Source of the DNA: Psittacicella melopsittaci
Lineage (GTDB): Bacteria > Pseudomonadota > Gammaproteobacteria > Enterobacterales > Psittacicellaceae
Assembly: GCF_003585925.1 (NCBI RefSeq)
Contig: NZ_NRJH01000018.1
Span: forward strand, 1 to 64,000
DNA length: 64,000 bases
Reading direction: 5' to 3'
Program-made: the position numbers and the translations under genes
In this document: one piece after another, positions 1 through 64,000 of the stretch
Layout of the letters: each line of letters begins with the position of its first letter
Position numbering within the stretch: the first letter of the stretch is position 1
The notes under the pieces: model-generated
Seen by the model: only the letters and a program-made list of their open reading frames with translations
Told to the model about the DNA's origin: nothing
Databases searched by the model: none

Positions 1-451
1 GTTGAAGATAGTCCTAATTAGTATTAATAATACAATTTTAACCATTCAATTTATATTTTTATTTTATCCTTTTTATATAAAAATGTCTCTACTTTTAGCA
101 ACTTTTTTTTTATATTTTTTTTTAAACTAAATTTATCTTTTCTTTTGCAACAGGCTTAAATTTAGCTCCCGCTTTTGTTATTTTTATGTTAACTTTCGCT
201 TAAATAAAACTCTAACTACTTAATAATTAAACCCTTTTTCTGGGTAAATTCTTAGAGCAGATTATTTATTTATCTCTAAAAGTTTGCAAATGTGAGATCT
301 TTTCTTTTGTTGAAAAAATACCCAAAAAATCGCTAAAAAACGCTATTCCCCTACACTTTACTAGGTTATTACCCTCGAAATTAGCGAACTTTTGCCCATA
401 AATTTGGCTAAAAATAAAAAAAGACCCCTATTTATGGAGTCTTTTTTTCGC
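1..451. other. Gene-free AT-rich left edge
   Basis: No open frame of useful length and no tRNA-like or other RNA signature is visible here. The stretch is extremely AT-rich with long T and A runs. The only clear structure is the hairpin at its right end, which ends the minus-strand CPBP/gltX transcript. The left part may hold promoters for a gene outside the window, but none can be assigned. Confidence 0.6.
412..448 (-). terminator. Rho-independent terminator after the CPBP protease gene
   Basis: Arms AAGACCCC (421-428) and GGAGTCTT (436-443) enclose a 7-base loop. Read on the minus strand the single irregular pair is a U-G wobble and the stem is followed by an A/T run (U-tract) at 411-420, so it fits a minus-strand terminator just after the stop codon at 452. 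Confidence 0.75.
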
Positions 452-1138
452 TTAAAATTTTGTCGTAAAAAATAAAATGCTCGCAATTAAATTAACTAAT
501 ATGTGCAGGCTAATATTTATAGACAAAGATTGGTATTTATAAAAGAGGTAACCTAAAACTAGTCCAGGGGCTAGATATGTTAAAAGCTGTTCGATATTGG
601 CCACTTGATGGATAATGGCAAAAAATAATGCTGAACAAAATATACCAACCTGATGTCCTCTAAATAAATACGACATTAAGTATTTACGAAAGATAAGTTC
701 TTCAAGAATTGGAGCACCAAAAATTACCAGAATGGCAAAGCCTGGTCCAAAGGTCTTAAACTGCGTTTCGATAATACTTTGGTTTTCGGTACTATCTACC
801 CCTGTTATAAGCATAACTAAAAGGTTAGCAGCTATAATAACGGCAAAACCTATTAGAGTACGCGAAGCTTGGAATCTAAAACCATACTCTTTTTCTGGCA
901 TAGTATCCATGCTAGGGAGAAAGTAAAAAAGGAGATACACTACAGCCCCAATTGCTAAGGCATAACTTAGCAAGGGATATATAAGAGCCCAAGGCTCTTT
1001 ATAGAGCATTAAAGGAATATATCCTAGATTTGAGCAAATAAGCAAAAGCCCTATTACAATAAATAATAAAATTTGCGTAAGTACTTTTCGCCCCATGCTC
1101 ATTGCTACATAATCTAAAGTAAAGAGCTTAAACTTCAT
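452..1138 (-). CDS. CPBP family intramembrane metalloprotease (CAAX-protease/Abi type)
   Basis: This is a 228-residue polytopic membrane protein with about six hydrophobic segments. It shows the three motifs of the CPBP (Rce1/Abi) glutamic membrane protease family: EE at 146-147 with R151 (EExxxR), H177 in an FFAIIH context, and H212 with N216 (HxxxN). Family members cleave peptides in the membrane; bacterial members are linked to processing of small peptides, pheromones or bacteriocin self-immunity, but the substrate here cannot be told. The ATG lies 2 bases after the gltX stop, so the gene is probably co-transcribed with gltX and closed by the terminator on its right. No bacteriocin gene is seen nearby. 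The family call is sure; the role is open. Confidence 0.85.
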   Translation of the reverse strand: MKFKLFTLDYVAMSMGRKVLTQILLFIVIGLLLICSNLGYIPLMLYKEPWALIYPLLSYALAIGAVVYLLFYFLPSMDTMPEKEYGFRFQASRTLIGFAVIIAANLLVMLITGVDSTENQSIIETQFKTFGPGFAILVIFGAPILEELIFRKYLMSYLFRGHQVGIFCSALFFAIIHQVANIEQLLTYLAPGLVLGYLFYKYQSLSINISLHILVNLIASILFFTTKF

Positions 1139-1140
1139 TA

Positions 1141-2553
1141 CTAGGCTACTTGATAATTTTTAATCCACTCAATTGCTTGATCTAAACGAGCTAATACTTC
1201 GCCTTGACCAACAAAAGCAGCAATAGCATCAATTGAAGGAGATTGACCTTGACCTGTTACAGCTACACGTAAAGGCATACCTACTTTACCCATACCTAAA
1301 CCTAACTCTGCAGCTGTATCTTGCATTACTTGGTGGACAAATGCAGCGGTAAACTCTTGTTCGCTAACTGTAGCTAGTTTTTCTTTTAACACAGCAAGAA
1401 CATTAGCATCTTTTAAGTGTTTTGCTCCTGCAGCTTGATCGATTTGCTCAACTGGAGTATAAATATAAGCAGCTTGATCTGCAATTTCTTTTAAAGTGTG
1501 GCAACGCTCAACAAATAGCGTAACTACTTGAGCAAAAGGAGCCGTTGCTTTACTATTAACATCATAGTTCGCAAAGTCTTGTACTTTAAAAGCTAGATCT
1601 TGAGCTGAAAGCTCGCGCATATAATGCTGATTTAACCAATTTAATTTTGCATAGTCAAATGAAGAAGGGTTTTTACTTACACTGTGAATGTCAAAGTACT
1701 TAACTAATTCTTCACGTGAGAAAATTTCTTGGTCACCATGACCCCAACCTAAACGGGCAATATAATTAATAATTGCTTCTGGTAAGTAACCATCTGCTTT
1801 AAATTGCATTACATTAACTGCTCCGTGACGTTTAGAAAGTTTTTTCCCGTCTGGACCATTGATCATAGATACGTGAGCATAGGTTGGAATTTGTGCGCCA
1901 ATAGCTTCGAGTACATTAATTTGACGTGGTGTATTATTAATATGGTCTTCACCACGAATTACATGGGTAATCCCCATATCGTAATCGTCCACAACCACAC
2001 AGAAGTTATAAGTTGGAGTACCATCGGTACGAGCTATAATAAAGTCATCTAACTCTTCATTATTAAATGAAATAGGACCACGAATAGCATCATCAAAGGT
2101 AACCACACCTGTTTCTGGGTTTTTAAAACGAATACAGTGAGGTTTTGTTGGGTCTTGCTCTGCAGCACTTAAGTGACGACAACGACCTACATATTTAGGT
2201 TTTTCTTTATTTGCTTCTTGTCTTTCTCTATCTGCTTGTAATTGTTCTTTAGAGCAGTAACAGCGATATGCTGTACCTTCTTCTAACATTTTATCAATTA
2301 CTTGAGCGTAACGATCCATACGTTTAGATTGGAAGTAAGGACCTTCATCATATCCCATACCTAACCATTCCATGGCTTCAATAATAGCTTGCGTCGCCTC
2401 TTCTGAGTTACGTTCAAAATCTGTATCTTCAACACGTAAAACAAATTCACCTTGGTTATGACGAGAATATAACCATGAATATAAAGAGGTACGAGCACCA
2501 CCTATGTGTAAAAAGCCTGTTGGACTTGGAGCAAAACGAGTTTTAATTTTCAT
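1141..2553 (-). CDS. gltX: Glutamyl-tRNA synthetase
   Basis: The enzyme charges tRNA-Glu with glutamate in the cytosol. The 470-residue product begins [13 protein letters not shown], typical of bacterial GluRS; the HIGH-type motif is HIGG near residue 17 and the KMSKS-type motif is KKLSKRHG. A longer frame opens with a TTG five codons upstream (2568), but the ATG at 2553 matches the family N-terminus, so I use it. No good Shine-Dalgarno site is seen for either. Class I features (FAPSPTG, GRARTSLY-like helix, [12 protein letters not shown] segment) and length agree with the family. The CPBP gene follows directly. Confidence 0.97.
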
Positions 2554-2720
2554 AAAAAAATGATTCAATAAAATTGCTGAAAAGAAATAATTCTGCTAGT
2601 TAATATTTAAAACCTCACCTAAATATTAAGTAGAAGATTATTCAACCTACAGTTGTAAATTATACCACTGCTAAAACGAAAAACTTAACTATTTTTAAAC
2701 GAGCTAAAGCTTTGCAAATA

Positions 2721-2757
2721 AAAAAGTAGAGTTGATTTCACTCTAACTCTACTTTTT
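2721..2757 (-). terminator. Terminator of the beta-helix-like gene
   Basis: Perfect 12-base arms (2722-2733 and 2745-2756, AAAAGTAGAGTT and its complement) with an 11-base loop; on the minus strand the stem runs into a U-tract. It sits 11 bases after the stop of the gene at 2768-3220. Confidence 0.85.
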
Positions 2758-2767
2758 TTATTTTGGC

Positions 2768-3220
2768 TTAATCTTTGTCTACCTTGAACTCTGAGTTTTT
2801 GCCAAGGTTTTTATTTTCTACTTCTTCTTGATATTCTTTAGCTTTAATATTTAAGCTAGAATTATCAGTAATGTTTAAGTTTTCCCCTTTTAGTTTAGCC
2901 TTAGCAGCAGTTAAACTAACTTCGTTACTTACTTCAGTGGTTTGGGAATTAATTTCTAAATTATTGTCACTAGTAATAGTAGCACCATTGAGCACAACAT
3001 TTTGCCCTGAAATAACTACATTACCACCAGAAATAATTGAACTACCTTGAATATTAACACTACCGCCTTTAATATTCACACCTTTACCAGCCTGGATATT
3101 AGATTTATTAATCTTAGCTGTTTGTTGTGCAGTTACATCGGCAGTTCCTGAAACGTTAATATTTTCTTCATGCAGAGTTACATTCTCTCCATGTTTAGTG
3201 TAATTTTCTTTTTCTGACAT
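2768..3220 (-). CDS. Small repeat protein, predicted beta-helix (hemagglutinin-repeat-like), function unknown
   Basis: I do not recognise a specific family for this 150-residue protein. Residues about 15-125 alternate small, polar and beta-branched residues in short strands (for example GVNIKGGSVNIQG, GGNVVISGQNVVLNG), the pattern of parallel beta-helices such as filamentous hemagglutinin (FhaB/CdiA) repeats, bactofilins or the C-terminal solenoid of VgrG proteins. There is no signal peptide, no two-partner-secretion domain and no membrane segment, so as written it is cytosolic. A good Shine-Dalgarno site (AAAGGA, 8 bases before the ATG) and its own terminator say it is a real monocistronic gene. 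It is divergent from mrdA. It could be a remnant of a larger adhesin or a small polymerising scaffold; neither is shown. Confidence 0.75.
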   Translation of the reverse strand: MSEKENYTKHGENVTLHEENINVSGTADVTAQQTAKINKSNIQAGKGVNIKGGSVNIQGSSIISGGNVVISGQNVVLNGATITSDNNLEINSQTTEVSNEVSLTAAKAKLKGENLNITDNSSLNIKAKEYQEEVENKNLGKNSEFKVDKD

Positions 3221-3320
3221 TAAAATTCCTTTAGATTATTATTTGTTCATGTTGATTATAACAACTTTATTAAAAATAATAAACTTTATTAGCCTAGTCA
3301 TTTTTATTATAATATAACAC

Positions 3321-3349
3321 TTGACTAATCGAAAATCCAAGCCATAAAT
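3321..3349 (+). promoter_or_regulatory. Possible promoter of mrdA-rodA
   Basis: TTGACT (3321-3326) is followed after 16-17 bases by CATAAA/ATAAAT. It is the only -35/-10-like pair in the gap before mrdA. On the opposite strand TATAAT-like sequence near 3305-3313 could serve the divergent gene. Confidence 0.3.
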
Positions 3350-3384
3350 AATATATTAGCCTTGAAACGTAAAAATTATAACCA

Positions 3385-5478
3385 ATGAAAAAGCGTGACG
3401 CTTCATTCTTAAAATCAAATAACAAGTTTTCTTTTAAAAAACGTGACAAAAAAGCAAAGAATCTTCCTGCCTCTTATCTTTTAAAGCTAAGCAAAAGATC
3501 ATTTTTATTTAGATCATGGCTGATTTTCTTTGTAATTACGGCTTTACTTGGTGCGGTTTATTTTCATATTTTTGTTCTTCAAGTTTATGAAAATAAAAAA
3601 TATGAATTATCTTCTAATAATAACTATATTAAAATTATTCCTAAGCCACCGGCACGAGGAATTATTACTGACCGCAATGGGATAGGTCTAGCCCTCAATA
3701 AACAAGAATATGGGGTTTATATTCTTCCTGTAAGTAACCGTAAAGCACGACAAGACTTTGAAAAGCTACAACAAATTATCCCTTTAACCGAGGATGATTA
3801 TAGTAAATTTTTAACTAACAAACGTAATAACTTATTCCGAGCTCCTACTTTATTAAAAAGCAATCTCAGTCAAGAAGAGATAGCTAAAATCATGGTTAAT
3901 AAATACCGCCTTGATGATATAAGTATCGAGCCTATTTATACGCGCTATTATCCCTTTGGTACTGCTTTACCGCATATTCTCGGTTATGTAGGCTCGATTA
4001 ATAGCCGTGACAATGAATATATTCGTTCTCTTGATGAACAAGCGCGAGCAAACTATACAGGTTCGACGCAAATTGGTAAAATAGGAATTGAAAAATCCTA
4101 TGAAACCCAGCTCCTAGGCACTGTAGGCTATGATTCAGTTGAGGTTAATTCTACAGGGAATATTCTTAAAACCATAGACACCAAAGAGCCTATAAGCGGC
4201 AATAACCTGCGCTTGTCTATAGATTTACCTTTACAAATTTACGCTCAAAGCCTCTTAAAAGAGCAAAAAGGAGCAATTGTTGTTTCCGACCCTCGCACTT
4301 CAGAAATTCTGGCTCTAGTTAGTATGCCTGTTTATGATGCTAACCTTTTTGTAGGGGGAATTAGTTCAACTAATTATAATGAGCTTCTCTATGACCATGA
4401 TAAGCCTTTATACAATCGTGCAACCATGGGGGTATACCCACCTGGGTCAACAATTAAACCGTTTTTTGCTTTTACAGGTCTAGAAAGTGGTTTTATTACT
4501 TCTAATACTACCATTTGGGATCCAGGCTACTGGATTTTACCAAGAACTAACCAAAGATATCGTGACTGGTTAAGAACTGGACATGGTCGCGTAGACTTAC
4601 ATAAAGCCATAGTTGAGTCTGTAGATACCTACTTCTATGACCTCGCCTATCGTATGGGAATAGATCGCATGGCAAGCTATATGACCCAATTTGGTTTTGG
4701 TAGTAAAACTGGTATAGATATAGGAGAAGAGTCTTCGGCAAACTACCCAACCGAGGCGTGGAAAATGCAACGCTTTAAACGTCCTTGGGTTTTAGGGGAT
4801 ACTCCACCTGTAGGAATTGGACAAGGATATTTTTCGGCAACGCCAATTCAATTAGTGCATGCTTTAAATATTTTCCTTAATCGAGGCAAAGTAACTTCGC
4901 CTTATTTAGTGCTTGATCAAGTAAAAAATAATGCAGATCACTCGACGAGCATTTTCCCAACTTTAACTAACTCTTCCTATATTTTTACTGACGCACGTGC
5001 CAGTTACTGGAATGACGTACTTAAGGGGATGTATGGGGTTAACCATGAACGCGGCGGTTCAGGTCTAGCAGCCTTTGCAGGAACCAATTACTCTTCGGGG
5101 GGTAAATCAGGTACTGCCCAAGTATTTAGTTTAAATGGGGGTAACTACCGTGCTCAAGATCTTAATAAGGCTCTCCATGACCATGCTCTGTATATAGCCT
5201 TTGCCCCTTATGACAATCCCGAAGTCTCTGTAGCCATGGTGGTTGAAAATGGAGGAGGCGGGGGTAGAGTAGCAGGTCCTATAGCTCGCCAAGTACTTGA
5301 CTATTACATAAATACTCGCTTACCTCACCTTAATAAAGAGCTAAGCTGTAGTCAAGTACAAAACTATGCTATTGCCGATCTTGAAGCTCTAGGCGTTCAA
5401 GTAAATCTTAATGATGTGTATCAATTACAACAGCTCTCTCAACCAGGACAAGCATGTCAAGTTGAGAAGCAGGAATAA
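3385..5478 (+). CDS. mrdA: Peptidoglycan D,D-transpeptidase PBP2 (elongasome)
   Basis: This is the class B penicillin-binding protein that cross-links peptidoglycan during side-wall growth together with RodA and MreB. The 697-residue protein has a basic cytosolic N-terminus of about 45 residues, one membrane anchor at about 46-66, the PBP dimer domain, and a transpeptidase domain with S355-TIK-358 (nucleophile), S412-V-D414 (the SxD form typical of PBP2) and K574-SGT. It is about 60 residues longer than E. coli PBP2, mostly through the Lys/Arg-rich cytosolic head. The stop is 2 bases before the rodA start, and the rodA Shine-Dalgarno (AGGA) lies inside the mrdA end, so translation is probably coupled. 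Confidence 0.97.
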   Translation: MKKRDASFLKSNNKFSFKKRDKKAKNLPASYLLKLSKRSFLFRSWLIFFVITALLGAVYFHIFVLQVYENKKYELSSNNNYIKIIPKPPARGIITDRNGIGLALNKQEYGVYILPVSNRKARQDFEKLQQIIPLTEDDYSKFLTNKRNNLFRAPTLLKSNLSQEEIAKIMVNKYRLDDISIEPIYTRYYPFGTALPHILGYVGSINSRDNEYIRSLDEQARANYTGSTQIGKIGIEKSYETQLLGTVGYDSVEVNSTGNILKTIDTKEPISGNNLRLSIDLPLQIYAQSLLKEQKGAIVVSDPRTSEILALVSMPVYDANLFVGGISSTNYNELLYDHDKPLYNRATMGVYPPGSTIKPFFAFTGLESGFITSNTTIWDPGYWILPRTNQRYRDWLRTGHGRVDLHKAIVESVDTYFYDLAYRMGIDRMASYMTQFGFGSKTGIDIGEESSANYPTEAWKMQRFKRPWVLGDTPPVGIGQGYFSATPIQLVHALNIFLNRGKVTSPYLVLDQVKNNADHSTSIFPTLTNSSYIFTDARASYWNDVLKGMYGVNHERGGSGLAAFAGTNYSSGGKSGTAQVFSLNGGNYRAQDLNKALHDHALYIAFAPYDNPEVSVAMVVENGGGGGRVAGPIARQVLDYYINTRLPHLNKELSCSQVQNYAIADLEALGVQVNLNDVYQLQQLSQPGQACQVEKQE

Positions 5479-5480
5479 AT

Positions 5481-6608
5481 ATGTCATTACTCAAAAAGTT
5501 CTTTAGTTTTTTCTCGAACTTAGATTTTATTACCCTAGCCATAATTATAGCTTTGGCAGGATATGGTACTTTAATGGTATATTCTGCCACTAGCGGTAGT
5601 ATTGGCTATATGGATCGTAAAATAGTTCAAGTTCTTTTAGGGTTAGGCGTTATTTTTATTGTTGCCAATATAAAATACTCCATAGTGCAAAGTTTTGCCT
5701 TACCCTTTCTTGCTTTTACTTGCTTACTCCTAGTTCTCACTTTAATTTTTGGTATAACTAGTAAAGGGGCAACGCGCTGGCTCAATATCGGAATAAGATT
5801 CCAACCTTCAGAGTTAGCTAAGTTGGCAGTTCCTGTCTACTTAAGTTGCTTTTTAGGGCAGCAAGAAGGTCCTATGAATTGGCGACGCTTAATTATTTCT
5901 AGTTTAGCCGTAGCTATCCCAAGTGGTCTAGTTATTCTACAACCTGACTTAGGGACAACTATTCTAGTTGCTCTATCTGGGCTAGTAGTAATTTTTCTTG
6001 CAGGTCTGTCTTGGCGTATAATTATTGTAGGGATTATCGCTTTAATAGTTATAGCTCCTATATTCTGGGAATATGGCATGCATGATTACCAAAAAGTGCG
6101 AGTGCTAACTATTTTAAATCCCGACGCCGATCCCCTTGGAGCTGGTTACCATGTTAATCAATCAAAAATAGCCATAGGCTCTGGGGGAATAACGGGCAAA
6201 GGAATTTTGCAAGGAACGCAAGTTCAACTTAACTTTTTACCAGAAGCACATACCGATTTTATTTTCTCGGTACTCTCTGAAGAATTAGGTTTAGTTGGCG
6301 TTACAGTTTTATTCAGTTTGTTTTTCTTTCTTATTCTTCGTATGTTCTGGTTAGCAACTATTGCCACTAACAAGGTTGCCCAACTCCTATGTGCCTCACA
6401 AGGATTTATTCTCAGCATTTATGTCGTTGTAAATGTTGGTATGGTATCTGGACTCCTGCCTGTAGTTGGCGTTCCTTTACCTTTTGTGAGCTATGGTGGT
6501 ACCTCTTTTGTTAGCCTTTGTGTAACCTTTGGTTTAGTTATGGGCTTTTATAACCAAACGCAACGAGAAAAAAATAGCTTTAAACAATCTGTGACAAATA
6601 AGTATTAA
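5481..6608 (+). CDS. rodA: SEDS peptidoglycan glycosyltransferase RodA
   Basis: RodA polymerises lipid II into glycan strands in the elongasome, paired with PBP2. The 375-residue protein has about ten membrane segments and the SEDS signature HTDFIFSVLSEELGLVG, with D259 matching the catalytically essential aspartate of the family. The C-terminal block LPFVSYGGTS is also diagnostic. It forms an operon with mrdA. Seven bases after the stop a hairpin (TTCTGCA-5-TGCAGAA, 6615-6633) is present without a clear U-tract, so termination there may be weak. mreB lies 21 kb away in this window, not in the same operon. Confidence 0.97.
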   Translation: MSLLKKFFSFFSNLDFITLAIIIALAGYGTLMVYSATSGSIGYMDRKIVQVLLGLGVIFIVANIKYSIVQSFALPFLAFTCLLLVLTLIFGITSKGATRWLNIGIRFQPSELAKLAVPVYLSCFLGQQEGPMNWRRLIISSLAVAIPSGLVILQPDLGTTILVALSGLVVIFLAGLSWRIIIVGIIALIVIAPIFWEYGMHDYQKVRVLTILNPDADPLGAGYHVNQSKIAIGSGGITGKGILQGTQVQLNFLPEAHTDFIFSVLSEELGLVGVTVLFSLFFFLILRMFWLATIATNKVAQLLCASQGFILSIYVVVNVGMVSGLLPVVGVPLPFVSYGGTSFVSLCVTFGLVMGFYNQTQREKNSFKQSVTNKY

Positions 6609-6692
6609 AAATTTTTTCTGCAGTAAATGCAGAAATTTCATGCAAAATGTTGTATACTTTTAGCGCATATAATTTATTGATAGGTGAATAAA

Positions 6693-7025
6693 ATGGAAAC
6701 AGGTTTTATCCGCGAAAAAAAATACTATGACGATAAAAATTACCCACATGGTTTTAGCCGTTCAGGGGATTACACTATTCATGAGTCAGAAGTATTAGAA
6801 GATTTTGGTACACGTCTTTCTGCTCTAGCAACAGGTAAAGCACAACCACAAACTGATTTAGAAAAACACTTTGTGGATGTAGTTGCAAATCCTGAAGACT
6901 TTGCTGGCGAATTATCTTTCATTGAAAAAACTTGGTTAAAATATCAAAGATTAATCACTGAAGTTAAACGTGTATACATCCTTGCTGATGGAAATAATGT
7001 TATTTTTGATGAAGGAATCGAATAA
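6693..7025 (+). CDS. maoP: MaoP / DUF413 (YifE) family protein
   Basis: In E. coli MaoP organises the Ori macrodomain of the chromosome together with the site maoS. The 110-residue product carries the family block KYYDDKNYPHGFSRSGDYTI near its start and WLKYQRLI near the middle, and has the family length. A GTG opens the frame three codons earlier (6684), but the sequence AGGTG that contains it sits at ideal distance as a Shine-Dalgarno site for the ATG at 6693, so I choose that. A TATAAT box at 6668-6673 could serve its promoter. It is followed by a strong terminator. DUF413 is largely confined to enteric-type gammaproteobacteria, which supports the placement of this genome. Confidence 0.88.
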   Translation: METGFIREKKYYDDKNYPHGFSRSGDYTIHESEVLEDFGTRLSALATGKAQPQTDLEKHFVDVVANPEDFAGELSFIEKTWLKYQRLITEVKRVYILADGNNVIFDEGIE

Positions 7026-7034
7026 TTAATCTAG

Positions 7035-7057
7035 AGGTGGGATTTGCCCACCTTTTC
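7035..7057 (+). terminator. Terminator after maoP, immediately ahead of trmA
   Basis: Arms AGGTGGG (7035-7041) and CCCACCT (7047-7053) with a 5-base loop, followed by TTTTCTTT. The stem ends only 11 bases before the trmA ATG, so it also occupies the trmA leader. Confidence 0.8.
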
Positions 7058-7064
7058 TTTGTAT

Positions 7065-8165
7065 ATGTTGTTAGAAAATAAAATTTTAGCTTTTAAAAAT
7101 TTAATTCAAGAGTTTATTCCGCAATATAATCCTGAAAAACTTGACGTTTTTTCAGGTAAACAATCGGGTTACCGTATGCGAGCTGAATTTGCTATCTACC
7201 ATGATAACAATAAAGTACGCCACTACACCCATGATGCTCAAACTAAAGAACGTGTTTTTTGTAATGGAGAATTTGCTATAGCTACCCCTTTAATTAATCA
7301 ATTAATGGTGGCTGTAGAAGAGTTTTGTAATAACAATTACACTTTTTCCTACAAACTTTTCCAAGTGGAATATATGACTACGACCACAGGTCATGCAATA
7401 GTAAGTCTATTGTTCCACCGTCCTTTAGAGCAAGAAGGAAGCGATTTAGAAAAAGCTAAAGAGTTACAAAACTTTTTACTTAGTAAGAACTTTACTGAGG
7501 GAGAGATTAATGTAATTCTGCGTGCTCGTAAAAGTAAAATTCTTGTCGGCAAGAATTACATTCAAGAAAAGTTTTCGGTGCTAGGTAATGATATTTATCT
7601 CTACCAAGCAGAAAACAGCTTTGCGCAACCTAATGCCGAAATTAACCAGCTTATGCTCGAATATGTTGCTAAAAACTCTCATAGCGATAAAGATATTCTT
7701 GAGCTTTATTGTGGTGTAGGTAACTTTACCATGGTACTAGCTAAAACAGGACGTAGAGTTCTAGCTACAGAAGTTAATAAGCAGGCAGTAGATTTTGTGA
7801 GTAAAAACCTTGCCCAAAACCACATAGAAAACGTTCAAGTAGGGCGTATTTCTGCCGAAGAATTTGTTCAAGCTATGCAAAAAGTACGTCCATTTAGACG
7901 TCTTGAGCATATAGATTTAGATAGCTACGACTTTGAGACTGTATTTGTTGATCCACCTCGCTCTGGGTTAGATAATGCCTCTTGTGATATGATTAGTAAA
8001 TATGAGCAAATAATTTATGTTAGTTGTAATCCGCATACTTTAATGCCTAACTTACAATATTTAAGCCAAAAACATGGCTATAACATAGAGCATTTAGCTT
8101 TATTTGATCAATTTCCGCAAACACCACATGTTGAAAGTGTAGCGCTATTAAGAAAAAGCAAGTAG
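7065..8165 (+). CDS. trmA: tRNA (uracil-5-)-methyltransferase
   Basis: TrmA makes m5U54 in the T-loop of tRNAs using S-adenosylmethionine. The 366-residue protein carries LYCGVGNFT (214-222, SAM site), VDPPRSGLD (295-303), the nucleophile C321 in YVSCNP, and E357 in the PHVES block. It is clearly TrmA rather than RlmC/RlmD, since it lacks an iron-sulfur cluster motif and ends with the DQFPQTPHVE block. An upstream TTG at 7044 would place the start inside the terminator hairpin; the ATG at 7065 is preferred. No Shine-Dalgarno site precedes it, which is odd and may mean low or regulated translation. Confidence 0.95.
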   Translation: MLLENKILAFKNLIQEFIPQYNPEKLDVFSGKQSGYRMRAEFAIYHDNNKVRHYTHDAQTKERVFCNGEFAIATPLINQLMVAVEEFCNNNYTFSYKLFQVEYMTTTTGHAIVSLLFHRPLEQEGSDLEKAKELQNFLLSKNFTEGEINVILRARKSKILVGKNYIQEKFSVLGNDIYLYQAENSFAQPNAEINQLMLEYVAKNSHSDKDILELYCGVGNFTMVLAKTGRRVLATEVNKQAVDFVSKNLAQNHIENVQVGRISAEEFVQAMQKVRPFRRLEHIDLDSYDFETVFVDPPRSGLDNASCDMISKYEQIIYVSCNPHTLMPNLQYLSQKHGYNIEHLALFDQFPQTPHVESVALLRKSK

Positions 8166-8176
8166 TTTACTTTAAC

Positions 8177-8206
8177 AGAGGGTTAATTAGGTTTAACTCT
8201 CTTTTT
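8177..8206 (+). terminator. Terminator after trmA with an alternative pairing into the ogt leader
   Basis: Arms AGAGGGTTAA (8177-8186) and TTAACTCTCT (8193-8202, one G-U pair) are followed by a T-run to 8206. The right arm can instead pair with GAGAGTT at 8214-8220, just before the ogt start codon, which would be a mutually exclusive fold. Confidence 0.75.
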
Positions 8207-8224
8207 TAAATCTGAGAGTTACCT

Positions 8225-8701
8225 ATGATTGCCAAAGAAGAACTTAATTTTGCTGTATATTCTTGCCAATTAGGTTATCTTAAAATTTACTATGATGAGC
8301 ATCTGGTTGTCGCTCTTACATTAGAAGAGCATTGCTCAAACCAAGGAAGAAAAACACCTCTAACCGATCAAGTTTATCAACAGATCGAAGAATACTTGGC
8401 AGGCAAACGCAAAACCTTTACTTTTGCTTATGAACTGAGAGGCACAGATTTTGCTAAGCAAGTTTGGCAAGAGTTGCAAAAAATTCCTTATGGTCAAGTA
8501 CGCTCATACAAGCAAATTGCCCAGAGCCTAGGCAAACCTAATGCTTGTCGTGCCGTTGGCAATGCTAATACCCAAAATCCTCTTCCTCTTGTTTTTCCTT
8601 GTCATCGCGTTATTAACGCTAACGGAAAAATTGGAGGCTATGCTTTTGGGGTAGAGAAAAAAGCTTACTTGCTTGAGCTGGAAAAACTACATACAAAATA
8701 G
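8225..8701 (+). CDS. ogt: Methylated-DNA--protein-cysteine methyltransferase
   Basis: The protein repairs O6-methylguanine (and O4-methylthymine) in DNA by transferring the alkyl group to its own cysteine in a suicide reaction. At 158 residues it has the small single-domain Ogt form. The acceptor is C126 in PCHRV (125-129); the arginine finger and helix-turn-helix region precede it (KIPYGQVRSYKQIAQ, 86-100). No Ada-type N-terminal zinc domain is present. It is followed after 10 bases by rarA, so the two DNA-maintenance genes probably form an operon. Confidence 0.94.
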   Translation: MIAKEELNFAVYSCQLGYLKIYYDEHLVVALTLEEHCSNQGRKTPLTDQVYQQIEEYLAGKRKTFTFAYELRGTDFAKQVWQELQKIPYGQVRSYKQIAQSLGKPNACRAVGNANTQNPLPLVFPCHRVINANGKIGGYAFGVEKKAYLLELEKLHTK

Positions 8702-8711
8702 TGAGAAAAGT

Positions 8712-10058
8712 ATGGAACAAATATTACTTTTTACAGATCAAGAACTTACTGCAAACGACTCTGACTTTAATGCTCCCCTAGCCAGTCGCATTCGTCCACA
8801 AACGCTAGATGATATAGTTGGGCAAGAACATTTAATTGGAGAAGGTAAATTCTTGCGAGAAATGATTAACAAGGATCAAGTATCTTCGTTAATTTTTTGG
8901 GGACCTCCAGGGGTGGGTAAAACTACTCTAGCTCAAATTATTGCCAAACAAACTCGCTCGCATTTTGTTAACTTTTCTGCGGTAATGCATGGCATTAAAG
9001 AAATTCGTAATCTTATGAATCAAGCAGAAATAGATCGTCAGCATGGCAAACGCACTATTGTCTTTATCGATGAAATTCATCGTTTTAATAAAGCTCAACA
9101 AGATGCCTTTTTACCCTATGTGGAAAAAGGAAGTATTATCCTAATTGGGGCAACAACCGAAAACCCTTCTTTTGAAGTAAACTCGGCTCTTTTATCGCGT
9201 ACTAAAGTTTTTGTCCTAAAACCTCTTGGTCAAGAAGATATAGTTGCTTTACTAGAAAAGACTTTAAAATCAAGCAACGCCTTTCCTGACCTAGTAATTA
9301 ATATCGACTCTACAACCCTAAATAAAATTGCCGTTTTCTCGCATGGTGACGCTCGTAATGCTCTGAACACCCTAGAAATGCTCGTTTTAAATGGCAATAA
9401 ACAAGGTAATGAAGTTACTATACCTCCTTCTTTGCTCGAAGAATTATTAGGACGTAAAATTGCTTACTATGATAAAGATGGTGAAGAACACTATAATCTC
9501 ATTTCAGCTTTACATAAATCTATGCGCAATAGCGATGTAGATTCTTCAATTTATTGGTTAGGACGCATGCTCGAAGCTGGGGAAGATCCTTTATATATTG
9601 CTCGCCGTTTAGTACGCTTTGCTAGTGAAGATGTAGGGCTAGCGGATAATAGCGCTTTAAATTTAGCAGTTAACGTTATGGAAGCTTGTCGTTTAATTGG
9701 CATGCCTGAGTGTAATGTTCACCTTACTCAGTGTGTGATTTATCTAGCCGTGACCACTAAGTCCAATGCAGCCTATATGGCTTGTAAAGCAGTAAAAGAA
9801 GATATACGTAAAACCTATAATGAGCCTGTTCCTTTACATATTCGCAATGCTCCTACCAACCTTATGAAAGATCTGGGCTATGGTAAAGGATATGAGTATG
9901 CTCATGATAATCAGGACAAACTAACGAGCATGTCTACGCGTCCGGAAAGTATTCAGGATCATGTTTATTATTACCCTACAACTCAGGGGAATGAAGCTCG
10001 TATTAAGCAACGCTTAGAGTACATAAAACAATGGAAAGAAGAACATCGTAAAGATTGA
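8712..10058 (+). CDS. rarA: Replication-associated recombination protein A (RarA/MgsA) AAA+ ATPase
   Basis: RarA is a clamp-loader-like AAA+ ATPase that acts at stalled replication forks and interacts with SSB. The 448-residue product shows Walker A GPPGVGKT (64-71), Walker B with DEIHRF, sensor-1 GATTENPSFE, and the conserved C-terminal blocks RNAPTNLMK and YYYPT. The frame can be opened at a TTG at 8673 overlapping ogt, but the first ATG at 8712 gives an N-terminus of family length ending in the ASRIRP block. It lies 10 bases downstream of ogt. Its C-terminal SSB-binding function is of interest because this genome has two ssb genes. Confidence 0.95.
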   Translation: MEQILLFTDQELTANDSDFNAPLASRIRPQTLDDIVGQEHLIGEGKFLREMINKDQVSSLIFWGPPGVGKTTLAQIIAKQTRSHFVNFSAVMHGIKEIRNLMNQAEIDRQHGKRTIVFIDEIHRFNKAQQDAFLPYVEKGSIILIGATTENPSFEVNSALLSRTKVFVLKPLGQEDIVALLEKTLKSSNAFPDLVINIDSTTLNKIAVFSHGDARNALNTLEMLVLNGNKQGNEVTIPPSLLEELLGRKIAYYDKDGEEHYNLISALHKSMRNSDVDSSIYWLGRMLEAGEDPLYIARRLVRFASEDVGLADNSALNLAVNVMEACRLIGMPECNVHLTQCVIYLAVTTKSNAAYMACKAVKEDIRKTYNEPVPLHIRNAPTNLMKDLGYGKGYEYAHDNQDKLTSMSTRPESIQDHVYYYPTTQGNEARIKQRLEYIKQWKEEHRKD

Positions 10059-10248
10059 TTTTTCAACAATTTACGGCAAAAAAACTAGTATAATAAAGGA
10101 AACAAAAACAAAGATGTCCGATAATTTTAGGAGTTTTTTGATTTTTGTTTGTCTAAAAATATACATATACCAACGTTTTTTTGTGCACACTTTTGTACTC
10201 TTATTTTTATTTAACAATATACATATCTAATGTATTTGGAGAATCCTT

Positions 10249-11733
10249 GTGTTAGGAACAAATACTCTTAATCTAGACCTTAGCTTTTTTACGCCTAGTT
10301 TAAAGTTAGAACAAGATATCAGTAAAAGTGATTTCTTTAAAAGCATTAAACTACTAGAACGAGATACTGAAGTAAAGGATCTTTACGAACTATATCGCAC
10401 TCTTCTCGAAGAATTTAACAAATATAGTCGTCGTTTAGAAAACTTTGTTAACAGTAAGGGATTACCGCAAGGTAATGTTTTCCCTGAGCCTACTACTGCT
10501 GAACTTAACCTTTTCGGGTTTATTGAAAATTTTAACTATGCAGTACCTAGTGAGATCGAAGTTAATTTTAATAAAGTAAAAAACGATCTTGATGCAGATT
10601 TAGCCTTAGTTTACTACCAAGGCAACCTAGCTATTGCCTATAAAAGCAAAAAAGGCGAGCTTACGACAACAAAAAATCCCGTTTATGTAGATTTTCTCCA
10701 CGGCGAAACTGCAAAACGTGCTGAAAACATTAATAATGTGCGTTCAGAACTAGTTGTACGTTCTTCAATTAGTAAAAAATTACCTGCTACTCAACAATAT
10801 ATTCTTGATGCGACCGCAGGTTTTGGTCAAGACAGTTTCTTGCTTGTCAATGCAGGGGCTAGTGTTTTAATGTTTGAACGTAATCCTGTTATTGGCTTAC
10901 TTTTAGCTGATGGTTTACGTCGCCTCCAAGAAGGCTATTCACACCCTGTACCGTTAAACTTACGCTTCCCTGTGAGTATTACCTCTTCTCTAGGCAAAAG
11001 CATTTGTAAAAATTTAAAATTTACGAGCGTGTACCTTGATCCTATGTATCCACATAAGGCTTCGAGCGCTAAAGTAAATAAAAACATGCAAGCTATTCAA
11101 GCAATAGTTGGGCAAGATCAAGATACAGATGAACTTTTCCATAGTGCTTTAAGTTTAAATACTTCGCGTGTAGTAGTAAAACGTCCTAAAGGGGCACCAT
11201 TTTTAGGTAATAAAGAAACTGCCGATGCGGTTAAATCTCCGTCACATCGTTTTGATCTTTATTATGTAGCCCAAGTTGAAGCTAACAATGTGCAAACTTT
11301 AAATGGCTTTGCAAGTAAAGACCACCTTAAGGTCTTAAAAGAACTTACTATTACCGAAGAACAAAATGCCGTAACCTATGACAACCTCCTTCTTTGTCGT
11401 CGTATGGTTAACTATATAAACCTCCGTCAAGAATCATTTTTTGGCGAAAGAGGCAAATACCACTCGGTTGTTTGTGCTTTTAGTCGTTTACTTGGCACAG
11501 ATACTTTAGTAGCTCGTCCAATTGAGTACGAAGTTTATAAACAATACCGTGACCGCATGGTATCTGACTTAAACTTTGATGTACCAGGAGACAGTGAATA
11601 TCGTTTAAGAAGCTTTTTATACTGCCCTAGTTTAGCTGAACAAGCGAAAAAAACCTTAGATCAGTTAAGCAATATGAAAACTGATAAAAAGCGTAATCCA
11701 AAAAGTAAACGCAAAGCAAAAAGCAAGGATTAA
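10249..11733 (+). CDS. rsmJ: 16S rRNA (guanine1516-N2)-methyltransferase RsmJ with large N- and C-terminal extensions
   Basis: RsmJ methylates G1516 of 16S rRNA with SAM. The RsmJ core occupies about residues 145-341: VDF near 147, LDATAGFGQD (186-195), MFERNPVIGLLLADGL (208-223), VYLDPMYPHK (261-270), and VVVKRPKGAPFLG (308-320). The usual protein is about 250 residues; this one is 494. Residues 1-110 (helical, charged) and 342-494 (ending in a Lys/Arg-rich tail) match nothing I recognise. The start is GTG at 10249 with a good GGAGAA site 6 bases upstream. The gene stands alone and ends at a bidirectional terminator. The core assignment is strong; the extensions could be a lineage-specific addition to rRNA binding. 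Confidence 0.9.
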   Translation: MLGTNTLNLDLSFFTPSLKLEQDISKSDFFKSIKLLERDTEVKDLYELYRTLLEEFNKYSRRLENFVNSKGLPQGNVFPEPTTAELNLFGFIENFNYAVPSEIEVNFNKVKNDLDADLALVYYQGNLAIAYKSKKGELTTTKNPVYVDFLHGETAKRAENINNVRSELVVRSSISKKLPATQQYILDATAGFGQDSFLLVNAGASVLMFERNPVIGLLLADGLRRLQEGYSHPVPLNLRFPVSITSSLGKSICKNLKFTSVYLDPMYPHKASSAKVNKNMQAIQAIVGQDQDTDELFHSALSLNTSRVVVKRPKGAPFLGNKETADAVKSPSHRFDLYYVAQVEANNVQTLNGFASKDHLKVLKELTITEEQNAVTYDNLLLCRRMVNYINLRQESFFGERGKYHSVVCAFSRLLGTDTLVARPIEYEVYKQYRDRMVSDLNFDVPGDSEYRLRSFLYCPSLAEQAKKTLDQLSNMKTDKKRNPKSKRKAKSKD

Positions 11734-11767
11734 AGCAGGTTGATTATTTCAACTAAAATCCAGACAT

Positions 11768-11803
11768 AAAAAAAATAGGATCTATCTAAGATCCTATTTT
11801 TTT
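11768..11803. terminator. Bidirectional terminator between rsmJ and gnd
   Basis: Arms AATAGGATCT (11774-11783) and its complement (11789-11798) with a 5-base loop, flanked by A-run on the left and T-run on the right. It serves rsmJ (+) and gnd (-), which converge here. Confidence 0.88.
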
Positions 11804-11818
11804 ATGGTTTAAAATAAA

Positions 11819-13288
11819 TTAAACATCGTATTTTGAAGCAGAAACGTCACCACCTGTACCTGTCCAGTTAGTGTGGAACACTTGATCTAATGGACGGTCA
11901 ACACGTTGGTAAGTGTGAGCACCAAAGTAGTCACGTTGTGCTTGTAATAAGTTAGCTGGTAATTTACCTAAAGTATAGCTATCTAAGAATTGTAAACCAG
12001 CTGACATACATGGTACTGGAATACCGTGTTCAATAGATAAAGTACATACTTTTCTCCAGCTTGGTAAGCAAGAGATTAAGATATTACGGAAGTAGTCATC
12101 TAAACCTAAGAAGTTAAGGTTAGGGTTTTTGTCATATGCGTTTTTAATATCTTGTAAGAATTTAGAACGAATAATACAACCTTCTCTCCATAATAGAGCT
12201 GTGTTACCTAGGTTAATATCCCAGTTGAACTCATCTGAAGCAGTTTTCATTAACATAAAGCCTTGAGCATAAGAAATAATTTTTGATGCTAATAAAGCTT
12301 TACGTACATGCTCAATTAATTCACCAGCTTCAGCATAGCTTAATTTTTTCTCTACTGGTGGGTGAATGTTACCAAATACTTGAGCAGCTTCTAAACGTTG
12401 TTGTTTTAATGCTGAAACACAACGCATAAATACAGATTCAGTAATTAATGTTAAAGGTACACCAAAGTCTAGAGCGTTAATACCTGTCCATTTACCTGTA
12501 CCTTTTTGTCCAGCTGTATCTAAGATTTTTGTTACTAATGGAGAACCATCTTCATCTTTAAATCTTAAGATATCTGCCGTAATTTCTACTAGGTAAGAAT
12601 CTAATTCAGTTTTATTCCACGCTGAGAAAATATCCGCAAGTTGATCGTAAGTAACGTCAACATACTCAGATAAGAAGTGGTAAGCTTCACTAATTAATTG
12701 CATGTCACCATATTCGATACCATTGTGTACCATTTTCACAAAGTGACCAGCCCCTTCTTTACCTACCCAGTCACAACATGGTTGACCGTCTGGAGTTTTC
12801 GCAGAAATAGCTTGTAAAATAGGTTTAACTGATTCCCAAGCTGCAGGATTACCACCTGGCATAATTGATGGACCACGACGTGCACCTTCTTCACCACCTG
12901 ATACCCCTGAACCTACGTAAAGAATACCTTTTTCTTCTAGGTATTTAGCTCTACGAGTAGTATCAACATAGTTTGAGTTACCACCATCAATAATAATATC
13001 GCCTTCATCTAGAAGAGGTAATAATTGTGCGATAAAATTATCTACTACTTCACCAGCACGTACCATTAAAAATACTTTACGTGGTGAAGCTAATTTAGAT
13101 ACCATATCTTCTAAAGATTGAGCACCAACAATGTTTGTACCTTTAGCAGGACCATTAATAAAGTCATTAACTTTATCTTGACTACGGTTATAAGCAACTA
13201 CTTTAAAGCCGTGGTCATTCATATTTAAGATGAGGTTTTGCCCCATTACTGCTAAACCTACAACACCAATGTCATAATTTAAAGACAT
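11819..13288 (-). CDS. gnd: 6-phosphogluconate dehydrogenase (decarboxylating)
   Basis: The enzyme converts 6-phosphogluconate to ribulose 5-phosphate and CO2 with NADP, the last oxidative step of the pentose phosphate pathway. The 489-residue protein has the Rossmann motif GLAVMGQNLILNM at its start, the substrate block GVSGGEEGARRGPSIMPGG near residue 130-150, and KEGAGHFVKMVHNGIEYGDM with the catalytic lysine and histidine. A clear Shine-Dalgarno (AGGAAG) precedes the ATG. It is the last gene of the zwf-pgl-gnd unit, 30 bases after pgl. Confidence 0.97.
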   Translation of the reverse strand: MSLNYDIGVVGLAVMGQNLILNMNDHGFKVVAYNRSQDKVNDFINGPAKGTNIVGAQSLEDMVSKLASPRKVFLMVRAGEVVDNFIAQLLPLLDEGDIIIDGGNSNYVDTTRRAKYLEEKGILYVGSGVSGGEEGARRGPSIMPGGNPAAWESVKPILQAISAKTPDGQPCCDWVGKEGAGHFVKMVHNGIEYGDMQLISEAYHFLSEYVDVTYDQLADIFSAWNKTELDSYLVEITADILRFKDEDGSPLVTKILDTAGQKGTGKWTGINALDFGVPLTLITESVFMRCVSALKQQRLEAAQVFGNIHPPVEKKLSYAEAGELIEHVRKALLASKIISYAQGFMLMKTASDEFNWDINLGNTALLWREGCIIRSKFLQDIKNAYDKNPNLNFLGLDDYFRNILISCLPSWRKVCTLSIEHGIPVPCMSAGLQFLDSYTLGKLPANLLQAQRDYFGAHTYQRVDRPLDQVFHTNWTGTGGDVSASKYDV

Positions 13289-13318
13289 ATTCTTCCTCTT
13301 TTTTTGTTTTTAAAATTA

Positions 13319-14191
13319 TTATTTTATACTGGTTTGCATCTTTTCTAATTCAGCTACATTAATTTCTTTAGCTGCTGCTGGATCTAAATACATAGTTGTA
13401 TGCGTAGTTAGACCAACATGAACTAGAACTTCACTATTACCAAATTTTTCTTTGCTAAAGTTGTAAATATCAAAAGCCTTGCCTTCTTTACGAATTAAGC
13501 TTTGTAAGATTAAAACTCCAGCTATAGCTTCAACTGTTTGACTTAAAACGCGAGCTTTATTTTCGCCTGTGGCAATAAAACAAATTTCTTTGGCTGCGTT
13601 AATTAGAGTTAAAGACTGCGAAATACGCGGTTGCATGGTTAAAGGATGAAAAGCTGGAACATATAATTCCGTATCTTCTATCTCAAATACTGCTGGGAAT
13701 AGAGAAGCAGTATGACCATCATCACCTATACCTAAGATAATTAAATCAAAACTAGGAATACCTTGTGCATTAGCAGGTACTAGTTCATGAACAAGGCTAA
13801 TCATGCGTTTGCACTCAGCCTCAACATAGGTAAACTCTAATTTGTCTCGAGTTAAGCCCTGAATTGGATGAATATTTTCTTCTTTTATTGGTAATTTACT
13901 TAAGTATTGACGGTTTAATTCCCCGTAATTACTCTCTGGTGAACCATGGTCAACTAAACGCTCATCATTCCACCATAGGTGTAAATTATCCCAATTAATT
14001 TGTTTATCTAAGCCAGATTTTTCTAGGTAAGCAAATAGTTTAAATACTGTAGAGCCACCAAATAAAGAAATATGTTTTGGTGATTGAGCTTGGCTTAAAG
14101 CTAATAGTTTATTCGCAACAGGAGATAATAAATCATCTCCAGCTGCTTCAACTATAGAATAATCACCTTCTTGAAAAAGAGTTTTTGTCAT
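13319..14191 (-). CDS. pgl: 6-phosphogluconolactonase (DevB type)
   Basis: The protein hydrolyses 6-phosphogluconolactone to 6-phosphogluconate. The 290-residue sequence belongs to the glucosamine-6-phosphate isomerase/6-phosphogluconolactonase fold, with SLFGGSTVFKLFAYL (phosphate loop), WWNDERLVDHGSPESNYG and LIILGIGDDGHTASLFP, all diagnostic for DevB-type lactonase. It is about 50 residues longer than the usual 230-240, chiefly at the C-terminus, which ends in a short helix rich in Glu/Lys. It begins 1 base after the zwf stop, so translation is likely coupled, and gnd follows. Confidence 0.93.
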   Translation of the reverse strand: MTKTLFQEGDYSIVEAAGDDLLSPVANKLLALSQAQSPKHISLFGGSTVFKLFAYLEKSGLDKQINWDNLHLWWNDERLVDHGSPESNYGELNRQYLSKLPIKEENIHPIQGLTRDKLEFTYVEAECKRMISLVHELVPANAQGIPSFDLIILGIGDDGHTASLFPAVFEIEDTELYVPAFHPLTMQPRISQSLTLINAAKEICFIATGENKARVLSQTVEAIAGVLILQSLIRKEGKAFDIYNFSKEKFGNSEVLVHVGLTTHTTMYLDPAAAKEINVAELEKMQTSIK

Positions 14192-14192
14192 A

Positions 14193-15737
14193 TTAACTTT
14201 TTAGTTTTTCTTCACGTTCAGCTACACAATCAAAGTGCCATTTAAAGCCTGATTTTTGTAAAAGATCTACCGAAGCATCAGGTCCCCAACTTCCAGATTC
14301 ATAGGTATGAATTTTTGGGTTACCTTTTTTATAATCAATAATCGGTTGCACATATTTCCAACATTCAAGAACAAAGTCTGAACGAGTAAATAGAGTTGCA
14401 TCACCACGGATAGCATCTAAAAGCAGACGTTGATAAGCATCAAGAATTAACATATTCTTTTCGCTACGATTTAAATCAGTGTATTTGAAATCCATAGGTA
14501 CTTCAGAAATGTTAAATCCTGAACCTGGACGTTTCATACCAAAGTTCATTTGAATAGATTCATTTGGCTGAATACGAATTACTAGGTTATTTTCTGGAGC
14601 TCGATCTTTAAAGTCTTGGTGTGGAGAACGTTTAAAGTGAATGCAAATTTCAGCAATACGATCTTTCATACGTTTACCTGTACGCACAAAGAAAGGAACT
14701 CCTGACCAACGCCAGTTATCTATTTCAATCTTAGCTTGAACATAAGTCTCAGTTTTTGAGTTAGGATCTACTCCCTCTTCCTCTTTATAAGCTTTTTGGC
14801 CAGGATCATTAGGGTTAGTTCCGTACTGAGCTAAAAGCACTTGATCTTCAATCGTTTCTAATTTAATCGGCTCTAGACTACGAATAACTTTAACTTGTTC
14901 GTCACGAATTGAATCAGCATCTATGCGAGCTGGTGCTTCCATTGCCACAAAAGAGAACACGTTTAATAAGTGGTTTTGTAGCATGTCACGTAAAGCTCCT
15001 GATTGATCATAATAGGCTGCTCTACCTTCAACCCCGAGTTGCTCGGCTGCGGTAATTTCTACATAGCTAATGTAGTTACGATTCCAAATTGGCTCAAAAA
15101 GAGCATTAGCAAAACGGAATACTAAAATGTTTTGTACCGTTTCTTTACCTAAATAGTGATCAATACGGTAAAGTTGCTCTTCTCTGAAGTATTTATGTAG
15201 TTCGTTGTTTAAGTTGTTTGCTGTTTCTACATCATAACCAAAAGGTTTTTCTATAATTAATCTTCTCCAACCTTTTTCTTCGCTTGCTAAACCTACTGAG
15301 CTTAAGTGTTGAGCAATAGTAGTGTAAGCACTTGGTGGAGTAGACATATAGAAAACTACATTAGCTGGAATTTCTAATTGAGCTGCTGTATTTTCAATTA
15401 CTTCTTTTAACTGGGTATAGTCATTTGCATCATCAGCATTTGCTTTAGTATAGAAAATTTTATCAACAAACTCGTTAATTAGTTTTTCACTTAATTGAGT
15501 ATCATTTTTTTGCGATTCTTTTAAGAAATCATTTTTAACCTTCTCAATTGAAGCACGACATTTCTCTTGGAAATCAGCAGTTTCTATTGGTTTACGACCA
15601 ATTGCCATAATTTTAAATTTCTTTGGCGTTAAATCATTGCAATATAAGCCAAATAAAGAAGGCAGTAATTTACGTTGCGTTAAATCACCAGTCGCACCAA
15701 AAATAACAATAATACTATCTTCAGTTTTCATCATCAT
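14193..15737 (-). CDS. zwf: Glucose-6-phosphate 1-dehydrogenase
   Basis: The enzyme oxidises glucose 6-phosphate to 6-phosphogluconolactone and reduces NADP. The 514-residue protein has the nucleotide motif [11 protein letters not shown] at its N-terminus, the active-site signature RIDHYLGKE, and the C-terminal block [14 protein letters not shown]. Three consecutive Met codons (15737, 15734, 15731) open the frame and the sequence does not decide between them. It is the first gene of the zwf-pgl-gnd operon. On its upstream side a minus-strand -10-like box TATAAT (15805-15810) is visible. No edd/eda genes are nearby, so the operon serves NADPH and pentose supply. Confidence 0.97.
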
Positions 15738-15827
15738 AATTTGTTTTTCTTGTACATTCCTTTAACTAGAATAATAAATGATTCATTTGATAATCACATG
15801 GCATATTATACTCCAAATCCCTTGATT

Positions 15828-15864
15828 TTGCTAAAAATAAAAGCCTAAGCGGGGGCTTAGGCTT
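15828..15864 (-). terminator. Terminator of msrA
   Basis: Perfect 10-base arms (AAGCCTAAGC at 15841-15850, complement at 15855-15864) around a GGGG loop; on the minus strand the stem is followed by TTTTATTTTTA. Confidence 0.88.
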
Positions 15865-15871
15865 GAGATGT

Positions 15872-16414
15872 CTATTTAACTCTTTGTTCTGATTTTTTAT
15901 TTTGGGTACTTAACACTTGTGCTAAGTCGGCAAAATTTAAATGGCAATATCCAGTTGGATTTTTCTCCAGATATTTTTGATGATATTCTTCTGCCGAGCA
16001 AAAGTTAGCTAAAGTAAGATTTTCTACAAGAACAGGACTTGAGTATTTTTTTTGTTCTTCTTGTAATACTTGGGCTACCACTTCTTTTTGCTCTTCATAG
16101 TCTTCTGGTAAAGAGTAAATACCTGTACGGTATTGGGTACCTTTATCATTTCCTTGTTGGTTTTTAATCGTCGGGTCAATCGTTTGTAAAAAAGTTTCAA
16201 GTAACTCTTTTAGAGGTAAAACCTCAGGATCATAAGTTACTTTTACAGCCTCAGCATGCTCGGTAGTACCTGTGCATACTTCTTGATAGGTCACTTGTTC
16301 ACGATTACCATTTGCATAACCTACTTCTGTGCTTTCTACCCCAACCAGAAGACTTAAGAATTTTTCGGTACCCCAAAAGCAACCACCAGCTAAATAAATT
16401 TGTTTTACTGTCAT
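15872..16414 (-). CDS. msrA: Peptide-methionine (S)-S-oxide reductase MsrA
   Basis: MsrA repairs oxidised methionine (the S epimer) in proteins and free methionine. The 180-residue protein has the catalytic block GGCFWG with C12 as nucleophile, the YANG and TEHAEAV substrate segments, and the FCSAEEYHQKYLEKNP block at the C-terminal side; a further cysteine (GYCHLNF) can act in recycling. No signal peptide is present, so it is cytosolic, and no MsrB domain is fused. It is monocistronic, bounded by terminators on both sides. Confidence 0.96.
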   Translation of the reverse strand: MTVKQIYLAGGCFWGTEKFLSLLVGVESTEVGYANGNREQVTYQEVCTGTTEHAEAVKVTYDPEVLPLKELLETFLQTIDPTIKNQQGNDKGTQYRTGIYSLPEDYEEQKEVVAQVLQEEQKKYSSPVLVENLTLANFCSAEEYHQKYLEKNPTGYCHLNFADLAQVLSTQNKKSEQRVK

Positions 16415-16513
16415 TTTTACCTCACTTAGAAAAACTTAACAATTATTATTGTACATTAATTTATATATTTTTTGCAATATTTACGTACAAATAAAAATCA
16501 ACTTTTTTAAGGT

Positions 16514-16541
16514 AAAAAAAGCGACTAGCTGAACTAGTCGC
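16514..16541 (-). terminator. Terminator of glmS
   Basis: Arms GCGACTAG (16521-16528) and CTAGTCGC (16534-16541) with a 5-base loop; on the minus strand a U-tract of seven follows. It lies 8 bases after the glmS stop. Confidence 0.88.
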
Positions 16542-16548
16542 ATTAAAT

Positions 16549-18465
16549 TTATTCTACGGTTACAGATTTAGCTAAATTACGTGGTTTATCAACATCACAT
16601 CCTTTAGCTTTTGCCAGATAGTAAGCTAATAATTGCAGTGGAACCACATATAAAATTGGTGCAACTATAGGCTCAATTTTTGGCATAGGAATAATTTCTA
16701 AATTTTCACGTGGCGTTAAAAGATTTGCATCATCTGAGAAAACAAAAGTTTGCCCACCACGGCTTAGAACTTCCTCGATGTTTGATTTCATTTTATCTAC
16801 TAAAGAATCACTTGGAGCTAAAGCAATTACTGGCATATTATGATCAACTAGAGCTAGAGGACCATGTTTTAATTCACCACCTGCAAAAGCTTCTGAGTGC
16901 ACATAAGACAACTCTTTTAGTTTTAAGTCACCTTCTTTAGCAATTGGATACATAGTATCACGACCTAAATAGATGCAGCTTTCTTTGTTAACTAATTTTT
17001 GTGCTAACTCACGTACTTGCTCGTGATTTTGTAAATAGTTTTCGATATGACGAGGTAAAGTAGCAATACCTTCAACAATACGTTTACTTAACTCAGGAGT
17101 TAAAGTACCTTTAACGCGAGCTAAAGCTGAAGTAAACATAAGTAGTAGTACAAGTTGCGCAGTAAAGGCTTTGGTTGAAGCTACACCGATTTCAATACCA
17201 CAACGGGTAATATAACTTAAATCAGACTCACGTACTATAGACGAAGAAGGTACATTACAAATGGTCATAGAACCTAAGAAACCACTTGCTTTAGCTTTAC
17301 GTAAAGCTGCTAAAGTATCAGCAGTTTCACCAGACTGAGACATAGTAATAATTAAAGAGTTAGGTCTTGTTACCGTTTTACGATAACGATACTCTGAAGC
17401 TATTTCTACATCACAACTAATACCAGCAAAGTCTTCGAGCCAATATTTTGCTACTAAGCCTGAATGGTAAGAAGTACCACAGGCTATAATTTGTACATGT
17501 TCTACTTTTTCTAATAGTTCTTGAGCTTTTGGACCTATAGCATTAGTTAAAACATGATCAGCAACTATACGTCCTTCAATAGAGTCAATAATTGCTTGTG
17601 GTTGTTCAAAAATCTCTTTTAACATAAAAGAGTCGAAATCACCTTTGTCAATTTGCCCTACTTGCATAGTTGAATTAACAATTTCACGTTCTACTTCTTT
17701 ACCGTCAAAGTAAATTTGTACTTTATCTTTTTCGAGTAAAACTACATCCCCTTCTTCTAAGAAAGTAAAGCGACGTGTTTTATCGATTAAAGCAAGTTGG
17801 TCTGAAGCTAAGTAGTTACCATTTTCACCATAACCAACTACTAAAGGTGAACCTAATCTAGCTCCTACAATTGCTTCTGGATGATTCACATCCATAATTG
17901 CTAAACCATAAGCTCCTTCAATAACACATACAGTCATTTTTACTGCCGTGAGTAAATCTAACTCTGAAGCTTGTAATTGCTCAGCAAATGCGTTTTCTAA
18001 TTTTGCTAGAGCATGGGCACCAAATTCTTTTGCTAAACGATTTGGGTTATATTTAAAAAAGTTTACTAAATGAGCTACAACTTCGGTATCTGTTTGCGAT
18101 TTGAACTCATAACCTTGAGCTTTTAAGAAAGTACGTAAAACCTCGTGGTTTTCAATAATCCCATTGTGCACTACAACAATTGAACCTGAAACATGCGGGT
18201 GAGCATTTATTTCAGAAGGAGAACCATGTGTTGCCCAACGTGTGTGAGCTATCCCCGTATTTGCTACTAGATTATGGTGTTTACGTTCTACTTCATTTTC
18301 TAACTCTTGTACCTTCCCTAGGCAACGAACGCGCACTAACTCTTGCTTTGCATCTACAACAGCAATTCCCGCTGAGTCATAACCACGGTACTCTAGGCGT
18401 TTTAGCCCTTCAATGAGTAATTCTACTATATTATTCTCAGAAACTGCAGCAACTATTCCGCACAT
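16549..18465 (-). CDS. glmS: Glutamine--fructose-6-phosphate aminotransferase (isomerizing)
   Basis: GlmS makes glucosamine 6-phosphate from fructose 6-phosphate and glutamine, the first committed step to UDP-GlcNAc for peptidoglycan and LPS. The N-terminal glutaminase domain starts MCGIVAAV with Cys2 as nucleophile (after Met removal) and contains THTRWATHG-type and SDTEV blocks; two SIS sugar-isomerase domains follow, with SGTSYHS-like and SQSGETADT motifs, and the C-terminus ends KPRNLAKSVTVE as in the family. At 638 residues it is about 30 longer than E. coli GlmS because of an insert around residues 125-150 in the glutaminase domain. The DeoR-type regulator gene lies 30 bases upstream. 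I see no glmS ribozyme or sRNA pairing site I could defend. Confidence 0.97.
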   Translation of the reverse strand: MCGIVAAVSENNIVELLIEGLKRLEYRGYDSAGIAVVDAKQELVRVRCLGKVQELENEVERKHHNLVANTGIAHTRWATHGSPSEINAHPHVSGSIVVVHNGIIENHEVLRTFLKAQGYEFKSQTDTEVVAHLVNFFKYNPNRLAKEFGAHALAKLENAFAEQLQASELDLLTAVKMTVCVIEGAYGLAIMDVNHPEAIVGARLGSPLVVGYGENGNYLASDQLALIDKTRRFTFLEEGDVVLLEKDKVQIYFDGKEVEREIVNSTMQVGQIDKGDFDSFMLKEIFEQPQAIIDSIEGRIVADHVLTNAIGPKAQELLEKVEHVQIIACGTSYHSGLVAKYWLEDFAGISCDVEIASEYRYRKTVTRPNSLIITMSQSGETADTLAALRKAKASGFLGSMTICNVPSSSIVRESDLSYITRCGIEIGVASTKAFTAQLVLLLMFTSALARVKGTLTPELSKRIVEGIATLPRHIENYLQNHEQVRELAQKLVNKESCIYLGRDTMYPIAKEGDLKLKELSYVHSEAFAGGELKHGPLALVDHNMPVIALAPSDSLVDKMKSNIEEVLSRGGQTFVFSDDANLLTPRENLEIIPMPKIEPIVAPILYVVPLQLLAYYLAKAKGCDVDKPRNLAKSVTVE

Positions 18466-18495
18466 ATTTTCTTTTAACCTTGTATCCTATTTAAA

Positions 18496-19428
18496 TTATA
18501 TGTCATCTACTTGAGCGGCAATTACATCAACCATTTTCATTAAACTCTTTCTTACTTTCATTGGGATTAATGAGTCGGTAATTACCAAGTCTATATTTTG
18601 CCAACTGAGTTCATCATTTGGCTGTCTGTTTGTGATTTTTGATGATTCAATTAAAACAATTGTAAAGCGAGAAATTTGTGACATGGCTCTAGTAAATGAA
18701 GGTGCCTCAAATTTAGTTGTAGTACCACGTTCATTAAAGCCATCTGCCCCCACAAAACACAGATCCAAGCTGTATTCTTTTAATACAGGAACCATGTGTT
18801 TGGTATAAAGGGAATCAGATTGAGAATCAAATAAGCCCCCCGTTAAAATTAAACTTGGTCTGCGAGGTTCAGGAAGTTTAGAAATAGCATAACCTATACT
18901 GAGACTATTGGTCATTACTAGTACACGTTCAGTTTTACCTAAAAAGTTAACTATTTCAGCGGTTGTCGAACCTGAATCTATACCAATACGATGATTGGGG
19001 TGAATTAAACTCGCTGCTTGTTTAGCAATTGCGACTTTACATCTTTTCGAAATATCACGCAATTCCTCAGCTGTACGCGGAGGAGCTACTAATTCTTCGC
19101 TTTCTTCTTCTAACTCTTGTTCGTTTAAAGTTAAAATACCGTTAATTTTTAAAATTTCTTCTAAAGTTGCTTTATTTGGTTCTAATAAATCAAAGTCATT
19201 AGCACGAGGCGATGATAAATCTTCATCAAGAGCATAATAGGCTTTACTATTTGAAATTGCTCCACCTACTTTACGCACTAATAAACCTCTTGCTTCCATA
19301 TCAGCAAGATCGCGTCTTACAGTAATTTTTGAAACATTTAACATCTTACATAGTTCATCTACAGTAATAAATGAACGTTCGTTTACATTTTTGAGAATTA
19401 ATTGCTGTCGTATTGATTTTTTATTCAT
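18496..19428 (-). CDS. DeoR/GlpR family transcriptional regulator upstream of glmS
   Basis: The N-terminus (residues 1-57) is a DeoR helix-turn-helix: SFITVDELCKMLNVSKITVRRD. Residues 125-310 are the sugar-phosphate-sensing (DeoR C-terminal, ribose-5-phosphate-isomerase-like) domain with IGIDSGSTTAEIV and VMTNS blocks. Between them, residues about 60-122 form an acidic insert (run of Glu at 105-112) absent from ordinary members, which are about 250 residues against 310 here. DeoR-type regulators next to glmS are known in other gammaproteobacteria (GlmR in Pseudomonas), so control of amino-sugar synthesis is the likely job. That is inference from neighbourhood. It probably forms an operon with glmS. 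Confidence 0.88.
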   Translation of the reverse strand: MNKKSIRQQLILKNVNERSFITVDELCKMLNVSKITVRRDLADMEARGLLVRKVGGAISNSKAYYALDEDLSSPRANDFDLLEPNKATLEEILKINGILTLNEQELEEESEELVAPPRTAEELRDISKRCKVAIAKQAASLIHPNHRIGIDSGSTTAEIVNFLGKTERVLVMTNSLSIGYAISKLPEPRRPSLILTGGLFDSQSDSLYTKHMVPVLKEYSLDLCFVGADGFNERGTTTKFEAPSFTRAMSQISRFTIVLIESSKITNRQPNDELSWQNIDLVITDSLIPMKVRKSLMKMVDVIAAQVDDI

Positions 19429-19592
19429 ACTGCACCCTTAAATGCTTCCTCTTGCTTAATAACTTTTAAACCAGTAACTTTAGATTTATATTTTGATTTT
19501 GTATGATCTATTATATACAATTTTTTAGCTTTTGCTCACTTTTTTGATCTTTTTATGAACCTTTTTGCAGTTTTTTATAACCAAAGTAAGAC

Positions 19593-19616
19593 AAAATGAT
19601 CATTTGCGATCATTTT
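19593..19616. promoter_or_regulatory. Inverted repeat, candidate operator between the DeoR-type regulator and ubiA
   Basis: AAAATGATC (19593-19601) and GATCATTTT (19608-19616) form a perfect 9-base inverted repeat with a 6-base spacer, midway in the 303-base divergent gap. Further GATC-containing fragments (GATGATC at 19633-19639, TGATC near 19544) lie nearby. No U-tract follows, so an operator is more likely than a terminator; auto-regulation by the DeoR-type protein is a guess. Confidence 0.4.
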
Positions 19617-19690
19617 ACTCCATGGAGCAAGGATGATCTTGCCTTTTAACTGTAATTAACAAAGAAGAAGCCAACCCCAATGGCATTTAA

Positions 19691-19699
19691 TGATATAAT
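19691..19699 (+). promoter_or_regulatory. Extended -10 promoter of ubiA
   Basis: TG-A-TATAAT is an extended -10 element located 32 bases before the ubiA ATG; no good -35 box accompanies it, as is common for extended -10 promoters. Confidence 0.45.
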
Positions 19700-19731
19700 C
19701 TAAGGGCTAACTATAATTTCTAATCTTATTT

Positions 19732-20754
19732 ATGAAAGACAATCCATATATTAGATTAATGCGTTTTGATAAGCCTGTAGGGATTTTACTCTTAATTTTT
19801 CCTACGCTCATGGCTTTACTTATGGCTACCCAAGGTATGCCCGATTTAAAAAGCGTAATCATTTTTACTTTAGGTGTAGCTATTACTAGGGCTGCAGGGT
19901 GCATTCTTAATGATATAGCTGACCGTAATATTGATGGACAAGTAGAACGAACAAAAAATAGACCTCTAGCTAACAAAGAAATTTCGGTATTTAGTGCCCT
20001 AGTTCTTTTTGTGATTCTTGCTATTGTTGGTTTAGTTCTTCTCTACTTTTTACCACCAATTACTTATGTGTGGGCTGCATTATGCCTAATCTTAATGATA
20101 ATTTATCCTTTATCAAAAAGATTTTTTGCTGTACCACAACTATTTTTAGGTTTAGCCTTCTCTATGCCTATTCCAATGGTTTATGCTAATTATGGCATTA
20201 ACCCTTTAGCAAATATAGATGCTCTGCTTTTATTCTTTGCTAATGTGGCATGGACAATAGCCTATGACACCCAGTATGCTATTGCTGATATGGATGATGA
20301 TTTACGTGAAGGTAAAATTCACTCCTCGGCAATTACTTTTGGTCGCCATGTAAATAAAATAGTGTTCCTTTTAAACTTTGCTTACTTAGCTTTACTGGCT
20401 CTTTTAGGTTGGAAGAATCACTTTAGCTATTTATTTTACGTTGGTTTAGGGATAAATCTTCTCTGGTTTATCTACCATTACTTCAATGTAAATTCTCTCG
20501 ACGGTGCAACTGGCTTTAAAGCCTTTATGCAAAATATTTCTATAGGTTGGATTACCCTGTGGGCTTTAGCTTTAGGCTTAATCGGCATGCAAGCTCACAA
20601 GTATCAAGAAACTATTAATAATTCAGTACCTGTAACTAGTGCACCAGTAAATGTAACTCCTGCAACTCAGGACAATCCACCTGCAACTCAGGACAATCCA
20701 CCTGCAGATCAGGACAATCCACCTGAAAACCAGGATAATCCAAGCAATCCATAA
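19732..20754 (+). CDS. ubiA: 4-hydroxybenzoate polyprenyltransferase with a repetitive C-terminal tail
   Basis: UbiA attaches the polyprenyl chain to 4-hydroxybenzoate in ubiquinone synthesis at the inner membrane. Residues 1-290 are the polytopic enzyme, with the two prenyl-diphosphate-binding aspartate motifs NDIADRNIDGQVERT and YDTQYAIADMDDD, and the family start YIRLMRFDKPVGILLL. The final 50 residues are extra: an Ala/Thr/Pro-rich stretch and four copies of a heptapeptide of type PATQDNP, coded by 21-bp repeats. Such a hydrophilic tail is unusual for UbiA. A small membrane protein gene follows after 3 bases. No ubiC is adjacent. Confidence 0.94.
   Translation: MKDNPYIRLMRFDKPVGILLLIFPTLMALLMATQGMPDLKSVIIFTLGVAITRAAGCILNDIADRNIDGQVERTKNRPLANKEISVFSALVLFVILAIVGLVLLYFLPPITYVWAALCLILMIIYPLSKRFFAVPQLFLGLAFSMPIPMVYANYGINPLANIDALLLFFANVAWTIAYDTQYAIADMDDDLREGKIHSSAITFGRHVNKIVFLLNFAYLALLALLGWKNHFSYLFYVGLGINLLWFIYHYFNVNSLDGATGFKAFMQNISIGWITLWALALGLIGMQAHKYQETINNSVPVTSAPVNVTPATQDNPPATQDNPPADQDNPPENQDNPSNP
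20659..20742 (+). repeat. Four 21-bp tandem repeats in the ubiA tail
   Basis: Units at 20659-20679, 20680-20700, 20701-20721 and 20722-20742 code for PATQDNP, PATQDNP, PADQDNP and PENQDNP. The first two are nearly identical at DNA level; in-frame copy-number change would not break the gene. Confidence 0.9.
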
Positions 20755-20757
20755 GTT

Positions 20758-21108
20758 ATGTCTGAACAACAAAATACTCAACCAGAATTAACTAGAGAAT
20801 ACCAAGAGCGCTTACCTAAAATAAACATGCTTCACGTGTTAAACCTAGTGTTCTGTTTTCCTATTTTCTTCTATCCTTTATTAATGCTTCTTTCTGCTTC
20901 GTTAAATGAAGCACCACCAGGACAAGAACTTCTGGTTCAAGTAATAGATATAGTTATTTGGGTATACCCTTTACCTTTATTTATTCTTGTATGGCTCTTT
21001 AGCCGCATTTGGAATCATAACCAAAAGCTAGGTTTTAGAGTAATAGTTTCGGCAATTATTATTGAACTAATTCTTTGCCTAGGCTTTGTTATTTTTCTTG
21101 TCCAATAA
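20758..21108 (+). CDS. Small membrane protein, function unknown
   Basis: This 116-residue protein has a hydrophilic N-terminus of about 22 residues and three predicted membrane segments (about 25-47, 62-81 and 92-115). I do not recognise a family. It starts 3 bases after the ubiA stop and ends inside the bidirectional terminator, so it is co-transcribed with ubiA. No catalytic motif is visible. A link to quinone metabolism would rest only on operon position. Confidence 0.7.
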   Translation: MSEQQNTQPELTREYQERLPKINMLHVLNLVFCFPIFFYPLLMLLSASLNEAPPGQELLVQVIDIVIWVYPLPLFILVWLFSRIWNHNQKLGFRVIVSAIIIELILCLGFVIFLVQ

Positions 21109-21138
21109 AAAAATCCCCCGATTTGGGGGACTTTTTTT
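21105..21138. terminator. Bidirectional terminator between the ubiA unit and the arginase-family gene
   Basis: TCCCCC-5-GGGGGA stem flanked by an A-run on the left and a T-run on the right. It overlaps the last codons of both converging genes. Confidence 0.88.
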
Positions 21139-22000
21139 ATGAGAAAATTTCTAGATCTTGCATAAATTTTTGTAAATTATGCATATCCCAAGGCGTATAC
21201 TCAGCAAAAGTTAAGCCTACTACTTGGCTGTGTTTTTCTACTAGTTTAAGTAAAGTTAATACTTGCTGGAGTTTTAACTCTCCAGTAGTAAAAGGAACTT
21301 CGCCTTGATAAGGTTTATTATATAAAAGAGAGTAAAAGTCTTGTGAAGTTAAAACGTCTAAATCAAAGTGGACTGCAAGATATTTAAAATTATTTTTCTC
21401 TATCCAGTCTACAATTTCATTTGCACGTTCTTCTAACTCTTGCGGTGTTAAATATGCCAGTTGATGTTTAGCTAAATAGTCTTTTTCATAAGCTGACATT
21501 TTTTCATTTACTACTAAGCCTGCATAAAACACTTGTTTTTTTTGAAATGGATTTTCTACTAGAGCAGCTAACTCAGGAGCACCTTCACCAAGAAGATTAC
21601 CTAATACCATGGCATGTTCATTAGGAAATTGATTAGGAGTTGAAATATCTGGATGCGTATCTACCCAAAGGATCCCTAGTTGCTCTTTATACTTACCGTG
21701 TAGATAATCAAAAGGAGCTTGAGATACCGAGCAGTCTCCGCCAAACACTATAACCTTTTCTGGTTGGTGGATTTTTAGAATGCTTTTAGCACTACTCTGT
21801 TGCTCAGCAAGAACTTTTCCTGCATATACGCCATTTTCTATTGCTTGTTCTTGTGTAAAATCTGTGCGAACAGGAACTTCTACATCTAAATGCTTAGCAT
21901 TAACTGGGGCAATAGCACGTAAAATTTGCGAGCCCAGATAATAGATTGGATTTATCCCCCCTTGCCATTCCGGGAAAGTTAATCTTAATGTTTTAGTCAT
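21137..22000 (-). CDS. Arginase/agmatinase (ureohydrolase) family protein
   Basis: The 287-residue protein has the ureohydrolase fold signatures: GGDC (87-90), DTHPD (114-118) and HFDLDVL (211-217; D213 and D215). These match the binuclear manganese site of arginases and agmatinases, except that the first histidine ligand of the usual GGDH motif is a cysteine (C90). I recall the same GGDC form in a subgroup of bacterial arginase-family proteins, so it is not simply a broken copy, but the substrate cannot be called arginine or agmatine with safety. A good Shine-Dalgarno (AAGGA) precedes the ATG. The gene is divergent from an HxlR-family regulator, 108 bases apart, which probably controls it. 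Confidence 0.82.
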   Translation of the reverse strand: MTKTLRLTFPEWQGGINPIYYLGSQILRAIAPVNAKHLDVEVPVRTDFTQEQAIENGVYAGKVLAEQQSSAKSILKIHQPEKVIVFGGDCSVSQAPFDYLHGKYKEQLGILWVDTHPDISTPNQFPNEHAMVLGNLLGEGAPELAALVENPFQKKQVFYAGLVVNEKMSAYEKDYLAKHQLAYLTPQELEERANEIVDWIEKNNFKYLAVHFDLDVLTSQDFYSLLYNKPYQGEVPFTTGELKLQQVLTLLKLVEKHSQVVGLTFAEYTPWDMHNLQKFMQDLEIFS

Positions 22001-22082
22001 AGTTTTAATCCTTAATGTAACGATTGAAAATATTAGTTATAGTATAATAAAATACAATCGTAATTAATAGTACGGTCCTTTT

Positions 22083-22108
22083 GGATAGTAATATACAAGT
22101 GGATAGTT
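22083..22108. promoter_or_regulatory. Direct repeat in the arginase/HxlR divergent promoter region
   Basis: GGATAGTA (22083-22090) and GGATAGTT (22101-22108) are near-identical and 18 bases apart, the second doubling as the Shine-Dalgarno of the HxlR gene. HxlR proteins often bind paired sites upstream of their own gene; whether they bind here is a guess. Confidence 0.3.
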
Positions 22109-22450
22109 ATGAGTATATGCTACGTAGAAAATTATAGTAAGTTATCCGATACCCCCTTTGGTTATACTTTAAGTATGCTCAGTGGGAAATGGCGTTTAGT
22201 AATTCTCTATTTTCTCTATGAAATAGAAACTATACGCTTCAATGAGTTACAACGCAAAATCGATAATATAACCTATAGAACCTTAAGTAAAGAATTAAAA
22301 GCTATGGAAAAAGATGGCTTGGTGGTTCGTAAAGAATATAAACAAGTTCCTCCTAAAGTTGAATATAGCTTAACTGAAAAGGGGAAATCTTTATATCCTA
22401 TAATGGAGCAAATGTGTGCTTGGGGTTACCAACGTAAAAAAGAGAGCTAA
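22109..22450 (+). CDS. HxlR family transcriptional regulator
   Basis: The 113-residue protein is a full-length HxlR winged helix: GYTLSMLSGKWRLVILYFL at 18-36, the recognition region ITYRTLSKELKAMEKDGLV near 55-73, and the wing PPKVEYSLTEKGKSLYPIM at about 80-98. A cysteine (C4) near the N-terminus is where redox or aldehyde-sensing members react, but C4 alone is weak evidence. It is divergent from the arginase-family gene and is the likely regulator of that gene. Its last codons lie inside the terminator hairpin. Confidence 0.9.
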   Translation: MSICYVENYSKLSDTPFGYTLSMLSGKWRLVILYFLYEIETIRFNELQRKIDNITYRTLSKELKAMEKDGLVVRKEYKQVPPKVEYSLTEKGKSLYPIMEQMCAWGYQRKKES

Positions 22451-22467
22451 ACAGCTCTCTTTTTTTA
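22436..22467. terminator. Bidirectional terminator between hxlR-type gene and ssb
   Basis: AGAGAGCT (22441-22448) and AGCTCTCT (22453-22460) with an AAAC loop, flanked by A-run and T-run. Confidence 0.88.
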
Positions 22468-23445
22468 AAATGGTAATTCATCTTCGCTAATAGAAGTACT
22501 TTCTACGACTTTATTTTCTGGCGTAGATTTTGTTTCAGCAAGGTTTGCTTTATTAAAGCTACTATTACCAAAACCTTCGCTCTCTTCTTTACTAGCTTCA
22601 TAAGGAGAGGAGGTTGGATTTACTTGTAAATCACTTGGCTTTTCTTGATTATTAAAGCCACTTTGGTTATTAGCACTTTGTTGATTAAAGCTACCATGGT
22701 TATTTGTATTTTGCTGAGCAAAGCCACCTTGGTTATTTGTATTTTGCTGAGCAAAGCCACCTTGGTTATTTGCATTTTGCTGAGCAAAGCCACCTTGGTT
22801 GTTTGCCCCTTGCTGATTATAACTACCTTGGTTATTAAAACCTTGCTGATTAAAGCCACCCTGATTATTAAAACCACCTTGGTTGTTATAAGGGTTTTGG
22901 TTGTTATAATTATTTGCTCGAGCTTGGTTAGCAAAATATTGCTCAGAATTATTATACTGCCCTTGATTCATATTGCCATAACCTGGCGGGGCATTATTAG
23001 CAAACTGAGGTTGGGAATTATAGCCGTTGTTATATTGTTGATACTGAGCATTCCAGTCATTACCGTTGTTGAAGTTCTGGAAGTTATTTTGTCCATATTC
23101 ACTTTTTGGCGGACGAATAATTGCCTGCACCGTCTCGGCTTGAATCTCAATCGAAGTTCGTTCGGTGTTAGTTTGTTTATCAAGATATTTGCGCGAACGA
23201 ATACTTCCTTCTACAAACACTAATGAGCCTTTTTCTAAAGTATGAATAACTCTAACTGATCTTTCGTTGTAACAAACAACTCTATGCCAGTCTGTATTGG
23301 TTTGCCACTGATTAGTAGTACGATCTAACCAAAAAGTACTCGTAGCAAGAGAAAAGGCTGCAAATTCACCATACTTGGATTGGAAAAACTCAGGATCACG
23401 CCCCACATTCCCAACGAGAAAAACTTTATTTACATATAAGGCCAT
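22465..23445 (-). CDS. ssb: Single-stranded DNA-binding protein (first copy, long repeat linker)
   Basis: SSB coats single-stranded DNA in replication and repair and recruits partners through its C-terminal tip. The OB fold (residues 1-110) begins ALYVNKVFLVGNVGRDPE and contains FSLATSTFW and TDWHRVVCYNER. The tip EDELPF is the partner-binding acidic tail. Between them lies a linker of about 200 residues rich in Asn, Gln, Gly and Phe with 11-residue repeats (GGFAQQN-type), making the protein 326 residues against about 170 usually. A TTG 17 codons upstream is rejected: the ATG at 23445 gives the family start. It lies 65 bases after the second ssb gene on the same strand. Confidence 0.93.
   Translation of the reverse strand: MALYVNKVFLVGNVGRDPEFFQSKYGEFAAFSLATSTFWLDRTTNQWQTNTDWHRVVCYNERSVRVIHTLEKGSLVFVEGSIRSRKYLDKQTNTERTSIEIQAETVQAIIRPPKSEYGQNNFQNFNNGNDWNAQYQQYNNGYNSQPQFANNAPPGYGNMNQGQYNNSEQYFANQARANNYNNQNPYNNQGGFNNQGGFNQQGFNNQGSYNQQGANNQGGFAQQNANNQGGFAQQNTNNQGGFAQQNTNNHGSFNQQSANNQSGFNNQEKPSDLQVNPTSSPYEASKEESEGFGNSSFNKANLAETKSTPENKVVESTSISEDELPF
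22663..22827 (-). repeat. Five 33-bp tandem repeats in the ssb linker
   Basis: Units start at 22663, 22696, 22729, 22762 and 22795; the middle three are almost identical. Each codes for 11 residues of the NNQGGFAQQN type. More diverged units continue to about 22900. Confidence 0.88.
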
Positions 23446-23471
23446 AAAATGTTCTCTTTTAATTATAGGAT

Positions 23472-23502
23472 AAGCTCTTGCTAGAAGTTCTAACAAGAGC
23501 TT
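23472..23502 (-). promoter_or_regulatory. Intercistronic hairpin between the two ssb genes
   Basis: AAGCTCTTG (23472-23480) and CAAGAGCTT (23494-23502) form a perfect 9-base stem, with a nested short stem in the loop. No U-tract follows on the minus strand; a TATAAT box (minus strand, near 23453-23459) comes right after. It may be an mRNA processing or partial-termination element that sets the ratio of the two SSBs. Confidence 0.45.
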
Positions 23503-23510
23503 TAAAACTC

Positions 23511-24218
23511 TTAGAATGGGATACTATCATCATCTACTTCAGATGAAGAACTTGGGCTTGGAGTTTTTCCAGCTGGTTTTTGTAAAGTTGTTGCTGTTTC
23601 TGGTTTAGACTCATAAGGTGAAGCTTGGTTGTTCCAAGATGAAACAGCTTCTTGCTCTTTATTACCACCCCAGTTGGCATTAGCATTTTGGTTAAAACCT
23701 TTACTACTAAAGTTATTGCCACCTGCTTGGTTATTAGCATAATTATTCTGGTTGTTAAAGCCATTACCTTGACCAGCAAAGCCATTGTTACCTTGACCAA
23801 AGCCTTGACCAGCAAAGTTGTTATTGCCTTGTCCTGCAAAGCCATAACCTGCTTGGTTACCAGAAGTAGGACGCTCTACAATATTTAAAGTATCTACTTG
23901 AACGTCTAGGATTGTGCGTTCGGTATTTGTTTGTTGCTCAGTATATTTACGCGTACGTAAAGAACCTTCAACAAACACAAAAGCACCTTTGTGTAATCTT
24001 TGTACCGTATTTACTAGGTTTTGTGGACTTTGTGGGTTAATAAATAAAGAACAACGTACCCAGTCAGTATTATTGATCCACTCTCCAGTATTTGAGTCAC
24101 GGTATGATCTTTGTGTTGCCACTGAAAAAGTATATAAAGTGTAATTTGGTCCCGTTAATACAGTAGGATCTTGTCCTAGGTTACCTAAAAGGGTAACGCG
24201 ATTAATATATAATGCCAT
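23511..24218 (-). CDS. ssb: Single-stranded DNA-binding protein (second copy)
   Basis: The 235-residue protein has an OB fold of the same family (ALYINRVTLLGNLGQDP, FSVATQRSYRD, TDWVRCSLF, FVEGSLRTRKY), a Gly/Asn/Gln/Phe-rich linker with GQGNN-type repeats, and an acidic tip DDDSIPF. Both tips are intact, so both copies should recruit partners. The OB folds differ at many positions, so the duplication is not recent. A strong Shine-Dalgarno (GAGGTG) precedes the ATG. It is the first gene of a two-ssb unit and is divergent from the uvrA-like gene, the position of the ordinary ssb in enteric-type genomes. Confidence 0.92.
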   Translation of the reverse strand: MALYINRVTLLGNLGQDPTVLTGPNYTLYTFSVATQRSYRDSNTGEWINNTDWVRCSLFINPQSPQNLVNTVQRLHKGAFVFVEGSLRTRKYTEQQTNTERTILDVQVDTLNIVERPTSGNQAGYGFAGQGNNNFAGQGFGQGNNGFAGQGNGFNNQNNYANNQAGGNNFSSKGFNQNANANWGGNKEQEAVSSWNNQASPYESKPETATTLQKPAGKTPSPSSSSEVDDDSIPF

Positions 24219-24582
24219 AAAAGCACCTCGCTTAATTAAATGTAAATAATAATTTCATTATTCCGTGCACTGGTTTTAAATATTCCGTTTTTAAATTTTT
24301 TTCCGTTATTTATAATTTCTTTCGTAATTTAAAGTAAACATTTAAACAAGCGTTCAACGTAAATTAATGAAGACCTTAAATAAAAGAATAAATTAATATT
24401 CTTATTTCTGATTATATCACAAGTCATAATTTGCCAAGCTGTTTTTTCTAAGTTGATTCACTTTATTTTTCAACAACTTACAAATCCATTAATTTCATGG
24501 GAAAATTTAACAAAAAATCAAATTTGCCTCTTAAAAAGACTATAATATAGAAGTAATAAAATTCCATGGAGTCTTATAAAAG
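24219..24582. promoter_or_regulatory. Divergent promoter region, ssb / uvrA-like
   Basis: These 364 bases hold no gene. A TATAAT box at 24541-24546 probably drives the uvrA-like gene. In E. coli this gap carries a LexA box (CTGT-N8-ACAG); I searched by eye on both strands and found none. No strong hairpin is present. Confidence 0.5.
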
Positions 24583-27500
24583 ATGAGTTTTCCACGTAAT
24601 ATAGATATTCAAAATGCTTATATTCATAATCTCAATATTAAGCATCTTGAAATTCCTTTAAATAAATTTGTCGTTATTACAGGTGCCTCAGGTAGTGGTA
24701 AATCTACTTTAATTCATAACGTTTTAACTAACCAAGCTGCACGTATGCTAAATCTTGGCTTAAATAGAAGCCTATTTAACAACCTGCAGTATTTTTCTGA
24801 CCATCAAGCGTTAAAAGTAACAGGAATTACTCCTGTGCAATATTTAAGCCAACGCTTTGAGCATAAAAGTCGTCGCTTAAATTTAGCTCAGTTTATCGAT
24901 GTAGAAACGCCAATTAACGTGTTATTTTCTCGCTTTTCTGCCTTTGCCGATGATAATATTTCCGAAGCTTATGATAAGGGAAAAATTTATAAACTTATTA
25001 CTAACCTTCCTTCGCCAGATAAACAAACTTTAGAAAACGCTTTACAACGTCGTGGACAGGGGTATAAATACCGTTATCAAGTAACCTTCCCTATTCATTT
25101 ACCTATGCTTCCTGGTTTAGAAGACCTTGATTTCCCTGCTCCAGATAATTTAACTCAAGATCAAATTATTGCCCGCAATAAGTTAATTTTCAAGGCAATT
25201 AACAGTAACTTTAACTATGACCAAGATACAGTTGTTGTTAATAAAAAGCATGTTTTTGACTATTATGATCTCCAAGACGATATCGAGGATTTAACTTTTT
25301 GTATTGAAACTTTTGATGTTTGTTTTTCCGAGTTTAGAGATCCACAAAATCTGCCAGAAAACTTTGCCATAAATTTTGATCATGCTTATGATAATGCCTT
25401 GCAATATGAAGAGCAAGCGTTTAAGGATTACTTTAATAAGCATGCTGCCCAACAAACAGATTTGCATAAATTAGGGCTAAAAAACTTAAAAGATGAGCAA
25501 AGAGTTGAGTATACTGCAACTAACAGTAATAAACTGCGCATACTCTATCCACCTTCAGTAGGGATTTACCTACCAACCCAAGAGCTACTTACCGATTATC
25601 CTTTACAAAGTGTGGTAGAGAATAAACAGAAAAAGCTAGTTTTTGATGCGCATGATCTTAACGCCTTTTCTACCTTTGGTAAAAATAAATGCCCTACTTG
25701 TAAAGGCTCGGGTTTAAATAGTGCAAGTAATGATGCTTTAAATGAATACTGCCCTAAATGTAAAGGTATAGGTCTAGCTAAGTATATTCTAGCAGCCAAA
25801 CTCGAAAACAAAACTTACAAAGAGTTATTCACCGAACCTCTTGATAAGGTATATAGTTTTTTCCAAAGATATTTAAAGAAAGAAAAAGGAAAAATTTCTC
25901 CTAGTGAAAAAATTAGTAATGCTGTAGATATGCAAGTTTTTAAAGTCTCTTTAATTCAAGAGATCTTAACTAACTTGGAACATCTGATTGACTTAAAACT
26001 TGGATATTTAAATCTGGTTCGTAAAATCTATACTCTTTCGGGCGGAGAAATCCAACATATTCAATTAAGTAAAATCTTAACCCATCAAACAACTGGAGTT
26101 ACTTATATCCTCGATGAACCTTCAATAGGTTTACCGCCTGCAAGCAACCAGGTACTAATTAATAAATTACGGGCGGTGGTTGATCGAGGCAACTCGGTTA
26201 TAGTTGTTGAACATGATCGCGATTTTATTACCCAAGCTGATTACGTTATAGTTCTTCATGCGGGAAATATTACCTTTGCTGGCGAACAACAGCAACTACT
26301 CGAAGCAGATATTCCTCTAGTTAAATATCTGCAATATCAAACGCCAATTTCGCAAGTTTTTGCAGATATAAATAATAAAAACTATAACCAAGCTTTAGAA
26401 CAAGATAAACTTTCGCTCGATCAAGAAGGCTTAAAAAATATTCTGATTAACACTAACTTTAGCCAAAATATTGCCAATAATCTTGATACAGCCAAAGTCT
26501 ATGCCAAAAGTTTAGATATCTCCCTCGAGACTTTATTCTCTCCCGCTTACAAAGAAATTAAACGGGAAAAGTTTGTTTATGTGGGCGTTAACCAAGGGTA
26601 CTTTAAAAACCAAACCGTTGCCTTTATGCGTAATGCGATTAACGTAATAACGGGAGTATCGGGATCAGGGAAGTCTTTCTTTGCTTATCGAGTTCTTTAT
26701 TTAGCAACTCAAGCTGCCTTAAAGCCTGGGGTTAAAGTTGAAGAATTTAAAAAGCAATATAAAATAAAAAATATTCTTGGGGGCATCGGCTCTTCTTTAA
26801 CACCTGAACAAAAAGTTAATCCAGGGCATAAATTCTCGCGTATTATCTATACCAAACAAAATCTGCATGAAGTTAATCTCAGTAGAAGTATTAGTTCTTA
26901 CTTCAATATAGATACAGATCTAGCTAAGATTTTTGCCGATAGTGCTAAATTAACTTTCCGCCAACAAAACTCAGTGCTCGGTAAATCAATTATTCTCGAA
27001 GAAGCAGACTTTGTTATTAAAACAGGAAAAAGAAAAAATCTTTGCTCGGAATGTAATGGTAAAAAATATATTCAAGTCCAACTCGAAAAGGATATTAGCG
27101 AAAATATAACCTGCCCTGAATGTAATGGAGCAGGCTTTGCACCTTATGTTCTTTCGGTATATTTATCTTATGACCCACATAGTCAGATGAGATACAATAT
27201 TGCTGATTTTTACAAGCTGACTATAGATCAGGCTTATGAGTTCTTGCTTAAATATCACAAGTCCTTTCCGTCAATAGGACTCAAACATATAATTCTACGC
27301 TTGGCTTATTTAAAACGTTTCCGTCTCGGGCATTTAAGCTTAGGGCAAAAGCTCGAAGATATTTCAGGTGGGGAATTACAAAGACTTTATCTCATTCGAG
27401 AAATTAGTGGCACTAAGATCAATAAAACTAATCCTAAAGATCAAGAGTATTTAATTATTATTGATGAACCAACCACAGGTCTCCACTTTGATGATATTCA

Positions 27501-27777
27501 ATCTTTACTCGACTTTTTAGTTGAATTAAGAAATGAAGGCCATACAATAGTTCTTATTGAGCATAATGTAGATCTTGTTGCTAACTGTGACTATTTAGTT
27601 GAGTTTGGTCCTGGAGCTGCTGATAATGGAGGTAAGGTAGTCTTTTCTGGAACTATCAATCAACTTGTTCAGCTCGTTGAGAATCCAGGGAACGAATATG
27701 TTAGTGATATGATGCAAGAAATCTATAACTATAACCTCAAACTCCACAAGTTTATCGCTAAAGAGCAAGAAAAATAA
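24583..27777 (+). CDS. Highly divergent UvrA-family ATPase
   Basis: UvrA is the damage-sensing subunit of nucleotide excision repair. This 1064-residue protein keeps the UvrA plan of two ABC modules each split by a zinc module: Walker A GASGSGKS (34-41), zinc module C370-x2-C373-x16-C390-x2-C393, signature LSGGE (485-489), Walker B with DEPSIGL; then Walker A GVSGSGKS (691-698), zinc module C821-x2-C824-x19-C844-x2-C847, signature ISGGE and IDEPTTGLH. Yet the sequence outside the motifs is far from ordinary UvrA, which is about 940 residues and extremely conserved. The usual N-terminal block ARQFL is missing. It stands where uvrA normally lies, divergent from ssb. It may be the only UvrA of a fast-evolving lineage, or a specialised paralog; I therefore give no symbol. 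Confidence 0.85.
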   Translation: MSFPRNIDIQNAYIHNLNIKHLEIPLNKFVVITGASGSGKSTLIHNVLTNQAARMLNLGLNRSLFNNLQYFSDHQALKVTGITPVQYLSQRFEHKSRRLNLAQFIDVETPINVLFSRFSAFADDNISEAYDKGKIYKLITNLPSPDKQTLENALQRRGQGYKYRYQVTFPIHLPMLPGLEDLDFPAPDNLTQDQIIARNKLIFKAINSNFNYDQDTVVVNKKHVFDYYDLQDDIEDLTFCIETFDVCFSEFRDPQNLPENFAINFDHAYDNALQYEEQAFKDYFNKHAAQQTDLHKLGLKNLKDEQRVEYTATNSNKLRILYPPSVGIYLPTQELLTDYPLQSVVENKQKKLVFDAHDLNAFSTFGKNKCPTCKGSGLNSASNDALNEYCPKCKGIGLAKYILAAKLENKTYKELFTEPLDKVYSFFQRYLKKEKGKISPSEKISNAVDMQVFKVSLIQEILTNLEHLIDLKLGYLNLVRKIYTLSGGEIQHIQLSKILTHQTTGVTYILDEPSIGLPPASNQVLINKLRAVVDRGNSVIVVEHDRDFITQADYVIVLHAGNITFAGEQQQLLEADIPLVKYLQYQTPISQVFADINNKNYNQALEQDKLSLDQEGLKNILINTNFSQNIANNLDTAKVYAKSLDISLETLFSPAYKEIKREKFVYVGVNQGYFKNQTVAFMRNAINVITGVSGSGKSFFAYRVLYLATQAALKPGVKVEEFKKQYKIKNILGGIGSSLTPEQKVNPGHKFSRIIYTKQNLHEVNLSRSISSYFNIDTDLAKIFADSAKLTFRQQNSVLGKSIILEEADFVIKTGKRKNLCSECNGKKYIQVQLEKDISENITCPECNGAGFAPYVLSVYLSYDPHSQMRYNIADFYKLTIDQAYEFLLKYHKSFPSIGLKHIILRLAYLKRFRLGHLSLGQKLEDISGGELQRLYLIREISGTKINKTNPKDQEYLIIIDEPTTGLHFDDIQSLLDFLVELRNEGHTIVLIEHNVDLVANCDYLVEFGPGAADNGGKVVFSGTINQLVQLVENPGNEYVSDMMQEIYNYNLKLHKFIAKEQEK

Positions 27778-27807
27778 TTGATTATTAATGCAGTAAAAAG
27801 TGTAATT

Positions 27808-27816
27808 TGTTATAAT
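27808..27816 (+). promoter_or_regulatory. Extended -10 promoter of mreB
   Basis: TG-T-TATAAT at 27808-27816 is an extended -10 element about 110 bases before the mreB ATG; the long leader has no other strong feature. Confidence 0.4.
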
Positions 27817-27925
27817 AAACAAGATTTGTTTTTTATAATCACTTTATACACAATACAAATTTCTCTTTAGTAAGTATTAACTATTTTACCTTGTTACAAA
27901 ACAAGGCATAAAAACTGGAAAATCA

Positions 27926-28993
27926 ATGTTTAAGAAAATCTTTGGAATGTTTTCAAATGACATTGCTATCGACTTAGGTACAGCAAACACCCTAATCTAT
28001 GTTAGAGATAAAGGTATTGTTTTAGATGAACCTTCGGTTGTAGCAGTACGTCGTGACGCAAATGGTGCACTATTAGATATTGCTGACGTTGGTCACAATG
28101 CCAAAGCAATGTTAGGTAAAACACCAAAAAATCTTTTTGCTTCGCGTCCTTTAAAAGATGGAGTTATTTCTAACTATCTTTTAACGGAAAAAATGTTACA
28201 GTTTTTCATTAAGAAAATCCACAAACCAACATACTTTTTTCGCCCAAGTCCACGAGTTTTAGTTTGCGTTCCAGCGCAATCAACTCAAGTAGAACGTCGT
28301 GCTATTAAAGAGGCAGCTCTAGGAGCTGGGGCACGTGAAGTTTACTTAATTGAAGAACCTATGGCAGCAGCTTTAGGAGCAGGACTACCAGTAAGTTCTC
28401 CTAAGGGTTCATTTATTGTTGATATCGGTGGTGGTACAACAGAAGTTGCCGTACTTTCATTAGACGGTATTGAATGTGCTGTTTCAGAACGTGTGGGTGG
28501 TGATCAAATAGATGAAGCTATTATTTCTCACATTAGAACCAAATTTGGTTTAAAAATCGGGGAACACACAGCTGAACGTATTAAACATGAAGTTGGTTCT
28601 GCTATTTACCTAAGTGAAGAAGAAAACCAAACGATTGTAATTCAAGGATTTAATATTAACGAAGATCTTCCACGTGAAGCAACTATTTCTTCTAATGATG
28701 TAGTTGAAGCTATTGCAGATCCTCTTGATAAAATTGTTCGCGCTGTTCAGTCTACAATTCAAAAAACTAAACCTGAATTAGCTGCTGATATCTATAAACA
28801 CGGTATTACCCTTTCGGGGGGTGGTGCTTTATTACGTAATATTGACAAACTTATTTCAGAAAAAACAGGAATTGGTTGTTATATTGCCGATGAACCTCTA
28901 ACATGTGTAGCACGTGGAGGCGGTAAAGCTCTAGAAAAAATTATCCGTGACGGTTATGATTCATTCACAACGGATGAAATTCCACAAAACTAA
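27926..28993 (+). CDS. mreB: Rod-shape-determining actin homolog MreB
   Basis: MreB forms membrane-bound filaments that guide RodA-PBP2 in side-wall synthesis. The 355-residue protein has the amphipathic N-terminal helix MFKKIFGMF that binds the membrane, phosphate-1 motif [23 protein letters not shown], phosphate-2 motif [12 protein letters not shown] and the adenosine motif [12 protein letters not shown]. It is full length. Unlike the usual mreBCD operon, a strong terminator follows at once and no mreC or mreD is seen, so these genes must be elsewhere or missing. Confidence 0.97.
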
Positions 28994-29000
28994 TTTAGAA

Positions 29001-29033
29001 AAACGTAGGGTAACATCTACGTTTTTTTTTGTT
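29001..29033 (+). terminator. Terminator of mreB
   Basis: AAACGTAG (29001-29008) and CTACGTTT (29017-29024) followed by a run of nine T. It is 7 bases after the mreB stop. Confidence 0.9.
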
Positions 29034-29064
29034 TAAAAAAAACTAGCCTATTCCTTGGCTAGCT
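29034..29064 (-). terminator. Second minus-strand terminator downstream of grpE
   Basis: CTAGCC and GGCTAG arms with an 8-base loop; on the minus strand a run of eight U follows. Placed beyond the first grpE terminator, it would stop read-through into mreB. Confidence 0.7.
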
Positions 29065-29106
29065 TATATATCATTTTTGTCCATACTATAATTTAGGTTT
29101 AGATAT

Positions 29107-29143
29107 AGAAAAACCCCCGAATTTGAAGTCAAATTCAGGGGTT
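29107..29143 (-). terminator. Terminator of grpE
   Basis: AACCCC-x-GAATTTG (from 29112) pairs with CAAATTC-x-GGGGTT (to 29143); the one irregular pair is U-G on the minus strand, and TTTTTC follows. It is 12 bases after the grpE stop. Confidence 0.85.
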
Positions 29144-29154
29144 GAGACTGCTTA

Positions 29155-30096
29155 TTATTCTTCAGCTTGGAAAGCCACAACTGAAGCAGGAGATACGATA
29201 CGACCATTTAGTTCGTATCCTTGAGAAACAACGTGAGCTACTGTACCAGCTTGCTCAGGAGTTTGGTAAGGGTATTGAGCTACGGCATCATGTAAGTTAG
29301 GATCAAATTTATCCCCAACAGCACCGTAAATTTTAACCCCATGTTTTTCTAGATCTTTTTTAAATTCTTTATCGAATTCTTTTAAGTAAGCAATAAATGC
29401 ATCAAACTCAGCATTGCCTGTATCTTTAGGCAGACGGTTTGCAGCCATATCTAAGTTTTGGAATAATGGCTTAATTGCATTTTTAATTACTTTTTCGTTA
29501 GCAAAGTTTACTGCATTTTCAGTATCACGTAAAGCACGTTCTAAACGACGGCTTTCTTCTTCAACTAATGGTGTTCGACTTGCAATACGTTGAATTTGTA
29601 AGTCATTTTCTACCGTTAGATTGTTTTGCGCTAACTCATATTCTTTTGCACTTAAAGTAGCTAAAGAATCAGCAACTTCTTGAAGTTCTTCAGGACTTAC
29701 TTGCTCTTGAGCTAAACGTTTAAGTAATTCTTCTAAGAAAGATAAAGCTTGGCTTGAAACAGTCCCTAAGTGGTCAATTTCTTCAGCTAGAACTAAAGCT
29801 TTAACTTCTTCGTGGGCAAGATCAGCTTGAGCTTCTGCTTGTGCTGCTTCTTGCTCTGCTTGAGCAGCTTGAGCATCAGCTTGTTCAGCTTGAGCTTCTG
29901 CTTCTTGAGCTTGTTCTTGAGCTTGCTCAGCTTGTTCTTGTGCTTGTTCTGCTTGCGCTTGAGCTTGCTCAGCTTTTTCATGAGCTAAATCAGCTTGTGC
30001 TTCTGCTTTTTCAGCTTCAACTTCAGCTTGGGTTGCTTTTTCTTCTGCTTTAGCTGCTTGTGCTTTTGCATCGTCGTAATGATGTTTTTGAGACAT
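29155..30096 (-). CDS. grpE: GrpE nucleotide exchange factor with a long Ala/Gln/Glu coiled-coil head
   Basis: GrpE releases ADP from DnaK (Hsp70). The C-terminal half is GrpE: long helix and four-helix region at about 155-250, then the beta domain with KHGVKIYGAVGDKFDPNLHDAV (251-272, broken here only by name) and GTVAHVVSQGYELNGRIVSPASVV (284-307), the family signature. Residues 24-97 are a low-complexity heptad-like segment of Ala, Gln and Glu that should form a very long coiled coil; ordinary GrpE is about 200 residues, this is 313. Its ATG overlaps the stop of the upstream gene (TAATG), with a GGAG site upstream, so the two are translationally coupled. That neighbour is itself GrpE-like but lacks the beta domain. 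Confidence 0.9.
   Translation of the reverse strand: MSQKHHYDDAKAQAAKAEEKATQAEVEAEKAEAQADLAHEKAEQAQAQAEQAQEQAEQAQEQAQEAEAQAEQADAQAAQAEQEAAQAEAQADLAHEEVKALVLAEEIDHLGTVSSQALSFLEELLKRLAQEQVSPEELQEVADSLATLSAKEYELAQNNLTVENDLQIQRIASRTPLVEEESRRLERALRDTENAVNFANEKVIKNAIKPLFQNLDMAANRLPKDTGNAEFDAFIAYLKEFDKEFKKDLEKHGVKIYGAVGDKFDPNLHDAVAQYPYQTPEQAGTVAHVVSQGYELNGRIVSPASVVAFQAEE
29806..30027 (-). repeat. Low-complexity repeat coding for the GrpE coiled-coil head
   Basis: The DNA is an imperfect array of short units coding for AEQAQ/EAQAE-type peptides, with no frame interruption across about 74 codons. Such arrays can expand or contract by 7-residue steps. Confidence 0.8.
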
Positions 30097-30560
30097 TATT
30101 CTTCTCCTTTTTCTTCTTTTACATGTAAACCTAAAGAAATTAGGTTATTTTCAAAAGCTTTTAGAATAAGCTCTATACCCTCAAAGTTAGCTTTAAGGTT
30201 TTCATCATCAGCAAATTTTGGTGCAAATTCAGCTAATTTACTTGATAGTTTTTCTAAGTTAGGTTTTAAACTTTCAAGATAAAATTTTTCTTGGGCAACA
30301 CTAACTTTAAATTTACGATCGCTTTCAACTCCTTTAATGCGATTTTGTAATCTATTAAAGTGGTCTGAAATTTCACGTAGCTTTTCACTATTTTCCGTAT
30401 ACTCTTTTAAGCCTTCATTTACTTTATTAGCCGTAACGAGATAAGCTTCAATTTTTTCCGCAAAATCAGGAGTAACTTCTTTTTTAGCAAAAAAGTCAGC
30501 CAAAGCTTTTAAGTCTTTTAACTCAGGGCAAGCTTCTTGACCTACATTTTTATCTGTCAT
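30096..30560 (-). CDS. GrpE-like protein lacking the beta domain
   Basis: The 154-residue, mainly helical protein resembles the helical half of GrpE. Residues about 86-106 (AQEKFYLESLKPNLEKLSSK) line up with ANEKVIKNAIKPLFQNLDMA of the neighbouring GrpE, and FEGIELILKAFENNLISLGLHV at about 127-148 matches the last helix that precedes the beta domain in GrpE. The protein stops right there, so the DnaK-contacting beta domain is absent. A good Shine-Dalgarno (AAGGA) precedes its ATG and its stop overlaps the start of the full GrpE gene by one base. It reads as a maintained paralog, not a decaying copy. A heterodimer with the full GrpE is an attractive but untested idea. It could also be an unrelated helical protein; the shared motifs make me favour GrpE. 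Confidence 0.72.
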   Translation of the reverse strand: MTDKNVGQEACPELKDLKALADFFAKKEVTPDFAEKIEAYLVTANKVNEGLKEYTENSEKLREISDHFNRLQNRIKGVESDRKFKVSVAQEKFYLESLKPNLEKLSSKLAEFAPKFADDENLKANFEGIELILKAFENNLISLGLHVKEEKGEE

Positions 30561-30736
30561 ATGTTTCCTTAGTGTGATCTATAAGCAAAAAAATTGCTTA
30601 TAAGCTATTTAGATTTTTACCCTATTAGTATACCACTTATAGTTAATAAATCAAGGTTAGAACGCTTATTCTTAAAAATATTTAGAGAATCTACGTCTAT
30701 TCGCTCAACAACCTCTATCTAAGTAGTAGGGTAAAG

Positions 30737-32035
30737 CTATGCAGACCAAATTTCTAAGTTAGAATTTACTAAGTCAATTTTGTGCATTTGTAAATTAAAC
30801 TGAGCTGCAAGAGGATTTTCTTTACAAAACTCTTTAAATTTACGTAAGTGCCAGTTTAAAATTGTCTCTAAACGTGGAACATAAACAAAACAAGTTGCCC
30901 CAGTTCCAGTTAGTTGTAGGTTGCCATTAAACTTGTGCTTTAAATCATCTAATAAAGGACTATTAGCAAAAAAGTTATTGGCAAAAGAGTTAAGGCTGTG
31001 TTGCGGTGCCTCTGGATCTAATTCAAGCTGTTTTAAAGTATTTTTCCAACTTTGTAAAAAGGTTTGCTTGAATTTTCTTGGATTTTCTTCCATTTGTAAC
31101 TGAGGTAAGTTACCTAAACTCTTAAAGGCATTTCCAGTATCTACTTTATAATCTGAAGTAAATACTAAAAAGTAACCATTTAACCAAGCATGGTATTTAT
31201 GCTCAATATGACGAGCTAAACTTATAAAGTCTAAGGCTTGATTTGGGATAATATTTGGGTTTTTATTTACCGCATCAATGAGCTGTTGGGCTAAATCTAC
31301 CAGAACTAAAACTAGCTCTTGTAAATAAGCTATATTTGGGTAAACTTTTAATTCGCGACTACCATAGTCATAGAACGAAAGCGGATCGGTTAAATCTATT
31401 TCTTTAATTCCTTCTAGGTAGTGGTATAAAGTCGAAAATACTTGATAAAATTCTTCGGCTTGCGGAGTAAAAAATAAATCACCAATGCGATAAGCTAAAG
31501 AAGATTTACCATGCACAAATACAGCACAGTCAGCTCCCACACGTTGAGCTATAGCAATTAAATTGCTTGGCGTTAAAAGAGGGAAGAACTTTTTAGCAAC
31601 AGTTTGTAAAATAACTGCCCCATTCGATGAGCCGCCACCAAGACCACCTTGGACAGGAACACGTTTATCTACTTTAACTACAAGTTTATAACTGGCAAAG
31701 TTTTTAATTTGTTCGGCTGAGGCTGTACTTAAGAGCTCGGTACTCATAGCTAGATGAGCCAGAGATTTATAAATGAGGTTACCCTCTTTTGCTACTATGC
31801 CTTCAAAGCCATGGATTTCTAAATTATTTAAAAAGATACGTCCTGCCTCTAAAGGATCAGAAGGCATATCTTGCGGATCGGCAACTTGCTCCCAAGTTAC
31901 AATTAAATAATCAGCAATTTGAGGAAGAATTTTAAAATAAGTGCTAATGGCATGGTAGCCTGTATTTAACTTGGCATCTACATTAAGAAATAGATTTATT
32001 TTTGCCGGAGAATTTAAAACGTAAGATTCTTTCAT
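30737..32035 (-). CDS. ispE: 4-diphosphocytidyl-2-C-methyl-D-erythritol kinase with a large insertion
   Basis: IspE is the GHMP kinase of the MEP isoprenoid pathway. The start SPAKINLFLNV, the ATP motif PVQGGLGGGSSNGA (127-140), GADCAVFVHGKSSLAYRIGD (167-186) and the C-terminal LTGTGATCFVY (375-385) mark the family. E. coli IspE has 283 residues; this one has 432. The extra length is mainly between residues 191 and 375, about 105 residues more than usual, with some further residues at 50-70 and at the C-terminus. The catalytic blocks are intact, so I expect an active enzyme. The gene stands alone; upstream is the hairpin-rich gap. Confidence 0.92.
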   Translation of the reverse strand: MKESYVLNSPAKINLFLNVDAKLNTGYHAISTYFKILPQIADYLIVTWEQVADPQDMPSDPLEAGRIFLNNLEIHGFEGIVAKEGNLIYKSLAHLAMSTELLSTASAEQIKNFASYKLVVKVDKRVPVQGGLGGGSSNGAVILQTVAKKFFPLLTPSNLIAIAQRVGADCAVFVHGKSSLAYRIGDLFFTPQAEEFYQVFSTLYHYLEGIKEIDLTDPLSFYDYGSRELKVYPNIAYLQELVLVLVDLAQQLIDAVNKNPNIIPNQALDFISLARHIEHKYHAWLNGYFLVFTSDYKVDTGNAFKSLGNLPQLQMEENPRKFKQTFLQSWKNTLKQLELDPEAPQHSLNSFANNFFANSPLLDDLKHKFNGNLQLTGTGATCFVYVPRLETILNWHLRKFKEFCKENPLAAQFNLQMHKIDLVNSNLEIWSA

Positions 32036-32253
32036 ATTTAAGTCAAAGAAATAGACAAAGTATTAATTGTAAGGCAATGACAATTAAAGTACTTTTCTGA
32101 TTGTAAGTGAATTATGCAGGTAACCAATTAAAGTCACCTTTGATATTATAAGAAAATTTGCTATTTTTTGCTGACTAAATATAGCGGCATATTTAGTAAG
32201 CAATTAAAAATTGGCATTTTTATCTTTTTTATTTTTCCCTAAATAAAAGGCTA

Positions 32254-32282
32254 TTGACTTTGTATTTTATTTGTTATAAAAT
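32254..32282 (+). promoter_or_regulatory. Sigma-70-like promoter inside the hairpin-rich gap
   Basis: TTGACT (32254-32259), a 17-base spacer and TAAAAT (32277-32282) make the best promoter match in the region, pointing toward the hairpins and the basic protein gene. Confidence 0.45.
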
Positions 32283-32288
32283 GTATTA

Positions 32289-32440
32289 AAATGTGGCAAG
32301 AAAAATTAAAACCTGACAAACTACCACATTTTAGTGAAAAAATTATCTTACTAATTAAGCACTTCTTAATTTAAGATAATATTTTACTTATTAAATGAAT
32401 AACAAATTATAGATCGGCGTTTCCTATCTATAATTTTTAG
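32289..32440 (+). ncRNA. Candidate small structured RNA (or structured leader)
   Basis: Transcription from the promoter at 32254-32282 would start near 32289. The next 150 bases fold into three successive hairpins (stems at 32288-32333, 32342-32380 and 32404-32436), and the last one is followed by TTTTT (32434-32438), like a terminator. No family is recognised. The middle hairpin could instead be a minus-strand terminator, since a U-tract flanks it on that side. Confidence 0.33.
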
Positions 32441-32771
32441 TATGAGTTTAACTACTTATTTATCAAACGCAAAACACAAATGTTAGACCATACTTTGGGG
32501 TTCAATGTAAATATAAGTTTACATTATTGATAAGTAATATTAGTTTTACTTTGCATTTTTTAGTTAAAGCAATATATTACACACTTTAATTATTTATTAG
32601 CATTTTCTCGGGAGAAGTAGAACTAATTTATTTATTACGTAGATAATTATAATGCGTATAAAAGACTAGTATACGGGCTAAACATTATATTTATATTGAT
32701 ATTTTTAGCTTATTGATTCCACCATTTTCTACAGTAGTGGTTACTTGAGGAAAGTGGTCAAGGAGGTGCAC

Positions 32772-32987
32772 ATGCGTAAAATTAGAAAAAAAGCATACAG
32801 AGGCTTACGTAGACTAATCAGTTTTAAACGTCGCGTGGTACGTTTAAACCGTAAACGTTCTTTACAAAATGACCATAAAGTTAAACAAACTAGAACTATT
32901 ATGGTTTTACGTGATAGTAAAGTTAAACTCTATCGCAGCCGTAATAGCAACTTTACACGTCGTACAAGCTCTCGTATTGAAGCTTAA
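32772..32987 (+). CDS. Very basic 71-residue protein, function unknown
   Basis: I do not recognise a family. Of 71 residues 26 are Arg or Lys and only three are Asp or Glu, evenly spread, with little hydrophobic core, as in small ribosome- or nucleic-acid-binding proteins. The start is fixed by a near-perfect Shine-Dalgarno site AAGGAGGTG (32760-32768) just before the ATG at 32772; a TTG-initiated longer frame at 32745 is rejected. The gene has a private, strong terminator, so it is a monocistronic unit, probably highly expressed at least under some condition. It does not resemble RMF, Sra, bS21, bL34 or bL36. A nearby stem (32721-32730 with 32750-32760) abuts the ribosome site and may control it. 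Confidence 0.75.
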   Translation: MRKIRKKAYRGLRRLISFKRRVVRLNRKRSLQNDHKVKQTRTIMVLRDSKVKLYRSRNSNFTRRTSSRIEA

Positions 32988-33000
32988 TTTTAAAAGCGCA

Positions 33001-33041
33001 AAAAAAGGATCCTAAGTTCTTGCTGAACTGGGATCTTTTTT
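33001..33041 (+). terminator. Terminator of the small basic protein gene
   Basis: A long stem (GGATCC-x2-AGTTC pairing with GAACT-x-GGATC) is framed by A-run and T-run. It lies 13 bases after the stop. Confidence 0.88.
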
Positions 33042-33113
33042 TATGCCTAAGTCTTCAGACTAGATTTGGAGCTGTGATAAAATAAGACATATTTTATTTT
33101 AAACAGACTATAT

Positions 33114-34787
33114 ATGCCGTTAATATTACATTATGCCAAAAGATTTAAGTGGCGTATTGCTGTAATTATTTTCTTATCTATATTAAATGGTTTAGCAAGT
33201 ATTGCCATCTTAAATTTTATTAATACCAAACTTTTAAATGCCGATAGCTTTGGGTTTACTACCTTTATAGCTTTTGTTTTTACCTTAATTGCCTTTCTTT
33301 TTATCCAAACCTTGGCACAAATTTGCTTGGCAGCTCTAGGACATAAAATTGTTTTTCTCTTACGTCGACAATTAATTAAACAAATTATTGATTCAAGTTA
33401 CCAACAAATTCGTAACCAAGGTAAAGCAAAAATTCTGGCGAGTTTAAATACGGACATAGATAACATTTCACGTATTTTTATGAACCTTCCTGATGTAATT
33501 CAGGGGGCAGTGTTAGCTATATGTACGGGCTTTTACCTTGCTCACCTATCGGCACCTTTACTTGGGGTTACCGTAATTTGCTTTGCGATAATGCTCTTAG
33601 GCATGCACTTTATTGTTCGTACTGTTGTACGTAGCTTTAAAAAGTATCGTGCTACCAAAGATTTTCTTTCGGCAGACTACCAAGCAGTGCTTGATGGACA
33701 TCGCGAACTTAAACTAAATAATAAACGCGCACATAAATTCTACGAACAAAGATTAACTCCTCATGCTGAAAACTCACGAGCTCTAATTGTTCGTACAGAT
33801 TTTTTCCATTATCTGGGCAATAACTATTTTGATGTAATGGTGTTAATTCTCGTAGGCTTAATTTTCTATCTTGCTTATGCTTTTGCTTTAGCTACCATTG
33901 AAACTACCATTACCTTTGCTGTAACTATTCTCTTTGTGCGTAATTTTATTAGTCAGGCTGTAGCTTCAATTTCAGATATCACTATAGGTTTTGTTTCTAC
34001 GCAAAAAATCCAACAGTTAGATTTTGCTCCTTTTACGCCTGAGTTCTCAGGGCAAGATGCTTTAAATCCTAACTGGCAAACTATTCGCTTTGAAAATGTA
34101 ACCTATACTTATCCAAAACAACAAAATGAAGTTGAAGGCAGCAAGCAAACGAGCCAATTTGCTTTAAAACCACTAAACTTTACCTTAAAACGCGGTGAAG
34201 TTACTTTTTTAATTGGCAAAAATGGTTCGGGTAAATCTACTTTAGCTTTATTACTTTCAGGTTTAGTTGAACCTACTTCAGGAAAAATCTACGTTGATAA
34301 TACTCCTTTAACGCCAGAATTATTCCACTCTTACCGTGGCATGATTTCATCTGTGTTTAGTGATTTTTATCTTTTTAATGAAATTCCTGCCGATGATACG
34401 CCAGAAACTAATGCTCTTATTGAGCAATGGTTAGACCTCTTACAAATTAGAGAAAAAGTAGAAATTATCGATCAAAGTCTTTCTACTACTTCTCTATCAA
34501 CAGGTCAAAGAAAGCGTTTGGCTTTACTAGTAGCCATTGCCGAACAGCGTTCATTTATGATTTTAGATGAATGGGCAGCAGATCAAGATCCTGCTTTCCG
34601 TTATACTTTCTATCATCAAATTCTCCCATTAATTCAAAAACGTGGGGTAACAATTTTTGCTATAAGCCACGATGATGCTTACTTTGATATGGCAGATAAT
34701 ATCTTCTTAATTAACAAAGGGGAATTAAGAATTTTAAATGCCCAAGAAAGACTAACCGAAGCCCACTTGGCAGTAGAAAATCTTTAA
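33114..34787 (+). CDS. yojI: Cyclic-peptide-export type ABC transporter (YojI family)
   Basis: The 557-residue half-transporter has six membrane segments (about 12-280) and a C-terminal ABC ATPase with Walker A LIGKNGSGKST, signature LSTGQRKRLALL and Walker B FMILDEWAADQDP. The last block is highly characteristic of YojI and of the PvdE/SyrD cyclic-peptide exporters. E. coli YojI exports microcin J25 and lies in the inner membrane; its normal substrate is unsettled. No peptide or siderophore synthesis gene lies nearby, so the function is best left at export. The gene is monocistronic, 73 bases after the preceding terminator. Confidence 0.92.
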   Translation: MPLILHYAKRFKWRIAVIIFLSILNGLASIAILNFINTKLLNADSFGFTTFIAFVFTLIAFLFIQTLAQICLAALGHKIVFLLRRQLIKQIIDSSYQQIRNQGKAKILASLNTDIDNISRIFMNLPDVIQGAVLAICTGFYLAHLSAPLLGVTVICFAIMLLGMHFIVRTVVRSFKKYRATKDFLSADYQAVLDGHRELKLNNKRAHKFYEQRLTPHAENSRALIVRTDFFHYLGNNYFDVMVLILVGLIFYLAYAFALATIETTITFAVTILFVRNFISQAVASISDITIGFVSTQKIQQLDFAPFTPEFSGQDALNPNWQTIRFENVTYTYPKQQNEVEGSKQTSQFALKPLNFTLKRGEVTFLIGKNGSGKSTLALLLSGLVEPTSGKIYVDNTPLTPELFHSYRGMISSVFSDFYLFNEIPADDTPETNALIEQWLDLLQIREKVEIIDQSLSTTSLSTGQRKRLALLVAIAEQRSFMILDEWAADQDPAFRYTFYHQILPLIQKRGVTIFAISHDDAYFDMADNIFLINKGELRILNAQERLTEAHLAVENL

Positions 34788-34789
34788 TA

Positions 34790-34832
34790 AAAAAAAGACA
34801 TCTGTTTTCATACAGATGTCTCTTTTTTTATT
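34790..34832. terminator. Bidirectional terminator between yojI and tadA
   Basis: AGACATCTG (34796-34804) and CAGATGTCT (34813-34821) with an 8-base loop, flanked by eight A and seven T. Confidence 0.9.
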
Positions 34833-35430
34833 TCTCTGAATATAATTGTGTTGCAGCCCGTAAAAGACGTTTTTGAGATTTTTGTACCTCACGTCTTTTT
34901 TTAAAATATTTTAAGAGCTCTTCGCGTACTTTTTCTTCACGAACTCCTTTGGTTACTTGCGGAATATGGTTCATAGGAAAATCACGGAATAAATTAAATC
35001 TTCCGCCAATTGCCCCAGTTTTAGGATCCCCAGCCCCAAAGACTACGCGTTTACAACGGGCATGAATTATTGAGCCAGCACACATGGTACAAGGTTCTAA
35101 AGTTGCATAAATCGTTGAGTTAATTAAACGATAATTCCCTATCCGGTGCCCTGCATCTCTAATTGCCAATACTTCAGCATGAGCCGTTGGATCTTTTAAG
35201 TTAATTGGCATGTTGATGCCAATCCCAACTATTTTATCATCTAGCACTACTATCGAAGCTATAGGAACTTCGCCAATACGTTGGGCTATTTTTACTAAAT
35301 CCAAACACAATTCCATAAAAAATAAATCTTTATCTTCTTGCTTGGTTTCTGGCAAAAATACTGGTGTTAGTTGATAAAAAGGCTCTAAATCGCGAAGTAT
35401 TTCATCTGAATAAATAGAAGAAAAAGTCAT
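34828..35430 (-). CDS. tadA: tRNA-specific adenosine deaminase
   Basis: TadA deaminates A34 of tRNA-Arg(ACG) to inosine. The 200-residue protein carries the zinc deaminase motifs H84-A-E86 and P113-C114-x2-C117, plus the family segments GEVPIASIVV and GAIGGRFNL. About 38 residues precede the usual start; a downstream Met (M39) would fit E. coli TadA better, but the annotated ATG lies 1 base after the rluB stop, which argues for coupling and for the longer form. The C-terminus is Lys/Arg-rich. Confidence 0.93.
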   Translation of the reverse strand: MTFSSIYSDEILRDLEPFYQLTPVFLPETKQEDKDLFFMELCLDLVKIAQRIGEVPIASIVVLDDKIVGIGINMPINLKDPTAHAEVLAIRDAGHRIGNYRLINSTIYATLEPCTMCAGSIIHARCKRVVFGAGDPKTGAIGGRFNLFRDFPMNHIPQVTKGVREEKVREELLKYFKKRREVQKSQKRLLRAATQLYSEK

Positions 35431-35431
35431 A

Positions 35432-36766
35432 TTATTTATAGAATTTTTCTACAAAGTCGTTTTTGCGGTTGTTAGAGAATTTTTTCTTATTGTTTTGTGA
35501 AATTTTCTCTGCTAATTGTTTACGTTTATCACGTTGCTCTTTATTTCTTTCATCATACACACGTTGCTCTTTGCCTGCACGGTGTTGATTATCTTTGAAA
35601 ATTGCACGACGAATAGTACGTAAATGTTTGGCTTTTTGACGTTTTAACTCAGATTTAGATTGCCCACTTAAATCCGAAGGACGGAACCCTTCAGTTTCTG
35701 GTGGTAAACCAACTAGGCCACGCACAAGGTTAATTTCATTTAAATCCGCTTCTAAATAACCAGAAGCAGGAATGCTTAGATCACGATTTAAACGAATACC
35801 CGCGTATTCTACACGAATTAAGCGCGAAACCATAACGTCTTGGCTTTCCCAAATACGACGTACTTCGTGCTTACGACCTTCGGTAATTGATACTTCAAAC
35901 CATTGGTTAGCTTTACGTTGTGATTTTGAACCTTGATCTAAGTTAGGATCTACTTCACCTATAGCATGAATTTCATCAAACTTAGCAATACCGTCATCTA
36001 GCTCTACCCCTTCGGTAATGCGTTTTAACATCTCATCAGTTACTTCACCGTAAACACGACATAAGTATTTACGTTCAATATTAAATGAAGGGTGCATTAA
36101 GCGGTGTGCTAGTTCACCATCATTGGTAAAAAGTAATAAACCTGAAGTATTAGCATCTAGACGTCCAACCTGTACCCATCTACCTACGTTTAAACGTGGT
36201 AAACGATCAAATACAGTTTTACGACCTTCAGGATCAAAGCGTGAAGAAATTTCCCCTTCTGCTTTATGATAGATTAAAATTTGGCATGGTTCTTTTAAAG
36301 CCGCACGGTGATTAATTACACGACCTTCTACCCTAATTTTAATTGAACTATCGTTTAGATCAATTTGTTGTCCAACAATTGCTTTTTCACCATTTACTGA
36401 TACTAAGCCATCACGAATTAATTGTTCTGCTTTACGGTTTGAACACATACCCGTACGAGCAATTACTTTGTGAAGTCTTTCTGGACGTACACCTTTATCT
36501 TGTTTTTTAACCGTTTTTAGTTTTATTACACCTTTTTTACTAATATCAGCTACATCATTGCGTGATTTTCTTAAGCCTTCTAAATAAGACTCATCGAGTT
36601 CATCAGCTTCAAAAATTTCTTTATCGCGGTTTAAAATTGAACGACGATAAAAATCTTTGCGAGCCGTATCTTTTTTATGCTGTTTTTCTTTAGCTTTGAG
36701 AATATCTAAAGCTTTTTTCTCTTTAGTAGCTTTTATTAATTTTAAAACTTTTTCAGTTAATGACAT
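35432..36766 (-). CDS. rluB: Ribosomal large subunit pseudouridine synthase B
   Basis: RluB makes pseudouridine 2605 in 23S rRNA. After a charged head of about 95 residues, an S4 domain follows (RLHKVIARTGMCSNRKAEQL), then the RsuA-type catalytic domain with VGRLDANTSGLLLFTNDGEL (catalytic Asp) and the block TEGRKHEVRRIWES. The conserved LVGLPPET and a basic tail (to residue 444) match RluB rather than RluE or RsuA. E. coli RluB has 291 residues; both termini are longer here and rich in Lys, Arg, Asn and Gln. It is followed after 1 base by tadA, so two RNA-modification genes share an operon. Confidence 0.93.
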   Translation of the reverse strand: MSLTEKVLKLIKATKEKKALDILKAKEKQHKKDTARKDFYRRSILNRDKEIFEADELDESYLEGLRKSRNDVADISKKGVIKLKTVKKQDKGVRPERLHKVIARTGMCSNRKAEQLIRDGLVSVNGEKAIVGQQIDLNDSSIKIRVEGRVINHRAALKEPCQILIYHKAEGEISSRFDPEGRKTVFDRLPRLNVGRWVQVGRLDANTSGLLLFTNDGELAHRLMHPSFNIERKYLCRVYGEVTDEMLKRITEGVELDDGIAKFDEIHAIGEVDPNLDQGSKSQRKANQWFEVSITEGRKHEVRRIWESQDVMVSRLIRVEYAGIRLNRDLSIPASGYLEADLNEINLVRGLVGLPPETEGFRPSDLSGQSKSELKRQKAKHLRTIRRAIFKDNQHRAGKEQRVYDERNKEQRDKRKQLAEKISQNNKKKFSNNRKNDFVEKFYK

Positions 36767-36877
36767 AATTTTTTCCAGTTCTTGGATCTAGTTGTATCTC
36801 TACAAATAAACACCGTTTTTAATATACAAAAAATACAAGCATATTATACTAAATTTCAAATGGTTTTAATAGCATAT

Positions 36878-37873
36878 CTAATGCCAAATAGGTTGATAAA
36901 AACCATTATCATCTATACGTAGTAAATGCAAATAACTATATGATTTAATGAGCTTGTTTACATCAAAAACATTACGGTTTAATAAGATTTCGCTAATGCT
37001 TTCAATGTATAACTCCATAAACAAGCGTCGAAAAGGAAGCTGTTTATTTGAGTTTAACGGCTTATTAATCCCTGTATAAGAAACTATATAGGGAAGGTTA
37101 TACGCAGGTGGAGGCGTAAGCTGAGCATACTTTGGCACTTCACCATTACGTAAATGTAATTCCTTACTTATGTAATCAACTTGGTAGTTATAAACATCTG
37201 GTAAAGCTTGCCAGTCAAATTGATGGAATAAGTTAAGGAATAAACTTACATGAGGCATATAGCACACTTGGTTAGAGGCTAAATAATTAATGTAAGTTTG
37301 GTTTACTTTTAACTGACGCATGCGTTTTAAATTTAACAGCATTACATGAGTGCTAAAGACTTTAAAATCATGCGGTTGCCCTTGCAACTCACGGACAAAG
37401 CGAGACAAATAACTTTGACTCTCTTGGCTTTGCTTCAGTTCATGGCTTAATAGATAATCTGGGCAAGCGTAAATACTTACATTATCTGCCATAGGGTAAT
37501 TTAATAGCGGAGCTAAATCTTTAATGACTAAAGTTTCTGGATCTAAAAAGAGAACACTATCTTCATTAGGTAAAAGGTCTACAAGAAATAATTTGTAATA
37601 AATAGATTTACTTAAGTGTGATGAATCTATACTTAAATTATTTAGAAGTTGCTTTTGTTCTGCTGTAGGCGTAAGTACCTTAATTTGGCAGTGTCTTAAA
37701 TGTAATTGACACTGTCTTATATAGTGGAGAATTAAATCCGTAGGGTAGTCATAATTTAGGATATAAATAACTACTTCTTCTTTGCCGTTAGACGCTAGGA
37801 AAATACTCTTCAAAAGTACTTCAAGGTATTGACTAACACGATAATCGGCACTTATTACAATACTTCTTGCCAT
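36878..37873 (-). CDS. Degenerate glycosyltransferase family 8-like protein
   Basis: The 331-residue protein has the outline of GT8 (LPS galactosyl/glucosyltransferase-like) enzymes: the start SIVISADYRVSQYLEVLLKSI, the metal-site region VLFLDPETLVIKDL, the block VMLLNLKRMR, and SYTGINKPLN near the C-terminal part. In active members the metal site is DxD; here it is D111-P-E113, and the later aspartate of the DQD-type motif and the histidine of the HYTG block (SYTG here) are missing. It may therefore have lost or changed metal-dependent transfer. It lies 16 bases downstream of ybfF in the same direction. No other envelope-sugar genes are near. Confidence 0.72.
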   Translation of the reverse strand: MARSIVISADYRVSQYLEVLLKSIFLASNGKEEVVIYILNYDYPTDLILHYIRQCQLHLRHCQIKVLTPTAEQKQLLNNLSIDSSHLSKSIYYKLFLVDLLPNEDSVLFLDPETLVIKDLAPLLNYPMADNVSIYACPDYLLSHELKQSQESQSYLSRFVRELQGQPHDFKVFSTHVMLLNLKRMRQLKVNQTYINYLASNQVCYMPHVSLFLNLFHQFDWQALPDVYNYQVDYISKELHLRNGEVPKYAQLTPPPAYNLPYIVSYTGINKPLNSNKQLPFRRLFMELYIESISEILLNRNVFDVNKLIKSYSYLHLLRIDDNGFYQPIWH

Positions 37874-37889
37874 ACTACCTCTACTAATC

Positions 37890-38720
37890 CTAGCTAATTA
37901 CCACATAGTCTTGTCCAGGTAATATGCCATTATTTTCAAAGAAATTTTCCATATATTGGAAAATTGTACGTGGTTGTTCAGCATGGAGCCAGTGTGTAGC
38001 CCCTTCAACACAGTATAATTTTGCTTTCGGGAATTGACGTGGAATAGCTTGTTGACGTTCATCATCTACATATGGAGAGTCACCACCATAAATAAATGCT
38101 GAAGGTCCATTATAGACATGCTCTTCCCAAATCCCAATATGATTGTATTCTTTTTCTAACACTGGGGCATTGAAAAGAAACTTATGCGGCTCTTCATTAG
38201 TAAAGCTTTTTAATAAGAAATTAATAACACCTTGGTTATCTAAATTTGCTTTAAGAATCTCACGACACTCATCTCTTTCTTGACAATTATGGGCAATAAC
38301 TTGGTTAATTGCATAGAAAACATCATCATGCCCACGTTTACCATAAATAACAGGTGCCATATCTAAAACAACAAGAGCACGACAACGCGAGGCATAATCA
38401 AAAGCAATGCGCATAGCTACTTTACCACCCATAGAGTGACCTACCGGAATAATATCCTTAATCCCGTAATGATCTACTACTTTTAATACATCATTAGCCA
38501 TTTCAGGATATTCCATTTGATTACGGTAAAAACTATGACCGTGATTAACTAAATCTACGCGTAAAATGTTAAATCTATCCGCAAAGTGACGCCCAATCAT
38601 ACCAAGATTATTTAAATCTCCCATTAATCCATGGATAAGCACTAACGTTGGACGATCTTTTAATTCTTCATTATAAGTGTATTGATGATTTAATAAATCA
38701 AGATTACGTTCAATAGTCAT
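37890..38720 (-). CDS. ybfF: Alpha/beta hydrolase, YbfF-type esterase
   Basis: The 276-residue hydrolase matches YbfF, an esterase on short and medium acyl-CoA or acyl esters. It shows the oxyanion block LVLIHGLMGDLNNLG (27-41), nucleophile elbow G-H-S96-M-G, LVVLDMAPVIYGKRGHDD, INFLLKSF, and catalytic His in GATHWLHAEQP. The start is the ATG after a modest AAGGAC site. It lies between the unknown 623-residue gene and the GT8-like gene, all on the minus strand; a strong hairpin separates it from the former. Confidence 0.9.
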   Translation of the reverse strand: MTIERNLDLLNHQYTYNEELKDRPTLVLIHGLMGDLNNLGMIGRHFADRFNILRVDLVNHGHSFYRNQMEYPEMANDVLKVVDHYGIKDIIPVGHSMGGKVAMRIAFDYASRCRALVVLDMAPVIYGKRGHDDVFYAINQVIAHNCQERDECREILKANLDNQGVINFLLKSFTNEEPHKFLFNAPVLEKEYNHIGIWEEHVYNGPSAFIYGGDSPYVDDERQQAIPRQFPKAKLYCVEGATHWLHAEQPRTIFQYMENFFENNGILPGQDYVVIS

Positions 38721-38754
38721 TATAAGTCCTTGTCTCAGATTAATCGCTTTTAGC

Positions 38755-38782
38755 GGGTTAATTAGCCAAGGCTAATTAACCC
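38755..38782. other. Strong hairpin at the end of the unknown three-gene block
   Basis: GGGTTAATTAGCC (38755-38767) and its exact complement (38770-38782) give a 13-base palindromic stem; a smaller hairpin CGCTTTTAGCG adjoins it. There is no U-tract on either strand, so it is not an ordinary terminator; mRNA 3'-end protection or protein binding is possible. Confidence 0.6.
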
Positions 38783-38794
38783 TCTAAACAACGG

Positions 38795-40666
38795 TTAATC
38801 TTTCTTAATATAAAATTCAAGATCCTCTTCAGGATAATTAATAATATCGTAAGGAATAAACTTATATTCATTGCTTAGATATTCATCTATATCCTCAGGC
38901 AATAAAAAGAAAGGGTTATAGTATTCGGTTATATATGCCGAACGCACAGGAATAGTTTTTTCCTCTTTAAGTTGAGCAACCTTACTATTTTTAGCTTTAA
39001 TTGCTCGATAAAGTGGTACTTCAATTTTTGGTAGCTCTGCAAAGGTTAATTGATCTTTACATTCACTTTCTAACCATAACTCAGCAAACTCATTCTCATA
39101 GTCATCTAAAATGGTTGCTCGTAAAGGAGCGTTATGATATTTACGTTGTTTTTGCATAGCGTGCAGATGCTCAACTATATGCTGATAACGCATTTTATCC
39201 ATTTGCTTTTCACTAAAACCAAGATGAGAAATTTGCGAAGTTTCAACTAGTTTACCACTTCTAAAGTCAGAATAAACCTCTTGCTCCTCTGTTATTTGCT
39301 CATAGAGATTTAAGTCATAGGCTTTAAGATCTACTAAATCTTCAAAGTCTAGATTGTAATTTTCAAAAATATGAATATTGTATTTTAACAATGAGAAGTC
39401 ATAATTAAAGCTATCGTCTAAACCAAATAAGGCTGGGTAATGATGATAGGCCTGATAATTATACTTAGTTTCAAATAACTTATGTTGTAGCGAAGAATCA
39501 TAAGTTTGAGAAATATAATAAACATATTCAAGTTTAGCTTGAGGCGTAAGTGCCTCTTTTTCCTCACGAGGCTTTTCTCCTTGTAAAATGGTATAAACCT
39601 GCGGGTATTTAAACTCTTGAACCTTACTTGCAAAAGGAAGAAAATCAGAGCTAAAATTTGGGGCTTTAATAGCATTTAAAACCTCAAATCCTTGGGCTAG
39701 ATTTTCCCTATCCTTTTGACTTAATTCATGTTTGAAGAATAAGTCATAGAAAATATTTAGCTTATTACTTAAGGTATAGAGACCTTGATCAAAAAGAGAA
39801 AGATAGATACTTTCGTTAGCCTTAGTATCTTTTTCTTTTAGTTTGAGTTCATAAGGGTTTAGTTCAACAGCTATTGGAGCAGTAAGTTGAGGATCATTCC
39901 CCAGATATCTTCTTGTTCCATAAGCTTCTTTTAAGTAATATCTTTGTTTATTTACTTTTGCCCCTACATCCGCCAAACGAATGGATTGATACAAACTCTC
40001 AAAAGAACCATCAAGAGATGCTACATGCTCACTATAAGCAAAGGATGATATTTCTTGATCAAGCTCAGGTAAGGTTAAATGTTTACGAATAAACGCCTTT
40101 TTTGCTTTTTTAAGCTCATCAGGATTGGACTCTTCCTCTTGCCAAGTATACTTATCTTCTAGCCCTTGAGGGGAAATATAGTAGTTATAAAGATGAGAAA
40201 TACCTGGAACTGTATAGCGTTTGTGAAGTGTCCGATGCACTTGGTCACCTGCTAATATTACTTCTCTATCTTCAATAGCTTCTAACAGATCATAGAACTT
40301 TACACTGAATATAGGTAAAAAGTATATGTCGTCTAAATACTGGAACTCATACAAATTATAAAGTTTACCTTGAAGACGAAAATTTAACTTACCTTGAGGT
40401 AAACTTACAATAGTTGTATGATCATACCTATCAAAGAAGTAACTATCACGAAAAACTCTATTTGCTATCTGAGATTTCTTTATATCTAAAATATCCCTTC
40501 TGCTCTTGAGCCATAAAGCCTCCATATCTCCACTATAGATGTATTTAGTATCATTAAGCAAAGCAAGATTCTGCTGATAATTTTCTTGCACTTTTTGATC
40601 ATATACATCTTTTAGAGAATCTACAGAGCTTTCACTTACAATATCTTGCTTAGGTAGCAAAACCAC
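38795..40666 (-). CDS. Unknown 623-residue protein (third gene of the novel block)
   Basis: I do not recognise any family, motif, signal peptide or membrane segment. The protein is soluble-looking, rich in Tyr, Phe, Leu, Asp and Glu, and shares this composition with the 1333-residue protein two genes upstream. A segment LPQGKLNFRLQGKLYNLYEF near residue 90-110 looks like beta structure; the rest appears alpha-helical. The frame opens with GTG at 40666, only 2 bases after AAGGAG; a TTG two codons later has better spacing, so the start is uncertain by two codons. It follows the poly-Asp gene by 32 bases and ends before a 13-base palindromic hairpin. Confidence 0.75.
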   Translation of the reverse strand: MVLLPKQDIVSESSVDSLKDVYDQKVQENYQQNLALLNDTKYIYSGDMEALWLKSRRDILDIKKSQIANRVFRDSYFFDRYDHTTIVSLPQGKLNFRLQGKLYNLYEFQYLDDIYFLPIFSVKFYDLLEAIEDREVILAGDQVHRTLHKRYTVPGISHLYNYYISPQGLEDKYTWQEEESNPDELKKAKKAFIRKHLTLPELDQEISSFAYSEHVASLDGSFESLYQSIRLADVGAKVNKQRYYLKEAYGTRRYLGNDPQLTAPIAVELNPYELKLKEKDTKANESIYLSLFDQGLYTLSNKLNIFYDLFFKHELSQKDRENLAQGFEVLNAIKAPNFSSDFLPFASKVQEFKYPQVYTILQGEKPREEKEALTPQAKLEYVYYISQTYDSSLQHKLFETKYNYQAYHHYPALFGLDDSFNYDFSLLKYNIHIFENYNLDFEDLVDLKAYDLNLYEQITEEQEVYSDFRSGKLVETSQISHLGFSEKQMDKMRYQHIVEHLHAMQKQRKYHNAPLRATILDDYENEFAELWLESECKDQLTFAELPKIEVPLYRAIKAKNSKVAQLKEEKTIPVRSAYITEYYNPFFLLPEDIDEYLSNEYKFIPYDIINYPEEDLEFYIKKD

Positions 40667-40698
40667 TACTCCTTTTTTGAGGGGGGATCAATATTTTC

Positions 40699-41637
40699 TT
40701 ACTCTTCTTCGTCATCGTCGAAATCGTCGTCATCGTCGAAATCGTCGTCATCGTCGAAATCGTCGTCATCGAAGTCGTCGCCGTAACCCTCGTCATCGTC
40801 GAAATCGTCATCGTCGTCGAAATCGTCGTCATCGTCATCGATGAAAGCTAAATCTTCATCGTCGATAATGAAATCGTCGTCATCCTCTGAGGAATCGATC
40901 CAAACTAATAATCTATCTACTACATCTTTAGGAGCGTTTGCTATTTGCAGCTTTAGCTCTTCTAGTTGTTCAAGTTCAGCTTTATACTCATCGTATTTAG
41001 CATTACGAGTCTCAGGTCTAACAAAACTTAGAGAAGCTAGTGTCAGAAACTCATCATATTTATCTTCAATACTTCTTTCAAGCCTATGAGTTTTCTTTAT
41101 CATTTCGAATAACTTAACACTTTTCTCTTTTAGAGTCGCAGCATCATCTTCAGGAGAACTCTCTGCCCATGCATTATCATCTTCAAAATAACTCTCAGCC
41201 CTTGCATTATCATCTTCAGAAGAATTCTCTGCCCTTTCTTTTGCCGCTTTACGTGCGTTTTCTATTCGCTCCTCTAGATCTCGTAGTTTTTTAAGTTCAG
41301 CATTATACTCATCGGCTAAAGCATTTATAGTGGTAGCGGAAACACCTAGAGCAGCAAGTTTCTCGTACTTTTTATATTTCTCAACAACACTTTGTTGAAG
41401 CATTAAACATTCAACTGACATTTGGAATAACTCATCTATTCCGCCTACTAGACTTTCATTATAATCTCCAGAAGAACTCCCTGCTCTTTCTTTATTATCT
41501 TCTGGAATAGCAGATAATAACATTTCGATTAAATTTTGAGGGTCCCCTAAGGCACTAAGAAGAGCATCATCTTCTCCTAATTGGTTATGGTCTTTTTGAT
41601 TGTTATTATCTTTTTTTTCCTTTTTTGACATAGTCAT
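40699..41637 (-). CDS. Unknown acidic protein with internal duplication and poly-Asp tail
   Basis: The 312-residue protein has three parts. Residues 70-132 and 176-238 are two copies of a helical domain (LF-M-x7-LxxSxxxKY... ending YNAELKKLRDLEERI and YKAELEQLEELKLQI). Between them lie three 11-residue acidic repeats of type AESxxEDDNAx (137-168). Residues 248-312 are almost only Asp with regularly spaced Phe (DDDDFD units). It has no signal peptide or membrane segment. Such tails occur in DNA-mimic, chaperone-like and histone- or cation-binding proteins, but nothing here decides. A good AAGGAAG site precedes two possible Met starts (41637, 41631). It sits between the two large unknown genes on the same strand. 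Confidence 0.8.
   Translation of the reverse strand: MTMSKKEKKDNNNQKDHNQLGEDDALLSALGDPQNLIEMLLSAIPEDNKERAGSSSGDYNESLVGGIDELFQMSVECLMLQQSVVEKYKKYEKLAALGVSATTINALADEYNAELKKLRDLEERIENARKAAKERAENSSEDDNARAESYFEDDNAWAESSPEDDAATLKEKSVKLFEMIKKTHRLERSIEDKYDEFLTLASLSFVRPETRNAKYDEYKAELEQLEELKLQIANAPKDVVDRLLVWIDSSEDDDDFIIDDEDLAFIDDDDDDFDDDDDFDDDEGYGDDFDDDDFDDDDDFDDDDDFDDDEEE
40702..40896 (-). repeat. 18-bp tandem repeats coding for the poly-Asp tail
   Basis: The repeating unit codes for six residues (D-D-D-D-F-D) and is nearly identical in several copies, mixing GAT and GAC codons. The region is visibly more GC-rich than its surroundings. Copy number could vary without a frameshift. Confidence 0.88.
41138..41236 (-). 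repeat. Three 33-bp tandem repeats in the acidic protein gene
   Basis: Units at 41138-41170, 41171-41203 and 41204-41236 code for the three 11-residue AESxxEDDNA-type peptides that join the two copies of the helical domain. Confidence 0.85.
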
Positions 41638-41682
41638 TACTTCCTTGAAAGTTAAAAGGGCATGTTAAATATTTTTTTGTCA

Positions 41683-41798
41683 AAATCATATGATTTACTC
41701 AAATCATCTAATCTATCAAAAATAAAAAACTAAATTTAGATAAATCATCAAATTAGCAAATTCATTTTAATCCTCTGATTTATCTAAATCACCTAATT
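41683..41798. promoter_or_regulatory. Iteron-like array upstream of the acidic protein gene
   Basis: The element AAATCA occurs four times forward (41683, 41701, 41742, 41786) and its complement TGATTT twice (41691, 41776) in 116 bases. The copies build a perfect palindrome AAATCATATGATTT (41683-41696), a hairpin 41690-41696/41701-41707, and 14-base arms ATTTAGATAAATCA (41734-41747) with its complement at 41776-41789. The three longer direct copies (AAATCA-x-CTAAT-like) are spaced 41 and 44 bases. It lies between the 1333-residue gene and the acidic gene, where a promoter or operator is expected. Confidence 0.55.
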
Positions 41799-41826
41799 CA
41801 TAAAGAGCTGAAGACATAGAATAAAT

Positions 41827-44800
41827 CTAATATTCATCAATATCTTCTTCATTTAATCTTGGGTATTTCCTTTCCTTGTATTCATCATTTTTTGGATAAG
41901 AATAACCTTCTTTTGTAAAGACAACCTTAGGAGATTGACCACTAATTCTTTCAAGAGGTGGCTCTGAATTTAAGGCAGGTTGGAACTCCTCCCCCCTTAC
42001 TTCTTTATCAACCTCTTGTTGTAAATTTTTAATTCCAGCTTTTATTTCTGGTAAAGCATTTGGTGGTATTACTTCACTTAAGTATTCTTCTTCAGTTGCA
42101 AATGGATAGTCGGAATCCAGATTATACTCAAGATTTTCAAATAAAGTTGCTAACTTAATTTGACGTTGTGAGTTACTATAGGTTGCTAAATCATTTTCAT
42201 AAAGATGAGTGAATAATGCTTGTTTACCTAGTAAAGTAAAGTCATACTTATCAAAAGATAAATTCATATCTGAACGCGTTCTCAGAATAGATTCTTCAAA
42301 GGATTTAGGAATTATCGCAACTTGATCAATAGAACCAATTACTTGATAAGTAGCAAAAAAGTCATCTAAATTAGCAAACGCTATTGTATTAGTTATTTTA
42401 GAGGCAAACTCTGGTTCTAAACCACTAGAAAACAGGTTGTCCCATGTTAAAGTAAACTCTTGCTGTTGATCTACATCAAGAAGAGGACTGGTTATTTCTA
42501 ATTCACTAGTAACTGGATTACGAGCAACATAGTAACCTCTACCTGCAACAGGATGCACCATACTTGCAGTTAACCCTTGTGTAAAGTCATAACTTATGGG
42601 TTGAGTATACCAGTTTAAGTTAACCCCCGCACTAGTTAAAGAGTAATCTGCCTCTCCATATTGCGCTAGGGTAGCAAATAAGCCAGGAATACTACTAAAT
42701 TTTTGCTCGACTAGTTTTTGTAAATCAGAATCTAAACTAGCAAATTCAGCTCCAAATTTACTTTGTAAAATCTGCTCTCTGGTAACCTTAGCAGGATATT
42801 TTTCTTGTCCTACTAAATTACTATATTGCGAGACATTAAGATTGTGATTTAAATCAAACTTATGTTGCACAAAATAGTTAACTTCATGGTCTCCTATTTT
42901 GTCTGCTTCTTGGGCAAAATAGATAATACTAAAACTATCGTTATAGTTATCTTTAACCAGATAATAATGATTAGCTTCTACTTGTTCAGGTATTTGATTA
43001 TAAAAGTCAACTTGCATTTGTACTTTATGTACCTTTTCAAGATTATACAGACTTAGGTCTTGATCTACTAACCATTTTTCTAATTCTTTACCTTTAGCAT
43101 TAAGCATTAGATTTAAAGAAACAAATCTTTGTTCTCGCGGTAACTGAGAAAGACGTTCATTATCAGTCAAAGAAAAGCTATCGCCAAAATTATAAACTAA
43201 AGCTTGAGGTAAACGAGCAAGTTGATTTTGGATAATAATACCTCGTTTGGTAATACGACGTAAACTCTCATATAGCTTATCATAAGGCAAATTCGTATTT
43301 TTAGCTATACTTGTTGGCAAATAGTTACCAAAACGACTTGCCATAAATTTAGAGCTTAGAATACTGTTTTCTTTGCTTTTGAAAATATACTGATCTAGAC
43401 TTTGCTCGCGTGTAACATCGTTATTTAAGATATTTAACTGGCGTTGTACATCAAAATTAAATCCTGAATAAGTATATTCTAGACCATTAAAGAAAAGATT
43501 ATTTACAAAAGAATAATTAGATTCTAGATCATTTATAGCTGTTGTATAACCTTTCTCCTCATATAACACTTTCTCTACGATCCATTGTCCACTTATATCA
43601 CAGTTTTTATCTAGAGTATAGATCTTAAGCATGCGATTTGGATCAAAGTTAATTGCAGACTCAAGATAAGTAGTACCTAACTTAGCATTTTCTCCCAGCA
43701 ATATCTGGTAATAATCTGAGTAAGGGAAAGGAAGCATAAGGTCCTCATCCTCTTCATACTCTTCATAATCTAAATACTTCTCATACTCTACAGTGTCCTT
43801 ATCAATTATATACTTTCCTCGCCCTGCATAAGAACTTAAGGCAAAGTATATAGCTTCTCCAGCATAAGCCTCACTATCCTGTGAAACTTTAATCTCATTA
43901 CTTGTTGAAGCTAATAAATCATGGTTACGAGCCCCAAGATATTCTTTAAACTCTTGTTCGTGCTTATGCACTATATCTGCTATTTCATCAATTTTAAAAT
44001 AAGACAGATCTACGTTATTTAATTGATAAGAGTTAAAACCGCGATGCCAATTTACAGCCCCTAAGCTATTTATAGCAAAGCGTTTATATAAATATAAAGC
44101 ATCAAAGAGTTCAGGATGGCTATATTGCTCTTCATTATAGCGTAAAGTCTCCCCATCTTCTTGCTCATAAACAGTTAGATCTGGCTTGAGAAGATCGGCA
44201 TTAAAAATAGCCCTACTAAATTGAGAAATATTTGGTCCAAATACTTGATTTAAATTAGCATGAATTTTAAAAATATCAGCATTTACCCAAAGGTGATCTT
44301 GTAAGTTAATTTCCTCGCGTAAAACTATATGGCGTCCATCATTCTTAAATTGAGAGGTAAGTAAAGCTATTTCTTCAGGTGAATAGCCAAAATCAAATTC
44401 AAGATGAGATTTTAAATAAATATTAAAGCGATGCACATCAGTTTGCAACTGAGAAATTAAACTTCCAGAAACATCCTCTTGACCAATTAAAGCAGGAGTA
44501 GAAATACGATAAGCGGCTTGGCGACCAAAAAGAACGTCACCTATATATTGACTATCATTAGTTGTAACAAAATTATATGCCTCACTATAACCAGCGTCTA
44601 ATAAAGCATAAATATTAGTTAGATAGTCATTAATTTTATGCTTTAACTCATGTGAGGCGTAGTATCTCATCCCATTTACTAAGGCTTCACTAAACCAGCT
44701 GTTGAACATTTCAAAAACTGGAAGCATTTGTTGCCAAGCAGTAAAAGGATATCTTTGGCGATAGGTAAAAGCCGAACTTAAAAGATTTATATTTTGCGTA

Positions 44801-45828
44801 AACAGAGTCGGTTTACCATATTTAAAAGAAGCCTGTTTATAAGTTATTTCCAACTCTTGGAGTTCTAAATTCCCCGCTCTTAAAGGGTAATCTTCAGGAA
44901 TCTCGATAAGTAAATTTTCTTTATATGCAAAATCAGCAAATAAATTATCTAAATCTGCGTCTTTGTCTAAAGGATGAATTTCTAATTCGTGACGTCTATA
45001 TCCTTGAGAAAAAAGTTTATGTAATTTATCTTGATGCTTATTTTCTTTGTAATAAGTAGTAACAAAGGTCGAAGCAGGTAAGATTTTAAACTGTGGGGAA
45101 AAATTTGCAAAAGGAATATACTCATAGTAAGGGAAGTACTTAGCTAGAGCTTCTCTTTCTTGCTTTTCTTTTTCTTGCTCCTTTTCACGTGGAACATGTA
45201 AATTGCTTAATTGCTCAATAATCCCAGGAAGTAAAGCTTGCTCTGCCGGAACTTTAATTACTTTAGCTTTGCGTTTTAAATAGATACCAAAACTTGTGTC
45301 TAAAAGACTATTAGTTGTTTTAGCATCAGCAAAGCCTGCCATTTTTAAATTTAGACTACTATACTCAAGTTGAAAATTAGCTATATTCTTTAATAAACTT
45401 GGCAAAATAGTATTTTGCACTAAAAGTTCATTCTTATGCGTCTCAATTTGCTTTTGCACAAGATTTTTTGGCAGATGTAAATTCTCTTCTAAAAAATCTA
45501 ATAACTCAGGACTTGGTTCTTGAGTTAAAGGCAATAAATAGTTAGCATGTAAACGAACAAAAGCATCAGGATTTATTTGTGCTTGCGAAATATAAGCTTC
45601 TTTATTATCTTTTAAATTAAATTTATTTGGAATAGAAGCTGCAAATGTCAGATTCTTTTGATATAGATTAAATAATCCTTCTTGCAACAATAGAGAAGCT
45701 TCAGGACTATCTACGCTCTCAAGGTAATCATTGACAAAATTTTGCTCTTCAGAATCTAGATCTTCTAGACTAGTAACTGTACGTACTAAATTCTTTTTCA
45801 GATTGAAATTTTCATTATCAGAAGTCAT
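41827..45828 (-). CDS. Unknown 1333-residue protein (first gene of the novel block)
   Basis: I recognise no family, catalytic motif, P-loop, nuclease or helicase signature, signal peptide or membrane span. The protein is soluble-looking, rich in Leu, Asn, Tyr, Phe, Glu and Asp, with a charged stretch EKEQEKEKQERE near residue 220-235 and an acidic EYEEDED patch near 715. The C-terminal 90 residues are acidic and probably disordered. The AGGTGG site is close to the ATG at 45828. The glnS terminator lies just upstream, so the block either has a promoter hidden there or depends on read-through. It has no stop or frameshift over 4 kb, so it is under selection as a protein. Composition resembles that of the 623-residue protein downstream. 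Confidence 0.8.
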   Translation of the reverse strand: MTSDNENFNLKKNLVRTVTSLEDLDSEEQNFVNDYLESVDSPEASLLLQEGLFNLYQKNLTFAASIPNKFNLKDNKEAYISQAQINPDAFVRLHANYLLPLTQEPSPELLDFLEENLHLPKNLVQKQIETHKNELLVQNTILPSLLKNIANFQLEYSSLNLKMAGFADAKTTNSLLDTSFGIYLKRKAKVIKVPAEQALLPGIIEQLSNLHVPREKEQEKEKQEREALAKYFPYYEYIPFANFSPQFKILPASTFVTTYYKENKHQDKLHKLFSQGYRRHELEIHPLDKDADLDNLFADFAYKENLLIEIPEDYPLRAGNLELQELEITYKQASFKYGKPTLFTQNINLLSSAFTYRQRYPFTAWQQMLPVFEMFNSWFSEALVNGMRYYASHELKHKINDYLTNIYALLDAGYSEAYNFVTTNDSQYIGDVLFGRQAAYRISTPALIGQEDVSGSLISQLQTDVHRFNIYLKSHLEFDFGYSPEEIALLTSQFKNDGRHIVLREEINLQDHLWVNADIFKIHANLNQVFGPNISQFSRAIFNADLLKPDLTVYEQEDGETLRYNEEQYSHPELFDALYLYKRFAINSLGAVNWHRGFNSYQLNNVDLSYFKIDEIADIVHKHEQEFKEYLGARNHDLLASTSNEIKVSQDSEAYAGEAIYFALSSYAGRGKYIIDKDTVEYEKYLDYEEYEEDEDLMLPFPYSDYYQILLGENAKLGTTYLESAINFDPNRMLKIYTLDKNCDISGQWIVEKVLYEEKGYTTAINDLESNYSFVNNLFFNGLEYTYSGFNFDVQRQLNILNNDVTREQSLDQYIFKSKENSILSSKFMASRFGNYLPTSIAKNTNLPYDKLYESLRRITKRGIIIQNQLARLPQALVYNFGDSFSLTDNERLSQLPREQRFVSLNLMLNAKGKELEKWLVDQDLSLYNLEKVHKVQMQVDFYNQIPEQVEANHYYLVKDNYNDSFSIIYFAQEADKIGDHEVNYFVQHKFDLNHNLNVSQYSNLVGQEKYPAKVTREQILQSKFGAEFASLDSDLQKLVEQKFSSIPGLFATLAQYGEADYSLTSAGVNLNWYTQPISYDFTQGLTASMVHPVAGRGYYVARNPVTSELEITSPLLDVDQQQEFTLTWDNLFSSGLEPEFASKITNTIAFANLDDFFATYQVIGSIDQVAIIPKSFEESILRTRSDMNLSFDKYDFTLLGKQALFTHLYENDLATYSNSQRQIKLATLFENLEYNLDSDYPFATEEEYLSEVIPPNALPEIKAGIKNLQQEVDKEVRGEEFQPALNSEPPLERISGQSPKVVFTKEGYSYPKNDEYKERKYPRLNEEDIDEY

Positions 45829-45848
45829 ACCACCTACAAAACCTTAGC

Positions 45849-45894
45849 CAAGAAAAAGAAAAGGGATGGCAAAAACCATCCCTTTTTCTTCTAT
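45849..45894. terminator. Terminator of glnS
   Basis: AAGGGATGG (45861-45869) and CCATCCCTT (45876-45884) with a 6-base loop; A-rich and T-rich flanks extend the stem and give a U-tract on either strand. It stands between glnS and the 1333-residue gene, both on the minus strand. Confidence 0.85.
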
Positions 45895-45912
45895 TATCTA
45901 ATCGAGGAGGTC

Positions 45913-47547
45913 TTAAATTCTCGCTTTTAGTTCTACGGTTAAGTTGAATACAGCTTTGTCTGCTGTAGAGTCTTCATCTTTACAGTAATAACCATTACGC
46001 TCGAATTGGAAAGAGTCTCCAACTTTTGCATTATCCAGTGCAGGTTCAATAAAACCATTAAGTACAATTAAACTATTTGGGTTTAAGATCTCATGTACAT
46101 CATGAGCTCCTGGAGTTTTACTTGTAAATAAGTGATCATAATGACGGAACTCAGCTGGTTTAGCTGTTTTAGCATTCACCCAATGGATAACACCTTTAAC
46201 TTTACGACCTTCTGGCTTTTTACCTAAAGTATCAGGATCATAAGTAGCATAAACTGTAGTTACATTACCCTCACTGTCAGTTTCGTAACTTTCAGCTTTG
46301 ATAACGTATGAACCACGTAAACGTACTTCTCCACCATGTAATAAACGTTTAAACCCTTTGTCTTCGGTTGTGATTGCAAAGTCGTTACGTTCAATGTAAA
46401 GTTCTGGTCCAAACTCTACTTCACGATGGCCATAACTTTCATTTTGTGGATGATTTGAAATAGATAATTGCTCGCTACCTTCGTAATTTGTAATTACTAA
46501 TTTAATTGGCTCGATAACAGCCATAGCACGTGGAGCTTTTTCATTTAAATCATCACGAATACAAGCTTCTAAAGCTTGGTATTCTACAAGGTTATCTTGT
46601 TTAGAAACACCAATACGACGACAGAATTCACGTAATGAAGCAGGAGTATAACCTCTACGTCTTAAACCTGCTACAGTTGGCATACGTGGATCATCCCAAC
46701 CGTTTACAATTTTTTCTTCAACTAATTGCGTTAATTTACGTTTAGAAGTTAAAACATATTCTAAATTTAAACGGGCAAACTCATATTGATGTGGAGTACC
46801 GTCAATTGTAATGTTTTCTAGAACCCAATCGTATAAACGGCGGTTATCTTGGAATTCTAAAGTACAAAGAGAATGGGTAATGCCTTCTAAAGCATCGGAA
46901 ATACAGTGGGTAAAATCGTACATTGGATAAATGCACCACTTGTCACCTGTTTGGTGGTGACTAGCAAACTTAATACGATATAAAACTGGATCACGCATTA
47001 CCATAAATGGTGATGCCATATCGATTTTTGCACGTAAACTTGCTGAACCTTCGGCAAACCCACCAGCTCTCATTTTTTCAAAGAGACGTAAGTTTTCTTC
47101 TACCGAACGATCGCGATAAGGTGAATTTGTTCCAGGTGTAGTTAAGTCACCACGATATTGACGAATTTGATCTGGACTTAATTCGTCTACATATGCTAAA
47201 CCTTTTTTAATTAGTTCAATTGCATATTCATAAAGAGCGTCAAAATAATCTGAGGCATAACGAACTTTACCGTCCCATTCAAAACCTAACCAACGTACAT
47301 CTTCTTCAATTGATTTTACAAAATCAACCTTTTCTTTTACTGGGTTAGTATCATCAAAACGAAGGTTACATTTACCATTAAAGTCTTCTTTAATGCCAAA
47401 ATTTAAACAAATAGATTTTACGTGACCTATATGAAGGTAACCGTTTGGCTCTGGGGGAAAACGAGTATAAGTTGTTTGGTATTTACCTGAGGCTAAATCT
47501 TCCTCAATAATGTTATAAATAAAGTTTGTTGGACGTTCAACCGACAT
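45913..47547 (-). CDS. glnS: Glutaminyl-tRNA synthetase
   Basis: GlnRS charges tRNA-Gln directly. The 544-residue protein shows RPTNFI at the N-terminus, [12 protein letters not shown] (HIGH motif), [27 protein letters not shown]-type segments, MSK-type loop LTSKRKL, and the beta-barrel anticodon-binding domain typical of GlnRS. A TTG seven codons upstream (47568) opens a longer frame, but the ATG at 47547 has AAGG at good distance and gives the family start MSVERPTNF. GlnRS in bacteria is typical of gammaproteobacteria and a few other groups, which supports the placement. The gene is divergent from topA over a 292-base gap that has TATAAT-like boxes but no further gene. Confidence 0.97.
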
Positions 47548-47839
47548 AATAAACCTTAATTTTTTCAAAACACAACTTATTGCAATTTTTGTGCATAAAA
47601 GTTGTAAAAATTTTTAGTCATATATTATTATACCATTAAACACTTGATATCACTAAGGGTTTTATAAGCGTTTAACCTAGTTTATCATACATCATATTTT
47701 AACAAAATTCATCTCTTGGATAAAAATTTGCTTTACTATATTCTTTTTTATGTGATATATTGAAAAAAAGAAAAATCCCAAACCAAGATTACTTTGTTAT
47801 TTATATTAAGCTTTCTAGCTTTCAAAGAGGCTCATCCCA

Positions 47840-50530
47840 ATGGCTAAAGCTCTTGTAATTGTAGAATCTCCAAATAAAATCAAAACCATTAAAAAATATC
47901 TTAGCGATGACTATATCGTACTGTCATCGGTAGGACACATTCGTGACATACCCTCAAACTCTAGTTTTGCTCCTGTAGTTAAAAAAGGAACTAAACTTCC
48001 AGAAACAACTAAACTTGAAAATGCCGTTTTAAAAATGGGCATTAACCCAGTAAACTGGGACGGTGACTTCCAAATTATGGAAGAAAAACGTAAAGTTGTT
48101 ACTGATTTAAAACAAGTAGCAAAAACTTGTGATACTATTTACCTCGCTACCGATTTGGACCGTGAAGGAGAGGCAATTGCTTGGCATTTACAAGAAGTGA
48201 TTGGCCCTGGTAAAGTCTACAAGCGTGTAATTTTTAATGAAATTACTAAATCAGCAATCAAAAAGGCCTTTGCTAATCCTATCGAGCTAAATATGAATCG
48301 TGTTCATGCTCAGCAAACACGTCGTTATTTAGACCGTATTGTAGGTTTTTTAATTTCTCCTTTACTTATTAAAAAAGCAGGTCGTGGTCTTTCGGCAGGA
48401 CGTGTACAATCGGTTGCTACCCGCCTCACTGTAGAACGCGAAAGAGAAATTCGTAAATTTATTCCAACTGAGTTCTGGACCATTGAAGCTAAATCAGGTG
48501 ACTTTACCTTTGCCTTAAATGCAATTGAAGATAAACGTTTAACTGCACCTACAGATAAAACACCATTTTATATTGCTAACGAAAAAGAAGCAAAACAGCA
48601 CGTTAAAAATATTAAAAATGGTAAGGCCTTAATTAAATCGATTGAAGTAAAAGACACCACTACTTCGCCTCGAGCACCATTTACTACTTCAACCCTGCAA
48701 CAACGTGCTTCAACAGTTCTTGGTTATGATGTACGTACTACTATGAGTATTGCGCAGTTTTTATATGAATCTGGGTATATTACTTATATGCGTACTGACT
48801 CGGTAAATATTTCGCAAGAAGCTCGTAAAATGGCTAAAGGTTATATTACCGAAAACTTTGGGCAAGAGTATTGGGACGGCGATCGTCACTACTCTTCTGG
48901 TAATGAAAATTCGCAAGAGGCGCACGAAGCAATTCGTCCAACTAATCTTGACTTACAATTACCAGCTACCTCACGCGGAGCTAAACTTTATAACCTTATT
49001 AAACAGCAGTTTCTCTCATCTCTCATGACCAATGCAGTGTTCCAAAGCACAAGCATTAACCTTGATGTAGATAATAAATACGCCTTAAAATTCTCAGCAA
49101 GTTTATTAAAATTTGCTGGTTTCCAAAAAGCTTTTGGTCGTAATGCCGATACTTTAGTGGACATTACCGCTGGCTTTACTAAAGGACAAGAACTGAGCTT
49201 AGATAAGGTTAAGTGCGAACAAAACTTTACTTCGCCACCTAATCGCTATACCGAAGCTTCTTTGGTTAAAGAACTTGAAAAACGTTCAATTGGACGTCCT
49301 TCTACTTATGCAAGCATTATTTCCACTATCCAAGAAAGAGGCTATGTAACTCTCGAGAACAAAAAGTTCATGGTGCAAAAAATTGCTGAAATCGTAACCG
49401 ATAGCTTAGAAGTAAGCTTCCCTGACATTATGGATTACGACTTTACAGCCCAAATGGAAAAGTCTCTAGATGACATAGCTAATGGAGAAAAAGAGTGGAC
49501 GCAAGAACTTGATGAGTTCTGGAAAAAATTCCAACTTAAGCTCATTCAAGCTTCGCTTCCTGCTGAACAAGGAGGCATGCCTGAGAAAAAACAAGTGCCA
49601 ACTGACTATGAATGTCCAACTTGTCGACACCATAAAATGGCACTGCAGTTTTCTAAAACAGGTACTTTCTTAAGTTGTGCTGGTTACGATAGTAAAGAAG
49701 GTGATAAGTGTAAAGCTTCAGTAACTTTACTTAAAGCAGAAGACCTTCTTGGTGCCGAAGAAGCAGCTAAACAAGAAGTAAAATACTGTCCAAAATGTAA
49801 CTCAAGACTCGATGAGTTTTTCATTGACGCTAATACCAAAATTTACATTTGCTCTAATGTTCCTACTTGTGATTATACAAAAGTAGAAAAAGGTGATTTT
49901 GTTGCAGGTCAAACTCTAGCTAACTTCCCATGTGATAAATGTGGGGAAACCATGCAACTTAAATTTGGTCCTTTTGGTAAGTATCTTCTTTGTAATAACT
50001 GTGGTAACACTCGTCGGGTATTACCTAGTGGAGAAGTTGCTCCACCAAAACAAGAAGCTATTGAATTCCCTGAAGTAAAATGTAAAAACGGAACCTCATA
50101 TTTTGTTTTACGTAATTCAGCTAAGGGCATTTTCTTAGGGGCAAATAACTTCCCACGTTGTCGTGAAACCATGTTAGCTCCAGTGTCTATTCTCGCTCAG
50201 TATCGTGATCGTCTGCCAGAAGAATTACACTATCTTGCTGAGGCACCAACACAAGATCAAGCTGGTAATCAAACTGTAGTACGTTATTCTACTAAAGAAA
50301 AAGTACAATATATAGGTTCGATAGATCCTGAAACAGAAAAATACACTAAACTGCGTCTAGACTATATAGATAATCAATGGGTAGAAACTACGCCATTGGC
50401 TGCCGAAGCTAGCAAAGAAAAAGCTACGGCAAGCAAAGCTAAAGCTACAGCGAAAAAGACAACTAAAGCTAAAGCTAAAGCTAAAGCAACAGCTAAAGCT
50501 AAAACAAAAACTTCTAGCAAAAAAAGTTAA
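47840..50530 (+). CDS. topA: DNA topoisomerase I
   Basis: TopA relaxes negative supercoils. The 896-residue protein starts with the TOPRIM domain (KALVIVESPNK, then ATDLDREGEAIAWH), has the nucleophile Y316 in ITYMRTDS with R318, and ends with three zinc-ribbon-like repeats (CPTC...C, CPKC...C, CDKC...CNNC). The last 35 residues are a Lys/Ala-rich tail, perhaps for DNA binding. Length is close to E. coli TopA (865). A modest AGAGG site precedes the ATG. A strong bidirectional terminator follows. Confidence 0.97.
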   Translation: MAKALVIVESPNKIKTIKKYLSDDYIVLSSVGHIRDIPSNSSFAPVVKKGTKLPETTKLENAVLKMGINPVNWDGDFQIMEEKRKVVTDLKQVAKTCDTIYLATDLDREGEAIAWHLQEVIGPGKVYKRVIFNEITKSAIKKAFANPIELNMNRVHAQQTRRYLDRIVGFLISPLLIKKAGRGLSAGRVQSVATRLTVEREREIRKFIPTEFWTIEAKSGDFTFALNAIEDKRLTAPTDKTPFYIANEKEAKQHVKNIKNGKALIKSIEVKDTTTSPRAPFTTSTLQQRASTVLGYDVRTTMSIAQFLYESGYITYMRTDSVNISQEARKMAKGYITENFGQEYWDGDRHYSSGNENSQEAHEAIRPTNLDLQLPATSRGAKLYNLIKQQFLSSLMTNAVFQSTSINLDVDNKYALKFSASLLKFAGFQKAFGRNADTLVDITAGFTKGQELSLDKVKCEQNFTSPPNRYTEASLVKELEKRSIGRPSTYASIISTIQERGYVTLENKKFMVQKIAEIVTDSLEVSFPDIMDYDFTAQMEKSLDDIANGEKEWTQELDEFWKKFQLKLIQASLPAEQGGMPEKKQVPTDYECPTCRHHKMALQFSKTGTFLSCAGYDSKEGDKCKASVTLLKAEDLLGAEEAAKQEVKYCPKCNSRLDEFFIDANTKIYICSNVPTCDYTKVEKGDFVAGQTLANFPCDKCGETMQLKFGPFGKYLLCNNCGNTRRVLPSGEVAPPKQEAIEFPEVKCKNGTSYFVLRNSAKGIFLGANNFPRCRETMLAPVSILAQYRDRLPEELHYLAEAPTQDQAGNQTVVRYSTKEKVQYIGSIDPETEKYTKLRLDYIDNQWVETTPLAAEASKEKATASKAKATAKKTTKAKAKAKATAKAKTKTSSKKS

Positions 50531-50531
50531 A

Positions 50532-50568
50532 TAAAAAAGTCCGTTCCCTAGCGAACGGACTTTTTTCT
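50532..50568. terminator. Bidirectional terminator between topA and exbD
   Basis: AAAGTCCGTTC (50536-50546) and GAACGGACTTT (50553-50563), perfect 11-base arms with a 6-base loop and flanking A and T runs. Confidence 0.92.
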
Positions 50569-50984
50569 TAGTTAATTCTTTCAGGTTCTGAAACAAAACC
50601 TATTTTGCTAATTCCTGCAGATCTAACCACATCTAAGAGGCTAATCACAAACTTATAGCTTGCATCTTGATCGGCACGAATAGTAACCACTAGATCAGGG
50701 TTTTTCTGAAACTCTTGACTAAGAATATTTTTTAATTCTTCGTTGCTCATAGCTTGATCTTTATAGTAATAAGTACCTTGTTGGTCTACTACTAAAGAAA
50801 CTATTTCAGGAGCTTCAATCATGCGTTGTTGTGAAGATTTAGGTAAATTAATATTAACCGAAGAAGTAAATACTGGCATAGCTAACATAAAAACTATGAG
50901 CAATACTAGCATTACATCCACTAATGGGGTTATATTAATTTCTGACATTTCTTCATCTTGGGAATTAAAACCACCAAAAGCCAT
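50568..50984 (-). CDS. exbD: Biopolymer transport protein ExbD
   Basis: ExbD works with ExbB in the inner membrane to turn proton motive force into TonB movement. The 138-residue protein has one membrane segment at about 21-42 carrying the proton-path aspartate D23 in TPLVDVMLVLLIVF, and a periplasmic domain ending in the TolR/ExbD block SLLDVVRSAGISKIGFVS. TolR is the alternative, but the neighbouring tonB settles the choice. It is the last gene of tonB-exbB-exbD, 17 bases after exbB. Confidence 0.93.
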   Translation of the reverse strand: MAFGGFNSQDEEMSEINITPLVDVMLVLLIVFMLAMPVFTSSVNINLPKSSQQRMIEAPEIVSLVVDQQGTYYYKDQAMSNEELKNILSQEFQKNPDLVVTIRADQDASYKFVISLLDVVRSAGISKIGFVSEPERIN

Positions 50985-51001
50985 TTGTATCCCCTCAAAT
51001 T

Positions 51002-51769
51002 TTATTTATCAGACTTAGTCACAAAAGAATTATATAAATCGTGGGCAAAACCATCTAACTTGCGACTAAATAAACGATTACGACGAATAAATACGTTATA
51101 ACATAGTACGGCAGGAATAGCGACAAAAAGACCAAAGGCTGTAGCTATTAACACTTCCCCAATTGGACCTGCAATGGTAGCAATATTAGCATTACCTGTT
51201 GCTGTAATTGAAATTAAAGCACGGTAAATACCCCAAACTGTACCAAATAATCCAATAAATGGAGCTGTAGCCCCTATGGTTGCTAATACAGATAAACCAC
51301 CATCTTGAGAGTTAGCAGTTTTTTCTAAACCATAACGAATATTACGTTGTAAGTATTCTGAATAGTTTACTGAAGCTGCCATAGCACCTTCGGCATGTTT
51401 GTATTCTTCTTTTGATTTTAAAGCTGTACCAACTAATTCTTTAATTGGTGAATTTCCTTCCATAGCCTCATAAGCTGATTCGTAGGTTGGATATTCTTTT
51501 GAATTTAATAGTTTTAAATGCTTATTACCTTTTTTAGTTACTAAGTAAGTCATAATGGCACGATAAATAATAACCGTCCAACTATAAATACTCATAAGAA
51601 CTAAAACTAAAAAGGTTAATTTTAAAACTAAATCCCCTTCATTAAGAATTAAATGTAAAATTCCTAAATCTGTTTGTGAAGAGGTTGCTTGTTCAGTTGC
51701 TGGAGTAGACACTACCTCGTTTGTAACGCCCCCAGTTAAAAATAAGATGTTTGAAAATAGTGTAGACAT
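51002..51769 (-). CDS. exbB: Biopolymer transport protein ExbB
   Basis: ExbB is the pentameric channel part of the TonB motor. The 255-residue protein has a periplasmic N-terminus, membrane segments at about 48-68, 165-190 and 205-230, and the MotA/TolQ/ExbB signature LATIGATAPFIGLFGTVWGI, followed by GPIGEVLIATAFGLFVAIPA. It lies between tonB (30 bases upstream) and exbD. Confidence 0.94.
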   Translation of the reverse strand: MSTLFSNILFLTGGVTNEVVSTPATEQATSSQTDLGILHLILNEGDLVLKLTFLVLVLMSIYSWTVIIYRAIMTYLVTKKGNKHLKLLNSKEYPTYESAYEAMEGNSPIKELVGTALKSKEEYKHAEGAMAASVNYSEYLQRNIRYGLEKTANSQDGGLSVLATIGATAPFIGLFGTVWGIYRALISITATGNANIATIAGPIGEVLIATAFGLFVAIPAVLCYNVFIRRNRLFSRKLDGFAHDLYNSFVTKSDK

Positions 51770-51799
51770 AATTTATAGAGTGATTAAATATTAATTAGC

Positions 51800-52540
51800 T
51801 TATCTATTGGAGATATTAAACTCTATGGCAAACTCGTATGTAGATTGAACAGGAACTCCGCCTCTAGTTGCAGGAACAAAAGTATAGTAGTCTCTTACTG
51901 TATTTAAGGCAGCACGGTCTAAACGGGGATAACCTGAAGAAACTTTAACTGTTACTCGCGAAGGTTTTCCGTTTGCTTCTACTACCACACTTAAAACTAC
52001 AGTTCCTTGTTCACCACGTTCGAGTGATTGGAATGGGTAATTAGGTTTAGGATTATTTAAATATCCCCCTAAGTGGTTTGCACTAGTTACGGCATCCTTT
52101 CCTGAACCTTCGGTACCACTCGCCTGTCTTCCTTGTTCGTTTGTTTTTGCAGGAGTTGCAGGTTTTTGCTCAGTTTTAGGTTGAGCTTGACGTTGAGGAG
52201 TAGGCTTAGGTTGCGGAGTTGGTTTAGGTTTAGGTTCGGGTTTAGGTGGCTCTGGCTTGGGTTCAGGCTCTACTGGATTTACATCAGGTTTTTCTTCACT
52301 TTCAACCGCTATAGGCTGTTCAACTGGTTTAGGTGCAGGGATATCTGCTACCTCAAAAAACTCAATTTGACTTGTTGGCGTAAATTGACCTGCTGTTTGA
52401 TCTAAGTAGGTGTCCGAAGAGAGAGTAACTAATTTAGTGTTCGAACCTAATAAAGCAAAAACAATTCCCACATGGGCAAGAATTACCACTATTAAAGCTA
52501 AAATTTTTAATCCAACTCGATTTGACTCAGGTTTTAGCAT
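51800..52540 (-). CDS. tonB: TonB energy transducer
   Basis: TonB spans the periplasm and powers outer-membrane receptors for iron complexes and cobalamin. The 246-residue protein has an N-terminal anchor (about 11-30), a Pro/Lys/Glu-rich spacer of about 50 residues (EPKPEPPKPEPKP type), and the C-terminal domain with NYPFQSLERGEQGTVVLSVVV and SSGYPRLDRAALNTVRDY. Order tonB-exbB-exbD is found in many proteobacteria. The ATG lacks a clear Shine-Dalgarno. A Fur-box-like sequence lies just upstream, fitting iron control. No receptor gene is adjacent. Confidence 0.95.
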   Translation of the reverse strand: MLKPESNRVGLKILALIVVILAHVGIVFALLGSNTKLVTLSSDTYLDQTAGQFTPTSQIEFFEVADIPAPKPVEQPIAVESEEKPDVNPVEPEPKPEPPKPEPKPKPTPQPKPTPQRQAQPKTEQKPATPAKTNEQGRQASGTEGSGKDAVTSANHLGGYLNNPKPNYPFQSLERGEQGTVVLSVVVEANGKPSRVTVKVSSGYPRLDRAALNTVRDYYTFVPATRGGVPVQSTYEFAIEFNISNR

Positions 52541-52555
52541 ATCGAATTTGATCTA

Positions 52556-52574
52556 AATGAGAATTATTAATATT
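52556..52574. promoter_or_regulatory. Candidate Fur box upstream of tonB
   Basis: AATGAGAAT-T-ATTAATATT: the left half matches the strong Fur-box half-site AATGAGAAT exactly, the right half agrees at 6 of 9 positions with its complement. It sits 16 bases before the tonB start codon. Confidence 0.5.
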
Positions 52575-52604
52575 AAAAACTTAGATAAGTATATCACAAA
52601 AAAA

Positions 52605-52636
52605 TAAAAAAACTCCCAGTAAATCTGAGAGCTTTT
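52605..52636 (-). terminator. Terminator of hinT
   Basis: CTCCCAG and CTGAGAG arms with a TAAAT loop; the irregular pair is U-G on the minus strand, where a long U-rich tract follows. Confidence 0.75.
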
Positions 52637-52649
52637 TGCGAAAAATAAA

Positions 52650-52991
52650 TTAAACCATCGAGCCTAATTTATTTCCCCCGAGTAAGTGCATGTGAATGTG
52701 AAATACTTCTTGTCCAGCGTCGCTATTGGTATTTACCGTTAAACGGTAACCTGATGTATCAATACCATATTCACGAGCTAGATGACGAGCTACGGTAAAT
52801 AAACGACCTAAAGCTGGTTCATCGGCTTCAGTTACATCATTTACGGTAGCAATTTCTTTTTTAGGCACAATTAAAAAGTGGTATTTTGCTTGGGGATTAA
52901 TATCACTAAAAGCAATTACTAAGTCATCCTCGTAAACAATATTAGCAGGGATTTGACGATTAATAATTTTTGTAAAAATTGATTCGCTCAT
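52650..52991 (-). CDS. hinT: HIT-family purine nucleoside phosphoramidase HinT
   Basis: HinT hydrolyses adenosine 5'-phosphoramidates and aminoacyl-adenylates. The 113-residue protein has the N-terminal [19 protein letters not shown] and [18 protein letters not shown] blocks and the histidine triad H98-I-H100-M-H102. Length and motifs are typical. The gene is monocistronic, with its own terminator. Confidence 0.95.
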
Positions 52992-53143
52992 AAATAAAAT
53001 ACCTTAAAAGTTTATTAAACTTATCCCTATTATATACCAAGTGTAATTGAGTTATAATTAATGTTTTTATTTTTTCTCAATTTCCGCTATAATTATACTA
53101 ACTGTAATTCCCTTTTTAACAGATTACTCAAGATTAATATAAT

Positions 53144-54166
53144 ATGAAAGAATCTCATTATGAAAATCACCAGGCTGCTGTAGAACATCAATCTCTAGAG
53201 CATTATGATTTTCGTACAGATGCTATTTGTAGCTTAGAAACTATCAACGATTTTATTCGTTGGACTTATAGCTACTTAAACCAGGCTGATGTATTCTTTG
53301 GTCATGGTTATGACAATGCATGGGACGAAGCACGTACTTTAGTTTTCCATGTTGTGTCTCTCCCATACACTACCGATCAAGATTATTTATTAAGCGCACG
53401 CTTAACTGAGTCAGAAAAAAATCGTATTCTTGACTTGCTTTTTGCTCGTGTACACGAGCGTATTCCTTTAGCTTACTTAATTAATACTTCACGTTTCTTA
53501 AATCGCGAATACTATGTTGATGAGCGTGTAATTATTCCACGTTCTCCAATTGGTGAGCTAATCGAAGACGGCTTCAAGGATATCATGCAATCTTCTCCTG
53601 CAACTATTCTTGACTTATGTACAGGTTCGGGAGTTCTAGCTTTAGCTTTAGCGCAACGCTTCCCAGATGCGCAAGTTGACGGTATTGATATTTCTCCAGA
53701 CGCTATAGATGTAGCTAACATTAACTTAGAGTTAGCTAACGATCACTTGCTTTCTGATCGTATGGCATTTATTGAGTCTGACTTATATACTTCTTTACCA
53801 GAAGGGATTAAATACGATTTAATTGTTTCTAATCCTCCATATGTAGACTCAGATGATTTAGCTAACATGCCTGAAGAGTTTAAACATGAACCTAGTATTT
53901 CTTTAGGTTCGGGTAGTGACGGTTTAGATATTACCGCACGCATTTTAAATGAATCAGCAAAACATCTAAATGACAATGGGGTATTAGTTGTTGAAGTAGG
54001 CAATAGTCGTTATGCCCTTGAAGAACATTTACCAAATGTGCCATTTAATTGGCTTAATTTAAAAAATGGTGGCCACGGTGTATTCTCTCTAACTCGTAAA
54101 GATTTAGATGAGTATGCCGAAGAATTTGCTGCCTTTGCTAAATTAAAACAAAACCAAGATAACTAA
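53144..54166 (+). CDS. prmB: Ribosomal protein uL3 glutamine methyltransferase
   Basis: PrmB methylates the glutamine of ribosomal protein L3 on its side-chain amide. The 340-residue protein has an N-terminal helical domain, the SAM motif LDLCTGSGVLALALA (156-170), D182 region IDISPDAI, and the substrate motif N230-P-P-Y233. The NPPYVDSDDLANMPEEFKHEP block separates PrmB from PrmC. A TATAAT box at 53088-53093 may be its promoter. A first, short hairpin (TGATC-6-GATCA then TTTTTA) ends 22 bases after the stop. Confidence 0.94.
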   Translation: MKESHYENHQAAVEHQSLEHYDFRTDAICSLETINDFIRWTYSYLNQADVFFGHGYDNAWDEARTLVFHVVSLPYTTDQDYLLSARLTESEKNRILDLLFARVHERIPLAYLINTSRFLNREYYVDERVIIPRSPIGELIEDGFKDIMQSSPATILDLCTGSGVLALALAQRFPDAQVDGIDISPDAIDVANINLELANDHLLSDRMAFIESDLYTSLPEGIKYDLIVSNPPYVDSDDLANMPEEFKHEPSISLGSGSDGLDITARILNESAKHLNDNGVLVVEVGNSRYALEEHLPNVPFNWLNLKNGGHGVFSLTRKDLDEYAEEFAAFAKLKQNQDN

Positions 54167-54232
54167 AGATTTGATCCCGTAAGATCATTTTTATCTTTAA
54201 AAATTTCCTAATAACTATATATTATTTAAAGG

Positions 54233-54264
54233 ACACAGTTGAGTTTTTTCAACTGTGTTTTTTT
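54233..54264 (+). terminator. Strong hairpin terminator in the queA leader
   Basis: ACACAGTTGA (54233-54242) and TCAACTGTGT (54249-54258) with a 6-base loop, followed by T-run to 54264. It ends 10 bases before the queA ATG. prmB already has a hairpin nearer its stop, and a -10-like TATATT lies at about 54217-54222, so this may act as an attenuator of queA-tgt as well as a backup terminator. Confidence 0.75.
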
Positions 54265-54274
54265 GGACAGAATT

Positions 54275-55906
54275 ATGCATTATGAAGTAAAAGATTACGA
54301 CTTTAATTTACCTGATGAGTTAATTGCTCGTTTTCCTACGCCAAATCGTGAAGACTCGCGTTTACTTTATTTTAAAGGTGATTTATTAAAATCAGTTGAA
54401 GATCGTAAGTTTACCGATATAGTCGAACTAATTCCTGCAAACTCAGTACTAGTACGTAATAATACGCGAGTTATTCCTGCTCGCTGTTATGGACGCAAGC
54501 CTTCGGGAGCAAAAATAGAAATTCTGGTAGAACGTATTACAGGAAGCCATGAATTTTTAGCTCATGTACGAGCAAACCGTAGCCCTAAACCTGGACAAAT
54601 TCTTGTTATCGGCGAAGATAAAGCGGGGCAAGCACAAATTAGCCCTCAAGCTTTAGCTCAAGTAGAGCAATTAGCAGTAAAACTTAATCAAGCTCAAGAG
54701 TTAGGCAATGAATTGGCTATCAGTCAATTTAAAAGCCAAATTCAACAACTTTTAGCTCAAACTAATACCCATGTGGTAATGTGCACTGGGCGTTCGCATA
54801 GTTTATTTTGCCTCCAAGCTCTAAATCAAGAAACTATTCTTAACTCTTTACAAGAAATTGGGCATATGCCTCTGCCTCCTTATATGGAGCGTCAAGATCA
54901 AGAGTCAGATAATGAACGTTATCAAACGGTATATGCAAAAATTCCAGGTGCGGTAGCTGCTCCAACTGCAGGCTTACACTTTACTGACGCTCTGATTGAG
55001 CAATTAAAAGCCAAAGGCGTAGAAATTCTAGAAGTAACTCTGCATGTAGGAGCAGGAACTTTTATGCCAATAAAAGTTGACTCTTTACAAGAACACCAAA
55101 TGCATGCCGAGTGGATTGAAATTTCTCCTGAAGTAGCAGAAAAACTTAACCTTGCCAAAATTCAAGGGAGAAAAATTGTTGCCGTAGGTACTACTTCAGT
55201 ACGTTCGCTAGAAACCATGGTGCAATACAGCATTAATAAATACCTCGACCAACTTGGTGACCCTAGCCTTCTTGCCAAACGTGAGGCATTAATTTATCGT
55301 GATCTACTCGATAAAGTTCCGCAAGCAAAACTTAATGCTCTGATTTTAGCCGCTAATCAGCTTAAACTAAATCTGAGTCATCAAGAGCAACTTGTTTTAG
55401 CTAATCTAAGCGATTTTCTTTGCACCAAACAACTCTTTGCCAGCTTAAAACTGGGCGAGGCAAACAAGCAACACTTTTTAGCTCAAAGCTGGAAATTACT
55501 GCTTAAACTTGCCGAGCAAGCAGATAAGTTTGCTAATGCAGAACAACAAACTCTAGAGTTTATCCAAACTCTAGCTAGCGATCAAGAACAAAAGGATTAT
55601 AGCTTTACTAACCATTACTTAAACACTAAGTTAGAAATGGGAAGCCAAATTCCGCTTGTGCCTTATACAGGTAACACTGAAATTTTTATTCACCCTGGGC
55701 ATAGAGTTCACTTAGTTGATTATATAGTGACAAATTTCCACTTACCTAAATCAACCTTAATTATGCTGGTTGCTGGCTTTATAGGTTTTGATTATTGTCT
55801 TAAAGCCTACCACCATGCAATTGCCCAAAAATATCGTTTTTATAGTTATGGGGACTCTTGTTTTATGCCAAATTTACGCCTCAATGATGATGTAGAGTTT
55901 TTATAA
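54275..55906 (+). CDS. queA: S-adenosylmethionine:tRNA ribosyltransferase-isomerase with two insertions
   Basis: QueA converts preQ1 in tRNA to epoxyqueuosine. The start YEVKDYDFNLPDELIARFP, RNNTRVIPAR, IGHMPLPPYMER, PGAVAAPTAGLHFT, VTLHVGAGTFMPIK, VGTTSVRSLE and VTNFHLPKSTLIMLV blocks are all intact. E. coli QueA has 356 residues; this protein has 543. Two helical, Gln/Leu/Ala-rich inserts account for this: about 45 residues before IGHMPLPPY (about residues 125-175) and about 130 residues between RSLE and EIFIHPG (about 316-462). A TTG at 54239 would start inside the terminator hairpin and is rejected in favour of the ATG at 54275 (GGACA upstream). tgt follows. Confidence 0.94.
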   Translation: MHYEVKDYDFNLPDELIARFPTPNREDSRLLYFKGDLLKSVEDRKFTDIVELIPANSVLVRNNTRVIPARCYGRKPSGAKIEILVERITGSHEFLAHVRANRSPKPGQILVIGEDKAGQAQISPQALAQVEQLAVKLNQAQELGNELAISQFKSQIQQLLAQTNTHVVMCTGRSHSLFCLQALNQETILNSLQEIGHMPLPPYMERQDQESDNERYQTVYAKIPGAVAAPTAGLHFTDALIEQLKAKGVEILEVTLHVGAGTFMPIKVDSLQEHQMHAEWIEISPEVAEKLNLAKIQGRKIVAVGTTSVRSLETMVQYSINKYLDQLGDPSLLAKREALIYRDLLDKVPQAKLNALILAANQLKLNLSHQEQLVLANLSDFLCTKQLFASLKLGEANKQHFLAQSWKLLLKLAEQADKFANAEQQTLEFIQTLASDQEQKDYSFTNHYLNTKLEMGSQIPLVPYTGNTEIFIHPGHRVHLVDYIVTNFHLPKSTLIMLVAGFIGFDYCLKAYHHAIAQKYRFYSYGDSCFMPNLRLNDDVEFL

Positions 55907-56033
55907 AATTTCTACTAAATTAAGGCTAAAAAATGGTATAATTTAAGTTTGTGAAAACATCACTGTAAATAATTTCTCTTAAGATAAAATTCGAGACTTT
56001 AAATAAGCTCGAAGCTAATATTTTCTACATTAA

Positions 56034-57227
<1,194 letters not shown>

Positions 57228-57260
57228 TTTTTTTTTACTACTATAACTATTGGAGTTTTC

Positions 57261-57644
57261 ATGAACTTATTTTTAGATGCTCAACAGCAACAAAGCCCTG
57301 TATTCTTAATTGTTTTAATCGTTATTATGTTTGCTTTCATTTACTTTTTCCAATGGAGACCAAACAAAAAACGTCAAGCAGAATACAAAAAACTTTTAGA
57401 ATCTTTAGAAGTTGGTAGCGAAGTATTATTAAACGGTGGTTTATTAGGTACTATTACTAAATTACGTGTAGAAGACGACTTAGTACAAGTTGAAATTGCT
57501 AAAGGTGTAATCATTACAACTAAACGTGGTTTTGTGGTACAAGTATTACCTAACGGTACAATTGAATCTATCGTTAACGATAATAAAGCTTCTAAAAAAG
57601 CTTCTAAAGGCGAAAGCGAAGCTGTAGAAGGTGAGAAAAAATAA
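57261..57644 (+). CDS. yajC: Sec translocon accessory protein YajC
   Basis: YajC is a single-pass inner-membrane protein that joins SecD and SecF. The 127-residue protein has its membrane segment at about 15-35, then the conserved FFQWRPNKKRQAEYKKLLESL and GSEVLLNGGLLGTITKL blocks. GGAG precedes the ATG. It is part of the standard queA-tgt-yajC-secD-secF gene order. Confidence 0.96.
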   Translation: MNLFLDAQQQQSPVFLIVLIVIMFAFIYFFQWRPNKKRQAEYKKLLESLEVGSEVLLNGGLLGTITKLRVEDDLVQVEIAKGVIITTKRGFVVQVLPNGTIESIVNDNKASKKASKGESEAVEGEKK

Positions 57645-57656
57645 TCATTCAGTTGT

Positions 57657-57680
57657 AGGGGTAATTTTATAATTACCCCT
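57657..57680 (+). other. Hairpin between yajC and secD
   Basis: AGGGGTAATT (57657-57666) and AATTACCCCT (57671-57680) form a perfect 10-base stem with a TTAT loop. There is no U-tract, so it is more likely an mRNA stability or ratio-setting element than a terminator. Confidence 0.55.
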
Positions 57681-57706
57681 TGCATTTAGATAAAAGGTAA
57701 GAAAAA

Positions 57707-59563
57707 GTGCAAAACCATTATCCCTTATGGAAAAACCTTTTAATCGTTTTTACAATCATTGTCGGTTGTATCTATGCTTTACCTAACCTTTTCCCTGAAA
57801 AACCTTCCTTACAAATTGCCGGAAGTAGAGGACGTGAAATTGAGTTAGCAGCTTACAACCAGATTCAACAAAGAGTAGAGCAAGCAGGAATTACTATTTC
57901 TAAGTCTACTTTTAAAGACGGTAAGGTTAACCTGGTATTTGAAAGTGATGATGATCAACAAAAAGCAGCACAAGTATTAGACAGTTCATTAGGTGATAAC
58001 TATACAACTGCTCTTAGCTATACTCCAGCTACACCAGCTTGGTTAACAACTATTGGTGCACAACCAATGAAACTAGGTCTAGACCTTCGTGGTGGTGTAC
58101 GCTTTTTAATGGAAGTTGACATTAACACTCTTTTAGACCGTAACTACGATAGCTTAGCTAAATTTATTCGTGATCAAGCGCGTCAACAAGGCATTTCTTT
58201 AAACTCAGTTACTTACAACAGTGATAGAAAGCAAATTGAAATTGCTGCAAGTAGTACTGACGCTGTTCGTGCTTTAAATAGCTATCTGCACGGTTCTTCT
58301 GGTATGGGTACCGAAGTACAAACTCAAACCCAAGGGTTAAATGTATTCGTTACTTATACAAGCCAAAAATATGATCAAACCGTTAACTATGCGGTTGAAC
58401 AATCTCTCTTAATTCTTCGTAACCGTGTTACAGAAATCGGGGTAGCTGAGCCAGTTATCCAACGTCAAGGTGACACTAATATTATCGTTGAATTACCAGG
58501 GATTCACGATGTTGCTCGTGCTAAGGAAATTATCGGGGCAACAGCAACTTTAAGTTTTAACCTCGTTAACACTAATGTAACGCAACAACAAATTGCAGCT
58601 AACCTCATCCCAGTGGATACTATGGTTGTTTCTAATGCAGCAGGACAAAAATATGCGTTATATCGTAACGATATTATCTCAGGGCAAAATATTACAGACG
58701 CTTCAGCAGGTCGTGCCGAAAATGGTGGTCCGCAAGTAAGTATTCGTCTTGACTCAGAAGGGGCAAGATTAATCTCTGAAGCAACTAAAACTGCCATTGG
58801 TCGTCCTATGGCAACCGTTTACTCTGAGTATAAAGATACTGGGCGTCGTGATGCCGAAGGTAAACCTATTCTCCGTAAAGTGGATGAAGTAGCAAACGTA
58901 GCAACAATTCAAGCACGTCTTGGAGCTAGCTTTGTGATTACAGGTCTATCTTCAATGGCTGAAGCTAACAACCTTGCCCTAGTTCTTCGTTCTGGTGCTC
59001 TTGTAGCTCCAATTCAAATTATTTCTGAAAAAGTAATAGGTCCTTCATTAGGGGCAGCAAACATTGAACAAGGTCTTTTTGCAAGTATTAGTGCTCTTAT
59101 TTGTACTATTCTTATCATGACTCTTGTTTACCGCTTCTTTGGATTTATTGCTGGATTTGTACTAATTTTCAACGTTGTTTTACTAATAGCAGCCTTATCA
59201 ATACTCCCAGGTACAACTCTAACCATGCCTGGTATAGCAGGTATAGTACTAACCATTGGTATGTCCATCGACGCCAACGTACTTATCTACTCGCGGATTA
59301 TTGATGAGCTCCGGATTGGACGCTCACCACAAGCAGCTATGGCCGAAGGTTACCGAGGCGCTTGGACATCAATTTTTGATGCTAACATTACCTCGATCCT
59401 TACAGCGTTAATCCTCTTTGTCTTTGGTACAGGTCCAATTAAAGGATTTGCTATTACTTTAGCTCTAGGGGTATTAATCTCAATGTTTACAGCTATAGTT
59501 GCAAGTAGAATGATCTTCAACATGGTTTATGGTTCGCGCAAAGCAACCAAACTTCATATTTAG
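57707..59563 (+). CDS. secD: Protein translocase subunit SecD
   Basis: SecD with SecF uses the proton gradient to pull proteins out of the SecYEG channel on the periplasmic side. The 618-residue protein has an N-terminal membrane segment, the D1 block MKLGLDLRGGVRFLMEVD, the periplasmic P1 region, D-type blocks LRNRVTEIGVAEPVIQRQG and VVELPGI-like segment, and five C-terminal membrane segments with GMSIDANVLIYSRI. The start is GTG with AAGG upstream. It is followed after 16 bases by secF. Confidence 0.96.
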   Translation: MQNHYPLWKNLLIVFTIIVGCIYALPNLFPEKPSLQIAGSRGREIELAAYNQIQQRVEQAGITISKSTFKDGKVNLVFESDDDQQKAAQVLDSSLGDNYTTALSYTPATPAWLTTIGAQPMKLGLDLRGGVRFLMEVDINTLLDRNYDSLAKFIRDQARQQGISLNSVTYNSDRKQIEIAASSTDAVRALNSYLHGSSGMGTEVQTQTQGLNVFVTYTSQKYDQTVNYAVEQSLLILRNRVTEIGVAEPVIQRQGDTNIIVELPGIHDVARAKEIIGATATLSFNLVNTNVTQQQIAANLIPVDTMVVSNAAGQKYALYRNDIISGQNITDASAGRAENGGPQVSIRLDSEGARLISEATKTAIGRPMATVYSEYKDTGRRDAEGKPILRKVDEVANVATIQARLGASFVITGLSSMAEANNLALVLRSGALVAPIQIISEKVIGPSLGAANIEQGLFASISALICTILIMTLVYRFFGFIAGFVLIFNVVLLIAALSILPGTTLTMPGIAGIVLTIGMSIDANVLIYSRIIDELRIGRSPQAAMAEGYRGAWTSIFDANITSILTALILFVFGTGPIKGFAITLALGVLISMFTAIVASRMIFNMVYGSRKATKLHI

Positions 59564-59579
59564 GAGAGGGTGAACCATA

Positions 59580-60593
59580 ATGAGCAAACATGTAGAAAAT
59601 TATACACGTGGAGTAGATACTCCGTATCCGAACAGATTTAGTAAAAAAGCTTATGTTACAGAAAACGGCGTAGTTTTAGCTCGTCCTATTATCCACTTTT
59701 TAAAAGAACGTAAATACTGCTATATTTTCTCAGCAGTTCTAATGATCGCTTGTATTATTTCGTTCTTTGTTCGTGGTCTAAACCTAGGTCTAGACTATAC
59801 AGGTGGTACTGTAGCAGAAGTTTCTTATTCTAGAGCTGTAACTGGTCCAGATATTAATGCTATTTTAAGTGAAACCTATCCAGGTATTGAAGTAACATCT
59901 ACTGGGGCAAGAGAAACAACTATCCGTATTCCTGCAAAACTTGTAACTAGTACAACTACACAAGAGTTAGAAAAACTATTACAAGAAAAAGTAGACCCAG
60001 AAGCTCGCATTACTTCAGCTGAGTTCGTTGGTCCTAAAGCAGGTTCTGACTTAATCTACGCTTCGGTAATGTCCATGTTATGTACAATCATCATGATGCT
60101 CTTGTACATTTCCTTCCGTTTCCAATGGCGTTTATCTCTAGGAGCGGTAGCTTCACTTGTCCACGACGTTATTGCCGTAATAGGTATTTTCTCAATGTTC
60201 CAAATTGACATTGACTTAAACTTTGTGGCAGCTATTCTTTCGGTAGTAGGTTATTCAATTAACGATACCATCGTTGTATATGACCGTATGAGGGAAAATA
60301 TCCGTAAAATGCACCGTATTTCGGTACAAGAGTGTATTGATATTTCCTTAACCGAAACCTTAAACCGTACAATTATGACCTCAGTAACTACTTTAGTTTC
60401 TGTAGTTATTCTTTTATTCTTTGGTGGTAGCTCACTATACATCTTCTCACTCTGTTTAACTATCGGTATTATTATCGGTACCTACTCATCAGTATTCGTA
60501 GCGGTTGCTATTTCTTATGATGTAGGTCTAACTAAAGAAGATATGTTAGTACGTCAAGTGAATAAAGACGGTCTTGAAGAATACGAAAGATAA
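59580..60593 (+). CDS. secF: Protein translocase subunit SecF
   Basis: SecF is the partner of SecD. The 337-residue protein has a basic cytosolic N-terminus of about 40 residues, the block NLGLDYTGGTVAEV, six membrane segments, and GYSINDTIVVYDRMREN. A strong GGAGAGGG site precedes the ATG. It closes the yajC-secD-secF unit at a bidirectional terminator. Confidence 0.96.
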   Translation: MSKHVENYTRGVDTPYPNRFSKKAYVTENGVVLARPIIHFLKERKYCYIFSAVLMIACIISFFVRGLNLGLDYTGGTVAEVSYSRAVTGPDINAILSETYPGIEVTSTGARETTIRIPAKLVTSTTTQELEKLLQEKVDPEARITSAEFVGPKAGSDLIYASVMSMLCTIIMMLLYISFRFQWRLSLGAVASLVHDVIAVIGIFSMFQIDIDLNFVAAILSVVGYSINDTIVVYDRMRENIRKMHRISVQECIDISLTETLNRTIMTSVTTLVSVVILLFFGGSSLYIFSLCLTIGIIIGTYSSVFVAVAISYDVGLTKEDMLVRQVNKDGLEEYER

Positions 60594-60637
60594 AAAAAAA
60601 GGAGTTCAGATTCAAATCTGAACTCTCTTTTTTTGTT
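60592..60637. terminator. Bidirectional terminator between secF and tex
   Basis: GAGTTCAGA (60602-60610) pairs with TCTGAACTC (60617-60625) around a short loop, flanked by nine A and seven T. Confidence 0.9.
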
Positions 60638-63120
60638 TAATATTTTTTAAATTTATTTGCTAAAGCTTGGAGTTTATTAAATGCTGAGTTTTTATTCTCT
60701 GCTTTTTTCCCTTTAGCTTTGCTTCTTGCTTGAGGAGCTTGAGCCTTGCCTTTCTGAGCTTGAGCTTTGCCCCTAGGAGCTTGACGTAAACTACGGCTAT
60801 ATACACGAGTTAAGCTCGGATCTACGGCAATGCCTGCTTCTTTGGCAAGTTCAACATAAGCTTTTTGTTCTTGTGCCACTTCTTGTAAGCGTTTTGCTTC
60901 TTCGGCATCACGTACTTTAGAAACTCGCTCTTTTGGAGCTACTTTAGTTTGCCCTTCAAAAAGCATGGTTAACTCAATACGATTACGTGGAACATCCACC
61001 TCGTAAACTTGTACCTGAATTTGCTCACCTGATTTTAAGAAGCTATAAGGGTCAGAAATGAACTTAGCACTCATGCGAGAAATATGCACTAACCCATCTG
61101 TATGCACACCAATATCAACAAAGGCACCAAAGTCAGTCACATTAGTTACTAAACCATTCATTAGCATGCCAACTTCAAGTTGTTTAATGCTATCTATACC
61201 TTCTTTATATTTAATTGGCTCATATACCCCACGTGGATCACGTCCAGGTTTTTCTAACTCTTTAATAATATCTTGAATGGTCGGTAAACCAAACTTTTTG
61301 GTTACATACTTAGCAGGTTCAATTTGAGCTAAGTATTCTTTGTTGCCTACCAGATGCGCTACATCTATGCCGAGGTCCGCAGCCATAGCTTCAACTACCC
61401 CGTAAGCTTCAGGGTGCACTGCCGAGTTATCTAAAACATTAGTATCTTGACCTACTACGCGTAAAAAGCCCGCACATTGCTCAAAAGCTTTTGGTCCTAA
61501 ACGTGTTACTTTTAATAACTCATTACGAGACTTAAATAAGCCATTTTCATCACGGTATTTAACAATATTACCTGCAGTAATCTTATTAAGCCCTGAGATT
61601 TTACGTAGTAAGTACTCAGAAGCTGTGTTTAGGTTAACCCCAACATAGTTTACACAGTCTTCAATCGTTGCTTCTAATTGATTAGTTAGCTCTTTACTAT
61701 TAAGGTCATGTTGATATTGACCTACGCCAATTGATTTAGGATCAATTTTAACTAACTCAGCTAAAGGATCAAGAGCACGACGAGCTATAGATACAGCTCC
61801 ACGAATACTAACATCTAGATCAGGGAATTCACTAATTGCTAATTCCGAAGCCGAGTAAACAGAAGCACCAGCTTCATTTACTACTAAAGTATGCACATTT
61901 TTAATTTGGTGCTCTTTAAAAGTTTTTTCTACAAACTCTAAGGTTTCACGGCAAGCAGTACCATTACCTACAACTACTAAAGTTACTTGGTGTTTTGCAA
62001 CTTGCTCGAGAAGATTACGCGTTGCTAGAGCTTTATTTTCAATTAAATGTAATACCCCGTGGTCAAGGAGTTTACTTTGAGCATCTATGGTGGCAAATTT
62101 AACCCCTGTTCTAATCCCTGGGTCTAAACCAAGAATATTTTGTGCCTTAACTGGAGATTTAAGCAGTAACGACTTGAGGTTATGAGCAAAAGAGTTATAA
62201 GCATCTGGCTCAGCTAACTCGTGACGAGCATTAAGTAATTCTGTTTCAAGAATTGAACTTAATTTTACTTTCCAAGTCCAGCTTAAAGCCTGACGACGCC
62301 ATGAGTTTAAAGGCGTATTAGGTACTAGATCAATACCTAGATCCTTAGTAGCATGACGTTCGATAATTTGGTCAACTGGATTAACAGGAATATTTGCAGG
62401 ATTAGGATTTAAATGGAGAATTAAAACCCCTTCAGCTCTGCCTCGCCATAAAGCAAGAAAACGGTGACTCTTAATATCACAAAGGGTTTCACTATAGTTA
62501 AAGTAATCCTTGAATTTATCACCTTCTTTTTCTTTACCTTCAACTACTCTAGCTTCAATAGTTGCTACTGCATTAAGGTAAGATTTTAATTCGGCTAAAA
62601 GCTCTGGCTTGTCCGCAAAATTATCAACGAGGATTAAAAGAGCTCCGTCTAATGCCGCTTTGGTCGTATTATACTCTTCATTTAAATAAGGAGCACAAGC
62701 CTGGTCTAGGTCTAGATTTACATCTTTACTTTCCCACAGCTCTAAAGCTAAAGGCTCAAGACCTGCTTCACGGGCTTTAGTTGCTTTACTTTTACGTTTA
62801 GGACGATAAGGAATATATAAATACTCTAAATCTGCTTTCACTAAACAAGCATTAATTTGCTCTTCAAGTTCAGGGGTTAATTTACCTTGTTCACTAATTG
62901 AAGATAAAATACTTTTCTTTCTCTCTTCTAGCTCGGTTAAGTAGTTATAACGAACCTGAAACTCACGTAATTGTTCGTCCGTAAGTCCGTCAGTTTCTTC
63001 TTTACGATAACGAGCAATAAAAGGAATAGTTGCCCCTTCATTTAAAAGTTTTATAGCAGCTTCTATTTGATGAGGGTTTACCTCTAATTCTAGAGCTATA
63101 CGATTTTCAATACTCAGCAT
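60637..63120 (-). CDS. tex: RNA-binding transcription accessory protein Tex
   Basis: Tex is a conserved nucleic-acid-binding protein related to eukaryotic Spt6. The 827-residue protein has the N-terminal helical part (ATIPFIARYRKEETDGL), the YqgF-like domain (LGLDPGIRTGVKFA), the helix-hairpin-helix domain (NTASEYLLRKISGLNKITAGNIV), and an S1 domain (about 645-715, VTNVTDFGAFVDIGVHTDGL). It ends in a Lys/Ala/Gln-rich tail of about 55 residues with KAQAQKGKAQ repeats, longer than in E. coli. It lies downstream of nfuA, separated by a region with two palindromes. Confidence 0.95.
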   Translation of the reverse strand: MLSIENRIALELEVNPHQIEAAIKLLNEGATIPFIARYRKEETDGLTDEQLREFQVRYNYLTELEERKKSILSSISEQGKLTPELEEQINACLVKADLEYLYIPYRPKRKSKATKAREAGLEPLALELWESKDVNLDLDQACAPYLNEEYNTTKAALDGALLILVDNFADKPELLAELKSYLNAVATIEARVVEGKEKEGDKFKDYFNYSETLCDIKSHRFLALWRGRAEGVLILHLNPNPANIPVNPVDQIIERHATKDLGIDLVPNTPLNSWRRQALSWTWKVKLSSILETELLNARHELAEPDAYNSFAHNLKSLLLKSPVKAQNILGLDPGIRTGVKFATIDAQSKLLDHGVLHLIENKALATRNLLEQVAKHQVTLVVVGNGTACRETLEFVEKTFKEHQIKNVHTLVVNEAGASVYSASELAISEFPDLDVSIRGAVSIARRALDPLAELVKIDPKSIGVGQYQHDLNSKELTNQLEATIEDCVNYVGVNLNTASEYLLRKISGLNKITAGNIVKYRDENGLFKSRNELLKVTRLGPKAFEQCAGFLRVVGQDTNVLDNSAVHPEAYGVVEAMAADLGIDVAHLVGNKEYLAQIEPAKYVTKKFGLPTIQDIIKELEKPGRDPRGVYEPIKYKEGIDSIKQLEVGMLMNGLVTNVTDFGAFVDIGVHTDGLVHISRMSAKFISDPYSFLKSGEQIQVQVYEVDVPRNRIELTMLFEGQTKVAPKERVSKVRDAEEAKRLQEVAQEQKAYVELAKEAGIAVDPSLTRVYSRSLRQAPRGKAQAQKGKAQAPQARSKAKGKKAENKNSAFNKLQALANKFKKY

Positions 63121-63206
63121 AGACTACACAGTTTCACTTTTTGAACAAAAGAAAGAATTACTCTTTTGCTGTGTAAAAGAATAATTCTCTCTTGGGTTAG
63201 TTACCA

Positions 63207-63237
63207 CAGTACTTAAGTACTGGCGAGACGACGTCTC
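63207..63237. promoter_or_regulatory. Two adjacent palindromes between nfuA and tex
   Basis: CAGTACTTAAGTACTG (63207-63222) is a perfect 16-base palindrome. Three bases later GAGACG-A-CGTCTC (63225-63237) is a second one. A larger hairpin (AGAATTA... 63152-63165 with 63174-63187) follows toward tex. None has a good U-tract, so binding sites or mRNA structures are possible. Confidence 0.5.
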
Positions 63238-63243
63238 TAAATA

Positions 63244-63834
63244 TTATTTATAGTAAGAGTGATCACCAGTTTGGTGTTCGGTTACATCTCTTACCCCTTT
63301 GATTTCATCAGGGAATTGTTCGAGAAGTTGACCTTCAATACCTTGTTTTAAAGTAACATCAACCATTGAGCAACCATTACAACCACCGCCAAACTGAATT
63401 ACGCAGATGCCGTCTTTAATTTCAATTAAAGTAATACGACCACCGTGATTACGTAATTGCGGATTAATAATCGTTTCAATGTAGTAGTCTACACGGTCGA
63501 TTAATGGAGCATCATCTTCTGGACGCTTCATTTTTGCATTAGGTGCTTTAATTGTTAATTGTGACTCTAAACCTTCGGTAACAAAGTCAATTTCAGCTTC
63601 GTTTAAAAAAGGCCATGAAATAGGGTCAACGTATACTTTAAAAGCATCATAATCAATTACGTGATCTACTTCTTCAATATTATCTGGAGGGCAAAAAGAA
63701 ACTCCACATTCGGCATTATATGAACCAGGGTGAACCACAAAAATACGAATTCCAGTACCTGGTTCGTGACTTTCTAAAAGACCTGCAAATTGGTTTACCG
63801 CAGGTTTTGTAATTAAAATATATGAATTATCCAT
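63244..63834 (-). CDS. nfuA: Iron-sulfur cluster carrier NfuA
   Basis: NfuA receives and hands on [4Fe-4S] clusters, especially under iron or oxidative stress. The 196-residue protein has an A-type-like N-terminal domain (degenerate, [12 protein letters not shown]) and a C-terminal Nfu domain with the cluster ligands C152 and C155 in [19 protein letters not shown], ending GDHSYYK as in E. coli. A TTG at 63849 opens a longer frame; the ATG at 63834 ([12 protein letters not shown]) fits the family start and is preferred. Upstream is a divergent promoter region shared with the gene that starts at the right edge. Confidence 0.95.
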
Positions 63835-63995
63835 AAGTTTTATCGGCAAAAATGTAATAAAAAAACTATGCCAACTTAGAAGCCTAGTTTAAGTCAGCGG
63901 TCTTTATTTTACCACAAATAACCCCTTCTTACACAAAACTTCAAATAATTTATATTATAATAAAAGATTATTAGAGACAAATAATAAGGATTCAC

Positions 63996-64000
63996 ATGCA
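63996..64000 (+). CDS. Start of a further gene, cut by the window edge
   Basis: An ATG at 63996 is preceded by AAGGA (63986-63990) and by a TATAAT-like box near 63955-63960. Only the first codon and part of the second are visible, so the product cannot be named. Confidence 0.35.

Follow-up and report, generated by a model that had tools for sequence, protein, structure and literature searches.

A candidate genus-specific complex encoded by fast-diverging orphan genes between glnS and ybfF in Psittacicella

What is encoded by the three large frames that separate glnS from ybfF in Psittacicella melopsittaci, and do they belong together? The window analyzed here is a stretch of 64,000 nucleotides from the 2.29-Mb draft genome of this species. 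On its minus strand, genes follow in the order glnS, A, B, C, ybfF, a GT8 glycosyltransferase gene, rluB and tadA, the labels rluB and tadA near ybfF being presumptive, as read from the sequence. Gene A (41827..45828, minus strand) encodes 1333 aa, gene B (40699..41637, minus strand) 312 aa and gene C (38795..40666, minus strand) 623 aa. A preliminary description of this DNA had noted three consecutive same-strand genes of these lengths, set between glnS and ybfF, with intact frames and no mobile-element context. We find the same gene order and three open frames on the minus strand, and A occupies one fixed site in all four species compared. The codon usage and GC content of A, B and C resemble those of other genes of the window. 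Given this native composition and the presence of homologues at the same locus in congeners, A and C are no chance frames. Searches for RNA genes gave no tRNA anywhere in the window and no Rfam family near the A-B-C locus.

We compared the window with three congeners, P. gerlachiana EEAB3T1, P. hinzii 111 and P. 'hinzii' B96_3 (n = 4 species in total). Gene A is single-copy in 4/4 species, each time directly downstream of glnS, with 32-40% identity among species and frames of 1185-1333 aa, plus a 2217-aa frame in P. hinzii 111 that is discussed below. A is missing from the 391 other genomes of the order and the 368 genomes of the class that were sampled (about 760), and has no match in phages, plasmids or viral contigs. 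Scanning the genome contig collection with the single A protein returned nothing, and scanning it with the A alignment returned the three congeners only. The lineage-specific character proposed initially is thereby upheld, A homologues being confined to Psittacicella among the genomes and collections sampled.

The same holds for the claim that these proteins belong to no familiar family: searches of Pfam, PHROGs, NCBIfam, PADLOC and PDB gave nothing meaningful, and no nuclease or NTPase family was matched, in keeping with the earlier remark that the large proteins lack such motifs. Four-member profiles gave no meaningful match in PDB, and single members none in Pfam or NCBIfam. Several candidates were rejected as short matches that homologues do not share, namely TrmB (E = 0.043), AIF-MLS (0.019), phrog_24338 (0.00097), YciI-like (0.0074) and alpha-amylase N (0.009); the rejected Pfam, NCBIfam and PHROG matches fall under curated cut-offs where such exist. 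Two PDB matches, to Laminin beta-1 (E = 0.016) and to proteasome subunit 8 (E = 0.7), were also rejected, both being weak and probably of a coiled-coil-like kind. A and C thus resemble orphan genes such as those of a Bacillus survey (PMC10003748) in having no homologue outside a narrow clade and no family model; they differ in that A is large (1200-1300 aa, 2217 aa in the longest frame), keeps its position in all sequenced species of the genus and is paired with another orphan. Orphan genes as a kind are already known.

What kind of protein is A? It is a soluble acidic orphan with a net charge of -70. The richness of the large proteins in Leu, Glu, Tyr, Phe and Asp, pointed out previously, is confirmed, and A is also rich in Asn (7.4%). 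The proteins of the locus are soluble and acidic, with no transmembrane segment or signal peptide (best 19-residue hydropathy 0.6-1.3), and their likely starts show no hydrophobic N-terminus, which agrees with the lack of secretion motifs reported at first sight. The four-species alignment of A contains 185 invariant positions; W, G, L, P, R, Y, N and F are over-represented among them, H, K and D are scarce, and Cys is missing. They gather in four conserved blocks (residues about 89-165, 350-500, 800-1100 and 1150-1230). Invariant residues of this type are typical of fold-building positions, not of an active site. The most likely role of the conserved blocks of A would be that of a helix-rich scaffold for binding, not of an enzyme; this reading draws on residue statistics from four sequences, since AlphaFold models were unusable. 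Structure prediction followed by structural search, which the preliminary description had recommended as a check, was run for A: mean pLDDT was 32.0 for residues 75-1240 and 38.7 for residues 800-1240 with four-row alignments, and we attribute this failure to the shallowness of the alignment. A Foldseek search of PDB with the model of residues 800-1240, itself too poor to inform, returned nothing at E <= 0.001.

A and C diverge fast. Values of dN are 0.62-0.81 for A and 0.76-1.06 for C, against 0.06-0.10 for glnS, 0.09-0.17 for ybfF, 0.16-0.23 for rluB and 0.31-0.41 for the GT8 gene, with dS near or beyond saturation for all genes compared. The rate of A is roughly 4-8 times that of ybfF, about ten times that of glnS and about twice that of the GT8 gene. 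Despite this divergence, second codon positions are the slowest in both A and C. Since A frames are open in all species, second positions change least and invariant residues are clustered, we conclude that constraint remains on A. This bears on the idea that A and C are merely neutral or decaying frames without function. Their low identity and variable lengths would fit such a view, but all four A frames have stayed open though synonymous sites are near saturation, and the invariant blocks and second-position constraint add to the case against it, so that we regard it as extremely improbable.

The link between A and C comes from comparing gene arrangements. For gene C, the TTG at 40660 is a more probable start codon than the GTG at 40666, judging by the spacing of an AAGGAG motif. 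Its homologues, of 352 aa in P. 'hinzii' B96_3 and 496 aa in P. gerlachiana EEAB3T1, follow A in both genomes; C thus comes after A in three species, with B intervening in P. melopsittaci. Homology among the C proteins is restricted to the C-terminal ~260 aa, with 21-29% identity. In P. hinzii 111, we observed a single frame of 2217 aa, with A at its N-terminus followed by ~930 aa more. At about residues 1950-1990, each of the three C proteins can be aligned to this frame with an identical offset, through the motif LYxxxYxxxAYxxxxAxxGLD, and the C-like stretch lies at a distance from the end comparable to that in the C proteins. Each match is marginal when taken alone (shuffle fractions 0.048, 0.005 and 0.064; hhalign E = 0.012), and we therefore grade the 2217-aa frame as likely, not proven, to be A joined to C. 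The match of the A4 alignment to P. hinzii 111 is circular, that sequence being among its members. The N-terminal half of C from the window showed no homology to what the P. hinzii 111 frame has beyond A, and we found no relation of A to C by sequence.

B presents a different picture. The protein combines a duplicated helical unit with an Asp/Phe tail and has a net charge of -66. The duplicated helical domain seen earlier in this middle protein is a true duplication, with 31 identities over 74 aligned positions and an alignment score of 110, compared with at most 67 in 2000 shuffles. A 33-bp repeat (41143..41236, minus strand; 2.8 copies, 85% matches) lies inside B between the two helical units. 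The tail is encoded by an 18-bp tandem repeat array (40709..40836, minus strand); it had been described as Asp-only, and Asp runs are indeed present, but with Phe spacers and a few Glu, Gly, Tyr and Ile residues. No homologue of the B body was found in the three other Psittacicella genomes. Furthermore, the gap between A and C is 7 bp in P. gerlachiana and 92 bp in strain B96_3, and the frame is continuous in P. hinzii 111, leaving no room for B in the congeners. B is most readily understood as a recent addition, built from repeats and particular to this species, and not as a core subunit.

A comparable tail occurs in MukE of the same genome (PF04288, E = 1.9e-93; contig C6, about 17.4 kb, L002:609-1730), which ends in a long acidic D/E/F tandem-repeat C-terminal tail. 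The body of B is not MukE-like, and the resemblance is one of tails, with no kinship. Acidic tails in this genome were counted by DNA pattern only. The preliminary description had seen a block of three genes, the poly-Asp protein being the middle one, and one may imagine B as the functional core, imitating nucleic acid or holding basic partners, with A and C as its support. The strong negative charge, the duplicated helical unit and the location of B between A and C speak for this, but B is absent from the three other species that keep A, and its tail is made of a slippage-prone 18-bp repeat and has a parallel in MukE; we consider this reading very improbable. From the three-part block, the link between A and C survives, and B, with no homologue in three congeners, drops out. 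The survey of co-occurrence advised at the outset gives the same division: A and C are adjacent in three species, while B occurs only in the window genome.

Judging from these sequence comparisons, the reading we favor, at somewhat below an even chance, is that A and C form one genus-specific, cytoplasmic, vertically inherited and non-enzymatic complex, to which B is an extra. A and C would be parts of one complex, probably present as a single chain in P. hinzii 111, and we infer that they bind each other. The pair would have been passed on vertically and kept at one place in the chromosome, its sequence diverging fast while its frames are constrained to stay open. Between A and the C domain, the sequence may serve as an acidic linker under loose constraint, which changes in length and through the growth of repeats, and B would be a recent species-specific extra occupying the linker position.

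Fast divergence by itself fits arms-race proteins too, and a possible defensive nature had been suggested for the block. If A and C formed an anti-phage or other conflict system, their divergence would be accounted for, and the several-fold higher dN relative to glnS and ybfF, with frames intact, in large partnered orphans, is compatible with this. Defence systems usually have a patchy, mobile distribution. Here, the genes lie at the same site in 4/4 species and nowhere else in the genomes sampled, in no mobile context, and match no nuclease or NTPase family. There is no meaningful PADLOC match either: the sole hit is a weak one of B residues 85-229 (E = 0.0034) to one coiled-coil stretch of the 1472-aa JetC/DUF3584 profile (PDLC00582), no other Jet subunit was matched among the tested proteins, and B is not a member of that system. 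The defensive suggestion thus finds no backing, and we view a conflict system as distinctly unlikely.

Alternatively, A and C may be a known complex of housekeeping or DNA maintenance that has diverged to an extreme degree; its usual version would then be missing from the genus. That A is kept at one site in 4/4 species accords with this, as does the unusual make-up of known proteins in this genome, with a coiled-coil extension in GrpE, the acidic tail in MukE and a presumed UvrA-like protein. Against it, four-member profiles retrieve nothing from PDB and single members nothing from Pfam or NCBIfam, and the genes beside glnS in five genomes from other families are ordinary, with no large orphans. 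We rate this alternative as unlikely, if of some weight. In one of the other-family genomes (G023; L083 3470-8980), glnS and ybfF are separated by a few genes, which resemble flavodoxin and Fur, names that we assigned by eye. From this arrangement, glnS and ybfF may be old neighbors between which A-C now stands. A large orphan with a partner, at a fixed site and changing several-fold faster than its neighbors, offers a case for weighing extreme divergence against new invention, and also for asking what selects for speed of change (n = 4 genomes).

Two cis-features of the locus, a hairpin between glnS and A and a stem-loop between C and ybfF, are new in this analysis. The first (45859..45886, minus strand) is a terminator-like hairpin that follows glnS and lies some 30 bp ahead of the start codon of A, in which GGGATGG...CCATCCC is followed by a T-rich tail; an equivalent is present in 4/4 species. 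Since little promoter space remains between the hairpin and A, A may be transcribed in part by terminator read-through.

The second element (38749..38788, minus strand) lies a few bases past the C stop codon and is conserved in 3/4 Psittacicella species; in P. gerlachiana it is missing and the C-ybfF gap is 30 bp. It consists of two arms, TTTAGAGGGTTAATTA and TAATTAACCYGCTAAA, around a variable loop. The arms are the same in all three species apart from one C/T difference that keeps pairing (G-C to G-U); loop length differs, and the outer stem has three pairs altered on both sides. Folding is far better than that of shuffled sequences (z = -5.3, -6.9 and -8.4). The stem-loop is single-copy in each of the three genomes, no second copy being found in them, and occurs in no other of the 395 genomes of the order searched. 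The lack of a T-run sets it apart from standard intrinsic terminators. Its half-sites stand 8, 5 and 12 nt apart, a different spacing in each of the three species, for which reason an RNA hairpin is a better fit than a DNA operator. A bolder proposal, in which A and C are an undescribed Psittacicellaceae machine with its own fold, present in every species, fast-diverging and regulated by the C-ybfF stem-loop, appears to us possible yet rather doubtful.

Other genes of the window also deserve mention. GrpE (29155-30096, minus strand; PF01025, E = 1.4e-21) carries a long N-terminal A/E/Q coiled coil, and the 154-aa protein beside it (30096-30560, minus strand) has a weak GrpE match under the cut-off (E = 0.0044). 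A 1064-aa protein (24583-27777, plus strand), which we take by eye to be UvrA-like, contains two P-loop regions and CxxC zinc-type motifs, its Pfam matches being only to general ABC/AAA and DnaJ-type models. A 150-aa protein (2768-3220, minus strand) with no evident signal peptide matches the haemagglutinin repeat weakly (PF05594, E = 0.004), under the cut-off. Finally, two tandem ssb genes (22465-24218, minus strand), both matching PF00436, encode proteins with long N/Q/G/F-rich linkers.
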